Positions 1 through 64,000 of a DNA stretch of 64,000 nucleotides are shown piece after piece (the stretch's first letter is position 1; each line of letters starts with the position of its first letter). A program made the position numbers and the translations under genes. The notes under the pieces were generated by a model. The model was not told the DNA's origin, ran no database searches, and saw only the letters and a list, made by a program, of their open reading frames with translations. Source of the DNA: Burkholderia oklahomensis C6786 (GTDB lineage Bacteria > Pseudomonadota > Gammaproteobacteria > Burkholderiales > Burkholderiaceae); the NCBI RefSeq assembly GCF_000959365.1, contig NZ_CP009555.1:2232001-2296000 (forward strand), given 5' to 3'.

Positions 1-759
1 CGCTGGCGCAAGCGCCAGGGACGCGGCTATTTGCAGCCGGTCGCTGCGCGTTCGACGATCGCGCTCGACGATCTGCAGAACATCGATCGCCAGAAGGCGC
101 TGATCGAGCAGAACACGCGTCAGTTCGTGAACAGGAAGCCCGCGAACAACGTGCTGCTGACGGGCGCGCGCGGCACCGGCAAGTCGTCGCTGATCAAGGC
201 GTGCCTGAACGCATATGCAGCCGACGGGCTGCGGCTCATCGAAGTCGACAAGGAGGATCTGCACGATCTGGGCGACATCGTCGAGCTGATCTCCGCGCGC
301 CCCGAGCGCTTCATCGTGTTCTGCGACGATCTGTCGTTCGAAGAGGGCGAATCGGGCTACAAGGCGCTCAAGGTCGCGCTCGACGGGTCGGTCGCCGCGC
401 AGTCCGACAACGTGCTGATCTATGCGACGTCGAACCGCCGCCATCTGCTGCCCGAGTACATGAGCGACAACGAGACGTACAAGCATCTGCCGGACGGCGA
501 GATCCATCCGGGTGAGGTCGTCGAGGAGAAGATCTCGCTGTCGGAGCGCTTCGGCCTCTGGGTCAGCTTCTATCCGTTCAAGCAGGACGACTATCTGACG
601 ATCGTCGGGCACTGGCTCAAGCATTTCGGCTGCGATGACGCCGAGATCGATACGGCGCGCGGCGACGCGCTCGTCTGGGCGCTCGAGCGCGGCTCGCGCT
701 CCGGCCGGGTCGCATGGCAGTTCGCGCGCGATCGCGCGGGCCGCAAGGAGAACGTATGA
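1..759 (+). CDS. P-loop ATPase, DUF815-like (5' end outside window)
   Basis: The reading frame is open from base 1, so the start lies upstream and only the C-terminal part is seen. It holds a Walker A motif (LLTGARGTGKSS) and a Walker B-like run (RFIVFCDDLSF), and the sequence YATSNRRHLLPEYMSDN fits the DUF815 family of AAA-type ATPases. The function of that family is not established. The stop overlaps the mutT start (ATGA at 756-759), so the two genes are probably translationally coupled. Confidence 0.85.
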   Translation, partial: RWRKRQGRGYLQPVAARSTIALDDLQNIDRQKALIEQNTRQFVNRKPANNVLLTGARGTGKSSLIKACLNAYAADGLRLIEVDKEDLHDLGDIVELISARPERFIVFCDDLSFEEGESGYKALKVALDGSVAAQSDNVLIYATSNRRHLLPEYMSDNETYKHLPDGEIHPGEVVEEKISLSERFGLWVSFYPFKQDDYLTIVGHWLKHFGCDDAEIDTARGDALVWALERGSRSGRVAWQFARDRAGRKENV

Positions 760-1205
760 GTATCGAAGTATCGAACGACGCGGCGCCTGCCGGCGTCGCC
801 CGCAAGGTCACCGAAGTCGCGGTCGGCGTGCTGGTGCAGCCGGATGGCCGCTATCTGCTCGCGCAGCGTTTGCCCGGCAAGCCTTACGAGGGCTACTGGG
901 AGTTTCCGGGCGGCAAGCTCGAGGCAGGCGAGAGCGTCGAAGACGCGCTCGCCCGCGAACTGCACGAGGAGCTCGGCATCGCCGTGACCGCGTGCCATCG
1001 CTGGCACACGCTCGAGCACGACTATCCGCACGCGTACGTCCGCCTGTACTTCTGCAAGGTGACGGGCTGGACGGGCGAGCCGCATAGCCGCGAAGGGCAG
1101 GCGTTCGTCTGGCAGCGTCTGCCTGTCGACGTCGAGCCGCTGCTGCCTGCCGCGCTTCCCGTGCTCGAACTGCTCGCGCGCGAGCGGGTCGGCGAGCAGC
1201 AATAA
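756..1205 (+). CDS. mutT: 8-oxo-dGTP diphosphatase, Nudix family (MutT)
   Basis: Nudix hydrolases of this type clear oxidised nucleotides such as 8-oxo-dGTP from the pool and so limit A:T to C:G transversions. The 149-residue protein carries a full Nudix box from about residue 52 to 75 (GGKLEAGE...RELHEELGI). I chose the ATG at 756 over an earlier in-frame ATG at 714 because AAGGAG (745-750) lies five bases upstream and the start overlaps the preceding stop. Length and position beside the DUF815-type ATPase and yacG match the usual betaproteobacterial order. Confidence 0.9.
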   Translation: MSIEVSNDAAPAGVARKVTEVAVGVLVQPDGRYLLAQRLPGKPYEGYWEFPGGKLEAGESVEDALARELHEELGIAVTACHRWHTLEHDYPHAYVRLYFCKVTGWTGEPHSREGQAFVWQRLPVDVEPLLPAALPVLELLARERVGEQQ

Positions 1206-1315
1206 ACGTGCGCGGGCCTTCGGTCCGCCAGCTTTCCTTCTATCCAGTCACGACCTTCTTGGGACGCGGTCCGCGGCGCCGGCCGCATCCGGCCGGCCGT
1301 TCGACGCGGCGGCGG

Positions 1316-1519
1316 TCAGCCGCGGCCGCCGTCTTCCCGATGGCCTGCGTCGTCGTCGGACGGCGCTTCGTCATCCGTTCCGCCGATCCTGTACTTCTCG
1401 GCTGCCCAGGCACCGAGATCGAACTGCTTGCAGCGGGCGGAACAGAACGGGCGGAAACGGTTTTCGGGCGTCCAGCGGACTTCCTTGCAGCAGGACGGGC
1501 ATTTCACGACAGTAACCAT
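1316..1519 (-). CDS. yacG: DNA gyrase inhibitor YacG (zinc-finger protein)
   Basis: This is a 67-residue protein with four zinc-binding cysteines, C7-P-S-C10 and C26-x3-C30, as expected for YacG. In E. coli, YacG binds GyrB and inhibits gyrase. The tail is acidic and low in complexity. The ATG at 1519 begins the conserved family sequence, whereas a longer open frame upstream only shadows zapD. It lies just downstream of zapD on the same strand, the usual coaE-zapD-yacG cluster. Confidence 0.88.
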
Positions 1520-1554
1520 ACGGATGCGATGATCGACGCGGCGCGAGGCCGCTG

Positions 1555-2364
<810 letters not shown>

Positions 2365-2459
2365 TCACTGCCTACCCTAGCAATCACGCCATTTTTCGGG
2401 ACGCATGACGGCGTGTTGCGGTTGCGTGCATCGGATGCAACGTATGCGCCGCAGGCTCG

Positions 2460-3071
2460 TCAATGCTTCGCCGCGGCTGCGTACGCGAGATAGCGTTGGT
2501 GCAGTGCGGCGACTTCGGCTGCGAGTTCGTCGTGCGGCGCATCGTCGTTGACGATCACGTCGTCGGCGGCGGCAAGCCGTGCGTCGCGCGGCGCTTGTCG
2601 TGCGACGATCGCCTCCACCTGCTCGCGGCTGAAGCCGTTGCGGCGCATCACGCGCGCGATTTGCGTTTCGACGTCGCAATCGACGACGAGCACGCGGTCC
2701 ACACGCGCCTTCCACGTTCCCGACTCGACGAGGAGCGGCACGACGAAGACGACGTACGCGCCTTGTGCCGCGCTGGCCTCGCGCTCGGTCTCTTCGCGGA
2801 TCAGCGGATGGGTGATCGCTTCGAGTCGCTTGCGCGCGAATTCGTCGCTGAAGATCAGCGCGCGCATCTTCGCGCGATCGAGCGAACCGTCGGCTGCGAT
2901 GAACTCCGCGCCGAACTCGCGCGCGATGAGCGGCATCGCGAGGCCGCGCGGCGCGGTGATGCGGTGCGCGATCAGATCGGTATCGACGATCGATGCGCCG
3001 AGCTCGCCGAACAGATTCGCGACGGTCGTCTTGCCGCTGCCGATTCCGCCCGTCAATCCCACTGAAAACAT
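2460..3071 (-). CDS. coaE: dephospho-CoA kinase
   Basis: This enzyme phosphorylates dephospho-CoA at the 3' hydroxyl, the last step of coenzyme A synthesis. The P-loop [12 protein letters not shown] is at residues 5-16, and the protein has the usual length of about 200 residues (203). It starts three bases after the pilD stop, so it is the distal gene of the pilB-pilC-pilD-coaE unit. Confidence 0.95.
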
Positions 3072-3074
3072 AGG

Positions 3075-3986
3075 TCAGCCTCCGAGCAGCAGGTAGAACG
3101 GCGTGCCGAAAAAGAGGGTCGCCGCGCCGCCTGCCGCGAGGAACGGGCCGAACGGCAGCGGTTCCTCGAAGCGCATGCGGCCGCGCCAGGTCGCGACGAG
3201 ACCGATCGCCGCACCCGCGACGGCGGCGATCAGCACGATCTGCGGCAACGCTTCCCAGCCGAGCCACGCGCCGAGCGCGGCGAGGAGCTTCAGGTCGCCG
3301 TAACCGATCCCTTCGATTCCGCGCAGCAATTTGAACAGCCACAGAATGCACCAGAGGAACAGGTAGCCGGCGATTGCGCCGATCACCGCAGTGCGCAGGC
3401 TCGCGAACGTATCCCACAGATTGACGCACAGGCCCGCCCACAAGAGCGGCAGCGTCAGCGAATCGGGCAGGAAGCCGGTCTGCATGTCGATCGCGCTCAT
3501 GGCGAGGAGCGCCGCGCACAGGCCGAACGCGGCGAGCGCAGCGCCGCTCGGCCCGAAGAGCGCGAGCGCGCCGGCGGCGAGCGCGCCGCTCGCGAGTTCG
3601 ATGAGCGGATAGCGTGCGCCGATCGGTGCACGGCAGCGGCGGCAGCGGCCGCGCAACGCGATGTAGCTGAGGACCGGAATGTTCTCCCACGCGCGGAGCA
3701 CGTGGCCGCAGTGCGGGCACGCGCTGCGCGGCACGCAGAGGTTGTAGCGCGGCGGCAGGCCGTCGTCGGCGGGCGGCTCGTCCGTCGCTTCGGCGATTTC
3801 CGCGAGCCACGCGCGCTTCATCATGATCGGCAGCCGATGGACGACGACGTTGATGAAGCTGCCGACGACGAGGCCGAACACGATCGCGAACGCAAGCTGC
3901 ATCCCCGTGGGGAGCATCGCGAACGCGGCGAGCGGCCCGGCGGCCGCGTGCGCGGCCGGATCGGAAAGGAACGGATTGGGCGTCAT
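3075..3986 (-). CDS. pilD: prepilin leader peptidase/N-methyltransferase PilD
   Basis: PilD is a polytopic inner-membrane aspartic protease that cleaves type IV pilin and pseudopilin leaders and methylates the new N-terminus. Visible hallmarks, numbered from 3986, are GSFINVVVHRLP near the N-terminus, two zinc-finger Cys pairs (CPHC at 90-93, CRRC at 115-118), and the catalytic aspartates D167 (SAID) and D231 (GYGD), followed by hydrophobic helices. An in-frame ATG at 4001 is an alternative start, and neither has a clear Shine-Dalgarno sequence. It lies between pilC and coaE. Confidence 0.92.
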   Translation of the reverse strand: MTPNPFLSDPAAHAAAGPLAAFAMLPTGMQLAFAIVFGLVVGSFINVVVHRLPIMMKRAWLAEIAEATDEPPADDGLPPRYNLCVPRSACPHCGHVLRAWENIPVLSYIALRGRCRRCRAPIGARYPLIELASGALAAGALALFGPSGAALAAFGLCAALLAMSAIDMQTGFLPDSLTLPLLWAGLCVNLWDTFASLRTAVIGAIAGYLFLWCILWLFKLLRGIEGIGYGDLKLLAALGAWLGWEALPQIVLIAAVAGAAIGLVATWRGRMRFEEPLPFGPFLAAGGAATLFFGTPFYLLLGG

Positions 3987-4030
3987 CGAGGCGGTTGGCA
4001 TCGCAAATGGAGTCGGATTCGGCTGCGATG

Positions 4031-5248
4031 CTACACCACGTTGCCGAGCTGGACGATCGGCAAGTACATCGCGACCACGAGCGCGCCGATCAGTGCGCCC
4101 AGCACGACGATCACGACGGGCTCGCACAGGCTCGCAAGCACGCCGATCTGTTCGTCGATGCGGCGATCGCAGAGCGTCGCGATGTCGATGAGCATCGTAT
4201 CGAGCGTCCCCGACTCTTCGGCGACGGCGATCGGCTGCACGACGTCGTCCGGAAAACAGTCTTCGGCGCGCATTGCGTGAGCGAGCCGCACGCCGTGCTG
4301 CAGGCGTGCGGCGATGCCGGCCGTCGCGCGATCGAAGCGCGCGTTGCCGGTCGCGTTCGATAGCGCGGCGAACGCGTCGACGAGCGGCGTGCCGGCGGCG
4401 AGCAGCGTGCCGAGCGCACGGCTCCAGCGCGCAGCGGCGAGCATGCGCACGAGCGGTCCGGCGAGGGGGGCGCGCAGCAGCGCCTGCGCGAGCGCGAGGC
4501 GCGCGGTTTCGGAGCGGCGCGCCGCATGACGGGCGGTGAAGCAGACGAACAATGCGGCCGCCACGGCAGGCGCGCTCCAGCGCGTCACGCCGGCCGACAG
4601 TGTCAGGATGAAGCGAGTCGGCGCCGGCAGCGCGGCGCCGAAGCCCGCGAAGATCTGTTCGAACGTCGGCACGACCCAAATCAGCAGGGCCGCTGTGATC
4701 GCGAGCGCGAACAGCAGCACGGCAACCGGATAAGCGAGCGCGCCTCTGACCCGTGCATGCTGGGCGGCCGCGCGTTCGCGATCGTCGGCGAGCCGCGCGA
4801 GCACCTTGGCGAGCGCGCCCGCCGTTTCGCCGACCGCGACCAGTTGGCAGAAGAGCGGATCGAACTGGCGCGGGTAGCGGCGCAGGGCGGCGGAGAACTG
4901 CCGTCCTGCAATGATCTCCCGCGCGAGTCCTGCCGCGATGCGGGGCATTTCACTTCGCTGCGTCGCCTGCGCGAGCAGTTCGAGCGACGGCGCGAGCGCG
5001 AGCCCCGCATGCAGGAGTCCTGCGAGTTGACGCGTGAAACGTGTGACGTCGCGTGCGCGCGCGCCGGGCTGCGGCGCCGTGCCGCGCGCTTCGAGATGCA
5101 GCACCGTGACGCCCATCCGTTTGAGCGCCGTGCGCGCGGCGGACGCATTGACGGCGATCAGCGTGCCGCGGCGTCGCGCGCCATCGGTCGTCACGCCCGC
5201 CCAGCGGTAACGGGCCTCGATCGGCGTGGCCGGGCTGCGCGCGCTCAT
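4031..5248 (-). CDS. pilC: type IV pilus/type II secretion inner-membrane protein (PilC/GspF)
   Basis: This is the polytopic platform protein of the pilus or secretion assembly machine. The 405 residues contain two repeated GspF domains with long hydrophobic segments and the repeated signature around ETAGALAKVL and EESGTLDTML. The start at 5248 overlaps the pilB stop (ATGA), indicating translational coupling, and the product should contact the PilB ATPase. The longer open frame upstream is a shadow of pilB. Confidence 0.92.
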   Translation of the reverse strand: MSARSPATPIEARYRWAGVTTDGARRRGTLIAVNASAARTALKRMGVTVLHLEARGTAPQPGARARDVTRFTRQLAGLLHAGLALAPSLELLAQATQRSEMPRIAAGLAREIIAGRQFSAALRRYPRQFDPLFCQLVAVGETAGALAKVLARLADDRERAAAQHARVRGALAYPVAVLLFALAITAALLIWVVPTFEQIFAGFGAALPAPTRFILTLSAGVTRWSAPAVAAALFVCFTARHAARRSETARLALAQALLRAPLAGPLVRMLAAARWSRALGTLLAAGTPLVDAFAALSNATGNARFDRATAGIAARLQHGVRLAHAMRAEDCFPDDVVQPIAVAEESGTLDTMLIDIATLCDRRIDEQIGVLASLCEPVVIVVLGALIGALVVAMYLPIVQLGNVV

Positions 5249-6522
5249 CCAGCCTCCGTCGCGCCGAGTGCTTCGTCCAGGCTCGTCGTGCCGTCGCGCA
5301 CGCGTGCGAGCGCCGCGTCGCGCAAGCTCGTCATGCCTTCGGCGTGCGCCTGCCGCGCGAGTTCGGCGCTGCTCGCGCGTGCGACGATCAGGTTGCGTTG
5401 CTCGGCGGACAGCGGCATCACCTGGTGAATGCCGATACGTCCCCGATAGCCGATTCCGTGGCACGCGGCGCAGCCCGTCGCCGCATACGGGCGCCAGCCG
5501 GCGTCGAGCGAAGCGGCGTCGAGGCCCGCCGCGCGCAGCGCATCGGGCGATGCGTCCGATGGCGCGCGGCACGCGGCGCAGAGGCGGCGCACGAGACGCT
5601 GGGCCGTCACGAGTCGCAGCGCGGCAGCGAGGTTGTACGGCGCGACGCCGATGTCGAGCAGTCGAGCAACCGCCGCGGGCGCGTCGTTCGTATGCAGTGT
5701 CGACAGCACGAGGTGGCCCGTTTGCGCGGCCTTCAGCGCAACGTCGGCGGTTTCCGCGTCGCGTATCTCGCCGACCATGATGATGTCGGGATCCTGGCGC
5801 AGGAACGCGCGCAGCGCGACCGCGAAGGTCAGCCCCGCTTTCTCGCGCACGCCGACCTGATTGATCCCGTCGAGCTCGATTTCGGCCGGGTCTTCGACCG
5901 TGCAGACGTTGCGCGACACGTCGTTCAGCATTTGCAGGAAACAGTACAGCGACAGCGTCTTGCCGCTGCCTGTCGGTCCCGTGACGAGGACGAGACCGTG
6001 CGGCGCGCCGATCGCCGCCTCGACGCGGCGCGTCTGCGCGGCGTCGAAGCCGAGCGCGGCGAGCGACAGACCGGCGGGAAGCGTCTCGAGACGCCGCAGC
6101 ACGAGTTTCTCACCGTGCAGCGTCGGCAGCGAGCTGACCCGGTAGTCGCCCGCGTGCCCCGGCGCGAGTGCGAGCCGCAGCCGGCCGTCTTGCGGCACGC
6201 GACGCTCGGCGATGTCCATCCGCGCGAGCACCTTGATGCGCGTCACGCATGCGTCGCGCAGATGGGCGGGCGGCCGCGCGAATTCGTGCAGCACGCCGTC
6301 GATCCGCAGACGAACGCGCCAGCCCGATTCGCCTGGCTCGACGTGAATGTCGGACGCGTCGCGTTCATGCGCCGCGCGCAGCATGTCGGCGACGATGCCG
6401 ACCGCGGGCGCGTCGTCGGCGAGTTCGGCGGCGCGGGGACGGGGCGGGGCGGATGCCGCGGGCGCAAGCGGCGGCGCCGGCCATGCGGACGCAAAAGAGG
6501 GAGAAGAGGATGTTGCGGACAT
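5245..6522 (-). CDS. pilB: type IV pilus/type II secretion assembly ATPase (PilB/GspE), short form
   Basis: This hexameric ATPase powers pilin assembly. Visible motifs are Walker A GPTGSGKT (182-189), Walker B DPDIIMVGEIRD (about 244-255), the His box region LVLSTLHTND, and a tetracysteine zinc motif (C315, C318, C351, C354). At 425 residues it is much shorter than typical PilB/GspE proteins of 500-570, because an Ala/Pro-rich stretch of about 40 residues replaces the usual N-terminal domain. It begins the pilB-pilC-pilD-coaE cluster. Confidence 0.9.
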   Translation of the reverse strand: MSATSSSPSFASAWPAPPLAPAASAPPRPRAAELADDAPAVGIVADMLRAAHERDASDIHVEPGESGWRVRLRIDGVLHEFARPPAHLRDACVTRIKVLARMDIAERRVPQDGRLRLALAPGHAGDYRVSSLPTLHGEKLVLRRLETLPAGLSLAALGFDAAQTRRVEAAIGAPHGLVLVTGPTGSGKTLSLYCFLQMLNDVSRNVCTVEDPAEIELDGINQVGVREKAGLTFAVALRAFLRQDPDIIMVGEIRDAETADVALKAAQTGHLVLSTLHTNDAPAAVARLLDIGVAPYNLAAALRLVTAQRLVRRLCAACRAPSDASPDALRAAGLDAASLDAGWRPYAATGCAACHGIGYRGRIGIHQVMPLSAEQRNLIVARASSAELARQAHAEGMTSLRDAALARVRDGTTSLDEALGATEAG

Positions 6523-6629
6523 CGGACCCGGCCTCGCGGCCGCCTGCTCGACACGATGGAGCGATCATCGCGCGCCGCGCAGGGCGGCCGCGAGTCGGCC
6601 GATCGGCCAACCGCGCCGCGGGTCGCGCG

Positions 6630-7925
6630 TCACGCGCTCAGCGCGCGTCCCCCGCGCGACGTGCGCGGCTTGAACAGCTTGACCGTGCGCACGCCCTGAT
6701 CGTCGCTGCGCATTACTTCGATCATCACGTCGCCGATCTTCAGGCAGACGTCGCCTTCGGGAATTTCCTCGAGCATTTCGAGGATCAGGCCGTTGAGCGT
6801 CTTGGGGCCCTTGGTCGGCAGGCTCAGGTGCAGCCAGCGGTTCAGCTCGCGCAGCGGCATGCTGCCCGCGACGATGCATTCGCCGTTCGCGTCCCAGCCG
6901 CTCTTCGAATTCTCGCTTCTCGGCATTGTCGTCGTGAATTCGCCGATCAGCTCCTCGATGATGTCCTCGGGCGTGACGAGCCCCTGCAGCTCGCCGTACT
7001 CGTTGACGACGAGCGCCGTGCGCTGCCGGCTTTCCTGGAAGTACTGCAACTGCTGGAACACGGGAGTCCCGGACGGCACGTAGTACGGCTCCGTGAGCAG
7101 TTCGCGCAGCGTCTCGCGGTCGAAATCCTGGTTGTGGAGCGCGGCGAGCGTCTTGCGCACGTGCAGCACGCCGAGCACGCGGTCGATGTCGCCTTCGTAG
7201 ACGACGAGCCGGTTGTGATAGCAGGTCTCGATCTGATGCAGCACGTCGTCGAGCGGCGCGAGGATGTTGAGCGCCTCGATCTGGCGGCGCGGGATCATCA
7301 CGTCGTCGACGGTGATGTTCTCGAGATCGAACAGGTTGAGCAGGATGCTGCGGTGCTTGGTCGGCATGAAGCTGCCCGATTCGAGCACGAGCGAGCGCAG
7401 CTCCTCGGTCGACAGCCGCTGGTCGCGCCCCCCCTTCGTGTTGATCCGCAGCGCCGCGAGGATCGAGCCCGACAGCGTGTTGACGAACCATACGACGGGC
7501 ATCATCACGCGCATCAGCGGCGCGATCACGACGCTCGCCGGCAGCGCGATCCGCTCGGGGAACGTCGCGCCGACGATCTTCGGCGTGATTTCCGCGAACA
7601 CGATGATGAGGAACGCGACGATGCCGGTCGCGATCGACAGCACGAAATTGTCGTGGCCGAACGTGCGCAGCGCGATCGACGTCGTCAGCACCGGGATGAT
7701 CGTGTTGAACAGGTTGTTGCCGATCAGGATCACGCTCAGCAGTTGATCCGTCCGCGCGAGGAGCCCCTGCGTCGTTTTCGCGCCCAGCGCGCCGCGGCCC
7801 GCGAGATGCTTGAGCCGATGGCGGTTGAGCGCCATCATCGCGGTTTCAGAAATGGAGAAGAAGCTGGAGCAGAGAAGAAGCAGGAAGATGGCGCCGATTT
7901 GCGCCCATAAGGGAATTTGGTCCAC
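6630..7925 (-). CDS. CNNM/CorC-family membrane protein (DUF21-CBS-CorC_HlyC domains)
   Basis: Proteins of this family are linked to divalent cation (Mg/Co) efflux or handling. The N-terminal half is hydrophobic, with a DUF21 domain and the motif SISETAMMALNRHRLKHLA. A pair of CBS domains follows (around DDVMIPRRQIEALN and VTPEDIIEELIGEF), then a C-terminal CorC_HlyC domain. I chose the GTG at 7925 (VDQIPLWAQIG), where homology and the first membrane helix begin. An ATG at 8009 would add an atypical 28-residue extension. Confidence 0.87.
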   Translation of the reverse strand: MDQIPLWAQIGAIFLLLLCSSFFSISETAMMALNRHRLKHLAGRGALGAKTTQGLLARTDQLLSVILIGNNLFNTIIPVLTTSIALRTFGHDNFVLSIATGIVAFLIIVFAEITPKIVGATFPERIALPASVVIAPLMRVMMPVVWFVNTLSGSILAALRINTKGGRDQRLSTEELRSLVLESGSFMPTKHRSILLNLFDLENITVDDVMIPRRQIEALNILAPLDDVLHQIETCYHNRLVVYEGDIDRVLGVLHVRKTLAALHNQDFDRETLRELLTEPYYVPSGTPVFQQLQYFQESRQRTALVVNEYGELQGLVTPEDIIEELIGEFTTTMPRSENSKSGWDANGECIVAGSMPLRELNRWLHLSLPTKGPKTLNGLILEMLEEIPEGDVCLKIGDVMIEVMRSDDQGVRTVKLFKPRTSRGGRALSA

Positions 7926-8040
7926 GCGTCGGAGAGTCGGTGAATGACAGGAATGGAAAAGACTATAGCAGAGGGGCGCGGTCGGTTCGCGTACGACGTC
8001 GTACCGCATGGTGCCGCGGGGCGACGACGGCCGTCGCGCA

Positions 8041-8071
8041 AAAAAAAACCGCGCATCGTGTGCGCGGTTTT
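8041..8071 (-). terminator. rho-independent terminator of the ancestral tRNA-Pro gene
   Basis: A perfect 11-bp stem (8045-8055 with 8061-8071) and a 5-base loop are followed, on the minus strand, by a T-run. It lies directly beyond the attL half-tRNA, where the terminator of tRNA-Pro would sit before the island inserted. Confidence 0.8.
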
Positions 8072-8078
8072 CTGCAAA

Positions 8079-8127
8079 TCTGGTCGGGGTGAGAGGATTC
8101 GAACCTCCGGCCTCTACGTCCCGAACG
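8079..8127. repeat. attL: 49-bp direct repeat, displaced 3' part of tRNA-Pro
   Basis: These 49 bases are identical to 36301-36349, which covers the 3' half of the intact tRNA-Pro gene including the CCA end. The match stops at the anticodon stem, where the sequence becomes unrelated. This copy lacks the tRNA 5' half. The arrangement is the footprint of a tyrosine integrase that targets a tRNA 3' end. Confidence 0.95.
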
Positions 8128-8223
8128 GGTTTCCCGTGCCTAAAGCGGTGTTTCGTGTTGTGTTGAGACCATTATAAATCAATAACTTGCGCTTACCTTC
8201 GTTCGGTTTCGCGAAGCTGCGCG

Positions 8224-8261
8224 AAGTGGCAACTGGCCACCGATTGCCACCAATTTGCCAC
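8224..8261. repeat. probable integrase arm-type sites, left end
   Basis: AAGTGGCA is followed by GGCCAC, then ATTGCCAC (8243-8250) and TTTGCCAC (8254-8261), 11 bases apart. The same series with the same 11-base step is found at 36213-36243 beside the other attachment site. That pairing suggests binding sites for the integrase arm domain or an accessory factor. Confidence 0.55.
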
Positions 8262-8378
8262 TGGCTTCTTCACGAATGAATGTAACAATTTGTAAAAGTG
8301 CAATCTGCGGTTGTTTTCGCGAAGCTGCGCTGCACCGCATTACCTATACAAAGGACCTCAACAAGAAATGGTCCCGTT

Positions 8379-8699
8379 ATGACCCTTCATCAAGCATTCA
8401 CCCCGCTGACCAAGCAAGCCGTCGCGGACGTTCTCGACATTTCTGTCAGGTCGGTCGAAAACTGGATAAACGAGGGCATTTTGCCCGCTCCCGTGAAGCT
8501 CGGTAACCGAGTCTACTGGCATCCTGAAGTGTTTCTCGGCTGGCTGTCGCGGCGGTTGCTGGAGCCTCCTGAGCAAAGCCAAACAGTGACGGCTACGCCG
8601 TCCGTCAAAAAGCGCCGCGACCGGAGTTCTGTCGCGGTCGCGCGGGATTTGCGGGCAGGTACGAAGAGAAAGCTCGCCCGTCTGGAAGTCGAATGTTGA
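8379..8699 (+). CDS. AlpA/MerR-like helix-turn-helix regulator, possible excisionase
   Basis: The 106-residue protein has an N-terminal winged-helix segment (QAVADVLDISVRSVENWINE, then LGNRVYWHPEVFLGWL) typical of AlpA-like and excisionase-like DNA-binding proteins, and a basic tail. Such proteins activate integrase or excision in phage-like islands, and its position next to attL fits. I chose the ATG at 8379, where the domain begins, but there is no strong Shine-Dalgarno. A motif CTATACAAAGGA (8344-8355) upstream recurs before the gene at 27639. A 15-bp direct repeat (8208-8222, 8316-8330) flanks the promoter region. Confidence 0.7.
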   Translation: MTLHQAFTPLTKQAVADVLDISVRSVENWINEGILPAPVKLGNRVYWHPEVFLGWLSRRLLEPPEQSQTVTATPSVKKRRDRSSVAVARDLRAGTKRKLARLEVEC

Positions 8700-8880
8700 A
8701 TTCGATTGGCTAGTGTTGAATTAACGGGTGCTCCGCGCCCGGCTTCTGTCGCCTGCTCGATAAGTGCGAGCTCCGTGGGTTGGGAAGCTTTCGAACGGCG
8801 CGAGTGACGACAGACCATTGAGGCGGTAGTCGACTCTGTCTGGAAAACATAGCTGAGGACATAGAGAAAGGCACCTTAAG

Positions 8881-8919
8881 CCAATGCCTGCCCCGGCGCG
8901 GAGCTGGAGCAGGCATTGG
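8881..8919. repeat. inverted repeat (11-bp arms)
   Basis: CCAATGCCTGC (8881-8891) and GCAGGCATTGG (8909-8919) are perfect inverted arms, followed at once by a second small hairpin (GCCTGC-TTCG-GCAGGC). These structures lead into the tandem array that starts at 8971 and may be related to it. No gene is seen between 8700 and 8970. Confidence 0.6.
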
Positions 8920-8970
8920 TGCCTGCTTCGGCAGGCGCCCGGGCAATGCGGGAGACGCATCGGGCCATCC

Positions 8971-9637
8971 CCGCTGACGCGGGAGAATGCTGCAAACCAC
9001 CTTTCCGGCGGCGACAACGTGACCTGCGTAACAGCCAGGCCTGCCTTTCGGGCAGTCCCCGCTGACGCGGGGCGAGGTACTGCGGTACTGCGCTCATCGC
9101 TGAGCAATTCCCGCTGACGCGGGAGAGTGCTGCAAACCACCTTTCCGGCGGTGATAACGCAACCTGCGTAACAGCCAGGCCTGCCTTTCGGGCAATCCCC
9201 GCTGACGCGGGGCGAGGTACTGCGGTACTGCGCTCATCGCTGAGCAATTCCCGCTGACGCGGGAGAGTGCTGCAAACCACCTTTCCGGCGGTGATAACGC
9301 AACCTGCGTAACAGCCAGGCCTGCCTTTCGGGCAATCCCCGCTGACGCGGGGCGAGGTACTGCGGTACTGCGCTCATCGCTGAGCAATTCCCGCTGACGC
9401 GGGAGAGTGCTGCAAACCACCTTTCCGGCGGTGATAACGCAACCTGCGTAACAGCCAGGCCTGCCTTTCGGGCAATCCCCGCTGACGCGGGGCGAGGTAC
9501 TGCGGTACTGCGCTCATCGCTGAGCAATTCCCGCTGACGCGGGAGAGTGCTGCAAACCACCTTTCCGGCGGTGATAACTCGACCTGCGTAGCAACCAGGT
9601 CTGCCCCTCGGGCAATTCCCGCTGACGCGAGAGTGCG
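8971..9637. repeat. 140-bp tandem repeat array, about 4.7 copies
   Basis: Copies begin at 8971, 9111, 9251, 9391 and 9531. The three copies from 9111 to 9530 are identical, the first has several substitutions, and the last diverges after about 45 bases and ends near 9637. Each unit carries two hairpin-forming cores related to CCCGCTGACGCGGG, spaced alternately 88 and 52 bases. The open frames across it (SRVSGN/PASAG-type peptides) reflect the repeat and are not credible genes. Confidence 0.9.
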
Positions 9638-11404
9638 ACTGCAAACGGGCTAACACCAATTTGCAATTCTCTTGCTGTCAACGAGCCAGACCAAAATGAT
9701 AATTCACGTGGCGTGCAGCACGTTGACGGGTTGAAGATTAACATGGGTTATTTATAAGTGCAATTCCTTTTCTATTTATTTTTTGGAAAGCGTCATTGTA
9801 TAAATAATTAGGCAATGGTGATAAATCGGTATAAATAGTTAGTCAGAAGTTTTATACGCTCGGGTAGGGATTAAAGACCAATGGGTCATCTGACGTTGAG
9901 GGCTTGATGCTCGTGGACGTTCGGAAAGGCCCCTCTCTGAGGGGCCTGAATGTCGTTTTACATCCGGCGACGTCCGGAATCTGAGATACACACCGATGAG
10001 GACCGCGCGCACGGCGCTACGTTCCTATGCTACTGACCCCGCCAAGGGTCATCAGCAAGCGACTGGCCGCCAAGCCGGTCGCCAAATCGAATCATTCGCT
10101 GCCACGCGCAATGATTCGCACCACCACTCCACCGTTTGCCTTGTCGCCGGCACAGCTCCGTGCAGGATTGACCCCGCACTTCATCGCCGAACCGGCCCGC
10201 TCATACGCTCTCGAGATTTGCGGGTGCGTTAAACCCGTCCCGCTGCGTGCCACCGCAGCGAGCTTCCGAGCGCATTTTGTTTCACTTAGACTATCGTCCT
10301 ACGTTCACGTAGACCGCGACCGCCTCAATCTGGACAACGACACTACGGGCTTTTCCGTCTTTCGGAGGGTCGAACCGGGAAGCACCTCTCTTACTCGCAC
10401 ATGTCGCTTGATGTCCAAATTTTCCGGCATGTTCCAGGCACTGCAGGCCCTAAATCGCACTTTCGCTTTCCAGATAGCACCGTTTGAATAGGCGCATGTA
10501 GAGGTTTAAGCTATCAGCCCGCCCTTAAGCCTCCCGGACGCTACTCCGAGTCACTCTTAGGTCGGCCGACGGGTCTCTCGCACTTGCGAAATCCCGCCGA
10601 GGCATGCTTCACAGCATGCGATAACGCAGCCATCCTCTCTGGCATCGGTTACGCGGATTTCCCGCGTCCCCGAGTCGAGACTCGCACTCGATTTTTCAAT
10701 AGTCAGGGACACCACGACATTTCCTTCGTGGACCCGTTTCGTGCTCGCACCCATTCGTATCAGCGATACATAAGATAAAGCAGTGGGGTTACTCCGGCCA
10801 AAACCGGGATTAGTCCACTGCCTCCCTTTCGCACCCGACGAGCTCCATTACGAGCATCAGGCGCCACAAGGCGTCGCGATTGGCGTCGCGGCAGTCACGG
10901 ACTGCGGTGGAAAGAGGAGGGCGTTGGCGCGCCCCCATCCGAATAAAAGAGGGCGTTGGCGCGCCTTGGCCTGTGCTGACGATGTGTTTTTCGTCTGGCC
11001 TGTCACGTATAGGCACAAGCCGGTAGAGCCCTTCAACTTGAGTGGTGTCGGGTCGCAACGTTCTCGATAGGTATTGCTTGTCCGATGTCGAGGATGCGCC
11101 GGCTGAACCGGGGAAGCTTTTCTTCAGAATAGCCGCGTCCTGCCGTTAGCTAGGTGAGGGTGCGACTACGACTACGGAGCCCGGCAGGATGCGGAATGAA
11201 TTTTGCGGTCTCAGGCGTGATGCCGTTTGTGGCCGCGCAACTGTGTGTTAACCACCACTGACCTGTACGGAAAAGTGCACTACATTAGTTTTGTGCCACA
11301 ATGTGGCCGGATTTTGGTGGGCCTGCACTAGGTTGACTCTATCAAAACAATGGTGCGATAGATTTTCAGAATCGCGTTTCGCCGAGCGAGCCCAGGAGAG
11401 CCAG
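9638..11404. other. 1.8 kb with no convincing gene; AT-rich start and a possible small RNA
   Basis: From about 9660 to 9860 the DNA is strikingly AT-rich. It carries two near-identical 14-mers, GTATAAATAATTAG (9798-9811) and GTATAAATAGTTAG (9829-9842), 31 bases apart. A terminator-like hairpin follows at 9927-9947. Open frames at 10027-10491, 10584-10778 and 10783-11070 (plus) and 10810-11058 (minus) lack recognisable domains and good ribosome sites, so I do not call them. Near 10920-10965 the segment GAGGGCGTTGGCGCGCC is present twice. The function is unknown. Confidence 0.5.
9829..9947 (+). ncRNA. candidate small RNA with its own promoter and terminator (tentative)
   Basis: A TATAAAT box at about 9830-9836 is followed by roughly 90 bases without an open frame and then a GC-rich hairpin (arms 9927-9934 and 9940-9947). 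This is the layout of a small RNA gene. It matches no RNA family I recognise. The exact ends are not known, and the -35 region is unclear in the AT-rich sequence. Confidence 0.25.
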
Positions 11405-11686
11405 ATGAAGCAGCACGACATTCAATCAGACCGTCTTCCCGAGATAGACGATTCCGTGAAGGAATGTGTCAATTTGGGCGAGTGGCTCCTGTTCAAATCT
11501 GAAGCTTCGGCCGGTCATCGAGCAGCCGCTTTTTACCTGAAGACCGGCACGAGCGTTTTTGAACTGAGCGACAGTGGAAAGGTGCTGCACAAGGTTGAAG
11601 ACGGTGCGGACAAGCTCGAAATCGATGAGCTGTTCTATTTTTCGGACATTCGTAAGCCGACCTCTTTGAGCAACATGCGCGTCTAA
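11405..11686 (+). CDS. small unknown protein upstream of caspase-like protease
   Basis: This 93-residue acidic protein has no recognised domain. The ATG at 11405 has a good Shine-Dalgarno (CCAGGAGAG) just upstream, and it precedes the caspase-like gene by 38 bases in the same direction. By position it could be a partner, regulator, inhibitor or substrate of the protease. That is inference, since nothing in its sequence shows it. It has a mixed beta/alpha look (FYLKTGTSVFELSDSGKVLH) and no signal peptide or membrane segment. Confidence 0.65.
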   Translation: MKQHDIQSDRLPEIDDSVKECVNLGEWLLFKSEASAGHRAAAFYLKTGTSVFELSDSGKVLHKVEDGADKLEIDELFYFSDIRKPTSLSNMRV

Positions 11687-11724
11687 GTACGTGCAGGTGG
11701 GCTCTTCAAAACGCCAAAAGAATA

Positions 11725-12618
11725 ATGAGTCTAATTGGGGGCAACACCAGGTGGGTGCTGTTTCTGCCGGCGCGTGCGGACGCTGAGGCGCGGCACGTCC
11801 AGGACCTTGCGTTCGGCGTTATGTGTTTGGAGAAGGCAGGCGTAAGCATTGCCAATATCGACATTTATGTCGATGGGGCAGATAGAGTCTCAATCGAGAA
11901 TTTCATAAAAAGCGGCACCACCTCGCCAGTCACGGTGAAGCAATCGCAGGATTTTTTTCTGGACCAGGCAAAGAACACCCACGAAAGCTTGGTCATGTTT
12001 GTGACGGGACACGGTGGTCTTGAGGGACTTGACGCGGCGCCACCGATAACACCGTATCGATTGCTAAATAGCATCAAATCGTCACCCAACCTGAAGCGGG
12101 CAATCGTTTATCTCGGGCAGTGCTACGCCGGCGTTTTCAACTATATTGGAGCCGGGAGTAAGCCAAATGGCGCTGGTGAGAGCGACCCGGAGGTTATATT
12201 CATCGGTGCCACAAATCTTCACGAGAGCCTAAGTCACCCCACGTCCGAGACTCTCGTAACTGGGCCGCAGAATTGGCCCGCGAATCTGTTCTTGTTGCTT
12301 GCGTTCAAGTGGTTTTCGAATCCGGTAGATGTAGATGGCGACGGAAAAATCACGGTCATCGATTCGTATAAATTCGCCGGTGTTGTCTCGAACGTGGTGA
12401 ACAAGCAATTGAAGGTGCAGGCTTTTCCGAAGACCCTTGTGCTACAGAAGAATTGGTTGGAAGCGAAGGAGATAGACGATAAAAATTCGACGCCGTCCAC
12501 TCAGGCAAGCTTGGACGCAGCGCATACGCTTTACAAGAACCACTTAGAGCTGCAGTACGTCCATCAAGAGTGTTGGATTCTCAACGCTATCCCGTCGCAA
12601 CAAATCGAAGTCAAGTAA
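11725..12618 (+). CDS. caspase-like (clan CD) cysteine protease
   Basis: The 297-residue protein carries the two catalytic elements of clan CD peptidases in the right order and context. One is a histidine in LVMFVTGHGG (H96) after a hydrophobic strand. The other is a cysteine in AIVYLGQCYAG (C133) after the next core strand. These fit the C13/C14 legumain-caspase fold. A later DVDGDGKIT run (202-210) resembles a calcium-binding EF-hand or dockerin loop. There is no signal peptide, so it should act in the cytoplasm. Caspase-like enzymes in bacteria are often effectors of defence systems, and the island context supports that role, but substrate and trigger are unknown. Confidence 0.75.
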   Translation: MSLIGGNTRWVLFLPARADAEARHVQDLAFGVMCLEKAGVSIANIDIYVDGADRVSIENFIKSGTTSPVTVKQSQDFFLDQAKNTHESLVMFVTGHGGLEGLDAAPPITPYRLLNSIKSSPNLKRAIVYLGQCYAGVFNYIGAGSKPNGAGESDPEVIFIGATNLHESLSHPTSETLVTGPQNWPANLFLLLAFKWFSNPVDVDGDGKITVIDSYKFAGVVSNVVNKQLKVQAFPKTLVLQKNWLEAKEIDDKNSTPSTQASLDAAHTLYKNHLELQYVHQECWILNAIPSQQIEVK

Positions 12619-13208
12619 TTGATGACGCTGCTCGGCAGTAATGCCCCGAGGCGCCTTTGCTTAAGGCCGGCACCGACCACGAACTGCTGAGCTCCGCACG
12701 TAAAGCAGCGGCAACCTCGCCTGCGTAGCTTTCTCTCCCAGTCCCATCTTTAGGTGACGATGTGCTTAAAGACCGCGCTGGCTCCGACTTCGCAAGCATT
12801 AGCAAAGCGCCTCGCTTCTGCTCACTGAAGGCGCTGCTTACTCGTTCCGTTTGACACAATCTCAGGCCCAAGCCAACCCGACGCTTGCAGCTTCTTTGTC
12901 GGTACGCAAAGGACACTTGCAAGGGGCGCTGCAATCTCTGACCATGCTCGCCTCAGATGGAAGCAATGCTAGCGTATTGATTTACAGGGAGAAACGGCCG
13001 TAGACAGGTTCAGCCAGCGGCGTAGACACAATTAATCGACGTCCACATGCGCGGCGTGAAATTTTGTTACCTAAGGGTCGCCTGTCCACGCTCTCAACTT
13101 GTTAACATCAAGGCACTGCTGCCATGGCGCCGGTCGCGCCGCATGGTGTTCGGACCAGCCGTGTGTCCCCAAGGCTCGACTTAAAACTAAAGAAAAAGTC
13201 CAACGATA
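12619..13208. other. 590-bp stretch without a supported gene
   Basis: An antisense open frame at 12611-12934 overlaps the caspase gene end and has low-complexity Ser/Arg/Ala composition and no domain, so it is not called. I see no clear terminator, RNA or repeat here. The last 60 bases hold the leader of the M48 gene. Confidence 0.5.
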
Positions 13209-13862
13209 GTGAAGCCACTCACGTGTTGTGTCGCGCTCGCCACCGCAATGCTGACCATGCCGGCCAGGGCGGATGTCAGCGGCAACGCAAGCAACGCCCT
13301 CTTCATCGCAGGTCAGTATTGCGATGACACATGGCGCGCGCTGTCAAAGGTCGCGATTGCTCCGGAAGACCCCGATGTCGAGCGGGCAGAGAGCATCGCG
13401 AACCGCTTGGCCGCTGCTTTGGGCAATGGTCCTTGGCGCGTCATTGTTTTTTCGTATCCGAATGTCGGCTGGCCCGTTATGGCGCTTTTGGGCAACCGCA
13501 TCTTGGTCTCCAAGGATTTTATCGACGACAGCAATGACGACGAACTCGGATTTGTCTTTGCCCACGAGATGGGGCATGTCGTGCTTGGGCACCTGCCGCA
13601 GCGCTACGCAGCACTCATAGCCGACGCCGGTGGAGACGTTACGCGCTGGACGCAGGTGGTCCGTTACGCAAGCCAGGAATGGCCGCTATATCGGCGGGAG
13701 GAGTTCGAGGCTGACCGGTATGGTTTCGTGCTCGCGGCCAAGGCTGGGTTTGACGCCAGCGCTGGCGCCCACACCGCGCTCCTGCATCTCACGCCAGACC
13801 CGCAGCACCCGACAGCAGATGAGCGCCTGTCGGCGCTCGGGCTGAGCACGGTCCGCAACTAG
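13209..13862 (+). CDS. secreted M48-family zinc metalloprotease
   Basis: A signal peptide (residues 1-21, ending PARADV) precedes a compact M48 catalytic domain. The zinc motif is H119-E120-MG-H123 in FAHEMGHVVLGH, and the third ligand is probably E167 in EFEADRYG. The start is GTG at 13209. At 217 residues it is shorter than typical BepA/LoiP enzymes and lacks TPR repeats. It is likely periplasmic. The lipoprotein at 16099 looks like a degenerate member of the same superfamily. Confidence 0.82.
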   Translation: MKPLTCCVALATAMLTMPARADVSGNASNALFIAGQYCDDTWRALSKVAIAPEDPDVERAESIANRLAAALGNGPWRVIVFSYPNVGWPVMALLGNRILVSKDFIDDSNDDELGFVFAHEMGHVVLGHLPQRYAALIADAGGDVTRWTQVVRYASQEWPLYRREEFEADRYGFVLAAKAGFDASAGAHTALLHLTPDPQHPTADERLSALGLSTVRN

Positions 13863-13876
13863 ACGCTCCGCACAGC

Positions 13877-14455
13877 TCAGTCAGCGTTTGGAGTCGGCCG
13901 TGTGAATGGGTCGATGTCCACGAGGTAGGAGAGACGGGCGGCTTGTGCGTGGTCCTGTCGCGCAACTGCCTTGATGTACCGGTACCAGACCGCAGGCATA
14001 CCGCAGGTCATAAACTCGCAGAACCAGACAGGGTCTTCTAGGTATTTTTTAACGTACAGGCCATATCCATCCAGACGGAGCCACAGGGCATGCATGGCAT
14101 CGGCATCCTCGAGCAAGTCGATGTCGTACCCGAATAGCCTGAAATAGGCGCGTGCCCGTTCGTGCTCGGCGACGTACCACAGGTACTCACGCCCGTCGTC
14201 ATCGACCACGATGTCGTTCGGAAACTCAAAATCCAGCAGTTGGAGCACGGCCTCTCGCGTGCGGCTGCTAATCGCTGCTCCGGGTTTGAACCTCACGGGT
14301 CGCGAGAGTGCGTTCCACCGGTCGTCGGGCGATAGGGTGGTGGCAGATGGACGAGGTTTTGCAGTCTGTACGGACAACGGCCGCACAGCGTTGGGAGCCG
14401 TAGGAGGAAATGCCTTTACGCGTCTGAACGCAGCGAGTTCGATTACGGTGCCCAT
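13877..14455 (-). CDS. unknown protein
   Basis: This 192-residue protein has no domain that I recognise. The ATG at 14455 is preceded by a good AAGGAAA Shine-Dalgarno. A longer frame to 14638 would run through the promoter region shared with the divergent gene at 14640. The N-terminus is basic and Pro-rich and probably flexible. The C-terminal two-thirds look folded, with many aromatic residues (REYLWYVAEHERARAYFRLFGYD). It is convergent with the M48 gene, with only 14 bases between stops. Confidence 0.65.
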   Translation of the reverse strand: MGTVIELAAFRRVKAFPPTAPNAVRPLSVQTAKPRPSATTLSPDDRWNALSRPVRFKPGAAISSRTREAVLQLLDFEFPNDIVVDDDGREYLWYVAEHERARAYFRLFGYDIDLLEDADAMHALWLRLDGYGLYVKKYLEDPVWFCEFMTCGMPAVWYRYIKAVARQDHAQAARLSYLVDIDPFTRPTPNAD

Positions 14456-14605
14456 CTTGTTTCCTTGTTGTGTTTTTCGAGCGGGGGAGAGATTGTACGC
14501 ATGTTCTGTCCCTTTGTCGATTTCTGTTGCGAGTGTCAGGCGGTCCGCCGGGGCGTCCAGGGAATAACGCCGCATACCCCGGTCCGAATAAAAATGGTCC
14601 CTATA

Positions 14606-14633
14606 TTTTTCATCCCAACACTGAGATGAAAAA
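14606..14633. promoter_or_regulatory. inverted repeat in divergent promoter region
   Basis: TTTTTCATC (14606-14614) and GATGAAAAA (14625-14633) form a 9-bp inverted repeat separated by 10 bases. It lies between the divergent genes starting at 14455 and 14640, next to the second start codon. A dimeric repressor operator is plausible. Confidence 0.45.
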
Positions 14634-14639
14634 CGCAAT

Positions 14640-14996
14640 ATGAAAAAAACGCAAACCCCGCCGCTCTGCGAAGCATTCGCCGATATTCCCGGCGCCCAGG
14701 CCGCGTGGCGGCTATTTGAAGCATGCCGGCATCAGGGGGGCAGCACCAGACCCATCGCCGCATTTCTGGTCAGTCTGCACAACGCCCAATTCGCGTGTCC
14801 TGATGCGTATCTGCTCTGCCGTCGAATCGACGATGCGCACTTCGACGATGTAATCGCTGTGATGCAGTGGTTCAGGCAGGGCCAGCCTCGCGGCTTTGAC
14901 CTGTACTACATTTTTGGCTCAGCTGGCCCCGCACCCGTCTTGGACCTGATGGAGAGATTTGGCATGTTGCCGAGGCGACGGCCCAAGAAGGCCTAG
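14640..14996 (+). CDS. unknown protein, DUF7673-like
   Basis: This is a 118-residue soluble protein. The segment STRPIAAFLVSLHNAQ followed by ADs-like acidic and hydrophobic helices resembles the DUF7673 family of small proteins common in proteobacterial integrative elements, whose function is unknown. The assignment is from memory of the pattern and is tentative. Translation starts at the ATG at 14640, just after the inverted repeat, with no strong Shine-Dalgarno. Confidence 0.5.
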   Translation: MKKTQTPPLCEAFADIPGAQAAWRLFEACRHQGGSTRPIAAFLVSLHNAQFACPDAYLLCRRIDDAHFDDVIAVMQWFRQGQPRGFDLYYIFGSAGPAPVLDLMERFGMLPRRRPKKA

Positions 14997-15110
14997 TCGC
15001 GCCTCGCCCGAAGTCGGTGCCGGCGTGGGTCTGTGTTTCGAACCTTCGCCAGCTATTCCTATACATCATGTGGCCGGCTTTCTCCGCCGCCGCATTTCAC
15101 TGGAGCAGTT

Positions 15111-15218
15111 ATGGTCAAGTGGTCGTACACCGAAGTGGTGCTCGTTATCGTCCTCGCGTTTTTCGCCGGGTACACGGTGGGGCGTCTGCGCGCACTTTTC
15201 AAGGCATCGAGGCGGTGA
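15111..15218 (+). CDS. 35-residue single-pass membrane protein
   Basis: This small gene encodes a short N-terminus, one hydrophobic helix (EVVLVIVLAFFAGYTVG) and a basic tail (RLRALFKASRR). That pattern predicts a membrane peptide with its C-terminus in the cytoplasm. TGGAGCAG lies upstream of the ATG at 15111. It could be a toxin-like or regulatory small membrane protein, but nothing else supports a function. Confidence 0.5.
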   Translation: MVKWSYTEVVLVIVLAFFAGYTVGRLRALFKASRR

Positions 15219-15280
15219 CTATACGTAATAAGCTGACCGGTTTTTTTCGGTCGCCGATAACCAGACAAGGACAATTAATC

Positions 15281-15466
15281 ATGAACTCATATTTGGTAAC
15301 CACGACACACGAGGACCCCGAGTACCGCGTGATTGGCGTTCACGCCGACTATCTCGATGACGCTATCGCGCGCCTTGAGCACATTCCTGAGCTCAAGGGC
15401 CATAAGGTTCGCATGGCGCTTGCTGTTCCATGCGAGGACCTGAGCAGGCTCCCTCATGTGGTCTGA
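15281..15466 (+). CDS. small unknown protein (61 residues)
   Basis: The ATG at 15281 follows a good Shine-Dalgarno (CAAGGACA). The sequence has two short beta-like segments around a helix (YLDDAIARLEHI) and no recognised domain. It follows the small membrane protein gene in the same direction. Confidence 0.5.
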   Translation: MNSYLVTTTHEDPEYRVIGVHADYLDDAIARLEHIPELKGHKVRMALAVPCEDLSRLPHVV

Positions 15467-15654
15467 TGCGCTTCCGGCGAGTGTTCGATAACGAAGTGAA
15501 TTCGCGGACGTGATGGAGATACGTCCGTGCGGCTCAACGCCGCCTTATTGCCTCCCTCCCCGGGAGGCAACTTTTTGGCTGGACGGCTTGCTGCAGCACG
15601 CGAGCACGCATATAGTCGACAAGAGCAATCAAAAAAACGAAAAAGGAGGTCGCC

Positions 15655-16029
15655 GTGAACATGCTGCGACGGGTCGCAATCGTGGCTGTCCCTGTCGGCG
15701 TGCTACCGCTGCTCGGTACGATATGCATTGCGTGGTTCAACGACCATCCGGCAACCCTTCCTGCTTTCGTCCAGTCGGTGCGTTATTGGCAGGCATTCCT
15801 GTGGGCTGGTAGTACCTTCATGGCGTATATGGTGACGTTCGCCTACCTCGTGAGAACCGGTCGCATTGTGGTCGTGGCGGGAGACGGTGACGAGATACCC
15901 GAGGTGGCGGGACATACAGTCGGGTCGGAAATTGGAATACATCCGGTGACCGGAAACATGACGGTCAATGGTATTGACGTCATGACGGGCTTCTCCGTAG
16001 CAGACTATCCGTCGTCGACGTTCGATTAG
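15655..16029 (+). CDS. small inner-membrane protein, unknown function
   Basis: This 124-residue protein has two hydrophobic helices (VAIVAVPVGVLPLLGTICIAW and FLWAGSTFMAYMVTFAYLV) and a soluble C-terminal half containing GSEIGIHPVTGNMTVNGID. The GTG start at 15655 is preceded by AAAGGAGGT, an almost perfect anti-SD match, so it should be translated strongly. The C-terminal segment looks like a short beta-rich domain. I recognise no family. Confidence 0.6.
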   Translation: MNMLRRVAIVAVPVGVLPLLGTICIAWFNDHPATLPAFVQSVRYWQAFLWAGSTFMAYMVTFAYLVRTGRIVVVAGDGDEIPEVAGHTVGSEIGIHPVTGNMTVNGIDVMTGFSVADYPSSTFD

Positions 16030-16098
16030 GTCGGTGGTCTGGTGGCCGTTAGCGGAGCATGGCTGCGGCATTTGCAGGGCCGCCGCCATTCTTGGTTG

Positions 16099-17307
16099 CT
16101 ATTGGGCAGAGGCCGCAGCCACGTCCTTTGTTCCAGCTTGCGTCATATCGGCTGTAGCGTGATGGTTCTGTGCCGTTGGCTCTTGCGGATTCTCGGGTAG
16201 GGATGCAACCAGTTGATTAATTTGCTCGAGCCGGTGTTCGTCGAAGAGCAGGCCGTTATGTACTGCGCCGGCCTGTACTAGCCGCAGTTGCAGTTCAAGG
16301 CCAGTGCGGGGGTCCATGCCGAGCTTGCTCATCCGCTCGAATGCCCACTTGTCCGCCCGGTCAAAAACAGTCGAAGCGACCCAGTTGACCCCGTGCAGGG
16401 TGGCAGCGTTCGCCGTTGCTTTTGCAGTGGCCTGGGCAATAATGCCCGGAGCCTCGGCGGCGGCGATATGGGAGAATGCGCTGGCCAGCGAAGCGCCCGC
16501 CGCAGCGGCTGCGTTACCTGCTGCGCCGCCTGCGCCCATCGTTGCCCCCGAAAGAATGGACCCTGCCAACATCTTGGCCGCCTCCACCGTGTATGAGTAG
16601 GTCTTCATTCGGCCGCCGCCTTCTTCCGACAGACCCTGCGTCCAAAGGACAATCCACTCTGCCTCAGCCGGCGTCAGATTCACCGCACCGACTTCGTCAG
16701 GGAAAAGCACAACGTCCCAGTGGTAGTACTGGTCGTTCCCGTGCTTTCCAGGATTGAACAAAGACAGATGTCCGCGACACGCCTGGACGGGTGTAACGGT
16801 GACGCTTTCGCCGGCCGCCGTCTTCAGGTTGAACGGTTTCCCGTCTTCCCGAAGCTCGCTGAGCTCCCTAATCATCTTCATTGCGTTGTCGGATTTGTAG
16901 CCATCCAGCTCCGAAATGATTGCGCCGGGTTGAATCGGAAAGCCCGGCGTTGTTGCGATTACGCGCAGGTGCTCGTCAATGCCGGCGACGCGGACCAAGG
17001 CTACCCGCATGTTCGAATCGCTTTCGCCATACGACGTCGCGGCCTCGAACGGGACCTCCCATGTCTTTGAGCAATCCGGGTCGTGCAGCGCGGCCGAAGC
17101 GTTCACTGCCGGGCGCAGTGCCTGTTCGCCCACCACGTAGTTGCGCACCTGCGTCGTCAGGGCATCGTCCAGCTTACGCCCATCGTCGACTGTGTATGTT
17201 GTCGCGCAACCGGCGACCATTGCAGCCGATATGGTGCACGCGCCTAGCGCGAAGAACCTGTTTTTTATTTGCGTAGTGCGCGCGGCAGTCAGCGAATTCA
17301 GTTTCAT
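16099..17307 (-). CDS. lipoprotein resembling an M48 protease but lacking the zinc motif
   Basis: The 402-residue protein has a signal peptide with lipobox VAG-C34. Residues 120-175 resemble a PDZ-like segment (PGAIISELDGYKS...ESVTVTPVQAC), as found before the catalytic domain of some M48 peptidases. Where HExxH is expected there is AEAEWIVLWTQGLSEEGG (about 214-231). The later part (DKWAFERMSKLGMDPRTGLEL) still resembles the region with the third zinc ligand. I infer a catalytically dead relative anchored in the outer membrane, possibly linked to the active M48 gene nearby. A Gly/Ala-rich hydrophobic stretch lies at 245-275. Confidence 0.55.
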   Translation of the reverse strand: MKLNSLTAARTTQIKNRFFALGACTISAAMVAGCATTYTVDDGRKLDDALTTQVRNYVVGEQALRPAVNASAALHDPDCSKTWEVPFEAATSYGESDSNMRVALVRVAGIDEHLRVIATTPGFPIQPGAIISELDGYKSDNAMKMIRELSELREDGKPFNLKTAAGESVTVTPVQACRGHLSLFNPGKHGNDQYYHWDVVLFPDEVGAVNLTPAEAEWIVLWTQGLSEEGGGRMKTYSYTVEAAKMLAGSILSGATMGAGGAAGNAAAAAGASLASAFSHIAAAEAPGIIAQATAKATANAATLHGVNWVASTVFDRADKWAFERMSKLGMDPRTGLELQLRLVQAGAVHNGLLFDEHRLEQINQLVASLPENPQEPTAQNHHATADMTQAGTKDVAAASAQ

Positions 17308-17435
17308 GGAATTGTTCTAGTTGCGCATATTGTCTGATGGGCGACGGACAAGGACACGACCTTGGCACAGTTTACTTAGGGCCGCCGCGCTCGACCGTCC
17401 ATCGTCGCGTGGTGCGGATTGTCGCCAGTGAGGCG

Positions 17436-18491
17436 TTATTCGCCGTAGACGAGGCGCTTGTCGAGCACCGGCCGTTGCGGCTGCCCGCCGAAGAATTCGG
17501 CGGATGCATAGCCGGGCGGATAGATGTACTCGATGGGTACCCACTGTGCGTTGCCGATACCTGGAAGCGCAACTGCCACTTCAACCGACGTGCCTCTGAC
17601 CTCGAGAACACGGCCAAAATTCGTTTCGGAACCCGGGCGCAACGAGCGCCGCAGGGCAGCCGCCCTTTGCTCGATAAGGGCCTTGTTGGCGTTCATACGG
17701 GTCAATGCGATATCACGCGCTCGGGCGGTGTAACCCTTCGGGTCATACATTCCAGAGCTCAGGTAGCCGCCGTATAGCTGCACGAACGTGTCATAGCACT
17801 CGGTCGTATTTCGCTGTACGCAGGCGAGCCAGCGCGCTTCATATTCGCGTTCGCGCCGTGCGTTCTGGAAGTCCTGCCCACGACGCATTGCATCGAACAG
17901 GTCTGAATGGGCAACGAGGTCCCGGATGGCGTCTGGGTCAATCTCGTAGCGAATCGTACCCCCCGCGCCAGGCCGAGCAGCGGCGCCCAACGTCACGGTG
18001 TCCGCGACGGCGTCAGCGACATCTGCCCCGCGTGGGCGAACGAGTCGGCTTGCGCAGCCGTTGGTGACTCTGACGTTGCCCCTCCATATGGGGTTGCACA
18101 TGCCGTTGCCAGTATGGTCAAAGCCGCCGAATGAACGCTGCTCGGCGATATTCTCGACGGCCGGATGTGCGAGCGAAATCTGCAATGGGCTTGAGGGGCC
18201 CGCCAGGCGGTGGACCCGCAGTACCTCCTGCCGGTCGTTCTGCGCATACAAGGGCGAGCCGTTCAAATCCTCGACCTTCCAGTTGCCTGCTGGCTGCTGC
18301 TCGAGCAGGACATAGAGGCCGTCGGTATGCGGCCAGAATGCGATGGCCTGAAATTTCTCGGTAGCACCGGACGACCCGACCGGAGCGCTGCCGGAACTGT
18401 TGACTGTGGAACAGCCCGCCAGTAAGGCGGCACCGTAAAAGATGATTGCCGCCGAAGGGCGAAGCCTGGTGAGAAGTGAAGTACTTTTCAT
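17436..18491 (-). CDS. lipoprotein, unknown function
   Basis: This 351-residue protein starts at the ATG at 18491 with a signal peptide and lipobox LLAG-C27. The rest is soluble, with a helical charged segment near QDFQNARREREYEARWLACVQ and a C-terminal beta-rich part (RVLEVRGTSVEVAVALPGI). No family is recognised. It is followed 128 bases later by the M48-like lipoprotein on the same strand, so the two may act together at the outer membrane. It is divergent from the XRE regulator at 18666. Confidence 0.6.
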   Translation of the reverse strand: MKSTSLLTRLRPSAAIIFYGAALLAGCSTVNSSGSAPVGSSGATEKFQAIAFWPHTDGLYVLLEQQPAGNWKVEDLNGSPLYAQNDRQEVLRVHRLAGPSSPLQISLAHPAVENIAEQRSFGGFDHTGNGMCNPIWRGNVRVTNGCASRLVRPRGADVADAVADTVTLGAAARPGAGGTIRYEIDPDAIRDLVAHSDLFDAMRRGQDFQNARREREYEARWLACVQRNTTECYDTFVQLYGGYLSSGMYDPKGYTARARDIALTRMNANKALIEQRAAALRRSLRPGSETNFGRVLEVRGTSVEVAVALPGIGNAQWVPIEYIYPPGYASAEFFGGQPQRPVLDKRLVYGE

Positions 18492-18596
18492 TGATTTGAC
18501 GGTGATTTTCTTGTTGATTGCTCGTTGCTCACGCCCCCGGACGCACGCCGAATGTTGCTGGAGCCACCGGGCGGCTATCAATGGTAGATATATCGG

Positions 18597-18641
18597 CTGT
18601 AGATGTAAAATCTGTAGATGTAATGGCTGTAGACGTTTGAT
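18597..18641. promoter_or_regulatory. three 15-bp direct repeats (operator-like iterons)
   Basis: CTGTAGATGTAA begins at 18597 and 18612, and CTGTAGACGTTT begins at 18627, an exact 15-base period. They lie between the divergent lipoprotein and XRE genes, about 25-70 bases before the regulator start. The likely role is an operator for the XRE protein. Replication iterons are an alternative. Confidence 0.6.
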
Positions 18642-18665
18642 GCTCAATTTCGGAGAGTGCCCGGC

Positions 18666-18968
18666 ATGGCAATCTCTCCGAATACTGCGGCCGCCGTACG
18701 TGCGCGACTCGCTGCGAACCTGCGTGACCAACGGCAGCAGCGTGGGCTGTCGCAGGAGAAGCTCGCCGATGAGGCGGGCCTGCACCGGACGTATGTCAGC
18801 CAGGTCGAGCGGACCATCGTGAACATTTCATTGGACAACCTCACGAAGTTGGCCGATGCGCTCGAGACTGACGTTCACTTATTGCTGAAGCCGCGTTCCG
18901 CCGAGACTGAGGGTGGCTCAGTTAAGCCCCAAAAAGCTATGACCCCACGGAAGCGGGGTGCCCGCTGA
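18666..18968 (+). CDS. XRE-family transcriptional regulator (controller-like)
   Basis: This 100-residue protein is nearly all a lambda-repressor-type helix-turn-helix domain (residues 14-73: LRDQRQQRGLSQEKLADEAG, then LHRTYVSQVERTIVNIS). It resembles the small controller proteins of restriction systems. I chose the ATG at 18666, since GGAG sits about ten bases upstream, over a GTG at 18657. The tail past residue 73 falls inside a duplicated 182-bp segment. It probably binds the 15-bp repeats upstream. Confidence 0.8.
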   Translation: MAISPNTAAAVRARLAANLRDQRQQRGLSQEKLADEAGLHRTYVSQVERTIVNISLDNLTKLADALETDVHLLLKPRSAETEGGSVKPQKAMTPRKRGAR

Positions 18969-19235
18969 CGGCGGCCACCTATCCGCTGCTATCTGATATG
19001 GGTTTTGTCTCAGGTGCGACGGGACGAAGTGGGCTGAAGCTCTTGAGATTGTTGTTCACCCACTGCTGAAGCCACGTCCCGTGGAGACTGAGGGCGCCTC
19101 AGTCAAGCCCCAAAAAAAATTATGACCGCACGGAAGCGGAGTGCCCGCCGTCAGCGGGCACTTATCCGCTGCTATCTGATATGGGTTTTGTCTCAGATGC
19201 GACGGGCTACGTTGGCGGTGTGGCAGATAATTAAG
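18872..19235. repeat. 182-bp imperfect tandem duplication
   Basis: The 3' end of the XRE gene and its downstream region (about 18872-19053) recur at about 19054-19235. For example, ATCCGCTGCTATCTGATATG starts at 18981 and again at 19163. The second copy still encodes a version of the regulator's C-terminal tail but has no gene start. It contains a hairpin GTGCCCGC-CGTCA-GCGGGCAC. Substitutions suggest an old duplication. Confidence 0.75.
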
Positions 19236-19426
19236 ATAGTGGTAACACTCAGACCTGCAGCAAGGGCCTGTATGCGGCTAGCCAAACGAAAGGCGATATT
19301 CTGTATGTTGAGGCCCGGTTGAACTGAGCCGAAGGCATGGAAGCATGCCGGACAGCATTTCTTTATCAGGCGGTGTCCACCTGAGCGACGGGAAAACCGA
19401 TAGCTTCCGACAAGGAAAAACGAGCC

Positions 19427-19984
19427 TCAGCGAGGCCCGCTGAACCAATTTTTTTCAGAGGCAGATACCAGCGATTGGTTGACGACTAAAGAAAGTCCCA
19501 AACTGGAAGTCGACGACTCTCCTTCATGGCGCCAGAAACGTACCTCGCCCTGCATGCCGACAAGGATTACCTCCTTGGACCCGCCTTCAATGTACGCCCG
19601 GATTTTGCGGAACATCTCGAGGTGGTGATTGCACGGCGACAACACCTCTACACAAATGTTTGGCGAAAACGGCAGCGGGTCGTCGCCGCATTCAAGCGCT
19701 GCGCTTCAGCGGTCCTCCGGCATCCAGGCAACATCGGGAACAAGTATGCCCGCCGACGTCACGGCAGGAACTGACTGCACCGCCAACGGCCCCAACTGGC
19801 GGGACAACTGAAATGCAATGTTGCCGGCAATCGCCTGATGCCTGTTTGTCGGAGGTGGAGTGACAACGATGTCGCCCCGCTCGTTGAGCTAGTACCAGTT
19901 GGTTTCGATTGCCAGGTCGCCGTTCTGCAACGCCCTCCAGCGGGCGAGCAGTTCCGACGTCGGCAGGCGGTCCTCCGCATGCAT
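19427..19984 (-). pseudogene. Uma2-family endonuclease pseudogene with two in-frame stops
   Basis: Read from the ATG at 19984, one frame encodes a complete Uma2 (DUF820) PD-(D/E)xK-like protein: an N-terminal part with GDIVVTPPPTNRHQAIAGN, then GILVPDVAWMPEDR, then ICVEVLSPCNHHLEMFRKI. It is interrupted by TAG at 19889-19891 (codon 32) and TGA at 19706-19708 (codon 93). There is no frameshift, so both lesions are point changes. Uma2 proteins are abundant in defence-related and mobile contexts, and their biological role is poorly defined. Confidence 0.8.
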
Positions 19985-20017
19985 GGGGCTTCCTCATTCT
20001 GCGTGCAAGAGCAGCCT

Positions 20018-20899
20018 CTAGCATAGCTCGAACTGGCCGGCGGTGGCTTTGAGCCGGCGATAGTACGTGGCGCGGCTGATTCCCGCTGTGACCCACGGCT
20101 GACCGTTCCGGGTTGTGGTGCGCGGTCGGCCGCCGCGCTGTCCGCGTGCTGCCTGGATGGCCGAGAATGCCTCGTCGGTGAAGCGCCGCCAGGTCCACCT
20201 GGCGATGCTGCGGGCGATGGATTTGACTTCGCTATACGGCAATGGCACCTCGAACGTATTCAGGCTCTCGGCCTTTCCTAATAAGGCCGTAGCCCATTCC
20301 GTCGGGGACGCGCCGTTGCGCTTGTATTCGCGAGTCCACTGATAAGCCCATGTGCGCACTTCATCGAAAAGCGTGCAGTTTCTGCCGAGTCCGACTAGCG
20401 GGGCGTCGAGCCGGACAGGGCTCTTTCGAAGATTGACGTATTCTGCCAGTTCGCCAAGTTCGTAAAGGCGATGATGCCAGATGGTCTGCCAGTGCGAGTG
20501 AAACGGATTCTTGGCTATAAGGTGACTGTATCCGAGGTCAGACGGAAGCTTGGCGCAAAAGGCGGCCTGCACCGCCGCCGCATATCGGAGAGGCGCATCC
20601 CTCGCGGCGGCGCTTTTCACGATTGGCGTGGTCAGCCCGTAGAAAAGGTGCGCGTGTCTGTTGACGCGATTGGTTACTGCTATCGTGGGGGCGGGCAGAT
20701 TTCTCAACTCCCAGAGGTAGGCGGCGTCTTTCTTGTCGACGTCGAATACGAGCCACGTGATTTCGAGCGGTGCGTTCGGTTGAATGAACCGATGGGTGAG
20801 CGCCGTGGCTGCCGGTCGAACCACCAGGCCTTTGTCGAGCTCGTTCGTGCAATATGGACGGTGCGGCAGGCGGTCCAGGAAAATGGCGGATGTATCCAT
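20018..20899 (-). CDS. replication initiation/replicase family protein
   Basis: The 293-residue protein matches the replicase family of plasmids and integrative elements: HLFYGLTTPIVKSAAARDAPLRYAAAVQ, LGYSHLIAKNPFHSHWQTIW and GRNCTLFDEVRTWAYQ are typical. It has a C-terminal primase-like helical segment and a basic tail with RATYYRRL. It lies 100 bases downstream of the RepA-type helicase, so the two probably form one replication module. A short hairpin (CGGGGC-TATC-GCCCCG on the plus strand) spans the region just before its start and may affect its translation. Confidence 0.82.
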   Translation of the reverse strand: MDTSAIFLDRLPHRPYCTNELDKGLVVRPAATALTHRFIQPNAPLEITWLVFDVDKKDAAYLWELRNLPAPTIAVTNRVNRHAHLFYGLTTPIVKSAAARDAPLRYAAAVQAAFCAKLPSDLGYSHLIAKNPFHSHWQTIWHHRLYELGELAEYVNLRKSPVRLDAPLVGLGRNCTLFDEVRTWAYQWTREYKRNGASPTEWATALLGKAESLNTFEVPLPYSEVKSIARSIARWTWRRFTDEAFSAIQAARGQRGGRPRTTTRNGQPWVTAGISRATYYRRLKATAGQFELC

Positions 20900-21001
20900 C
20901 GGGGCTATCGCCCCGGCAGTGCGTTATTTGATTGTCTGTTGCTGTCCTGGTCCTACGAAGTCGCCCGAAGTATGTCCTTGGCACGAGCCGGGGCGTCTCC
21001 T

Positions 21002-21862
21002 TTACTTTGAGAGGGCGCGAGCGTCCCGTTTAACGGGGTTCATGACCGCGACGGGCGCGGCGGAGTCGAGCATGAGCCGACCTCCAGGGTGCCGCTTTAG
21101 CCAGCAGCGTGGGCGCGGGGGAAGGTAATTTGTCTTGGCGAAGTCAAGCGCGACGTAAAGCGCGCGCTCTGACTCCGAGAGATGCCGGCTTTGGGCTGTC
21201 TTCTCGTCCATTCGCGACAGGTTGACTTGCCAGCGCGCACCGTCGACAAGAGCGGACGAACCGCGCGCTGCGTGCTGTGCGCTGGCGTCAGAGGCGGCGG
21301 ATGAGCGGTTTGAATGGTGAAGTGCAAGGACAGCGGCGCCCGTAGCCGCTGCGAGCTGTTCCATGGCGACTACGAGCGCTGTCATCAGGCCGCTGTCGTT
21401 TTCGTCGCCATTGTGCATGCGCCGCAAAGGGTCCACGATGATGAGGCGGGCGCCGCCGCCAATTGCCTTCAATTCAGAAAATAAGCTGGTTGGCTTTCCG
21501 TCATCGAGCAGAAGGCAGGATTGACCGGCCATCGGAAGCAGAACGAGGTTGTCGTATAGACGCGGGTCGCTTTGTTCGTCGTGGCGAAGGTGATTGCGCA
21601 GGCGCTCGGCGAGCAGGCGCGGGCATTCCTCACCGGCCAGTACAACGACGCGACCCGGCTTTTGCGCAGGGAACAGGCCGCCCGCGACTGTCCTGCCAAG
21701 CGCGAGTGAAAGACCCATGTCGAGGGCAAGGTGTGATTTGCCGGTCGCGCCTGGCGCGACCAGCAAGCCAAGCGTCTCGGGAGGCAGGCCGGGAAGGACG
21801 AAATCGAGTGGTGGCAGTGCGGCGGTAAGCGCCCAGTTGAGGTCGAGCGGCGTCAGGCTCAT
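21002..21862 (-). CDS. RepA-like hexameric replicative helicase (AAA/RecA fold)
   Basis: The 286-residue protein has a Walker A motif APGATGKS (36-43), a Walker B strand RLIIVDPLRR (D144) and the downstream LALHHSNR motif of the RSF1010 RepA/RadA-like helicases. In IncQ-type plasmids such a protein is the 5'-3' helicase for replication. The promoter region holds AACACCGTATAGG (21886-21898), 24 bases before the start codon and also found before the integrase gene. The next gene downstream is the replicase. Confidence 0.85.
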   Translation of the reverse strand: MSLTPLDLNWALTAALPPLDFVLPGLPPETLGLLVAPGATGKSHLALDMGLSLALGRTVAGGLFPAQKPGRVVVLAGEECPRLLAERLRNHLRHDEQSDPRLYDNLVLLPMAGQSCLLLDDGKPTSLFSELKAIGGGARLIIVDPLRRMHNGDENDSGLMTALVVAMEQLAAATGAAVLALHHSNRSSAASDASAQHAARGSSALVDGARWQVNLSRMDEKTAQSRHLSESERALYVALDFAKTNYLPPRPRCWLKRHPGGRLMLDSAAPVAVMNPVKRDARALSK

Positions 21863-21885
21863 AGGGTGTTCCTGTGTTGAGTGGA

Positions 21886-21928
21886 AACACCGTATAGGGA
21901 CGAAAACTTAGCGCGATACAAATTGTTA
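21886..21928 (-). promoter_or_regulatory. shared motifs upstream of the helicase gene
   Basis: On the minus strand CCTATACGGTGTT (21886-21898) lies 24 bases before the helicase ATG. The same 13 bases occur 25 bases before the integrase ATG (36163-36175). Further out, TACAAATTGTTA (21917-21928) is the exact reverse complement of 8283-8294 upstream of the AlpA-like gene. The first is probably a -10 region, and the second may be a regulator site. Confidence 0.5.
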
Positions 21929-22130
21929 CAATTTGCGCGGACAGGTGACTCAGGTTCGGAGTGAATTGGCCGTTATGCCGTATCGGACATCGAGTAATCC
22001 CGCCGATTGCTGGAGAGGGGCGTTTGGGTTCCGCTATACTTCGTGCCGCCCGGTGTCGGCCTGTCTGGTATGTATGCCCGACTGTCGAAAGAGATGAGCC
22101 GTCCTGCCGACACCGCACCGAGGGGACAGA

Positions 22131-22589
22131 ATGCGAACTATTGGAATACGCGTTGCGCCAAAACAGGTGACCTTCGTAGTCTACGACGCGTCAGAATCGG
22201 AAATCCTCAACGTCGAGGAAGTCACGGTTCCCAAAGCCATGGATACGCCGGAGCAGCTGAAGTTCGTGCGTAGCACTATCCTTGATGTTATCCGTGAGTA
22301 CGACGTGACACGAGCTGGCATCCGGGTCAGTGAAGGAAATGCGCAGAATCCGTCCATTGAGCGAATCGAGCTCGAAGGCGTAATCCAGGAGGCGTTTGCA
22401 AGCAGCGACGTCGAAGGCTACTTTTGCGGCCGGATTGCAAATATTGCTGCCAAACTGGGCATGCCGCGCACGCAGCTTAAGTCCCATCTTGACGGGGATG
22501 CGGACTATCCGGCGGTAGAAAACTGGATGAAGCACAGCAAGGAAGAGCGTGAGGCTATCGTTGCAGCGATTGGGGCTGCACATGCTTAA
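22131..22589 (+). CDS. RNase H-fold (RuvC/DUF3010-like) protein in kinase operon
   Basis: The 152-residue protein begins with a strand-turn-strand (TIGIRVAPKQVTFVVYDASE) and continues with a helix and the strand AGIRVSEGN, then a long helix, as in RuvC-like RNase H folds. The acidic residues used for catalysis in RuvC are not preserved (GIR for GID, IRV for IEE), so it may be a binding or inactive version. The fold call is inference from pattern. The ATG at 22131 has the Shine-Dalgarno GAGGGGA. The gene overlaps the kinase gene by 8 bases, a strong sign of a joint function. Confidence 0.6.
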   Translation: MRTIGIRVAPKQVTFVVYDASESEILNVEEVTVPKAMDTPEQLKFVRSTILDVIREYDVTRAGIRVSEGNAQNPSIERIELEGVIQEAFASSDVEGYFCGRIANIAAKLGMPRTQLKSHLDGDADYPAVENWMKHSKEEREAIVAAIGAAHA

Positions 22590-23610
22590 GGCGGATACGC
22601 AGGCACAGTTGTGCTTCAAGCTCGGTGACGAGATTGGTTCCGAAGGCAAGAACTCGACCGTTTTTCGCGCGCACGATATTCAAATGGATGCCCAGCTCGC
22701 AATAAAGCGAATCACGAAGTCGTCGATTAAAGATGCGGCAGATTACTATCGTGAGGCGAGCATCCTCTACATGGGGGACCACGCCAACGTGGTGCCAATC
22801 CATTACGCGTGCGAGGACACGGACCATATCTACCTCGCGATGCCGTATTACCCGAACGGCTCGCTCAATGGGCTGCTCGAACAACGGTTCCTGACTGTCC
22901 GGGAAATCGTCAGGTACGGTATCCAGTTTCTCAGCGGGTTGCACAACATTCATTCGAAGAAGCTGATTCACTTCGATATCAAGCCCGACAACATTCTGCT
23001 ATCGAGCCGCAACGAAGCGCTTCTGTCGGATTTCGGACTCGCGCAGCGGATGCGAGTGGACGGTAAGGCCGAGCCTCCGGTCAGTTACGTGAAGAACATT
23101 CCGCCAGAGGCGCTGGTCGAGTCGGAACATTCGGTCGCATTCGATATCTACCAGGTTGGTCTTACGCTATACAGAATGTGCTGTGGCAATGACGCCTTTT
23201 ACGAACCGTTGAAGCAGTTCAAGTCGTTTGCGGACTTTTCCGCCGCAGTGCAGAAGGGAGCTTTTCCGGACCGGTCGACGTTTCCGGCGCACATCCCCAA
23301 TCCACTTCGAACGCTTGTGAAGAAGTGCCTCAGCGTTGATGTCAATGCGCGATATGGCGCAATCATCGAGGTATCCAACGCCCTAGGGAGTATCGAAGGC
23401 AACGAACTGGACTGGCAGTACGAGGTCTACCCGGACGGCGGCCGGGAATGGACCAAGTCGGTCGATGGCCGGGAGTTCACATTGACAGTGACGGGTAGCG
23501 GAGAGTCGACTGCAACCAGACGCACGGAGAAGACGGTATCGAAGCTCAAAGATTTTTGTGCGGCGAAAATCGATGAAAAGACCATACGGAAGTTCTTGAA
23601 GGAGTACTGA
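22582..23610 (+). CDS. eukaryotic-like Ser/Thr protein kinase with a C-terminal extension
   Basis: A complete kinase domain is seen: glycine-rich loop GSEGKNSTV (19-27), K42 in AIKRI, a helix-C glutamate E58, catalytic loop HFDIKPDN (130-137) and DFG at 150-152. HFD replaces HRD, so it is a non-RD kinase that may not need activation-loop phosphorylation. Residues 275-342 form an extra domain rich in charged and aromatic residues (LDWQYEVYPDGGREW), which could sense or bind a partner. There is no membrane helix. The start at 22582 overlaps the upstream gene. Kinases of this sort occur in phage-defence systems, and the island context fits that. Confidence 0.85.
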   Translation: MLKADTQAQLCFKLGDEIGSEGKNSTVFRAHDIQMDAQLAIKRITKSSIKDAADYYREASILYMGDHANVVPIHYACEDTDHIYLAMPYYPNGSLNGLLEQRFLTVREIVRYGIQFLSGLHNIHSKKLIHFDIKPDNILLSSRNEALLSDFGLAQRMRVDGKAEPPVSYVKNIPPEALVESEHSVAFDIYQVGLTLYRMCCGNDAFYEPLKQFKSFADFSAAVQKGAFPDRSTFPAHIPNPLRTLVKKCLSVDVNARYGAIIEVSNALGSIEGNELDWQYEVYPDGGREWTKSVDGREFTLTVTGSGESTATRRTEKTVSKLKDFCAAKIDEKTIRKFLKEY

Positions 23611-23793
23611 ATGACTACTGTCAAGAATCAAAGGTCGTCCTATCTCACTCGGGCGAAACTGGCGTCTCCGCAGACGCCGTCCGCTGCAAAAGTGGTCGCT
23701 CCCCGCGTTGAAGAGCGTCCGCATCGTGCGATTGAGTTCATCGATGCGGCCGGTTACGTGCACTGGAAGTTGCCCGCCAAACGGGCAAGCTGA
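23611..23793 (+). CDS. small third gene of the kinase operon (60 residues)
   Basis: The ATG at 23611 follows the kinase stop directly (TGAATG), so it is coupled to the kinase gene, and GGAG lies 8-10 bases upstream. The N-terminal half is Ser/Thr/Lys-rich and probably disordered. The C-terminal half (RAIEFIDAAGYVHWKLP) looks like a small beta hairpin. No family is recognised. It could be a kinase substrate, adaptor or antidote. Confidence 0.55.
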   Translation: MTTVKNQRSSYLTRAKLASPQTPSAAKVVAPRVEERPHRAIEFIDAAGYVHWKLPAKRAS

Positions 23794-23928
23794 AGGAAAG
23801 TACCCGAGACAAGCACCGCGCAGCCGCCTGGCCGCGTGGTGCCGCGAATTATCGAGAACCACGCCCTTCGTCGACGTTAGTCCCCAGCACCGAACCGGGC
23901 GTTTTTCCCGTCTTAATGGCTCGTTTCC

Positions 23929-24297
23929 TTACTTCTTGTCCTTCCTTCTAAGGCTGATGTAGGCGGCCTTCATCATTTCCTCCAGTGCGTCCTTTGAGCT
24001 ATCGCTGAGGTTGGGGTCTGCTCGAAGATGAGCAGTTGCCAGCGCCAGCGGCTCGCCCTTAGGCGCTTTCGCGGCCAGCTTCACAAAGGTGGAGAGGTCT
24101 AGTCCGGCCCACGTTGCCAGTACGGCGAGGCTGGCGCCGTCGGGCTTACGGCCTTTCGCCATCCTCGTCAAAGTGGTCGGACTGACTCCCGTTTCCTGAC
24201 TGGCCTGTTTCCACGTAATTTCGCGCGCGTCCACCGTGGCCGCCAAAGCACGATAGAACGCATCGTTATCGAACGACCGTTCGTTTTCTTCCGTCAT
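23929..24297 (-). CDS. XRE-family regulator of the ubiquitin-like operon
   Basis: The 122-residue protein has a helix-turn-helix (ITWKQASQETGVSPTTLTRM) in its first half and a helical C-terminus ending in a basic tail. The ATG at 24297 is preceded by GAGGATG. A longer frame to 24345 would read through one of the operators. It is divergent from the Ubl operon at 24416. Two copies of a near-perfect palindrome lie in the shared promoter region, so autoregulation and control of the operon are likely. Confidence 0.8.
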   Translation of the reverse strand: MTEENERSFDNDAFYRALAATVDAREITWKQASQETGVSPTTLTRMAKGRKPDGASLAVLATWAGLDLSTFVKLAAKAPKGEPLALATAHLRADPNLSDSSKDALEEMMKAAYISLRRKDKK

Positions 24298-24310
24298 GAC
24301 ATCCTCGAGA

Positions 24311-24382
24311 AATTGCTCAAAAGCAATTGACACGCCAAAGAGCAAGTCATATGATTGGTCCTGAAATTGCTCAAGAGCAATT
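24311..24382. promoter_or_regulatory. two 18-bp palindromic operators
   Basis: AATTGCTCAAAAGCAATT (24311-24328) and AATTGCTCAAGAGCAATT (24365-24382) are repeated palindromes 54 bases apart, with a half site (AGAGCAA) between them. They fill the gap between the divergent XRE regulator and the ubiquitin-like operon. Confidence 0.75.
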
Positions 24383-24415
24383 TATAACAGTTTAGCAACT
24401 TCGCACGGAGTTACC

Positions 24416-24874
24416 ATGAAACCTGCAGGTACGGTAGGGAAGAGCGACGAATTCCAGGGGGTGTCCCCGGCTATGGGTGGCGACGTCCACCGACAGTCTT
24501 CTGACTCCGGCGTCGTTCGCGAACTTGAGATTCGGGCTGAGGTGCCGCTCCCGGATGGCGGCGTCGAAATCATCGACGTAAAAATCGAGGAGGCGGAAGC
24601 GCCGAAGCATGCCGGGCACCAGCATCACAAGCATCCGCACGAAGGTGAACACGCGCACCTGGTCGAGGTCACCGTTGACAATCGCAAGGTGCGAGTGAAA
24701 GAAGGCGCCTACGTGGTCGCAGTGTTCAAGGCGGCGGTCGGCGTTGCGGCCGACCGTCTGCTCGACCGTGTGCTGGGGCCAGGAAAGTTTGAAGAGTTGG
24801 CGGATGACCAGACCATTCACGTGCATGCCGGAGAGGTCTTCGTCAGCCATGTCAAGCAGGGCAGCTCGTCATGA
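24416..24874 (+). CDS. ubiquitin-like protein (multi-ubiquitin/Ubl type) with His-rich linker
   Basis: Residues about 82-146 form a beta-grasp segment (LVEVTVDNRKVRVKEGAYVV, ADDQTIHVHAGEVFVSHV) like the multi-ubiquitin domain proteins found with bacterial E1, E2 and JAB genes. Residues 1-60 are mostly linker-like, and 65-81 contain eight histidines. The C-terminus is HVKQG-SSS and not a free Gly-Gly. A peptidase, presumably the adjacent JAB, may have to expose G149 before conjugation. The stop overlaps the E2-like gene (ATGA at 24871-24874). Confidence 0.75.
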   Translation: MKPAGTVGKSDEFQGVSPAMGGDVHRQSSDSGVVRELEIRAEVPLPDGGVEIIDVKIEEAEAPKHAGHQHHKHPHEGEHAHLVEVTVDNRKVRVKEGAYVVAVFKAAVGVAADRLLDRVLGPGKFEELADDQTIHVHAGEVFVSHVKQGSSS

Positions 24875-25224
24875 GCCTCGAACCTGCACGCGTGGCGGCC
24901 CTTCAAGCCGTCTATCCCGACGCCAGGGTCGTGGTCGACGGCACAAAGAAGTTCGTGATGTTGCCGGCCCTGCATATCGAGGTCGGAGAGCGCGAATATA
25001 TCCTCGATGCGCTTTTATTGCCGGCGGGCGGGCCGGGGGGATATCCCACCCGCCTGTATCTGACACAGCAAATCGCCGAGCGGCACATGATTCGTGACAA
25101 GGCTGCAAACTGGACGTGCGAAATCATCGCTGGAAAGACCTGGTACACCTGGTCCTGGACTGGGGTGTCGTCAGACCTCCCGCTGATGGATATGCTGTTG
25201 GCTCACCTGCGAGCGCTGCGATGA
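24871..25224 (+). CDS. E2-like protein (prokaryotic E2 family E type)
   Basis: The 117-residue protein resembles the Prok-E2_E family: a strand FVMLPALHIEV, then LDALLLPAGGPGGYPTRLYL and a C-terminal WYTWSWTGVSSDLPLMDMLLAHL. It contains a single cysteine, C83 (NWTCEII), which is the only candidate for a thioester with the Ubl. Whether this family carries out transfer as classical E2 does is not settled. It is coupled to both neighbours by ATGA overlaps. Confidence 0.7.
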   Translation: MSLEPARVAALQAVYPDARVVVDGTKKFVMLPALHIEVGEREYILDALLLPAGGPGGYPTRLYLTQQIAERHMIRDKAANWTCEIIAGKTWYTWSWTGVSSDLPLMDMLLAHLRALR

Positions 25225-25859
25225 CGGCCAACATCACCATTCCGGAGGAACTGCTCAAACAGATTCACGAAGATTTGCACCGGACCCATCCATTTGCTGG
25301 GGAGCGGGTCGGCTTTATCACTTGTCGTTCGTCACGCGTCAACGACGCTTGGCAACTGACCGCGATGCAATACGAGGCGGTTGCCGACGGCGAGTACATC
25401 GACGACCCCACCGTAGGTGCGTCAGTTTCCGGAGCGGCCTTTCGGCGACTGATGATGCGCGCTCACGCGGAGCCGCTGAGCGTCTTTCACGTGCATCGAC
25501 ACGACCATCGGGGCACGCCGAATTTCAGCCCAGTTGACCGCAGGGAGAATGCGCGCTTTGTCCCTGACTTTCTCACCGTTCGTCCAGAGCTACCGCACGG
25601 CGCCGTCGTGCTGAGTTATGACGATGCGCGCGCGCATGTATGGGACCCGCTTGAATCCGAACAACCGACTGCTGCACGGCTCTGCATCGCTGCGGTTTCG
25701 AACAAACAAGGAGTACATCATGAGCAATCGACACAGCAGGCAGAGCTTTCTGGGTCAGGGGTCGGACGAGCGCCTGCAGGCGGCCTCCGCCGCCGTCATT
25801 GGGCTGTGCGGTGGTGGCTCGCATGTGTCGCAGCAGTTGGCGCATATTGGCATCGGTAA
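25221..25859 (+). CDS. JAB/JAMM metallopeptidase of the Ubl system
   Basis: The protein has the JAMM elements: E28 in GERVGF and a histidine cluster followed by S103-x2-D106 in FHVHRHDHRGTPNFSPVD. In related systems this enzyme processes the Ubl precursor or removes it from targets. The domain seems complete by about residue 160. The remaining 50 residues (to 212) are read in a 140-base overlap with the E1 gene and look non-native, so the tail is odd. The start at 25221 overlaps the E2 stop. Confidence 0.8.
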   Translation: MTANITIPEELLKQIHEDLHRTHPFAGERVGFITCRSSRVNDAWQLTAMQYEAVADGEYIDDPTVGASVSGAAFRRLMMRAHAEPLSVFHVHRHDHRGTPNFSPVDRRENARFVPDFLTVRPELPHGAVVLSYDDARAHVWDPLESEQPTAARLCIAAVSNKQGVHHEQSTQQAELSGSGVGRAPAGGLRRRHWAVRWWLACVAAVGAYWHR

Positions 25860-26514
25860 CCTTCTACTCATCGACCCCGACCGTGCCGACGACACGAATA
25901 CAAACCGCATGGTGGGGCTGACGGAGCAGGAGGCGGACGACGAAGAGTACAAGGTGCATGTTGTCGAGCGCAAACTGCGACCGGTCAACAGTAAGGTCGC
26001 CGTTCGTGGTTTCGCCAGGCCGTGGCAGGAAGTGCCGGACGAGCTGAAGCGATGCGACGTAATTTTCGGGTGCGTCGACTCCATAACGGCTCGCGAACAA
26101 CTCGAGCGTTTCGCGAGACGCTATGCCATTCCGTACATCGACGTCGGGATGGATGTTCACGATGAGGAAGGCCGCTATTTCATAACCGGACAGGTCATCA
26201 CTTCGTTGCCCTCTCGGCCATGCATGCGCTGCATGGGATTCGTCACCGAGGCGAAACTGGCGGCCGAGCAAGCGCGGTACGGCGCCGCCGGCGGCCGGCC
26301 GCAGGTCGTGTGGCCGAACGGCGTACTCGCCTCGACGTCGGTAGGCGTGTTCATGTCGCTGTATACGCCTTGGAACGCCGAAACGACGCCGGCAATCTAT
26401 ATCGAGTACGACGGGAACCGCAACGTTCTTGCCCCGAGCAACCGGCTCCAGTATCTCGAGGGCGTCCCGTGCGAACACTTTGTCGGCACCGAAGGTGTAG
26501 GCGACATCTTCTGA
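25720..26514 (+). CDS. E1-like ubiquitin-activating enzyme (ThiF family)
   Basis: The 264-residue protein has an N-terminal SRQSFLG segment, the nucleotide loop GLCGGGSH (28-35), the ATP/Mg aspartate region IDPDRADDTNTNR (51-63) and D120 (FGCVDS). A later CMRC (168-171) and VPC251 provide cysteines. It would adenylate the C-terminus of the Ubl and pass it to the E2-like protein. The start at 25720 has AAGGAG upstream and lies inside the end of the JAB open frame. It is the last gene of the tightly overlapped part of the operon. Confidence 0.85.
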   Translation: MSNRHSRQSFLGQGSDERLQAASAAVIGLCGGGSHVSQQLAHIGIGNLLLIDPDRADDTNTNRMVGLTEQEADDEEYKVHVVERKLRPVNSKVAVRGFARPWQEVPDELKRCDVIFGCVDSITAREQLERFARRYAIPYIDVGMDVHDEEGRYFITGQVITSLPSRPCMRCMGFVTEAKLAAEQARYGAAGGRPQVVWPNGVLASTSVGVFMSLYTPWNAETTPAIYIEYDGNRNVLAPSNRLQYLEGVPCEHFVGTEGVGDIF

Positions 26515-26605
26515 GTTGCAGACGGGAGGGGGTGCTGGCACTTGCGCTTTTGGTTCTCAACTCCCAGTTCATTCGTACGCCTGGACTGGTCTCTTATCGC
26601 ATTGA

Positions 26606-26650
26606 CATCGGTTGCTATACGGATAAACAACTCCGAGGAAGCAACCGATG
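26606..26650. promoter_or_regulatory. 11-bp inverted repeat enclosing the start codon of the next gene
   Basis: CATCGGTTGCT (26606-26616) and AGCAACCGATG (26640-26650) are perfect inverted arms. The right arm contains the ATG at 26648, and the 23-base loop holds the ribosome site GAGGA (26635-26639). It could be an RNA switch or a repressor operator. TTGACA lies at 26602-26607, overlapping the left arm. Confidence 0.5.
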
Positions 26651-27451
26651 TCAGACCTGGAAACGCTTGCGCGGGTACGAATCCCCCGAAACAACACGGC
26701 GGCGATGCAGCTAATGATGCTGTACGCTCAGTCCGGACACATAGCCTGGACCGGCGACGACGTGTTGCCTGAGCATCTGTTGCGTCTGGCAAGGAAACTC
26801 GACACGCACTTTCATGTGACCCGCCTGGCCCATCAGCGTGCGTACTACAAGGGGCGCGGGGAGGCGTCCGTACACATCATCGCGTTGCCTGGCGATGGGC
26901 AGATACGCTGGGTTCTCATGTCAACGCGTGGCAGGCATGGATTGCTCGACCGCGCTGCGGCGTTGCCCGGACCGGTGCGCGATGTGCGCACGCGCGGCGA
27001 AAACCTCAGGTGGGGCCGGTATGAGCTGTTCCGGATGCAAAAACGCTTTCATTTGGGCACAACGGAAACCGGTACCGACGAAACCTGGTCCTGGCGCCTC
27101 GCTCCTGCTGAATTCCGCGCGTACGAGGCAATTCTGGTTGAGCGCGCAAAAATGCGCGACAGGGCGGCACATGCCGCCCAACTGGAGCGCCTCCGCGCGC
27201 TGCCCATGTTCGCGGGTGTACGTGCGCAGGTTGCGCGCCTGACGTGGGAGGCCGCGAAGACCTGGAACAAATTTAACCCGTCGCTGCCGCAGCTGCCGTC
27301 GTCATCGTCGCTGCCCATCATGACGAGGATGCCGGTCTATGCGTCGCCGCCGCAGACCTTGCTGCACCTAATCGCCGCCCGGGACGGCCACGGATTTTCG
27401 AACGTTGGGACCAAGGTCGATGCGATGACTGATGAGGGCCCGCGCGCCTGA
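26648..27451 (+). CDS. unknown protein following the Ubl operon
   Basis: This 267-residue soluble protein is rich in Arg and aromatic residues (LRWGRYELFRMQKRFHLG, DETWSWRLAPAEFRAYEAIL). It resembles hypothetical proteins carried on other proteobacterial integrative elements, but I cannot name the family. A Pro/Ser-rich stretch (SLPQLPSSSSLP) near residue 220 separates the main part from a short tail. It has its own ribosome site inside an inverted repeat and is 133 bases after the E1 stop, so it may be separately controlled. Confidence 0.6.
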   Translation: MSDLETLARVRIPRNNTAAMQLMMLYAQSGHIAWTGDDVLPEHLLRLARKLDTHFHVTRLAHQRAYYKGRGEASVHIIALPGDGQIRWVLMSTRGRHGLLDRAAALPGPVRDVRTRGENLRWGRYELFRMQKRFHLGTTETGTDETWSWRLAPAEFRAYEAILVERAKMRDRAAHAAQLERLRALPMFAGVRAQVARLTWEAAKTWNKFNPSLPQLPSSSSLPIMTRMPVYASPPQTLLHLIAARDGHGFSNVGTKVDAMTDEGPRA

Positions 27452-27638
27452 AGCTGATGCTCGCCCCGACCATTGCGGCGAGCCGGGCGTGCGGCAGTTG
27501 CATGAGTCAGCAAGGCATTTCGGCTGTTCACGTCGAGGCTGGTAATCATCACGGGTCGGGGCGTCTTCCCGCGTGACTATACAAAGGAGGCGGGCTGCAG
27601 GCAGCACGCTTTCAACCAATCATTCTGGAGGACAGGTC

Positions 27639-28145
27639 ATGCTGGTGATGGATGCGGTAGAGGAGCTGATGTCGATGGACTGGGTCGTCGCGGCGGAGGT
27701 CAATGTGGCGGGCTATTTTGCCTTTACGCCGCGTGGCCTTTTTTTTCCTGTTGCCTACGCGACGGAGGATGAATGGGCCGGCGACCTGGGTTTGGACGAG
27801 GTGGAGGGGGGACGCCTTGTCGAGCCGCATGACTGGATGGCGCAGCAGGAGAGCAGCCTCGAGCTCGCACAGGGCAGCTACCCGCACACTCCGGGCGGCC
27901 TGAGATTCTGGCGAGAGGCATCGACCGGCCGATTTTTCATGACACTCGAGGTCAACGCCAGGGAATTTGCGATTGTGCGGCAAATGGCGGCGATGGCAAG
28001 GAGGCGGGGATTGCTGTCGCTGATTGCAGAGGAACAGACAAACCCGGCCGCGGGGTGCCCGTCGTCAATTGATTTGAAACTCGCGCTGGTGAAGCGCGAG
28101 TTTTCGTTTGGACACGACAGCATTAAAGGAGGCATCTACGGCTGA
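27639..28145 (+). CDS. unknown protein
   Basis: This is a 168-residue soluble, acidic protein. The ATG at 27639 follows CTGGAGGACAGG, a good ribosome site. The first half has beta-rich segments (VAAEVNVAGYFAFTPRGLFFPV), and the centre has LRFWREASTGRFFMTLEVNAREFAIV. I recognise no domain. Upstream, CTATACAAAGGA (27577-27588) matches the leader of the AlpA-like gene, which hints at co-regulation. Role unknown. Confidence 0.6.
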   Translation: MLVMDAVEELMSMDWVVAAEVNVAGYFAFTPRGLFFPVAYATEDEWAGDLGLDEVEGGRLVEPHDWMAQQESSLELAQGSYPHTPGGLRFWREASTGRFFMTLEVNAREFAIVRQMAAMARRRGLLSLIAEEQTNPAAGCPSSIDLKLALVKREFSFGHDSIKGGIYG

Positions 28146-28408
28146 TGTTGAGACGCCATGTCTGCGTGTGCCGCGAGTCGGCGAGCCCAGCTCTTCAGGG
28201 GTGCTCGGGGCCGGCCGATGCCAGACGAGGGCTCAATCGTGAGATTGCAGCCTTGTCTCCATCGATGCCTTAAGCGGCGGCAGCGAGTGCTACGACCGCT
28301 CCTGGCTGAGGTAAGTGCCGCTAGATGCGGTAAAAGTTGCAGTGACCGGGTGCGTGCGGGCGATTATCATTGAGCCTTTATTAGACGACCGGGCAACCAT
28401 CGCGCCGC

Positions 28409-29995
28409 ATGAATCAGGACCTCAAGAAAACCCTTTGGGCCGCCGCCGACAAGCTGCGCTCCTCAATGGATGCCGCCGAATACAAGCACATCGTGCTCGG
28501 CCTCATTTTTCTCAAATACATTTCGGATGCGTTCGACGAGCGCCGCGTACAGCTTGCCGCCGCGTTCGCTGACGGGAACGACGACCTTTATCTGCCCGAC
28601 GCGGCCGACCATGCAGAGGCGCTCGAAGAGCGCGATTACTACACCATGGCCAACGTCTTCTGGGTGCCGGCATCGGCTCGCTGGGAGACGCTGCGGGCGC
28701 AGGCGAAACAGGCTGACATCGGCGCGCGCATCGATGCCGCGCTGGAAGCCATTGAGGCTGACAATCCACGGCTGAAGGGCATTCTCGACAAGCGTTTCGG
28801 ACGTACTCAGCTCGAACCGGGCCGCCTTGGTGAACTGGTGGACCTGATTTCCACCGTCGGGTTCGGCGAGGGCCACCGTGCAAAAGACCTGCTCGGCGAG
28901 GTGTACGAGTATTTTCTGGGCCAGTTCGCCACCGCCGAGGGCAAGAAGGGCGGCCAGTTCTACACGCCGGCGTCCGTGGTGAAGGTGCTGGTCGAGGTTC
29001 TTGCGCCGCACCAGGGACGCGTCTATGACCCGTGCTGCGGTTCGGGCGGCATGTTCGTACAGAGTGAAAAGTTCATCGAGGCGCACGGCGGCAAGGCGGA
29101 CGATATCAGTATTTACGGCCAGGAGGCGAATCCGACGACCTGGCGGCTGGTGGCAATGAACCTGGCCATCCGGGGCTTTGCGGCTGACCTCGGCAAGGAG
29201 CCGGCGGACACCTTTCACCGTGACCAACACCCGGACCTGCGCGCCGACTATGTGCTTGCGAATCCGCCATTCAACATTAGCGACTGGGGCGGGGAACGGC
29301 TGACCGAAGACCGCCGCTGGTCATATGGGTCGCCGCCGGCGGCCAATGCGAATTACGCCTGGTTGCAGCACATCGTCCACCACCTGAGCCCGCGCGGGCA
29401 GGCCGGCGTGGTGCTGGCCAACGGCAGCATGAGCACCAACCAGAACAGCGAGGGCGATATCCGCCGTGCGATGGTCGACGCCGACGTGGTGGACGTGATG
29501 GTGGCGCTACCGCCGCAACTTTTCTTCAACACTACAATTCCGGCGTGTTTGTGGTTCTTGGCCAAGGACAAGAGCGGCGGGGCGGTGCCAGGGGGCAAAC
29601 GCGGGCGCGACCGGCGCAACGAAATGCTGTTTATTGACGCGCGCAAGCTCGGTCGGATGGAAACCCGCGTGGTTCGCGTGTTCGACGACGAAGACATTGC
29701 GCGTATTGCAGCGACTGTGCACCGCTGGCGGGCTGATGGCGAGGACAGTGCCGACGAACTGTATACCGATGTACCGGGCTTCTGCCGGGCCGTGAAGTTG
29801 GCCGAGATTGCTGAGCATGGGCATGTGCTGACGCCTGGTCGCTACGTCGGAGCCGAGGAAGCCGAGAATGATGACGAGGCGTTCAACGAGAAGATGGAGC
29901 GCTTGACCTCGGTGCTCGCCGAGCAGATGGCGAAGGGCACGGAGCTTGATGCGGTGATTCGGGAAAAGCTCGGAGGGATGGGTTATGCGGTCTGA
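28409..29995 (+). CDS. hsdM: type I restriction-modification methyltransferase subunit
   Basis: HsdM transfers methyl groups to adenine N6 within the site read by HsdS. The 528-residue protein has the HsdM N-terminal helical domain, motif [11 protein letters not shown] and motif IV NPPF (near residue 285). The stop lies inside the first codons of hsdS (an 11-base overlap from 29985), so the subunits are coupled. A gap of about 260 bases upstream probably contains the promoter, but I see no clear boxes. Confidence 0.95.
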
Positions 29996-31321
29996 GTTGC
30001 AGACTGATACAGACGGTGAAAGCTCTTGGCCGACTGTTGCACTTAAGTCTATCGCTATAAAGATTCGCTCCGGTGCGACTCCAAAAGGAGGCGCGGAAAG
30101 CTATCTCGAATCGAGGGCACGGTATGCGTTGGTCCGTAGCCAAAACGTCTTTGACCATCGTTTCGATGAAGCAGGTCTCGCGAACATCAGCGACCAGCAA
30201 GCCAAAGATTTGGCGGGTGCCGAGCTGCAGGATGGTGATGTTCTGTTGAATATCACCGGCGACGGGGTCACGTTCGGACGTGGGTGCCTTGTACCGTCAC
30301 ACGTGCTTCCGGCTTGTGTGAACCAGCACGTTATGCTGATTCGCACAGACAGTACGCTCTGTCATTCGGGGTACCTTGCGGCTTGGCTCGCTTTGCAAGA
30401 CTCGAAGGCCTATATCGAATCGTTCAACGCAGGAGGCAGTCGCCGAGCAATAACGAAGGGGCACATAGAATCATTTAATGTTCCGCTTCCGCCTCTCGAT
30501 ATACAACAGGGCATAGCTGACCTCGCGGCGGCCTTAAATGGGCGCATTGAGCTCCTTCGCCAAACCAACGCCACCCTCGAATCTATTGCACAGGCGCTCT
30601 TCAAGAGCTGGTTCATCGATTTCGACCCGGTACGGGCAAAAGTAGGAGGTCGCGAGCCCGAATGCATGGACGCGGCTGTGGCGAAGCTGTTTCCTGCGGA
30701 ATTTCATGAATCAGCGATGGGGCGGATTCCGAAGGGATGGAAAGTTGGTGACGTGTATGAGGTAGCTCAGGTGACCTACGGAGCTCCGTTCGCATCCAAG
30801 CTTTTCAACTCTGAAGGCGACGGACTACCGCTTGTCCGTATTCGGGACCTGAAAGATGAAGCGCCAGGCGTCTGGACACCAGAGGTTCACCCCAAGGGCT
30901 ACAGGCTTCGGCCCGGAGACATTGTCGTGGGCATGGATGGCGAGTTCCGTGCGTACCTTTGGGGCGGCGAGGAGGCATGGATGAATCAGCGAATTTGCGT
31001 GTTCAAACCGGTGAACGGTCACTCGGCTGCGTTTGTGCGGTGTGCCATAGCTGCGCCGTTGGCTCATATCGAGGCGACTGAAACGGCAACGACCGTTATC
31101 CATCTCGGGAAGGGAGACATTGACCGGTTCAGAATTGTGGTCCCGCCACCCGATGTCGCATCCGCATTTTCTGCTATATCCGAGCCGCTGTACGAGCGAA
31201 TCGTCGCGGGAAAGCAGAACGCACGAACACTCTCCAAGCTGCGCGACGCGCTTCTTCCTCGCCTCATCTCCGGCAAGCTTCGCTCCGCAGAAGCCGAGGC
31301 GCAATTGAACGAGACGTTCGC

Positions 31322-31325
<4 letters not shown>
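29985..31325 (+). CDS. hsdS: type I restriction-modification specificity subunit
   Basis: HsdS holds two target-recognition domains separated by conserved helices. Both are visible: the first ends at [27 protein letters not shown], the second at [10 protein letters not shown] followed by [22 protein letters not shown]. At 446 residues it is full length. The two recognition domains differ, so an asymmetric bipartite target is expected. The stop overlaps the hsdR GTG start by four bases. Confidence 0.93.
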
Positions 31326-34450
<3,125 letters not shown>

Positions 34451-34459
<9 letters not shown>

Positions 34460-34494
34460 CCCGGCGGGTTCGGGCGAGATTCCGGTCAGGCAAC
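34451..34494. terminator. bidirectional terminator between hsdR and integrase genes
   Basis: GTTGCCTGAC at 34451-34460 with its GG-ending arm pairs with CCGGTCAGGCAAC (34482-34494), with one bulged C. The stops of both convergent genes lie in the arms. It is well placed to end transcription from both sides. Confidence 0.6.
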
Positions 34495-36138
34495 CCTGCG
34501 GGTGAAGTCAATATGGACGACGTTCCCGATGGCGCTGGTCGGCATGGCTGGCGCAGGCCGAGGTGGCTGCTCCATCTGTGCGCCGCCCGTGTTGTCGCCG
34601 TCGAACTGACCCAGTGTCGCAGCTGCACCCTCGGCGATGACTTCCTGCAGCGTCACGCCGGCGCCTTTTTTGAGACGCCGGATGCCACGATGTGCAACAT
34701 CTTCAGGCTTATCGCCAAAAGCCGCGTCGAGGCGTTTTGCCAGGCTCTGCGCACAGAGATGCGCGTAACGAAGCAGCATGCGGGTGTCGCGGTGGCCGCT
34801 GAATGCCTGAAGGTCTACGAGCGAAAATCCGCCGGGCGTGTTGCTTCCCGCTTCGGCGACCCGGGAAATGGCTTCATGCCGGAGGTCGTGGATGCGCAGG
34901 CCATCTTCCTTTCCGTCCAGGCCTGCCTTCTTGCAAATCCGCGACCACGCCTTGCGCAACCCGTCGACGCCAATCGGGAAGACCAGCTTGCCGTTTCGTG
35001 GCAGATTCCGGAGCATCTCGACAAGGTCGAGACGGAGAGGGAGTTTGCGGGGACGGCCGTTTTTCGTTTCGGGCAGAAACGCCGTCTGGGCGTCGAGGTC
35101 CACGTTGGCCCATGTCAGGGTAAGGGTTTCGCTGCGCCGCGCGCCGGTCATCAGCTGAAAGTTGATGAAGGTTTCCAGCTGAGGAACATGCTTGAAGGAC
35201 TGTTCGGCCTCGCTCGCATGCAGCTTGCGTGCTTCCTTGATGGTCAGCTTGCGTCGATAGGTGGTGTGGGCTCGCTCCGCCTCGATGCGCACGTCAGACA
35301 TCAGCTCCTGCAGGCGGGCTTCGATGGACCATCTGCGGTCTTCTTCGCGCGCGGCGGCAAGCAGTCGGGTTTCCTCGTCACCCTTCAGACGGCGGTCGCG
35401 CTCGTTGTAGTAGCGCGGACGGCGCACGCCGTCCATCGGGTTCTTTGCGACACGAATGCGCCAGGTTTCAATGGCGATATTACAGACGGCCGAGAAGATG
35501 TCGATTTCCCGGTCGACCGTGGCGGGTGACACTTCCTGGCAGCGCTCATCGATGTAGTCGGTGAAATCGTCCGGGATGACGGCAGCAAAGGACTTGCGGA
35601 TGAACCTGCTGGTTTCGGAGGGCTTGCTCACACGGGTACCGGTTGCCTTCCGGAATTTCATGTCCCTGACCTTGGGGTGGGGGTTCGGGTGGGCGGCCAC
35701 TATCGCCGCGAGGTCCTGCCGGGGCAGCCCGGCGTCCTCCAGCAGCATGTTGATTTTGTAGGCCTCGACCTCGAAACTCTTGTGGCGGGGGGCCTCCTTG
35801 TGGAGGTACCGAATCAGCAGGTCGGCAAGCGTATGCTGCTTGGCGCTGGCGTAGTCGGTGAACAGGTCATACGCCTGCTCGCTTTCGAGTTTGTTCTTGA
35901 TACGGATGGCCTCGGCTTCGCTCCGGGCCGTGAAGGACTGGTTCTTGTGGCCGACGCTGCGTGAGCGGATGACGTAGTAGTCGTCCAGACTCGTGAGCTT
36001 GGGCTTGTAGCCCTGGTCGCGCAGCTTCTGGAGGTAAGCCTGGATGGCCGGGTCGGCCGTGCGGGCGAAGGATTTGGTGAGGTCGTCGTGCTTCTGGACG
36101 GTGACCTGGATTCGAGAGCGGTTCTCGATGGATGCCAT
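34486..36138 (-). CDS. tyrosine-type site-specific integrase of the island
   Basis: The 550-residue protein has the catalytic set of tyrosine recombinases: Arg in MTGARRSETL, HDLRHEAISR (His-x-x-Arg) and GHRDTRMLLRYAHL with the nucleophilic tyrosine. The N-terminal third should hold the arm-binding and core-binding domains and is longer than in most phage integrases. It lies beside the intact tRNA-Pro, between arm-like repeats and hsdR, and should catalyse integration at the tRNA 3' end. Its promoter region shares 13 bases with that of the helicase gene. Confidence 0.93.
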   Translation of the reverse strand: MASIENRSRIQVTVQKHDDLTKSFARTADPAIQAYLQKLRDQGYKPKLTSLDDYYVIRSRSVGHKNQSFTARSEAEAIRIKNKLESEQAYDLFTDYASAKQHTLADLLIRYLHKEAPRHKSFEVEAYKINMLLEDAGLPRQDLAAIVAAHPNPHPKVRDMKFRKATGTRVSKPSETSRFIRKSFAAVIPDDFTDYIDERCQEVSPATVDREIDIFSAVCNIAIETWRIRVAKNPMDGVRRPRYYNERDRRLKGDEETRLLAAAREEDRRWSIEARLQELMSDVRIEAERAHTTYRRKLTIKEARKLHASEAEQSFKHVPQLETFINFQLMTGARRSETLTLTWANVDLDAQTAFLPETKNGRPRKLPLRLDLVEMLRNLPRNGKLVFPIGVDGLRKAWSRICKKAGLDGKEDGLRIHDLRHEAISRVAEAGSNTPGGFSLVDLQAFSGHRDTRMLLRYAHLCAQSLAKRLDAAFGDKPEDVAHRGIRRLKKGAGVTLQEVIAEGAAATLGQFDGDNTGGAQMEQPPRPAPAMPTSAIGNVVHIDFTRRVA

Positions 36139-36162
36139 GATTGGGATGCTCCGTTGTTATGG

Positions 36163-36175
36163 AACACCGTATAGG
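36163..36175 (-). promoter_or_regulatory. shared promoter-like motif before the integrase gene
   Basis: CCTATACGGTGTT on the minus strand, 25 bases before the ATG, is identical to the motif 24 bases before the repA-like helicase gene. It is probably a -10 region with a short leader. Confidence 0.5.
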
Positions 36176-36212
36176 CACCAGGGGCCGAAAAACTTTAGTC
36201 AGCTGCAGCGTG

Positions 36213-36243
36213 AAGTGGCAGGCGGTTGCCACTGATTTGCCAC
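36213..36243. repeat. probable integrase arm-type sites, right end
   Basis: AAGTGGCA, then GTTGCCAC (36225-36232) and TTTGCCAC (36236-36243) at an 11-base step, mirror the left-end series at 8224-8261 in order, orientation and step. Confidence 0.55.
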
Positions 36244-36261
36244 TGCAGGTCCCTGAAACAA

Positions 36262-36288
36262 AAACAGCGGCTGTCTAAGCCGCTGTTT
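36262..36288 (-). terminator. terminator for tRNA-Pro supplied by the island
   Basis: A perfect 11-bp stem (36262-36272 with 36278-36288), a 5-base loop and A-rich sequence on the outer side lie just beyond the tRNA 3' end. It substitutes for the original terminator now displaced to 8041. Confidence 0.7.
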
Positions 36289-36300
36289 CGTAAGGAAAAT

Positions 36301-36349
36301 TCTGGTCGGGGTGAGAGGATTCGAACCTCCGGCCTCTACGTCCCGAACG
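36301..36349. repeat. attR: 49-bp direct repeat within tRNA-Pro
   Basis: This is identical to attL at 8079-8127. It covers the CCA end, T arm and variable region up to the anticodon stem. The island brought this copy and restored a full tRNA. Confidence 0.95.
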
Positions 36350-36379
36350 TAGCGCTCTACCAGGCTAAGCTACACCCCG
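36303..36379 (-). tRNA. tRNA-Pro (anticodon CGG)
   Basis: The 77-nt gene has a 7-bp acceptor stem CGGGGTG/CACCCCG with A73, an encoded CCA, a T arm with GGTTCGAATCC and an anticodon loop TTCGGGA giving anticodon CGG for codon CCG. It lies 30 bases after ispB on the same strand. It is the integration target of the island. Confidence 0.97.
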
Positions 36380-36409
36380 ATTTGGACTCTTTCGTCGCTT
36401 CAGTCTAGA

Positions 36410-37408
36410 TCAAGACTGACGTGACGTCGAGTAAGAGCATAATTCTAGCAGGCTCTCTTTGAAAATGGAAGAGGGGAATGAAGAAATTGCTGCGGCGGCT
36501 GCCTGAGCCTCTTGGCGGGCGCATTCGAGCGTGTGATCGAGCGCGCCCGAACGCGTGATTGCGTCGAAGATCGTGTCGAAGCGGTCGGTGCCGCCTTGCT
36601 CGATCGCTTCGCGCGCGAGCGCCGACTGCTCGGGCGTGCCGCGTTCGATCAGATAGATGAGCGGCAGCGTCGGCTTGCCTTCGCGCAGGTCATCGCCGGC
36701 GTTCTTGCCCATCGACGCGGCGGTGCCCGCGTAGTCGAGCCAGTCATCCATGATCTGGAACGCAGTGCCGATCCGGCGGCCGTATTCGGCGGCGGCGGCC
36801 TCGGTCGGCGCGTCGGCGCCCGCCAGCACCGCGCCGAGGCGCGCCGAGGCCTCGAACAGCTTCGCGGTCTTGTAGCGGATCACCTGCATGTAGCGGGTTT
36901 CGTCGACGTCGGCGTCGTGCATGTTCAGGAGCTGCAGCACCTCGCCCTCGGAGATGATCGTCGTCGCTTCCGACAGAATCTCCATCACGCGCATCTTGCC
37001 GACGCCCACCATCATCTCGAACGAGCGCGAGTAGAGGTAATCGCCGACGAGCACGCTCGCCGCGTTGCCGAACAGCGCGTTCGCGGTCTTGCGGCCGCGC
37101 CGCAGCTCCGATTCGTCGACGACGTCGTCGTGCAGCAGCGTCGCCGTATGGATGAATTCGACGACGGCCGCGAGCACGTGCTTCTGGCTTGTGTTTTCGC
37201 CGAGCGCGCCCGCGACGAGAAGGAGAAGCGCCGGTCGCAGCCGCTTGCCGCCCGCGCCGATGATGTACTCGGCGATCTGGTTGATCAGCAGCACGTCGGA
37301 CGCGAGGCTTTGCCGAATGACGCGATTCACCTGCTCCATATCGCTTGCGATCGGGGCGAGCAGGTGGGCGGCGCTGAGGGAGGGGGTGGCAGTCGACGAC
37401 ATGATCAT
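36410..37408 (-). CDS. ispB: octaprenyl diphosphate synthase
   Basis: This trans-polyprenyl synthase makes the side chain of ubiquinone. The two aspartate-rich motifs are HDDVVDE and DDWLD. The 332-residue length is typical. The start is ATG at 37408, with a second ATG two codons later. It is divergent from rplU, the usual arrangement in proteobacteria. Confidence 0.95.
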
Positions 37409-37540
37409 GGAAATGGGTAGTGCCGCGGATTATAAGGCGAATCGCCCGCGAGCCGGGCCGTCGTGCGACTTCTTCACGCGTTTTTCGGCCGTTCGGCCGA
37501 TGTCCGCGCCACGGTCGGGCGCGGGAGACGCGGATGATCT

Positions 37541-37569
37541 TTGACCGAAGCGCTAACTCTATGTATAAT
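37541..37569 (+). promoter_or_regulatory. sigma70-type promoter of rplU-rpmA
   Basis: TTGACC (37541-37546), a 17-base spacer and TATAAT (37564-37569) form a near-consensus promoter about 55 bases before rplU. The leader contains a hairpin (TTTTCCG 37576-37582 with CGGAAAA 37594-37600). Confidence 0.85.
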
Positions 37570-37623
37570 CACGTGTTTTCCGCGCACGGTGCACGGAAAA
37601 ATGGATCCAGAGTGAGGTTCTCA

Positions 37624-37935
37624 ATGTACGCGGTCATAAAAACCGGCGGCAAGCAGTACAAGGTTGCCGTTGGCGAAAAACTGAAAGTAGAACAGATGCC
37701 GGCAGACATTGACGCAGAAATCACGCTCGACCAGGTTCTCGCAGTGGGCGAAGGCGAATCGATTAAGTTCGGTACGCCGCTGGTCAGTGGGGCTTCCGTC
37801 AAGGCCACCGTCGTATCGCACGGTCGTCATGCCAAGGTCACCATCTTCAAGATGCGTCGCCGGAAGCACTACCAAAAGCACGGCGGCCACCGCCAGAACT
37901 ACACCGAGCTGCGCATCGACGCGATCAACGCGTAA
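37624..37935 (+). CDS. rplU: 50S ribosomal protein L21
   Basis: The 103-residue protein with opening [14 protein letters not shown] and the basic C-terminal [16 protein letters not shown] is a standard L21. It is a 23S rRNA-binding protein, first in the rplU-rpmA operon. Confidence 0.98.
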
Positions 37936-37963
37936 GCGCCTCCCTCGGTAAAGGAGCAATCAG

Positions 37964-38227
37964 ATGGCACACAAAAAAGCAGGCGGCTCGTCCCGGAACG
38001 GCCGCGACTCTGAGTCGAAGCGTCTCGGCGTCAAGGTGTACGGCGGCCAGGCGATCAACGCGGGCGGCATCATCGTGCGTCAACGCGGCACGCGCATGCA
38101 CGCAGGCGAAAACGTCGGCATGGGCAAGGACCACACGCTCTTCGCGCTGGTCGACGGCCATGTGAAGTTCACGACGAAGGGCGCCGCCAAGAAGCACACG
38201 GTCGTCGTCGTCCCGGCCGCTGCCTGA
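37964..38227 (+). CDS. rpmA: 50S ribosomal protein L27
   Basis: The 87-residue protein starts [16 protein letters not shown], the extended N-terminus that reaches the peptidyl-transferase centre. AAGGAG lies upstream. A strong terminator follows at 38256-38288. Confidence 0.98.
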
Positions 38228-38255
38228 GTCAGGCGCGACGGGCTTCGTAGCCAAG

Positions 38256-38288
38256 AAAAGGCCCCGCGGTAACAGCGGGGCCTTTTTT
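38256..38288 (+). terminator. rho-independent terminator after rpmA
   Basis: A 12-bp stem (38256-38267 with 38275-38286), a 7-base loop and a T-run follow the rplU-rpmA operon. Confidence 0.9.
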
Positions 38289-38408
38289 ATTTTGTGCGCG
38301 AATTTTGCGCGCAGGCATCCGGCGCGCGCATCGGCCGTTCGGCCGATTGGTCAAGCGCGGCGCCGCACGGCACAATAGCGGGAATGGCAGTAATACTGGA
38401 CGGAGTGA

Positions 38409-39530
<1,122 letters not shown>

Positions 39531-39615
39531 GCGCCGCCGCGGCCGCAAACTGCGCCGCGCGGTCCGCACGGCGCGCGGGATTCATTTGCGCATCACTCAC
39601 AGGAGACAGCGCACG

Positions 39616-40734
39616 ATGCGTTCGATCATCGCCGATTCGAAACGCTTGGTAGTGAAGGTCGGCTCGAGCCTCGTCACCAACGACGGCCGCGGGCTCGACC
39701 ATGACGCTATCGGCCGATGGGCTGCCCAGATCGCCGCGCTGCGCGGCGCGGGCAAGGAAGTGGTGCTCGTCAGTTCGGGCGCGATCGCGGAAGGGATGCA
39801 GCGCCTCGGCTGGAGCAAGCGGCCGCGCGAAATCGACGAACTGCAGGCGGCCGCGGCCGTCGGGCAGATGGGGCTCGCGCAGGTGTACGAGAGTCGCTTC
39901 GCCGAGCACGGCATCCGCACCGCGCAGATTCTTCTCACGCACGCGGACCTCGCCGACCGCGAACGCTACCTGAACGCGCGTTCGACGCTTCTCACGCTGC
40001 TGCGGCTCGGCGTCGTGCCGATCATCAACGAGAACGACACCGTCGTCACCGACGAAATCAAGTTCGGCGACAACGACACGCTCGGTGCGCTCGTCGCGAA
40101 CCTGATCGAAGGCGACGCGCTCATCATCCTCACTGATCAGAAGGGGCTCTTTACGGCCGATCCGCGCAAGGATCCGAGTGCGACGCTCGTCGGCGAGGCG
40201 AGCGCCGGCGCGCCCGAGCTCGAGGCGATGGCGGGCGGCGCGGGGTCGAGCATCGGCCGCGGCGGCATGCTGACGAAGATTCTCGCAGCGAAGCGCGCCG
40301 CGCACAGCGGCGCGAACACCGTGATCGCGAGCGGCCGCGAGCATGAAGTGCTCGTGCGGCTCGCGTCGGGCGAGGCGATCGGCACGCAGCTGATCGCACG
40401 CACCGCGAGAGTGGCGGCGCGCAAGCAGTGGATGGCGGACCACTTGCAGGTGCGTGGCCACGTCGTCATCGACGCGGGCGCGGTCGACAAGCTGACGGCG
40501 GGCGGCAAGAGCCTGCTGCCGATCGGCGTCGTCGCGGTGCAGGGCGTATTCGCGCGCGGCGAAGTGATCGCGTGCGTCGACGACACGGGCCGCGCAGTCG
40601 CACGCGGCATTACCAATTACAGCAGCGCCGAGGCGAAGCTGATTCAGCGCAAGCCGAGCGGCGAGATCGAAGCGGTGCTCGGCTACATGCTGGAGCCCGA
40701 ACTGATCCATCGGGACAACCTCGTGCTCGTCTGA
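39616..40734 (+). CDS. proB: glutamate 5-kinase
   Basis: ProB phosphorylates glutamate in the first step of proline synthesis. It has the amino-acid kinase core ([21 protein letters not shown], GTGGMxTK-like [10 protein letters not shown]) and a C-terminal PUA domain from about residue 275. The length is 372 residues. The ATG at 39616 follows an AGGAGA ribosome site. Confidence 0.95.
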
Positions 40735-40833
40735 CGCGGCGCCGTCGTCCTGTCCGACCGCGGCCGTGCGGCCCGCGCAGCCGATTGCATCGGCGCGTTG
40801 GTGCGCCGGCGCGCCGCGATCGCTTGCGCCGGC

Positions 40834-41391
40834 TCAGCGGATTTGATTGAGCGTCGTCCGGTTGTAGCGAATGTTCTCGATGATCGCCGAGCGCTTGCCC
40901 GTCGGCATCTTGTTCGCGCAGAAGAAATCCTGATAGAGCGCCGCGTGGTACGCGTTCAGCTCGCCGTTTTCGATCCGCTGCCAGTCGGTTGCGACCGTGC
41001 GGTCCCAGCCGTCGTGATCCGCGTTCAGCACCGCGTACTGGCGCCATTCGTACGTGTCGCAGCGAATTCCTTCGTAGTTGACGTTGCGCGCGCCCGCGGG
41101 GCTCGTGACGACGACGACGTAGCGGACGACGCCGTCCGTGCCGACGTCGAGCGACTTCGAATCGACGGAGAACTTGAGCGGCGTGTTCTGCGACACGTTG
41201 AACGGCAGCAGATCGCTCGTCTGCGGCAGCGGCGGCAGCGTCTCGACCTTGTTTTCAGTCCATTGCGGCTGACGGTCGAGCAGGTAGGTGAATGCGCTGT
41301 CGTCCTTGTTGGTCGGGGTGTTCGAATGGGCACAGCCGGCCAGCGCGGCGGCCGCGACGATCGACGCAGCGGCAAGAGCAATCGCTTTCAA
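40834..41391 (-). CDS. CNP1-like family lipoprotein
   Basis: The 185-residue protein has a lipoprotein signal ending LAGC and the conserved body of the CNP1-like family (WTENKVETLPPLPQTSDLLPF, RYVVVVTSPAGARNVNYEGIRC). Its function is unknown, and it is probably in the periplasm or outer membrane. The frame has no ATG or GTG at the signal peptide. A TTG at 41391 with GAGGT upstream is the best start. Confidence 0.82.
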   Translation of the reverse strand: MKAIALAAASIVAAAALAGCAHSNTPTNKDDSAFTYLLDRQPQWTENKVETLPPLPQTSDLLPFNVSQNTPLKFSVDSKSLDVGTDGVVRYVVVVTSPAGARNVNYEGIRCDTYEWRQYAVLNADHDGWDRTVATDWQRIENGELNAYHAALYQDFFCANKMPTGKRSAIIENIRYNRTTLNQIR

Positions 41392-41477
41392 TATGCGTAC
41401 CTCGTAAAAAAAGCGCGGCATCCTTCAATGCCGCGCCCGGTCATGCGTTTTTCATTCCCGTCGGACGAACTCGTGCG

Positions 41478-42128
41478 TCAATCGCGCAAGGTCAGGCGGG
41501 GAGGGTTTTCGTCGAGCGTGCTCGCGCCCGGCTCGACTTCCGAACAGACTGCCGACGTGTCGATCGCTGCCGGTGTTTCCGCGGTCGCGTGTCCGTTCGC
41601 AACGCGCGGAAAGCGCGACGCGCGCGGACCGCGCAACTTGTCGGAACGCTGCGCCGGGCGGCGCAGGAAACGCGACAGTTCGGTCAACGCCAACTGATAC
41701 ACATCCCGCTTGAACTCGATCACCGCGTCGAGTGGCACCCAGTATTCGTTCCAGCGCCATGCGTCGAACTCCGGATGATCCGTCGCGCGCAGGCAGATGT
41801 CGCAATCGCGCCCGACCATTCGCAGCAGGAACCAGATCTGCTTCTGGCCGCGATAATGTCCGCGCACTTCGCGCTTGATGAACTTGTCTGGCACCTCATA
41901 ACGCAACCAGTCGCGAGTGCGGCCGATGATCTTGACGTGTTCCGGCAGCAGCCCGGTTTCCTCGTGCAGCTCCCGGTACATTGCCTGCATCGGGGTCTCG
42001 CCGTACTTGATGCCCCCTTGCGGAAACTGCCAGGAATGCTCGCGGAGCCGCTTGCCCCAAAACACTTCGTTGCGCGCGTTCAAGAGGATGATGCCGACGT
42101 TCGGGCGAAAGCCTTCACGATCCAGCAT
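41478..42128 (-). CDS. rppH: RNA pyrophosphohydrolase
   Basis: RppH removes pyrophosphate from 5' triphosphate mRNA ends and so triggers decay. The opening [17 protein letters not shown] and the Nudix box GGIKYGE...RELHEETGL are characteristic. The last 45-50 residues are a Pro/Ala-rich extension common in Burkholderia. It is divergent from proS. Confidence 0.94.
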
Positions 42129-42345
42129 ACAACCACCTTCGAATCCTTTAAAATTGCTTTGATTATAAACAGATAACGGGCGCCGCGCACCGGAACGGAG
42201 CGAATCCGGGCGAGGTGCGTCATCTACACTGTCCCCGATTTGTCTGGTATGTCACCTGCGCCGCACGCCACGCGCGCAGCCGTTAATTCACCTTTAGACT
42301 TTTTTCGGGCGGCCCGCGTTGGCCGCCGCTAATGGAACCGTTCGC

Positions 42346-44082
42346 ATGAAAGCCTCTCGTTTCTTTATCGGCACCCTGAAGGAAGCACCCGCCGACGCCG
42401 AGATCGTCAGTCACAAGCTGATGGTGCGAGCCGGCATGATCCGCCGCGTCGCCGGCGGCATCTATAACTATCTGCCGATCGGCTTGCGCTCGATCCGCAA
42501 GGTCGAGGCGATCGTGCGCGAAGAGATGAACCGGGCGGGCGCGATCGAGCTGCTGATGCCCGCCGTGCAGCCCGCCGAGCTGTGGCAGGAGTCGGGGCGC
42601 TGGGAGCAGTACGGCCCCGAGCTGCTGCGCTTCAAGGATCGCAAGCAGAACGACTTCGTGATCGGGCCGACTCACGAAGAGGTGATCACCGACATCGCGC
42701 GCAACCAGATCAAAAGCTATCGGCAGATGCCGGTGAACTTCTATCAGATCCAGACGAAGTTCCGCGACGAAATCCGGCCGCGCTTCGGCGTGATGCGCGG
42801 CCGCGAGTTCCTCATGAAGGACGCGTATTCGTTCGACAGGGATCACGAAGGCCTCAAGGAGTCGTACAAGAAAATGTACGACGCATACGTGCGGGTCTTC
42901 ACGCGGATCGGTCTCGAGTTCCGTCCGGTCGCGGCCGACAACGGCTCGATCGGCGGCAGCGGTTCGCACGAATTCCACGTGATCGCCGACACCGGCGAGG
43001 ACGCGATCGCCTACTGCCCGACGTCCGACTTCGCGGCGAACGTCGAGGCGGCCGAGGCGCTGCCGCTGCTCGCGAGCCGCGCGGCGCCCGCCGAGGCGAT
43101 GCAGAAGGTCGCGACGCCCGGCAAGGCGAAGTGCGAGGCGGTTGCCGAGCTGCTGGGCATCCCGCTCGAGCGCACGATCAAGTCGATCGTGCTCGCGACC
43201 GACAACGACGGCGCCGAGCCGACGATCTGGCTGCTGATGCTGCGCGGCGACCACGATCTGAACGAGATCAAGACGGCGAAGCTGCCGGGCTTGGCCGGCT
43301 ATCGCTTCGCGACCGAGACGGAAATCGTCGACTGGTTCGGCACGCCTCCCGGCTACCTCGGCCCGATCGGCACGAAGAAGCCGGTGCGCGTGATCGCCGA
43401 TCGCACGGTCGCGAACATGAGCGACTTCGTCGTCGGCGCGAACGAAGTCGATTACCACGTCGCCGGCGTGAACTGGGGCCGCGACTTGCCGGAGCCCGTG
43501 ATCGCCGACATCCGCAACGTGAAGGCGGGCGATCCGTCGCCGGACGGCAAGGGCGCGCTCGACATCTGCCGCGGCATCGAAGTTGGCCACGTGTTCCAGC
43601 TCGGCACGAAGTATTCGGAAGCGATGGGTGCGACGTTCATCGACGAGTCGGGCAAGGCGCAGCCGATGGTGATGGGTTGCTACGGGATCGGCATTACGCG
43701 GATCCTCGGCGCGGCGATCGAGCAGAACTTCGACGACAAGGGGATCATCTGGCCCGAGGCGATCGCGCCGTTCGAGGTCGTGCTGTGCCCGATGGGCTAT
43801 GACCGCAGCGACGCGGTGCGCGAAGCGGCCGACCAGCTTTACGCGGCTCTCGCCGCGGCGGGCGTCGACGTGATCCTCGATGATCGCGGCGAGCGTCCGG
43901 GCGTGATGTTCGCGGACTGGGAACTGATCGGCGTGCCGCATCGCCTCGTGATCGGCGAGCGCGGCCTGAAGGACGGCAAGGTCGAGTACCAGGGCCGCCG
44001 CGACGCCGAGGCGACGCTGCTGCCCGCCGATTCGGCCGCGGCGGTGATCGTCGAGAAAGTTCGCGCGGCGCTCGGCCGCTGA
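42346..44082 (+). CDS. proS: proline-tRNA ligase
   Basis: This class II synthetase of 578 residues is the bacterial type, with the editing (YbaK-like) insertion at about 225-400. Motif 2 ([21 protein letters not shown]) and the C-terminal anticodon-binding domain are present. The ATG at 42346 (MKASRFF) begins the conserved sequence, so an earlier TTG in frame is unlikely. Confidence 0.96.
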
Positions 44083-44106
44083 TCGTCGGCGAAACGGGGG
44101 AGCGCG

Positions 44107-44709
44107 TTGGAGTCGAATTTCCTGTCGGCGACGGTGCTCCTCATCCTCATTACCGATCCGCTCGGCAACATCCCGCTCGTCATCGCGGCGCTGCGGGACG
44201 TGCCGGGCGAGCGGCGCGTGAAGGTGATCCTGCGCGAAGTGGCGATCGCGTTCGTGATCCTGCTGTTCTTCATGGTCGTCGGCGACCGCTTCCTGCGGAT
44301 GATGAGCCTGACCGATGTGTCGCTGCGGATCGGCGGCGGAATCGTGCTGTTCCTGATCGCGCTCCGGATGATCTTCCCGCATCCGGACGGCGCGCTCGGC
44401 AGCGATCCGCGCGCGGGCGGCGAGCCGTTCATCGTGCCGCTCGCGATTCCGGCGCTCGCCGGGCCGTCGGCGCTCGCGACGGTGATGCTGCTCACGTCGC
44501 AGGCGCCCGGCAAGATGTTCGAATGGGTGGGCGCGCTGACGGTGACGATGCTTGTGTGCGCGGTGACGCTCGTGCTCGCCGAACGGATTCAGCAGTGGCT
44601 CGGCGAGCGCACGGTGCTCGCGTTCGAGCGTCTGATGGGGCTCGTGCTCGTCGCGATCTCGGTCGAGATGATGATGGCGGGCATTCGCGCGTTCGTTCAC
44701 CAGTTGTGA
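44107..44709 (+). CDS. MarC family integral membrane protein
   Basis: The 200-residue protein has about six hydrophobic helices and the family motif ITDPLGNIP near the N-terminus, plus PLAIPALAGPSA. Its function is unknown. The start is TTG at 44107 with GGGGGAG upstream. It follows proS by 24 bases and may be co-transcribed. Confidence 0.88.
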   Translation: MESNFLSATVLLILITDPLGNIPLVIAALRDVPGERRVKVILREVAIAFVILLFFMVVGDRFLRMMSLTDVSLRIGGGIVLFLIALRMIFPHPDGALGSDPRAGGEPFIVPLAIPALAGPSALATVMLLTSQAPGKMFEWVGALTVTMLVCAVTLVLAERIQQWLGERTVLAFERLMGLVLVAISVEMMMAGIRAFVHQL

Positions 44710-44753
44710 TGGGCTGACGGACTGCGACGGTGCGGTACCTTCGATCGCCGAAC

Positions 44754-44796
44754 AAGGAAAAGCGGCTCGCGCATCACACGCGAGCCGCTTTTCCTT
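44754..44796. terminator. bidirectional terminator between marC and hpt
   Basis: An 18-bp perfect stem (44754-44771 with 44779-44796) and a 7-base loop lie between convergent genes. A-rich and T-rich ends serve both directions. Confidence 0.85.
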
Positions 44797-44836
44797 GGTG
44801 TCTTCGGTGCGACGCGCGAGTGCCGCCGCGCCGGCG

Positions 44837-45388
44837 TCAGACGTCCGCCGTCAGTGCGCGGATCGTCGGCAGGTTGCGCCAGTAGCCCTTCGCATCCATC
44901 CCGCAGCCGAACACGTAGCGGTCCGGCACCGCGAACCCGCAGAAGTCCGGATGCAGCGGCTTCGCCTTCGCGAGCGTCTTCTCGCACAGCACCGCGGACA
45001 GGAAGCGCTTCGCGCCCATCTCGAGAATGCGGTCGCGGATCGCGGCCATCGTTTCGCCTTCGTCGAGGATGTCGTCGAGCACGAGCACGATGCGGTCCTT
45101 CACCGATTCGCGCGGCGCGACGCGCCAATGCATCTCGGGGCTGCCCTTCGTCGTGTTGCGATAGCGGGTCAGGTGGATGTAGTCGAACTCGAGCGGGAAA
45201 TCGAGGTGCGGCAGCAGCATGCCGGTGAACACCGCCGCGCCGCCCATCACCGACAGCACGAGCGGGAACTCCTCGCCGATCTGGCCGCGGATCTCCGCAG
45301 CCATCCGGCCGATCGACGCGTTGACCTCGTCGTCGGAGACGATCTCTTCGGAGTGTTGGAAAATGTGGAGGGCTTCTTCTCGATTCAT
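44837..45388 (-). CDS. hpt: hypoxanthine/guanine phosphoribosyltransferase
   Basis: This purine salvage enzyme has the PRPP-binding motif VLVLDDILDEGET and a length of 183 residues. Its sequence resembles the hypoxanthine-guanine phosphoribosyltransferases of betaproteobacteria. It sits between the terminator and ffh on the minus strand. Confidence 0.88.
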   Translation of the reverse strand: MNREEALHIFQHSEEIVSDDEVNASIGRMAAEIRGQIGEEFPLVLSVMGGAAVFTGMLLPHLDFPLEFDYIHLTRYRNTTKGSPEMHWRVAPRESVKDRIVLVLDDILDEGETMAAIRDRILEMGAKRFLSAVLCEKTLAKAKPLHPDFCGFAVPDRYVFGCGMDAKGYWRNLPTIRALTADV

Positions 45389-45485
45389 GAGGTCTGGCGA
45401 GCGGTCTCGTCTGGGATACTAATAAGAATGAAACAATGCGGCGCCACGCGCTACAGCATATACCCGTGCGCGGCGCCGCGGCGAA

Positions 45486-46853
45486 TCAGCGCATGCCGGG
45501 CATCATGCCCTTAATGCCGCGCATCATCTTCTGCAGGTTGCCGCCCTTCAGCTTCTTCATCATCGTGCGCATCTGGTCGTACTGATTCAGCATCCGGTTG
45601 ACTTCCTGCACCGGCACGCCCGCGCCCGCCGCAATCCGGCGCTTGCGCGTCGCCTTGATGATCTCGGGCTTCGCGCGCTCCGTGGGCGTCATCGAATTGA
45701 TGATGCCTTCCATCCGGCGGATCTGCTTTTCGGCCTGGCTCATGTCGGCGCCCGCGGCGGCTTGCTGGAATTGCGCGGGCAGCTTGTCCATCAGCGACGA
45801 CAGCCCGCCCATGTTCTTCATCTGCGAGATCTGCGCGCGGAAATCGTTCAGATCGAAGTCGCCGCCTTTCTTGACCTTGTCGGCGAGCTTTTCCGCGGCC
45901 TTGATGTCGACGCCGCGCTGCGCTTCCTCGACGAGCGCGAGGATGTCGCCCATCCCGAGGATCCGGTTTGCCATCCGGTCCGGGTGGAAGATCTCGAGGC
46001 CGTCGAGCTTCTCGGCGACGCCGACGAACTTGATCGGCTTGCCCGTCACGTGGCGCACCGACAGCGCGGCGCCGCCGCGCGAGTCGCCGTCGAGCTTCGT
46101 CAGCACGACGCCCGTGAGCGGCAGCGCGTCGTTAAACGCCTTCGCGGTGTTGACGGCGTCCTGGCCGAGCATCGCATCGACGACGAAGAGCGTCTCGACC
46201 GGCTTGAGCGCCGCGTGCAGCGCGGTGATCTCCTGCATCATCGCTTCGTCGATGCCGAGGCGGCCTGCGGTATCGACGAGCAGCACGTCGTGATAGTGGC
46301 GCTTCGCCCAGTCGACGGCCGCGTTCGCGATGTCGACGGGCTTCTGGTCGGGCGTAGACGGGAAGAAGTCGGCGCCGACCTGCTCGCTCACCGTTTTCAG
46401 CTGCGCGATCGCGGCGGGGCGGTAGACGTCGCACGAGACGGTGAGCACCTTCTTCTTGTACTTCTCGCGCAGCAACTTCGCGAGCTTGCCGACGGTCGTC
46501 GTCTTGCCGGCGCCCTGCAGGCCGGCCATCAGGATGATCGCGGGCGGCGTGACGGCGAGATTCAGCTCGACCGCCTTGCCTTCATAGTCGCCGCCGATCA
46601 CGGCGGTCAGTTCCTTCTGGACCACGCCGACGAGCGCCTGACCGGGCGACAGACTGCCGACCACATCCTCGCCGAGCGCTTTTTCCTTGACCTTCGCGAT
46701 GAAATCGCGGACGACGGGCAGCGCGACGTCGGCTTCGAGGAGCGCGAGCCGCACCTCGCGGAGCATCTCCTGGGTGTTCGCCTCGGTGAGCCGGGCCTCG
46801 CCGCGCAGCGTCTTGACGACGCGCGCCATCCGTTGGGTGAGATTGTCGAGCAT
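45486..46853 (-). CDS. ffh: signal recognition particle protein Ffh
   Basis: Ffh binds signal sequences and 4.5S RNA and delivers ribosomes to FtsY. It has an N domain, a GTPase domain (GLQGAGKTTT, DTAGR, TKLDG) and a Met-rich M domain ending in the repeated KMMRGIKGMMPGMR. The 455-residue length is normal. Confidence 0.97.
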   Translation of the reverse strand: MLDNLTQRMARVVKTLRGEARLTEANTQEMLREVRLALLEADVALPVVRDFIAKVKEKALGEDVVGSLSPGQALVGVVQKELTAVIGGDYEGKAVELNLAVTPPAIILMAGLQGAGKTTTVGKLAKLLREKYKKKVLTVSCDVYRPAAIAQLKTVSEQVGADFFPSTPDQKPVDIANAAVDWAKRHYHDVLLVDTAGRLGIDEAMMQEITALHAALKPVETLFVVDAMLGQDAVNTAKAFNDALPLTGVVLTKLDGDSRGGAALSVRHVTGKPIKFVGVAEKLDGLEIFHPDRMANRILGMGDILALVEEAQRGVDIKAAEKLADKVKKGGDFDLNDFRAQISQMKNMGGLSSLMDKLPAQFQQAAAGADMSQAEKQIRRMEGIINSMTPTERAKPEIIKATRKRRIAAGAGVPVQEVNRMLNQYDQMRTMMKKLKGGNLQKMMRGIKGMMPGMR

Positions 46854-46940
46854 GGGGAGCGATGGACAGTGAAGCCCGCAGGCGCGAGTGGGACAAAAAG
46901 CCGGCCGTCGCGGGTAGGGGGCCTAGTGTAAACTTCGAAC

Positions 46941-47840
46941 ATGGATATTGTACTGTATGCCCTCACCGCGCTCTTATATGGCGGCCTCGCCGTCGCCAGC
47001 TGGCGCACGCGCCGCGTCGGCGCGGCGCGGCCGCTCGTCGCGAGCGTGCCGGCCGTCCCGCACACGCGCGAACCCGCCTCGGCCGGGATGGGCGGGCTCG
47101 GGCGCACGATCCTCTGCGCCGCGCTGCTCGCGCATGGGGTGCTGCTGCACATGACGATCTTCCCGCACGACGCGATGGTGTTCGGCTTCGCGTTCGCGCT
47201 GTCGGCGATGTTCTGGCTCGGCGCCGGCATCTACTGGATCGAGAGCTTCTTCTTTCCGCTCGACGGCATGCGGCTCCTCGTGTTGCCGCTAGCGTGCGTC
47301 GCGTCGCTCCTGCCGCTGGCGTTCGGCGGCGTGCACGTGCTGCCGTATGCGGCCGCGCCGCTCTTCAAGTTGCACTTCCTGATCGCGAACATCGCGTACG
47401 GGCTCTTCGCGATCGCGGCGCTGCACGCGGTGCTGATGCTGATGGTCGAGCGGCGTCTGCACGCGCTGCGGCACGACGGGCTGCGCGAGTCGTCGAGCTG
47501 GATCGCCGGCTTGCTCGATACGCTGCCGCCGCTCCTCACGCTCGAGAAGCTGCTGTTCCGCCTGATCGGCGCGGGCTTCGTGCTGCTCACGCTGACGCTC
47601 GCGACGGGCATCCTGTTCAGCGAGCAGATCGACGCGCGCGCGCTCAAGCTCGATCACAAGACCGTGTTCGCGATCCTGTCCTGGCTGATGTTCGGCGGGC
47701 TCCTGGTCGCGCACAAGGCGTCCGGCTGGCGCGGCCGCGGCGTCGCGCGCTGGGTGCTCGCGTCGTTCGTCGCGCTGCTGCTCGCGTACGTCGGCAGCCG
47801 CTTCGTTCTCGAGGTGCTGCTGCACCGCTCCGTGGTTTGA
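46941..47840 (+). CDS. CcsA-like cytochrome c assembly membrane protein (YpjD type)
   Basis: The 299-residue protein has about eight hydrophobic helices and tryptophan- and histidine-containing segments of the CcsA/CcmC family (ILSWLMFGGLLVAHKASGWRG). The YpjD subgroup often lies next to ffh, and its precise role is uncertain. Divergent from ffh. Confidence 0.87.
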   Translation: MDIVLYALTALLYGGLAVASWRTRRVGAARPLVASVPAVPHTREPASAGMGGLGRTILCAALLAHGVLLHMTIFPHDAMVFGFAFALSAMFWLGAGIYWIESFFFPLDGMRLLVLPLACVASLLPLAFGGVHVLPYAAAPLFKLHFLIANIAYGLFAIAALHAVLMLMVERRLHALRHDGLRESSSWIAGLLDTLPPLLTLEKLLFRLIGAGFVLLTLTLATGILFSEQIDARALKLDHKTVFAILSWLMFGGLLVAHKASGWRGRGVARWVLASFVALLLAYVGSRFVLEVLLHRSVV

Positions 47841-47853
47841 ACACCTGATCTCG

Positions 47854-48171
47854 ATGCGACAAATCCTTCTCCTTATCGTGTTGTTCTTCGCGAGCTCGTG
47901 GCTCGCGAGAAAGATTCGCCGGGCGCAGGCGCGCGGCGACGGGCCGTTTGCCGGCGGCGAAGCGGGCCGCAACGCAGGCCCCGCGGCCGACCAGGGCGGT
48001 GCGGGCCGCGCGGGCGACGGCGGCGCGCTGCCCGAGCCGATGGTCCGCTGCGCGGAGTGCGGCGTGCATGCGCCGAAGAGCGATGCGATCGCGGCGGGCA
48101 GCGAGTATTTCTGCAGTCCGGAGCATGCGGCGCGTCACGCCGCGCATTCGGGCGGCCGCAGCGAGCGATGA
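47854..48171 (+). CDS. PP0621-family protein, small zinc-finger membrane protein
   Basis: The 105-residue protein has an N-terminal membrane helix (ILLLIVLFFASSWLARKI), a Gly/Ala-rich linker and a C-terminal CAECGVHAP...YFCSPEH finger. It follows the CcsA-like gene by 13 bases and its stop overlaps the ampD start (ATGA). The function is unknown. Confidence 0.83.
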   Translation: MRQILLLIVLFFASSWLARKIRRAQARGDGPFAGGEAGRNAGPAADQGGAGRAGDGGALPEPMVRCAECGVHAPKSDAIAAGSEYFCSPEHAARHAAHSGGRSER

Positions 48172-48758
48172 GCGGCGCGAGGCGCTTCACCGTCGATGCC
48201 GGCGGCTGGGTCGACGGCGCGCTGCGCGAGCCGTCGCCGAATTTCGAAGCGCGGCCAGAAGGCGTCGCTCCTTCGCTCGTCGTGATCCACAACATCAGCC
48301 TGCCGCCCGGCGAGTTCGGCGGCGATGCGATCGTCGAGCTGTTCCAGAATCGACTCGATTGCGACGCGCATCCGTTCTACGACGCGCACCTGCGCGGCGT
48401 GCGGGTATCCGCGCACTTCCTGATCCGGCGCGACGGCGCGCTGATCCAGTTCGTGTCGTGCGACGCGCGCGCTTGGCACGCGGGCGCGTCGAGCTTCTTC
48501 GGCCGCGAGCGCTGCAACGATTTCTCGATCGGCATCGAGCTCGAAGGCGCGGACGACGTCGCATTCGACGCGCCGCAATATGCGACGCTCGCCGCGCTCG
48601 CGCGCGCGCTCGCCGCGCATTACCCGATCGATGCGTTCGCGGGCCACGAGCACGTCGCGCCCGGACGCAAGACCGATCCCGGTCCGCACTTCGATTGGCA
48701 ACGTCTCTCTGACGATGCCGGTTTTCCGGCTCGATACTTTCCCTACCGGAAGCACTGA
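48168..48758 (+). CDS. ampD: 1,6-anhydro-N-acetylmuramyl-L-alanine amidase AmpD
   Basis: AmpD cleaves anhydro-muropeptides in the cytoplasm for wall recycling, and its loss derepresses AmpC beta-lactamase in many bacteria. The amidase-2 motifs are VIHNISLPPGEFGG, SAHFLIRRDG and GHEHVAPGRKTDPG with zinc ligands His and Asp. The 196-residue length is normal. Confidence 0.94.
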   Translation: MSGARRFTVDAGGWVDGALREPSPNFEARPEGVAPSLVVIHNISLPPGEFGGDAIVELFQNRLDCDAHPFYDAHLRGVRVSAHFLIRRDGALIQFVSCDARAWHAGASSFFGRERCNDFSIGIELEGADDVAFDAPQYATLAALARALAAHYPIDAFAGHEHVAPGRKTDPGPHFDWQRLSDDAGFPARYFPYRKH

Positions 48759-48876
48759 GCGCGAGGTCTTTTTGACGCGCATCGCAGTGTTTCGCCGGGC
48801 GTGCCTTGTCGTGTCGGCGTATCGCGCTTGTCAATAGACTTCGAGCAAATTTTTCCTTTGGCGCTTCCGCGAGGCT

Positions 48877-48923
48877 CCACTATACTTGGGGCCAATCGAG
48901 CAGTTCGGCACTACATATAGTGT
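48877..48923 (+). promoter_or_regulatory. pair of NrdR boxes upstream of nrdA
   Basis: GCACTACATATAGTGT (48908-48923) matches the NrdR box consensus ACACWATATATWGTGT at 14 of 16 positions. A weaker box, CCACTATACTTGGGGC (48877-48892), starts exactly 31 bases earlier, three helical turns, as expected for cooperative NrdR binding. The rest of the 48759-49217 gap holds the nrdA leader and no gene. Confidence 0.8.
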
Positions 48924-49217
48924 GTCGATCGGGGGCATTTTCCGTTCCCGAACGCGGTTCCGGCGTCATCGCCGGAGCGCGACATTCTCAGTGCGGCGCA
49001 TCCGGCCAGCGGTCCGGCGCGCTGCGACCCGCGTGGAAAAGTGTAGCCAGGGGCGCGATGCGCATGATGAAGGCCAATGTCGAATCGAGCGCGTCGCGTG
49101 GGCCCAACCGGCACGGCAGCCGCTTCTTCCGCGTCTTACCGCTCGCGCACCTCGTGGCGCACCGTCCGTATTAATCCGCGGTCCCTTCCGCATCACCCAA
49201 CACCAGGAGTTTTGCCC

Positions 49218-52205
<2,988 letters not shown>

Positions 52206-52571
52206 TGCGGCGCGCGTAGCGCTCGATGAGTGCGAGCGGCGTGCGACGAAGACCGATAAAGGTTGAAGTGCGCGCCGCTCTCTACTAAAAAAATGATAAG
52301 GAATCTGTAACGCAGCAAGCGCGTTGCAGGCAGCAGGAAGAGTGATCGAAACATCCCCGACGACGTCGCGTTTCGATCCGCGTTCGATGCGTCGAGCGCA
52401 CCTCGCGAATCACGCGCGGCACACATCGCGCTCTGCATGAATGACGATGCGTTGCTCAAAGTGTTGTATCGAGGTCGCAACGCGAATCGAAAAAAGGATT
52501 TTTCATGAGCGAACCCTTTTATCGCTCAGGAAAAGATGGTACAAACCGATCTAAATTGATGGTGAGAATTT
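52206..52571. other. 366-bp nrdA-nrdB spacer without a gene
   Basis: No credible open frame or RNA is seen. The final 100 bases are more A/T-rich and hold the nrdB leader. I find no clear NrdR box here, so nrdB may depend on the nrdA promoter or on its own unmarked one. Confidence 0.5.
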
Positions 52572-53786
52572 ATGCTCAACTGGGATGACGAGAAGACTGC
52601 CGCAACTCCCGCGAGCGGTGCGCAGCAAAACGCGATGCGCGACCCCGCAGGAATGGCTGTCGGATTGCAGGCTGCGATGCCTGCCGTTCATCAAGCTTCG
52701 TCGGCGCGCGACATCTTCGCAGGCGATTTCGCCGTGGCGCCGCATGCGTCCGCAGCCGTCGCGTCGGAAGCGCGGGTCAACGTCGCCGACAAGCGCATCA
52801 TCAACGGCCAGACCGACGTCAACCAGCTCGTCCCGTTCAAGTACAAGTGGGCGTGGGAGAAGTACCTGGCCGGTTGCGCGAATCACTGGATGCCGCAGGA
52901 AATCAACATGTCCCGCGACATCGCGCTGTGGAAGGACCCGAACGGCCTGACCGAGGACGAGCGCCGGATCGTCAAGCGCAACCTCGGCTTCTTCGTGACC
53001 GCCGATTCGCTCGCGGCGAACAACATCGTGCTCGGCACCTACCGCCACATCACGGCGCCGGAGTGCCGGCAGTTCCTGCTGCGCCAGGCGTTCGAAGAGG
53101 CGATCCACACGCACGCGTATCAATATATTGTCGAATCGCTCGGCCTGGACGAAGGCGAGATCTTCAACGCGTATCACGAGGTGTCGTCGATCCGCGCGAA
53201 GGACGAGTTCCTGATTCCGTTCATCCATACGCTGACCGACCCAGCCTTCAAGACGGGCACGCTGGTGGCCGATCAGAAGCTGCTGAAGTCGCTGATCGTG
53301 TTCGCGTGCATCATGGAAGGCCTGTTCTTCTACGTCGGCTTCACGCAGATTCTCGCGCTCGGCCGGCAGAACAAGATGACGGGCGCGGCGGAGCAATACC
53401 AGTACATCCTTCGCGACGAGTCGATGCACTGCAACTTCGGGATCGACCTGATCAACCAGATCAAGCTCGAGAACCCGCACCTGTGGACGGCCGAGTTCCG
53501 CGCCGAGATCCGCGAGCTGTTCAAGCACGCCGTCGATCTCGAGTACCGCTACGCGGAGGACACGATGCCGCGCGGCGTGCTGGGCCTGAACGCGTCGATG
53601 TTCAAGAGCTACCTGCGCTTCATCAGCAATCGCCGCTGCCAGCAGATCGGCCTCGATCCGCTGTTCCCGAACGAGGAAAACCCGTTCCCGTGGATGAGCG
53701 AGATGATCGACTTGAAGAAGGAGCGCAACTTCTTCGAGACGCGGGTAATCGAGTATCAGACGGGCGGCGCGCTGTCGTGGGAATGA
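52572..53786 (+). CDS. nrdB: class Ia ribonucleotide reductase, beta subunit
   Basis: NrdB carries the diiron-tyrosyl radical. The core shows the iron-ligand helices ([28 protein letters not shown]) and a conserved C-terminus. The first 75 residues are a low-complexity Ala-rich extension before the fold begins at [11 protein letters not shown]. The length is 404 residues. Confidence 0.96.
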
Positions 53787-54219
53787 CCCGACGCGCAGTC
53801 GACGAGTAACGATGTTCATGCCGGGCACTGCGCCCGGCGCAAGGTTTAGGAGCAAGAACGCCTGATGCAAAGCATGTCCGGTGCCTCAAGGGCCCAAGTA
53901 CACGACAGGCACTTTGCGAACCCTTCAGTGGGATGGGCAAACTTCCCTCCGGAAAAGGCGGGCGGCCGAACGGCCGCCGGCTCGATCAAGCGATTAGGGG
54001 CGGCGGCGCAGGGCGCGCCGGCCGCCGACTTGATTTGGCGCGCGGTGCCAAGGGGCACGGCGCGCCATACCGTATTCATTAGCGTAAGCAAGCGTCATCC
54101 GCGTACGCCGATGAATAGCCCGCTTCGCAGCGCACGTCCTGATAAACGTCCGCGGGAAGCGGGTTTTGACGAAGGGTGTAGTTTGAACTGACTCTCATCT
54201 GAACCTGAAGGAGAAAATG
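53787..54219. other. 430-bp spacer with strong hairpins
   Basis: No gene is supported. A hairpin GGCGGCC-GAAC-GGCCGCC lies near 53965. A longer one with 13-bp arms and one mismatch is at 54037-54066. These could end nrdB transcription or belong to an RNA leader of the histone-like gene. Confidence 0.5.
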
Positions 54220-54819
54220 ATGGCACTTGCCAAGAAGAAACCGGCTGCCAAGAAGGTCGCCGCGAAGAAGGTCGCTGCCAAGAAGGCCGCACCGGCGAAG
54301 AAGGCAGCGGTGAAGAAGGTTGCTGCGAAGAAGGTCGCCGTGAAGAAGGTCGCTGCCAAGAAGGCGGCGCCGGCGAAGAAGGTCGCAGCGAAGAAGGTTG
54401 CCGCCAAGAAGGTCGCGGCGAAGAAGGTCGCGGCAAAGAAGGTTGCTGCGAAGAAAGTCGCCGTGAAGAAGGTTGCGGCGAAGAAGGTTGCCGCGAAGAA
54501 GGCGCCGGCGAAGAAGGCCGCTGCGAAGAAAGTCGCCGTGAAGAAGGTTGCGGCGAAGAAGGCCGCTGCGAAGAAGGCGCCGGCGAAGAAGGCTGCCGCG
54601 AAGAAGGCCGCACCGGCGAAGAAGGCTGCTGCGAAGAAGGCCGCGCCTGCGAAGAAGGCTGCGCCCGCGAAGAAAGCGGCTGCGCCGAAGAAGGCGGTCG
54701 TGAAGAAGGCTGCGCCGGCGACGACGGCGTCGACGGCATCGGTTGCTCCGGCATCGGGCGCGAAGACCGCGCTCAACCCGGCAGCGGCATGGCCGTTCCC
54801 GACCGGCAGCCGTCCGTAG
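54220..54819 (+). CDS. histone H1-like DNA-binding protein (Lys/Ala repeats)
   Basis: Almost the whole 199-residue protein is made of [15 protein letters not shown] repeats, like the C-terminal tail of eukaryotic H1 and bacterial HctB/AlgP-type proteins. It should bind and compact DNA through charge alone. Two ATGs are adjacent (54217 and 54220). The second has better spacing from AAGGAG (54208-54213). The length is probably variable between strains because of the repeats. Confidence 0.9.
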
Positions 54820-54967
54820 AGACTCGCTGCGCCAAGACGGACACATTCGCTGTGTCCTGAATCGAGTAGTTCTACTCGATCGAGATCCCGTCATCGGCTT
54901 GCCGGTGGCGGGATTTTTTCATTGCCGGCCGCGGCGTGGGGCTTGCTCTCGGGTGAAGCGCACAAAA

Positions 54968-54998
54968 AAAACGCATGCGCGAGATGCGCATGCGTTTT
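54968..54998 (-). terminator. terminator after the glycine-zipper lipoprotein gene
   Basis: A 13-bp stem (54968-54980 with 54986-54998) with A-run on its outer side lies just past the stop at 55067. It may also stop transcription from the histone-like gene, which has a further hairpin before a T-run near 54890-54919. Confidence 0.75.
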
Positions 54999-55066
54999 CG
55001 ATCGTGCGGCTCGCGCCGCGTCGTGCCCCAGTGCGCCGGACGTGCTTGCCGGCGCGCCGATGTCGA

Positions 55067-55540
55067 TCAGTGCGTGACGCGGGTCACGCCGCCGCTCGAC
55101 AGCAGCCGCACGCGCTCGCCCGCGCGGAACACTTCGGGCGTCGCCGCCTGCGTGATCGAGCGCAGGTCGCCGTTGTCGAGGCGCACGGTGATTTCGACGC
55201 CGTTCGCCGAACTGAGGCCCTGGCCGACTGCATTGCCGGCGACCGCACCGGCGATGCCGCCCGCGATCGCGGTCAGCACCGAGCCGCGGCCGCCGCCAAT
55301 CGCACTGCCGGCAACTGCGCCGAGCGCGCCGCCGCCGAGCGTGCCGAGCGCGCCGCCGCCGCCGTCGCCCTGAATCCGCACTGCGCGGACGCTCTCGACC
55401 GTGCCCATCCGCACGGTCTGTTCGCGCTGCGCCTGGCCGACGCTATAGACGTCGGCGGAACCCGGCGGCGTGAAGCAGCCGGCGAGCGTCACCGTCGCGG
55501 TCAGCATCGCGGCCAGCGTGAGGGTTTTCCTGGTCAACAT
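55067..55540 (-). CDS. glycine-zipper outer membrane lipoprotein (SlyB/Pcp-like)
   Basis: The 157-residue protein has a signal peptide and lipobox LAGC, then a 17kDa-type glycine-zipper region (GGGALGAVAGSAIGGG, GGIAGAVAGNAVGQG) and a C-terminal beta segment (ITVRLDNGDLRSI). Such lipoproteins maintain envelope integrity under stress. Confidence 0.88.
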   Translation of the reverse strand: MLTRKTLTLAAMLTATVTLAGCFTPPGSADVYSVGQAQREQTVRMGTVESVRAVRIQGDGGGGALGTLGGGALGAVAGSAIGGGRGSVLTAIAGGIAGAVAGNAVGQGLSSANGVEITVRLDNGDLRSITQAATPEVFRAGERVRLLSSGGVTRVTH

Positions 55541-55563
55541 GTTTCATCTTCTCCAAACAAGAT

Positions 55564-56502
55564 TCACTTCGGACTGTAGCCGAACGCGGTCTCGAAGCGA
55601 GCATCGATTTCCGCGCGGGTCGGCGCGTAAGTCTGCGGACCCTGGTGCGCGATCTTCAGCGAACCCATCAGGCTCGCGAGGCGCCCCGTCGTCGCCCAGT
55701 CGAAGCCGTGCTCGATCCCGTACAGCAAGCCGCCGCGGAACGCGTCGCCGCAGCCGGTCGGATCGATGATCCGCTCCGCCCGCACGGCCGGAATCTGTTC
55801 CTCGCCGTCACGATGGCGGATCGTCGCACCATGCTCGCCGCGCGTGATGATGAGCGCCTGAACCCGGCTGGCGATTTCGTCTTCGGACCAACCCGTCTTG
55901 TCGCACACCAGCTTGGCTTCGTAGTCGTTGACAGCAATGTAAGTCGCAAGTTCAATGCTGCGGCGCAAGGTGGCGCCGTCGAAGAGGGGCAAACCCTGGC
56001 CCGGATCGAAGATGAACGGCACGCCCGCCTGCGCGAGCTCCTCGGTGTGCTGGACCATCCCCTGGAAGCCGTCCGGCGCGACGATCGCGAGCTTGACGCC
56101 CTGCGCTTCGCCCGCGTGGTTCACGTGCGACTGCATCATCGCGCCCGGGTGGAATGCGGCGATCTGGTTGTTGTCCAGATCGGTCGTGATCATCGCCTGC
56201 GCCGAGTACGTGTCGGGCAGCACGCGAACGTATTCACGCGAAAGCCCCAGTGCATCGAGGCGGTCGAGGTACGGCTGCGCGTCGATCGCGCCGAGCGTGC
56301 CCATCATTCGCGCGTCGCCGCCCAGCAGCTTCAGTGCATACGCGATGTTGCCCGCGCAGCCGCCGAATTCGCGGCGCATCGTCGGCACGAGGAAGCTCAG
56401 ATTGATGAGGTGCACCTGGTCGGGCAGGATGTGCTCGCGAAAGCGCCCTTCGAAGGTCATGATGTTGTCGTAGGCGATCGAACCGCAAATCAGCGTAGCC
56501 AA
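55564..56502 (-). CDS. PfkB-family carbohydrate/nucleoside kinase
   Basis: The 312-residue ribokinase-fold enzyme has GGCAGNIAYALKLLGG near the N-terminus and the anion-hole/catalytic motif DPTGCGDAFRGG near the C-terminus. The sequence resembles bacterial adenosine kinase-like members, but the substrate cannot be told from sequence alone. Confidence 0.87.
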   Translation of the reverse strand: MATLICGSIAYDNIMTFEGRFREHILPDQVHLINLSFLVPTMRREFGGCAGNIAYALKLLGGDARMMGTLGAIDAQPYLDRLDALGLSREYVRVLPDTYSAQAMITTDLDNNQIAAFHPGAMMQSHVNHAGEAQGVKLAIVAPDGFQGMVQHTEELAQAGVPFIFDPGQGLPLFDGATLRRSIELATYIAVNDYEAKLVCDKTGWSEDEIASRVQALIITRGEHGATIRHRDGEEQIPAVRAERIIDPTGCGDAFRGGLLYGIEHGFDWATTGRLASLMGSLKIAHQGPQTYAPTRAEIDARFETAFGYSPK

Positions 56503-56601
56503 GGTGTGCGTTCCTGTAGAGAAGTTGAGAGGGCGGCCGCGCCGCGCGTGCGCCCGCCGCGCGGCAGGCAGGCGGCGCGCGGCGCGGCCGTTCGGTGCGG
56601 C

Positions 56602-57105
56602 TTACTTCAGTGCGGCGAGGGCGGCATCGTAGTTCGGCTCGTCCTTGATTTCGCCGACGAGCTCGGTGTGCGTGACCTTGTCGTTCTCGTCGATCACGAC
56701 GACCGCGCGCGCGGTCAGGCCGTCGAGTGGACCGCTCGTCACGTTCACGCCGTATGCGTCGGCGAACGCGCGGCCGCTGCGGAACGTCGATGCGGTGACG
56801 ACGTTCGCGAGGCCTTCCGTCGTGCAGAAGCGGGTTGCCGCGAACGGCAGGTCGGCCGACACGACGATGACGACCGTGTTGTCGAGCTTGCTCGCCGCTT
56901 CGTTGAACTTACGAGTCGACGTCGCGCAGGTCGGCGTGTCGAGGCTCGGGACGATGTTCAGCACCTTGCGCTTGCCGGCGAAGCTCGCCAGCGAGAGGTC
57001 GGCGAGGTCCTTGCCGACCAGCTTGAAGTCGGGAGCTTGCGAGCCGATGATCGGGAACGTGCCGGCGATTTCGATCGGGTTGCCACCCAGCGTGACTTTG
57101 CTCAT
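56602..57105 (-). CDS. tpx: thiol peroxidase
   Basis: This atypical 2-Cys peroxiredoxin reduces peroxides in the periplasm or cytoplasm. The peroxidatic motif is [13 protein letters not shown], and the resolving Cys lies in RFCTTEG. The ATG at 57105 (MSKVTLGG) gives the standard 167 residues. Confidence 0.95.
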
Positions 57106-57172
57106 GTTCGTGCTCCAAATGTGTGCGCCTATGCGGCGCACGGGTTGAGGCCACGCGCCGCATCGCGGCGCG

Positions 57173-58522
57173 TTACGGATAAAAGATCTGGACGCGGAAA
57201 TTCGACGCGGCGATGCCGTCGGTCTCGATTCTGACGGTCATCGTCTGCGTCGCGCCGGCGGGCATGCCCGCTTCGACGCGCGCGCCGGGGCGCACGTAGT
57301 CGCGCGGCGCGAGCACGCGGCGCGCGGTGATGTTGTTGGCTTCGTCGAGCAGCGTGAGCTCGATCGACGGATATGCGAGCGCGACGCGATAGCGGTTCGT
57401 GAGCGGCACCTTCAGCTCGAGGAGGCGCGGACCGTCGAGCTGGCGCAGATCCGATGCGTCGAGCCGCAGGCCGTCGATCGCGCGTGGCGGCGTGACCATG
57501 CAGCCGAGCTTCGCGCACGCCTGCTTGAAAAGCGGCTCCGTCGACGGCCAGTAGATCGTGATCGTCTCTCGCTGCCACCACGCGAGCTGCGCGGCGAGAA
57601 GCGCCGCGAGCGCCAGCGCGACGAGCACGCCGAGCGCACGCGCGAAGCCGCCGCCCGCCGCGCTCGTCCGCGTTTCGCGGGTCATCGCGAAATGTTCGCG
57701 ATTGTCGGGTTCGGGCGACGTCGCGAACGGCTCGGCGTCGGTTCGGGGCGACGCCGCAGCGCCGAAGCGCGGCTCGTGGTCGTGGGCGGCATCGGCGAGC
57801 GCAGCGGTTGCGGCCGCGGGCGACGCGAGCACGGGTTCGGCCGCATCGTGCGTCCGGGAGCCGGGCGCAGGGGGGCGCGCGGCTTCGGGCTCGCGCCTGG
57901 CATCCGTGCGAGCGATATCGAGCGTCGGGCTAGGCGGCGGGGGAAAGTGCCGGATGCCGACGGCGGGCATGTCCGCGTCGGACGTTTGGGCGGCATGCGC
58001 GGCGGTGTCGGACGCAGGCGGCGTGCGAGCCGCTTGTTCGGCGAGCGCGGGCGTTTCTGCCAGATGCGCTCGGGGCGTTTCGGGGGGGGCGGGCACTTCG
58101 TGCGTCGACGCGTCGGATGCAATTTCGCGCGATTCGTCTGCGGGAACGCGTGTCGCGGCCGCGCCGTTCGCCGCGGCGCCGACGCTCGCGCCCGTCATCT
58201 GCAGCTTCGGATCGACGGTGCCGTCGAGCCAGGGCGCCCACATGTCCCATGCGCCCGGCGCGAAATCGCGGTGGCCGGCTTCGAGCGGACGAAGATCGGG
58301 CGACGTCGCGTCGAACAGACGCTGCGGCGCCGGCTGCTGCTGTGGCGCGTGCGGCGCTGCTTGCGCAGCGGCCGCGTCCGGCTCGGCGGGCACGAGCGTG
58401 CGCGCCGCGTCGAACACCAGCTGGCAGTGGCCGCAGCGCACGAGACCGTCGTGCAGCGCGAGCTGTTCCTGTTGCAGTCGGAAGACGGTTTCACAATGAG
58501 GGCAGCGCGTCGCAAGGAGCAT
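57173..58522 (-). CDS. zinc-ribbon and DUF3426 membrane protein
   Basis: The 449-residue protein has an N-terminal CPHC...CGHC zinc ribbon (MJ0042 type), a long Ala/Pro-rich low-complexity linker, a membrane helix ([21 protein letters not shown]) and a C-terminal DUF3426 domain facing the periplasm. The function is unknown, and it is commonly located beside prmA in this group. Confidence 0.87.
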
Positions 58523-58569
58523 GGTCAGCCGGGCAGCCAGCGGGGCCTGAGTGAAGGACAGCGCTTATT

Positions 58570-59472
58570 CTAATGGCTTTCCCGCCGCGTTCCGGCGAGG
58601 CATACCCAACCTTCGTGTTCGCGCCAGACGGCGATATCGATATAGCGGGCGTAGACGCTCGCGACTTCGTCCGCCTGCCGCGCGAGCACGCCCGACAGCG
58701 CGATGCGCCCGCCCGGCTTCACTTTCGATGCGAGCATCGATGCCATCAGCTTCAGCGGATTCGACAGGATGTTCGCGACGACGATGTCGAATTCGCCGTC
58801 GGGGCAGTCGTCGGGCAGGCCGTACGCGACGTCCGCGCGATTGCGCTCGCTGTTCTGGCGCGCCGCTTCGACCGCTTGCGGATCGATGTCGATGCCGGTC
58901 ACGCTGCCCGCGCCGCACTTCTTCGCGAGGATCGCGAGGATGCCGGAGCCGCAGCCGTAGTCGAGCACCGTCTGGCCGGGCTGCACGGTCTGCTCGAGCC
59001 ATTCCATGCAAAGGCGCGTCGTCGGGTGGCTGCCCGTGCCGAACGCGAGGCCCGGATCGAGCTCGAGCACGAGCGCGTCGGGCTCCGGCGCGTCGTGCCA
59101 CGACGGCACGACCCAGATCTTCTCGCCGATGTGGATCGGGTCGAATTGCGATTGCGTGAGCCGCACCCAGTCCTGCTCCTCGACTTCGCGCAGCTCGAAG
59201 CGCGGCGTTTCGGCAAGGCCGGCTTCGTTCGCGGCGGCGGCGAGCAGCACCGCGGGATCCTGCGTCGCGTCGACGAGCGCGATCACGCGCGAATGCTGCC
59301 ACGCGGTGCGCTCGGGCGTCAGACCCGGTTCGCCGAAGAGCGGCTGCTCGTCCGGCGTGTCGGCATCGGCGTCCTCGACGGACACCGACAATGCGCCCAG
59401 CTCGACGAGCGCGTCGGACAGTGCCTCCGCGTGCTCGCGCGGCAGTTCGGCGACGAGTTCCCGATAGCTCAT
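58570..59472 (-). CDS. prmA: ribosomal protein L11 methyltransferase
   Basis: PrmA trimethylates L11. The protein has 300 residues with SAM motif [17 protein letters not shown] and NILSNPLK (NPPY-like position). It starts at the ATG at 59472, two bases after accC. Normal length. Confidence 0.95.
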
Positions 59473-59474
59473 GA

Positions 59475-60842
59475 TTACGCTTCTTCCGGCGCGGCCTGCT
59501 GTTTCTGCGCGAGCCGGTTTTCGAGGTAGTGGATGCTCGTGCCGCCTTCGACGAACTTCGAATCGAGCATCAGCTCGCGATGCAGCGGAATGTTGGTCAG
59601 AATGCCTTCGACCACCATTTCCGACAGCGCGATGCGCATCCGGCTGATCGCCTGCTCGCGCGTCGCGCCGTAGGCGATCAGCTTGCCGATCATCGAATCG
59701 TAGTTGGGCGGGACGAAATAACCATTGTACGCGTGCGAATCGACGCGGATGCCCGGGCCGCCCGGCGTGTGCCACGACGTGATCCGGCCCGGCGACGGCG
59801 TGAACTTGAACGGATCTTCGGCGTTGATCCGGCATTCGATCGCGTGGCCGCGGAACTGGATGTCGCGCTGGCGGAACGACAGCTTCTCGCCCGCGGCGAT
59901 CCTGATCTGTTCCTGGACGATGTCGACGCCCGTGATCAGCTCCGTCACCGGATGCTCGACCTGGACGCGCGTGTTCATCTCGATGAAGTAGAACTCGTTG
60001 TTCTCGTACAGGAACTCGAACGTGCCCGCGCCGAGGTAGCCCATCTTCTTGCACGCGTCCGCGCAGCGATCGCCGATCCGGTCGATCAGGCGGCGTGCGA
60101 TGCCGGGCGCGGGCGCTTCCTCGATCACCTTCTGGTGACGGCGCTGCATCGAACAGTCGCGCTCGCCGAGCCAGACCGCGTTCTTGTGCGAGTCGGCAAG
60201 CACCTGGATCTCGATGTGGCGCGGATTCTCGAGGAACTTCTCCATGTAGACCTGCGGATTGCCGAACGCGCGGCCCGCTTCCTCGCGTGTCATGTTGACC
60301 GCGTTCACGAGCGCCGCCTCGGTATGGACGACGCGCATTCCGCGTCCGCCGCCGCCGCCGGCCGCCTTGATGATCACCGGATAGCCGACCGAGCGCGCAA
60401 TTTTCACGATCTCCTTCGGATCGTCCGGCAACGCGCCGTCCGAACCCGGCACGCAGGGCACGCCGGTGCGGATCATCGTCTGCTTCGCGGTGACTTTGTC
60501 GCCCATCATGCGGATCGTGTCCGGACGCGGGCCGATGAACGTGAAGCCCGATTGCTCGACGCGCTCGGCGAAATCGGCGTTTTCCGACAGGAAGCCGTAG
60601 CCCGGGTGGATCGCTTCGGCGTCGGTGACTTCGGCCGCGCTGATGAGGGCCGGCATGTTCAGGTAGCTCAGATTCGACGGAGCCGGGCCGATGCAGACTG
60701 CTTCGTCGGCCAACTTCACATACTTGGCTTCCTTGTCGGCCTCGGAATAGACGACCACCGTCTTGACGCCGAGCTCGCGGCACGCGCGCTGAATGCGCAG
60801 CGCGATTTCCCCGCGATTGGCAATGAGGATTTTTTCAAACAT
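59475..60842 (-). CDS. accC: acetyl-CoA carboxylase, biotin carboxylase subunit
   Basis: AccC carboxylates biotin on AccB with ATP and bicarbonate. The ATP-grasp enzyme has 455 residues, with [11 protein letters not shown] at the start, GGGGRGMR loop and [14 protein letters not shown]. It is downstream of accB in the usual aroQ-accB-accC-prmA cluster. Confidence 0.97.
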
Positions 60843-60927
60843 AGCGAGTATTCGTCTCTTCGATGGGCGCGCGAGCGCGCGCCTTGAGAGGAGCGGCGTC
60901 GCTGACGGGCGCGCCGCGCGGCGGGTC

Positions 60928-61401
60928 TTAGCCGATCACGAAAAGCGGCTGGCCGTATTCGACGGCCTGGCCGTTTTCGGCGAGGATTTCCTTGATGACG
61001 CCTGCCTTGTCGGACTCGATTTCGTTCAGGAGCTTCATCGCTTCGATGATGCAAAGCGTCTGGCCTTCCTTCACGGTGTCGCCGACCTGGACGAACGGAT
61101 CGGCGCCCGGCGACGGCGCGCGGTAGAAGGTGCCCACCATCGGCGACGTCACGACGTGGCCTTGCGGCGCGCTCACGGCGGGCGCGGCGGCGGGTGCCGG
61201 GGCGCTCGCGCCTTCGGCCTGCAGCGTCATGGCGGGAGGGGGGGCGCTCACCTGCGGCGCGTAGCCGCCCGGCTGCTGCACATAGACCGGCGGCGCGTTC
61301 TTGACGATGCGCACCTTGCCTTCGCCTTCGGTGACTTCCAGCTCGGAGATGCCGGATTCGGAGACGAGGTCGATCAGAGTTTTCAGCTTGCGAAGGTCCA
61401 T
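60928..61401 (-). CDS. accB: acetyl-CoA carboxylase biotin carboxyl carrier protein
   Basis: The 157-residue protein begins [13 protein letters not shown], has an Ala/Pro-rich linker, and the biotin site is the lysine in [11 protein letters not shown] preferred the ATG at 61401 over 61419, since the former starts the family sequence. Confidence 0.96.
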
Positions 61402-61467
61402 CGGGAGTTCCCCTTTCAATACGTGAAACGCCGGTTCGGGACCGGCGCTGAATCGAGTTCTTGAAAA

Positions 61468-61920
61468 TCAGCCGCGCGACGCGCCTTGCAGTTTGTCGAG
61501 CGCGTATTCGAGCGCGTACAGATAAGCTTTCCAGCCGAGGCCGCAGATCACGCCTTCGGCCTGATCGGAGAAATAAGAGTGATGCCTGAACGGCTCGCGG
61601 CGGTGCACGTTCGACAGATGAATCTCGACGAACGGAATGCCGACGCCCGCGAGCGCATCCCGGATCGCGACGCTCGTATGCGTATACGCAGCCGGATTGA
61701 TCAGGATGAACTCGGTGCCGTCGTTTCTCGCAGCCTGGACGCGGTCGACGAGCGCGCCCTCGTGGTTGCTCTGGAACGACTCGAGCTCGACGCCCGCCTC
61801 CTGCGCCCGTGCGGCCAGCGCCTGATCGATCTGCGCGAGGGTCACGCGGCCGTACACCTCCGGTTCCCGGGTGCCGAGAAGGTTCAGGTTGGGGCCGTGC
61901 AGTACCAGCAATCGTGTCAT
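61468..61920 (-). CDS. aroQ: type II 3-dehydroquinate dehydratase
   Basis: This is the third step of the shikimate pathway. The 150-residue dodecamer-forming enzyme has [20 protein letters not shown], the tyrosine of the lid, NPAAYTHTS and [14 protein letters not shown]. Upstream of accB as is usual. Confidence 0.96.
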
Positions 61921-62114
61921 GGTCGCTTCTTTTTCTGCGGAATTGCGCGAACTTTATCGCCAATTAGAGAAATTTGTCTAGTTTTGCCGAATGGACTATT
62001 GCTTCGGCAAGCGCGAATCCGCGCGCCGGCGCAGTCAGAATCGGTCAACTCCGCGTAAGTTGACGCTAATCGATCCCAAATATCGGCAACGCGCCGGTAG
62101 CAGGGCGGCTCGGA

Positions 62115-62669
62115 TCAGAGCATGTCGAGCGTGCGTTTCAGCTCGTCCGGATGGATTTGCCCCAATTTTGTTTCGCGAACCTTGCCGGTTTCGTCGATGA
62201 CGACGGTAAAAGGCAACGCGCCGGCTGTGTTTCCGAAATTCCGGGCTAGATCGGCACCGGCATAGCCGCTGACGACGATCGGATAGTCGACCGGCACTTT
62301 CTTCAGGAAATTCTTCACGTTCTGCTCGGAATCGACGCCGATCCCGACGAAACGCACACCTTTCTTCTCATATTCGCGCGACAGCTTCACGAGCGCCGGC
62401 ATCTCTTCGACGCATGGGCCGCACCAGGACGCCCAGAAATTGACGACCACTTTCTGGCCCTTGAAGGCAGCGAGCCCTTGCGGCTTGCCGTCGACGCCCG
62501 GATACGACGCCGCCCACAGCGCGTCGACCGCGTTGCCCGCGGCGGGCGCGCTCGCCGGCGCGCTGCCGCCGGCCGAACTGCCGCCGCGCACCCAGTGGCC
62601 GGCGGCGAGCCCGCCGGCGACCGCGACGGCCGCGATCACGATGCCTGCGAAAATACCTTTGCTGTTCAT
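62115..62669 (-). CDS. TlpA-like thiol-disulfide oxidoreductase
   Basis: The 184-residue protein has an N-terminal membrane anchor or signal (IFAGIVIAAVAVAGGLAAG) and a thioredoxin-fold domain with active site WASWCGPCVEEMP. It is likely tethered in the periplasm and reduces protein or cytochrome thiols. Confidence 0.88.
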   Translation of the reverse strand: MNSKGIFAGIVIAAVAVAGGLAAGHWVRGGSSAGGSAPASAPAAGNAVDALWAASYPGVDGKPQGLAAFKGQKVVVNFWASWCGPCVEEMPALVKLSREYEKKGVRFVGIGVDSEQNVKNFLKKVPVDYPIVVSGYAGADLARNFGNTAGALPFTVVIDETGKVRETKLGQIHPDELKRTLDML

Positions 62670-62673
62670 CGGT

Positions 62674-63318
62674 TCAAGATTCGGTTGGTGAGGAGGGCGG
62701 CGCTTCGACGAGCGCGCGCAGCGCTTGCGCGTCGGCTCGCGACAGGCGTCCGCGGGCGTCCGCCTTCACGGCGCCGCGCAGATCGTCGCTCGTATACAGT
62801 GCGACGTGGATGCCGACGGGTTCGGCGCCGCGCGCTTCGCGCCACAGGAAGCTGAGCGTCTCGACGTCGCCGCGTCCCGCGAAGTGGCGGGTCTCGGATA
62901 CGTCGTACTGGATGTTCTGGTTCAACAGATAGATCGCGACGTCCTTCTGGTTGTCGCAGAAGGCTTGCAGGTGGACGTCCGAATGCGCGTTCGCCGTGCC
63001 GTTCAGCACCGCGCCCGCGATGTACGGATTGAACGGCGCAAGCCGCTCCATCCACGCGAGCGCGACGAGACGCAGCCGGCGCAGTTCGGCGGGCTGCGTC
63101 TCGCCTTGGAACAGCGCGAGGTATTCGTGCAGTTCTTCTTCGATCTGATCGTTATCCGGCAACCATTCGCCGGCAATTCGGCTGTCGCCGAGCACTTGGC
63201 GCGCGGCTTTGCGCTTCGCGCCGGCGTAGTCGAGCCCGTCTTCGGCGATCAGGCGTGCCGCGGCGAGCGCGATTTCGTCGCGTACGCGCCGCGGGTCGAG
63301 TAGGGTTTTGCGAGACAT
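62674..63318 (-). CDS. conserved betaproteobacterial protein, possible nucleotidyltransferase fold
   Basis: The 214-residue protein is of a type usually found near mpl in Burkholderiales. The segment GTANAHSDVHLQAFCDN resembles the active-site region of nucleotidyltransferases. I would not assign a reaction. It lies 4 bases before the redoxin gene, so co-expression is likely. Confidence 0.65.
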   Translation of the reverse strand: MSRKTLLDPRRVRDEIALAAARLIAEDGLDYAGAKRKAARQVLGDSRIAGEWLPDNDQIEEELHEYLALFQGETQPAELRRLRLVALAWMERLAPFNPYIAGAVLNGTANAHSDVHLQAFCDNQKDVAIYLLNQNIQYDVSETRHFAGRGDVETLSFLWREARGAEPVGIHVALYTSDDLRGAVKADARGRLSRADAQALRALVEAPPSSPTES

Positions 63319-63511
63319 GATCCGGCAATCATACTAGATCGGTGCCGAGCGGCCCGGCGGTTGCGTCAACCGTCGTTCGCGTCGGGGCCGTCAGTTACAA
63401 TAGCCCCCTTTGCGCGGCGGCGCGAGCGCCACGTCGCACGTGTTTCCCCGGCAACCGGCGTGAGGCGCGGCCAGCCTCCGATTCGACTACGCCCACGCGG
63501 CGCGAAGCTTT

Positions 63512-64000
63512 ATGCATATCCATATTCTCGGCATCTGCGGCACCTTCATGGGCGGTCTCGCCGTGCTCGCCCGCGCGGCGGGCCACACCGTGACCGGCTG
63601 CGACGCGGGCGTCTATCCGCCGATGAGCACGCAGCTCGAGGCGCAGGGCATTCAGCTGATCGAAGGCTACGGCGCCGAACAGATCGACCTGAAGCCCGAT
63701 CTGTTCGTGATCGGCAACGTGGTGTCGCGCGGCAATCCGCTGATGGAGGCGATCCTCGATCGCGGGTTGCCGTACGTGTCCGGTCCGCAGTGGCTCGGCG
63801 AGCACGTGCTTGCGGGCAAGTGGGTGCTCGCTGTCGCCGGCACGCACGGCAAGACGACGACGAGCTCGATGCTCGCGTGGATCCTGGAAGACGCGGGCCT
63901 GAATCCCGGCTTCCTGATCGGCGGCGTGCCGCTGAACTTCGGCGTGTCCGCGCGCCTCACCGATTCGAGCTTCTTCGTGATCGAAGCGGACGAATACGAC
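63512..64000 (+). CDS. mpl: murein tripeptide ligase Mpl (3' end outside window)
   Basis: Mpl links recycled L-Ala-gamma-D-Glu-mDAP to UDP-MurNAc. The first 163 codons are present and include HILGICGTFMGGLA and the ATP site AGTHGKTTTSSMLAWIL. The frame is open to the last base. Confidence 0.93.
   Translation, partial: MHIHILGICGTFMGGLAVLARAAGHTVTGCDAGVYPPMSTQLEAQGIQLIEGYGAEQIDLKPDLFVIGNVVSRGNPLMEAILDRGLPYVSGPQWLGEHVLAGKWVLAVAGTHGKTTTSSMLAWILEDAGLNPGFLIGGVPLNFGVSARLTDSSFFVIEADEYD

Follow-up and report, generated by a model that had tools for sequence, protein, structure and literature searches.

The bacterial ubiquitin-like systems considered here are treated in PMC1779556, PMC13373217 and PMC12687455; the passages of PMC12203941 consulted make no mention of Bub. 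In type 6e of Iyer 2006, a polyUbl, for which one to three Ub-like domains are allowed, is combined with an E2/RWD-like protein without a cysteine and with JAB-E1. Of 544 Bub operons, 219 adjoin CapW or CapH+CapP, and phage protection by Bub operons has not been demonstrated, according to PMC13373217. Titles of PDB entries identify BubA as the Ubl, BubB as the E2-like protein and BubCD as a longer protein whose E1 domain lies behind residue 175 (Citrobacter). The front half of BubCD would be the JAB, to judge from a D104A mutant of BubCD and from the JAB-E1 fusions that occur in three loci (L015, L016 and L018). BilABCD, which has the same set of activities, uses cysteine enzymes as E2 and E1. 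A noncanonical mechanism involving oxyesters has reportedly been described for Bub, and we do not claim a serine mechanism as unpublished.

The 64,000-nt stretch of DNA analysed here (the window), in whose positions all coordinates are given unless another locus is named, holds a Bub-type operon with several unusual features: a one-domain, His-rich Ubl, split JAB and E1 genes that overlap, and a CapH-like repressor without a recognisable CapP. We consider it likely that this Bub-type (Iyer 6e) operon carries out ubiquitin-like conjugation without the usual catalytic cysteines and is controlled by the CapH-like repressor. An E2 fold with an invariant serine, together with an E1 that lacks the usual cysteine, would make oxyester-run ubiquitin-type transfer testable in a minimal four-gene system, and a CapH-like repressor whose operators are clear but for which no CapP can be recognised raises the question of how such operons are switched on. 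This kind of system already has a name, and the surprise is therefore limited.

Gene order and distribution

On the + strand of the window, genes for a BubA-like Ubl (24416..24874, 152 aa), a BubB-like E2-like protein (24871..25224, 117 aa), a JAB/JAMM metalloprotease that is BubC-like by position (25221..25859, 212 aa) and a BubD-like E1 adenylating enzyme of ThiF fold (25720..26514, 264 aa) follow one another, with an XRE gene divergent from them. The listing of open reading frames thus confirms the order and the divergent gene given in the initial annotation. The ATGA overlaps described there hold for the Ubl/E2 and E2/JAB junctions only, because JAB and E1 overlap by 140 bp (25720-25859). 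The order had been presented as a peculiarity, but it looks like the A-B-C-D order of the named Bub system, as far as this is apparent from the PDB titles.

The likeness to Bub extends to all four activities, to an E1 nearest BubCD, an E2 fold nearest BubB and a Ubl fold near multi-ubiquitin proteins and BubA, and to a divergent HTH repressor, which many Bub operons also have. The locus differs from Bub in that JAB and E1 are separate genes, that its Ubl consists of a His-rich arm followed by a single beta-grasp, that neither of the two ORFs behind E1 matches DUF6527, and that no CapP was found beside the repressor. It has the composition of Iyer type 6e, the missing E2 cysteine included, and can be placed there; JAB is fused to E1 in most 6e operons, whereas here it is unfused. 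The suggestion that the type might be undescribed survives in part: the Bub kind has been named, while a repressor without a recognisable CapP and a one-domain His-rich Ubl may be less known.

Flanks were read at 11 close loci: the window, LB400, G023 and eight plasmid loci (H1-H7 and H10 of 132 matched plasmid records). Ten of them, including seven of the plasmid loci, have the order Ubl-E2-JAB-E1. The exception is Spirosoma, where only E1 is annotated, adjoining a transposase; L014, whose contig begins just before E1, was left out of the count. LB400 has the same genes in a single block of similar DNA (22118-26551, 81.8% identity) both ends of which lie near gene borders, and the E1 of G023 is 64% identical to that of the window. 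Relatives of E1 are rare, being present in 1 of 121 near genomes at E 1e-30 and, at 1e-40, in 1 of 398 genomes of the family (G023) and 3 of 398 of the phylum. The E1 profile gave no confirmed relative in viral contigs; plasmids yielded no near DNA match, distant matches spanning only part of E1, and neither PADLOC nor NCBIfam has a family entry for Ubl, E2 or JAB.

The Ubl

The initial annotation described a Ubl of multi-ubiquitin type with one beta-grasp and a stretch of eight histidines, and the AF2 model, the His count and the fold matches all agree with it. The model contains a single confident beta-grasp at about residues 80-149, residues 1-79 being mostly of low confidence; the eight His fall within residues 65-81. 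The arrangement of a single beta-grasp after a His-rich arm is shared by the window, LB400 and G023 (12, 10 and 20 His in total, respectively). Alphaproteobacterial relatives with annotated ends are 234-237 aa long, and the single one scanned matches Multi_ubiq. Foldseek placed multi-ubiquitin proteins at ranks 1-8 and BubA(155-229) at rank 11, none below E 0.001. The window Ubl alone had no PF14452 match in the Pfam search; the family profile matches multi-ubiquitin PDB chains, and fold ranking and profile together make the Ubl a relative of BubA and the multi-ubiquitin proteins. Because one of these PDB relatives is named Ubl-BilA, the border between Bil and Bub is not clean.

The C-terminus of the window Ubl is G-S-S-S, and among the best 120 of 413 matches a terminal SS is present in all 120 and GxSS in 118. 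These tails bear on whether the genes might serve a sulfur-carrier or metabolic pathway of the ThiF/ThiS kind instead of protein conjugation. A ThiF fold paired with a beta-grasp Ubl is what such a pathway would have, and both MoeB and ThiF are among the sequence matches of E1. However, the tail ends in SS rather than GG, the operon contains E2-like and JAB genes, BubCD outranks ThiF and MoeB, and the surrounding island carries restriction genes, so that we regard a sulfur-carrier function as very improbable.

The E2-like protein and its invariant serine

The E2 had been assigned to the E family, which is correct in a broad sense: a profile comparison between the family of the E2-like protein and six Prok-E2_E proteins gave E 1.1e-6 (for that single comparison), with the invariant Ser aligned. 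The window protein by itself, however, scored 16.2 bits against Prok-E2_E (PF14462; E 0.0089), below the curated cut-off of 25 bits. Its model has an E2/UBC-type fold of the BubB kind, BubB being the top Foldseek match at E 0.028, where no match reaches E 0.001. Sequence searches of the PDB with the E2 profiles and with the JAB profile found no relative, and kinship to BubB therefore rests on the fold and kinship to BubC on gene position and residues.

Cys83, put forward in the initial annotation as the cysteine of the E2, turned out to be lineage-specific when its conservation was checked. It is present in 6 of 122 aligned E2s, those of the window, LB400 (P0004), P0001-P0003 and the distant P0108; the other 116 rows have a different residue, mostly Gln, Val or Glu, and 65 of the 122 proteins have no cysteine at all. 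On this conservation C83 was rejected as a candidate and is unlikely to be the nucleophile, and the 122-row alignment contains no conserved catalytic cysteine of the canonical E2 (UBC) kind. Ser95, on the other hand, is invariant in all 122 aligned E2s and in the eight distant E2s of the profile comparison, within the motif W91-x-x-S95-[WFY]-x-x-[VI]. Its placement after the last strand and 10 residues ahead of a Trp found in 113 of 122 E2s, which would correspond to that of a catalytic cysteine, is tentative. The E2-like enzyme probably uses serine where classical enzymes use cysteine, with S95 as the invariant candidate. The strongest single result of the analysis is that conservation speaks against C83 and in favour of S95.

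The protein might instead be a non-catalytic scaffold of the RWD/UEV kind, with E1 handing adenylated Ubl straight to targets and S95 having a structural role. UEV and RWD domains are indeed among the fold matches of the model, and an HPN motif was not seen. A scaffold would also accord with Iyer 2006, where such E2s are read as catalytically inactive. The invariance of Ser in the 122 and the eight distant E2s speaks against it, if weakly, because R61, W81, W91 and H112 are equally invariant. We consider a scaffold unlikely and favour a catalytic serine.

E1, JAB and a possible reaction path

E1 belongs to the ThiF family (Pfam, E 1.2e-25). Its best PDB sequence match, in a region restricted to the adenylation domain, is BubCD, ahead of ThiF and MoeB, which makes it a relative of BubD, the E1 part of BubCD. 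Residues R7, D52, N60, N62, R63, K78 and D120 are invariant in nine of nine aligned proteins and presumably form the ATP site, as in MoeB. A cysteine at the MoeB position was found in none of 15 E1 rows except the MoeB-like one, and the window E1, whose only cysteines are at 30, 112, 118, 168, 171 and 251, has none at 172-250; the enzyme is thus without a crossover-loop cysteine. All 12 stand-alone E1s retain C168xxC171 and C251, and one (L018) of three fused E1s is without the CxxC; C168xxC171 with C251xH253 is a probable zinc site. In the E1 tree the window, LB400 and G023 form a clade with support 100/98; the deeper forks are unsettled, with long branches coming together, and we use this clade only.

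These residues also bear on a canonical thioester pathway of the BilABCD kind, in which Cys83 would be the E2 nucleophile. Such a pathway would make sense of the cysteine in the six proteins that have it, of the activity set shared with BilABCD and of the relative named Ubl-BilA. It is at odds with the replacement of Cys83 in the great majority of rows, by Glu in G023, with the many cysteine-free E2s and with an E1 lacking the crossover-loop cysteine; the window differs from Bil in having no conserved catalytic-site cysteine in either enzyme. We give this pathway hardly any weight.

In the pathway without catalytic cysteines that we prefer, E1 would first adenylate the C-terminus of the Ubl, as its intact ThiF-type ATP site suggests. 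Because a conserved cysteine is missing both from the crossover loop of E1 and from the E2-like protein, the activated Ubl would then pass as an oxyester to Ser95 of the latter, or be positioned by that protein for direct attack by the target. Attachment to target proteins would follow, and JAB, to judge from its JAMM residues, may trim the G-x-S-S tail and/or take the Ubl off again.

JAB itself has no Pfam match; the JAMM pattern residues E28, H90, H92, S103 and D106 are invariant in eight aligned rows. In the part of JAB that overlaps E1, the window and LB400 differ at 7 of 46 third codon positions in the E1 frame, against 75 of 218 behind the overlap (Fisher p 0.013); for first and second positions the figures are 9 of 94 inside and 24 of 436 behind. 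In this single pair of sequences the pattern hints at translation of both frames; G023 was set aside, as its alignment seems faulty beyond the overlap.

The repressor and its candidate operators

The XRE gene (23929..24297, - strand, 122 aa if the start at 24297 that follows GAGGA is taken) encodes a protein that matches HTH_3 at E 2.9e-4, just under the cut-off (Pfam), and that is, judged by position and association, a CapH-like repressor. A sigma-70-like promoter, TTGACA-17-TATGAT (24327..24355, + strand, 11 of 12 matches), was found once, against 0.2 in shuffles, and sits between two palindromes; LB400 has the same hexamers and spacing. Putative operator 1 (24309..24328, core AATTGCTCAAAAGCAATT at 24311-24328) reaches two bases into the -35 box, and putative operator 2 (24363..24382, core AATTGCTCAAGAGCAATT at 24365-24382) lies just downstream of the -10 box. 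With up to two mismatches, AATTGCTCNNNAGCAATT gave four strand matches, equivalent to these two sites, where 0.11 were expected, and it occurs nowhere else in the window. LB400 has two ATTGC-N6-GCAAT sites, and this pattern is present in the intergenic region of three of five fetched loci of XRE relatives (L037, L039 and L040). Bound to the palindromes that flank the promoter, the CapH-like repressor would hold transcription off. The paired sites, which lie outside the stretch first described, support the XRE control proposed in the initial annotation. The idea that such control might be undescribed has to be dropped, since HTH control of these operons is known as CapH+CapP (PMC13373217).

Matches to the XRE protein were obtained in 24 plasmid records (the best 12 of 24 at 45-47% identity) and in no phage record. 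Of the five relatives fetched, the four in Rhizobium sp. T1473, R. gallicum, Chroococcidiopsis and Synechocystis pSYSX are each encoded divergently from a multi-ubiquitin operon, and the fifth adjoins a TIR gene. An annotated ImmA/IrrE gene follows the XRE relative in three of the five loci, and a protein without a Pfam match does so in both Rhizobium loci; of the four relatives beside multi-ubiquitin operons, two (L037 and L040) resemble the window in having no ImmA/IrrE gene. DUF6527 accompanies the Bub-like operons in L037, L039 and L040.

A small HTH gene divergent from the operon and operator-like palindromes are features of CapH+CapP. In contrast to that pair, no ImmA/IrrE (CapP) gene was found beside XRE or on the island, where a scan for HExxH in frames of at least 90 codons (8-36 kb) returned only a M48 peptidase and incidental matches. 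The locus does not correspond to CapK+CapS, a GHKL kinase with a STAS-wHTH repressor, as the neighbouring kinase is PF00069 and XRE is HTH_3-like. Among 10 operon loci, HTH with ImmA/IrrE serves as regulator in five (G023 by PF06114; L007, L008, L009 and L012 as annotated), XRE alone in two (the window and LB400), Xre/MbcA/ParS with RES in one (L010) and another arrangement in one (L006), with L013 unassigned. The HTH proteins of those five resemble the window XRE weakly or not at all, so more than one kind of HTH is in use. In the Bosea locus L010, the place of the divergent regulator next to the same operon is taken by the Xre/MbcA/ParS and RES pair, which is of toxin-antitoxin type (2209-3305 of that locus).

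The kinase module and the island

The block conserved with LB400 also contains a neighbouring module made up of a 152-aa protein, the partner of the kinase (22131..22589, + strand), a Ser/Thr protein kinase of 353 aa (22549..23610, + strand; PF00069 2.9e-45, PADLOC mad6-like 5.6e-53) and a 60-aa ORF behind it (23611..23793, + strand), similar to an ORF in LB400 DNA. We did not accept the kinase as an integral part of the operon and treat it as a neighbour, because in the stretches read the pair of 152-aa protein and kinase recurs without a recognisable Ubl operon, in four of seven loci on viral contigs, in three of five plasmid records and in G293. The 152-aa gene is present in all five plasmid records that carry the kinase. 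The role of the module (152-aa protein, kinase and ~60-aa ORF) is possibly phage exclusion. A short annotated DUF6527 piece adjoins the kinase module on a Mesorhizobium plasmid (L031, 5319-5459).

The module stands where CapP would, and the window and LB400 combine XRE and kinase with no such peptidase beside them, while G023 has HTH with a PF06114 peptidase and, over the 14 kb read, nothing that matches the kinase. One could imagine from this a cysteine-free Ubl pathway whose repressor, having no peptidase partner, is released by phosphorylation and in which the His-rich, perhaps metal-binding Ubl arm replaces further beta-grasps. Two Rhizobium loci with a related XRE have neither a peptidase nor an annotated kinase in the stretches read, which weakens release by phosphorylation, and we find this combination quite doubtful.

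The 3' end of tRNA-Pro(CGG) is present as a direct repeat of 52 bp (98%) at 8076-8127 and 36298-36349, and the two copies bracket a 28.2-kb island that holds the operon, a phage-type integrase (34486-36138) and replication genes; G+C is mostly lower inside the island than outside. Type I restriction-modification genes hsdM, hsdS and hsdR (Pfam) lie downstream of the operon at 28409-34459. That the Bub-type operon and its CapH-like repressor belong to an integrative island which also encodes type I restriction points to a possible role in stress-induced phage defence. Replicase/PriCT and AAA_25 genes at 20018-21862 suggest that the island is able to replicate or is plasmid-derived. Just inside its left border is a tandem array of 4.7 copies of a 140-bp unit (8970-9629, 97% matches), and a 183-bp duplication (18843-19206) spans the point where a second small HTH gene (18657-18968) ends.
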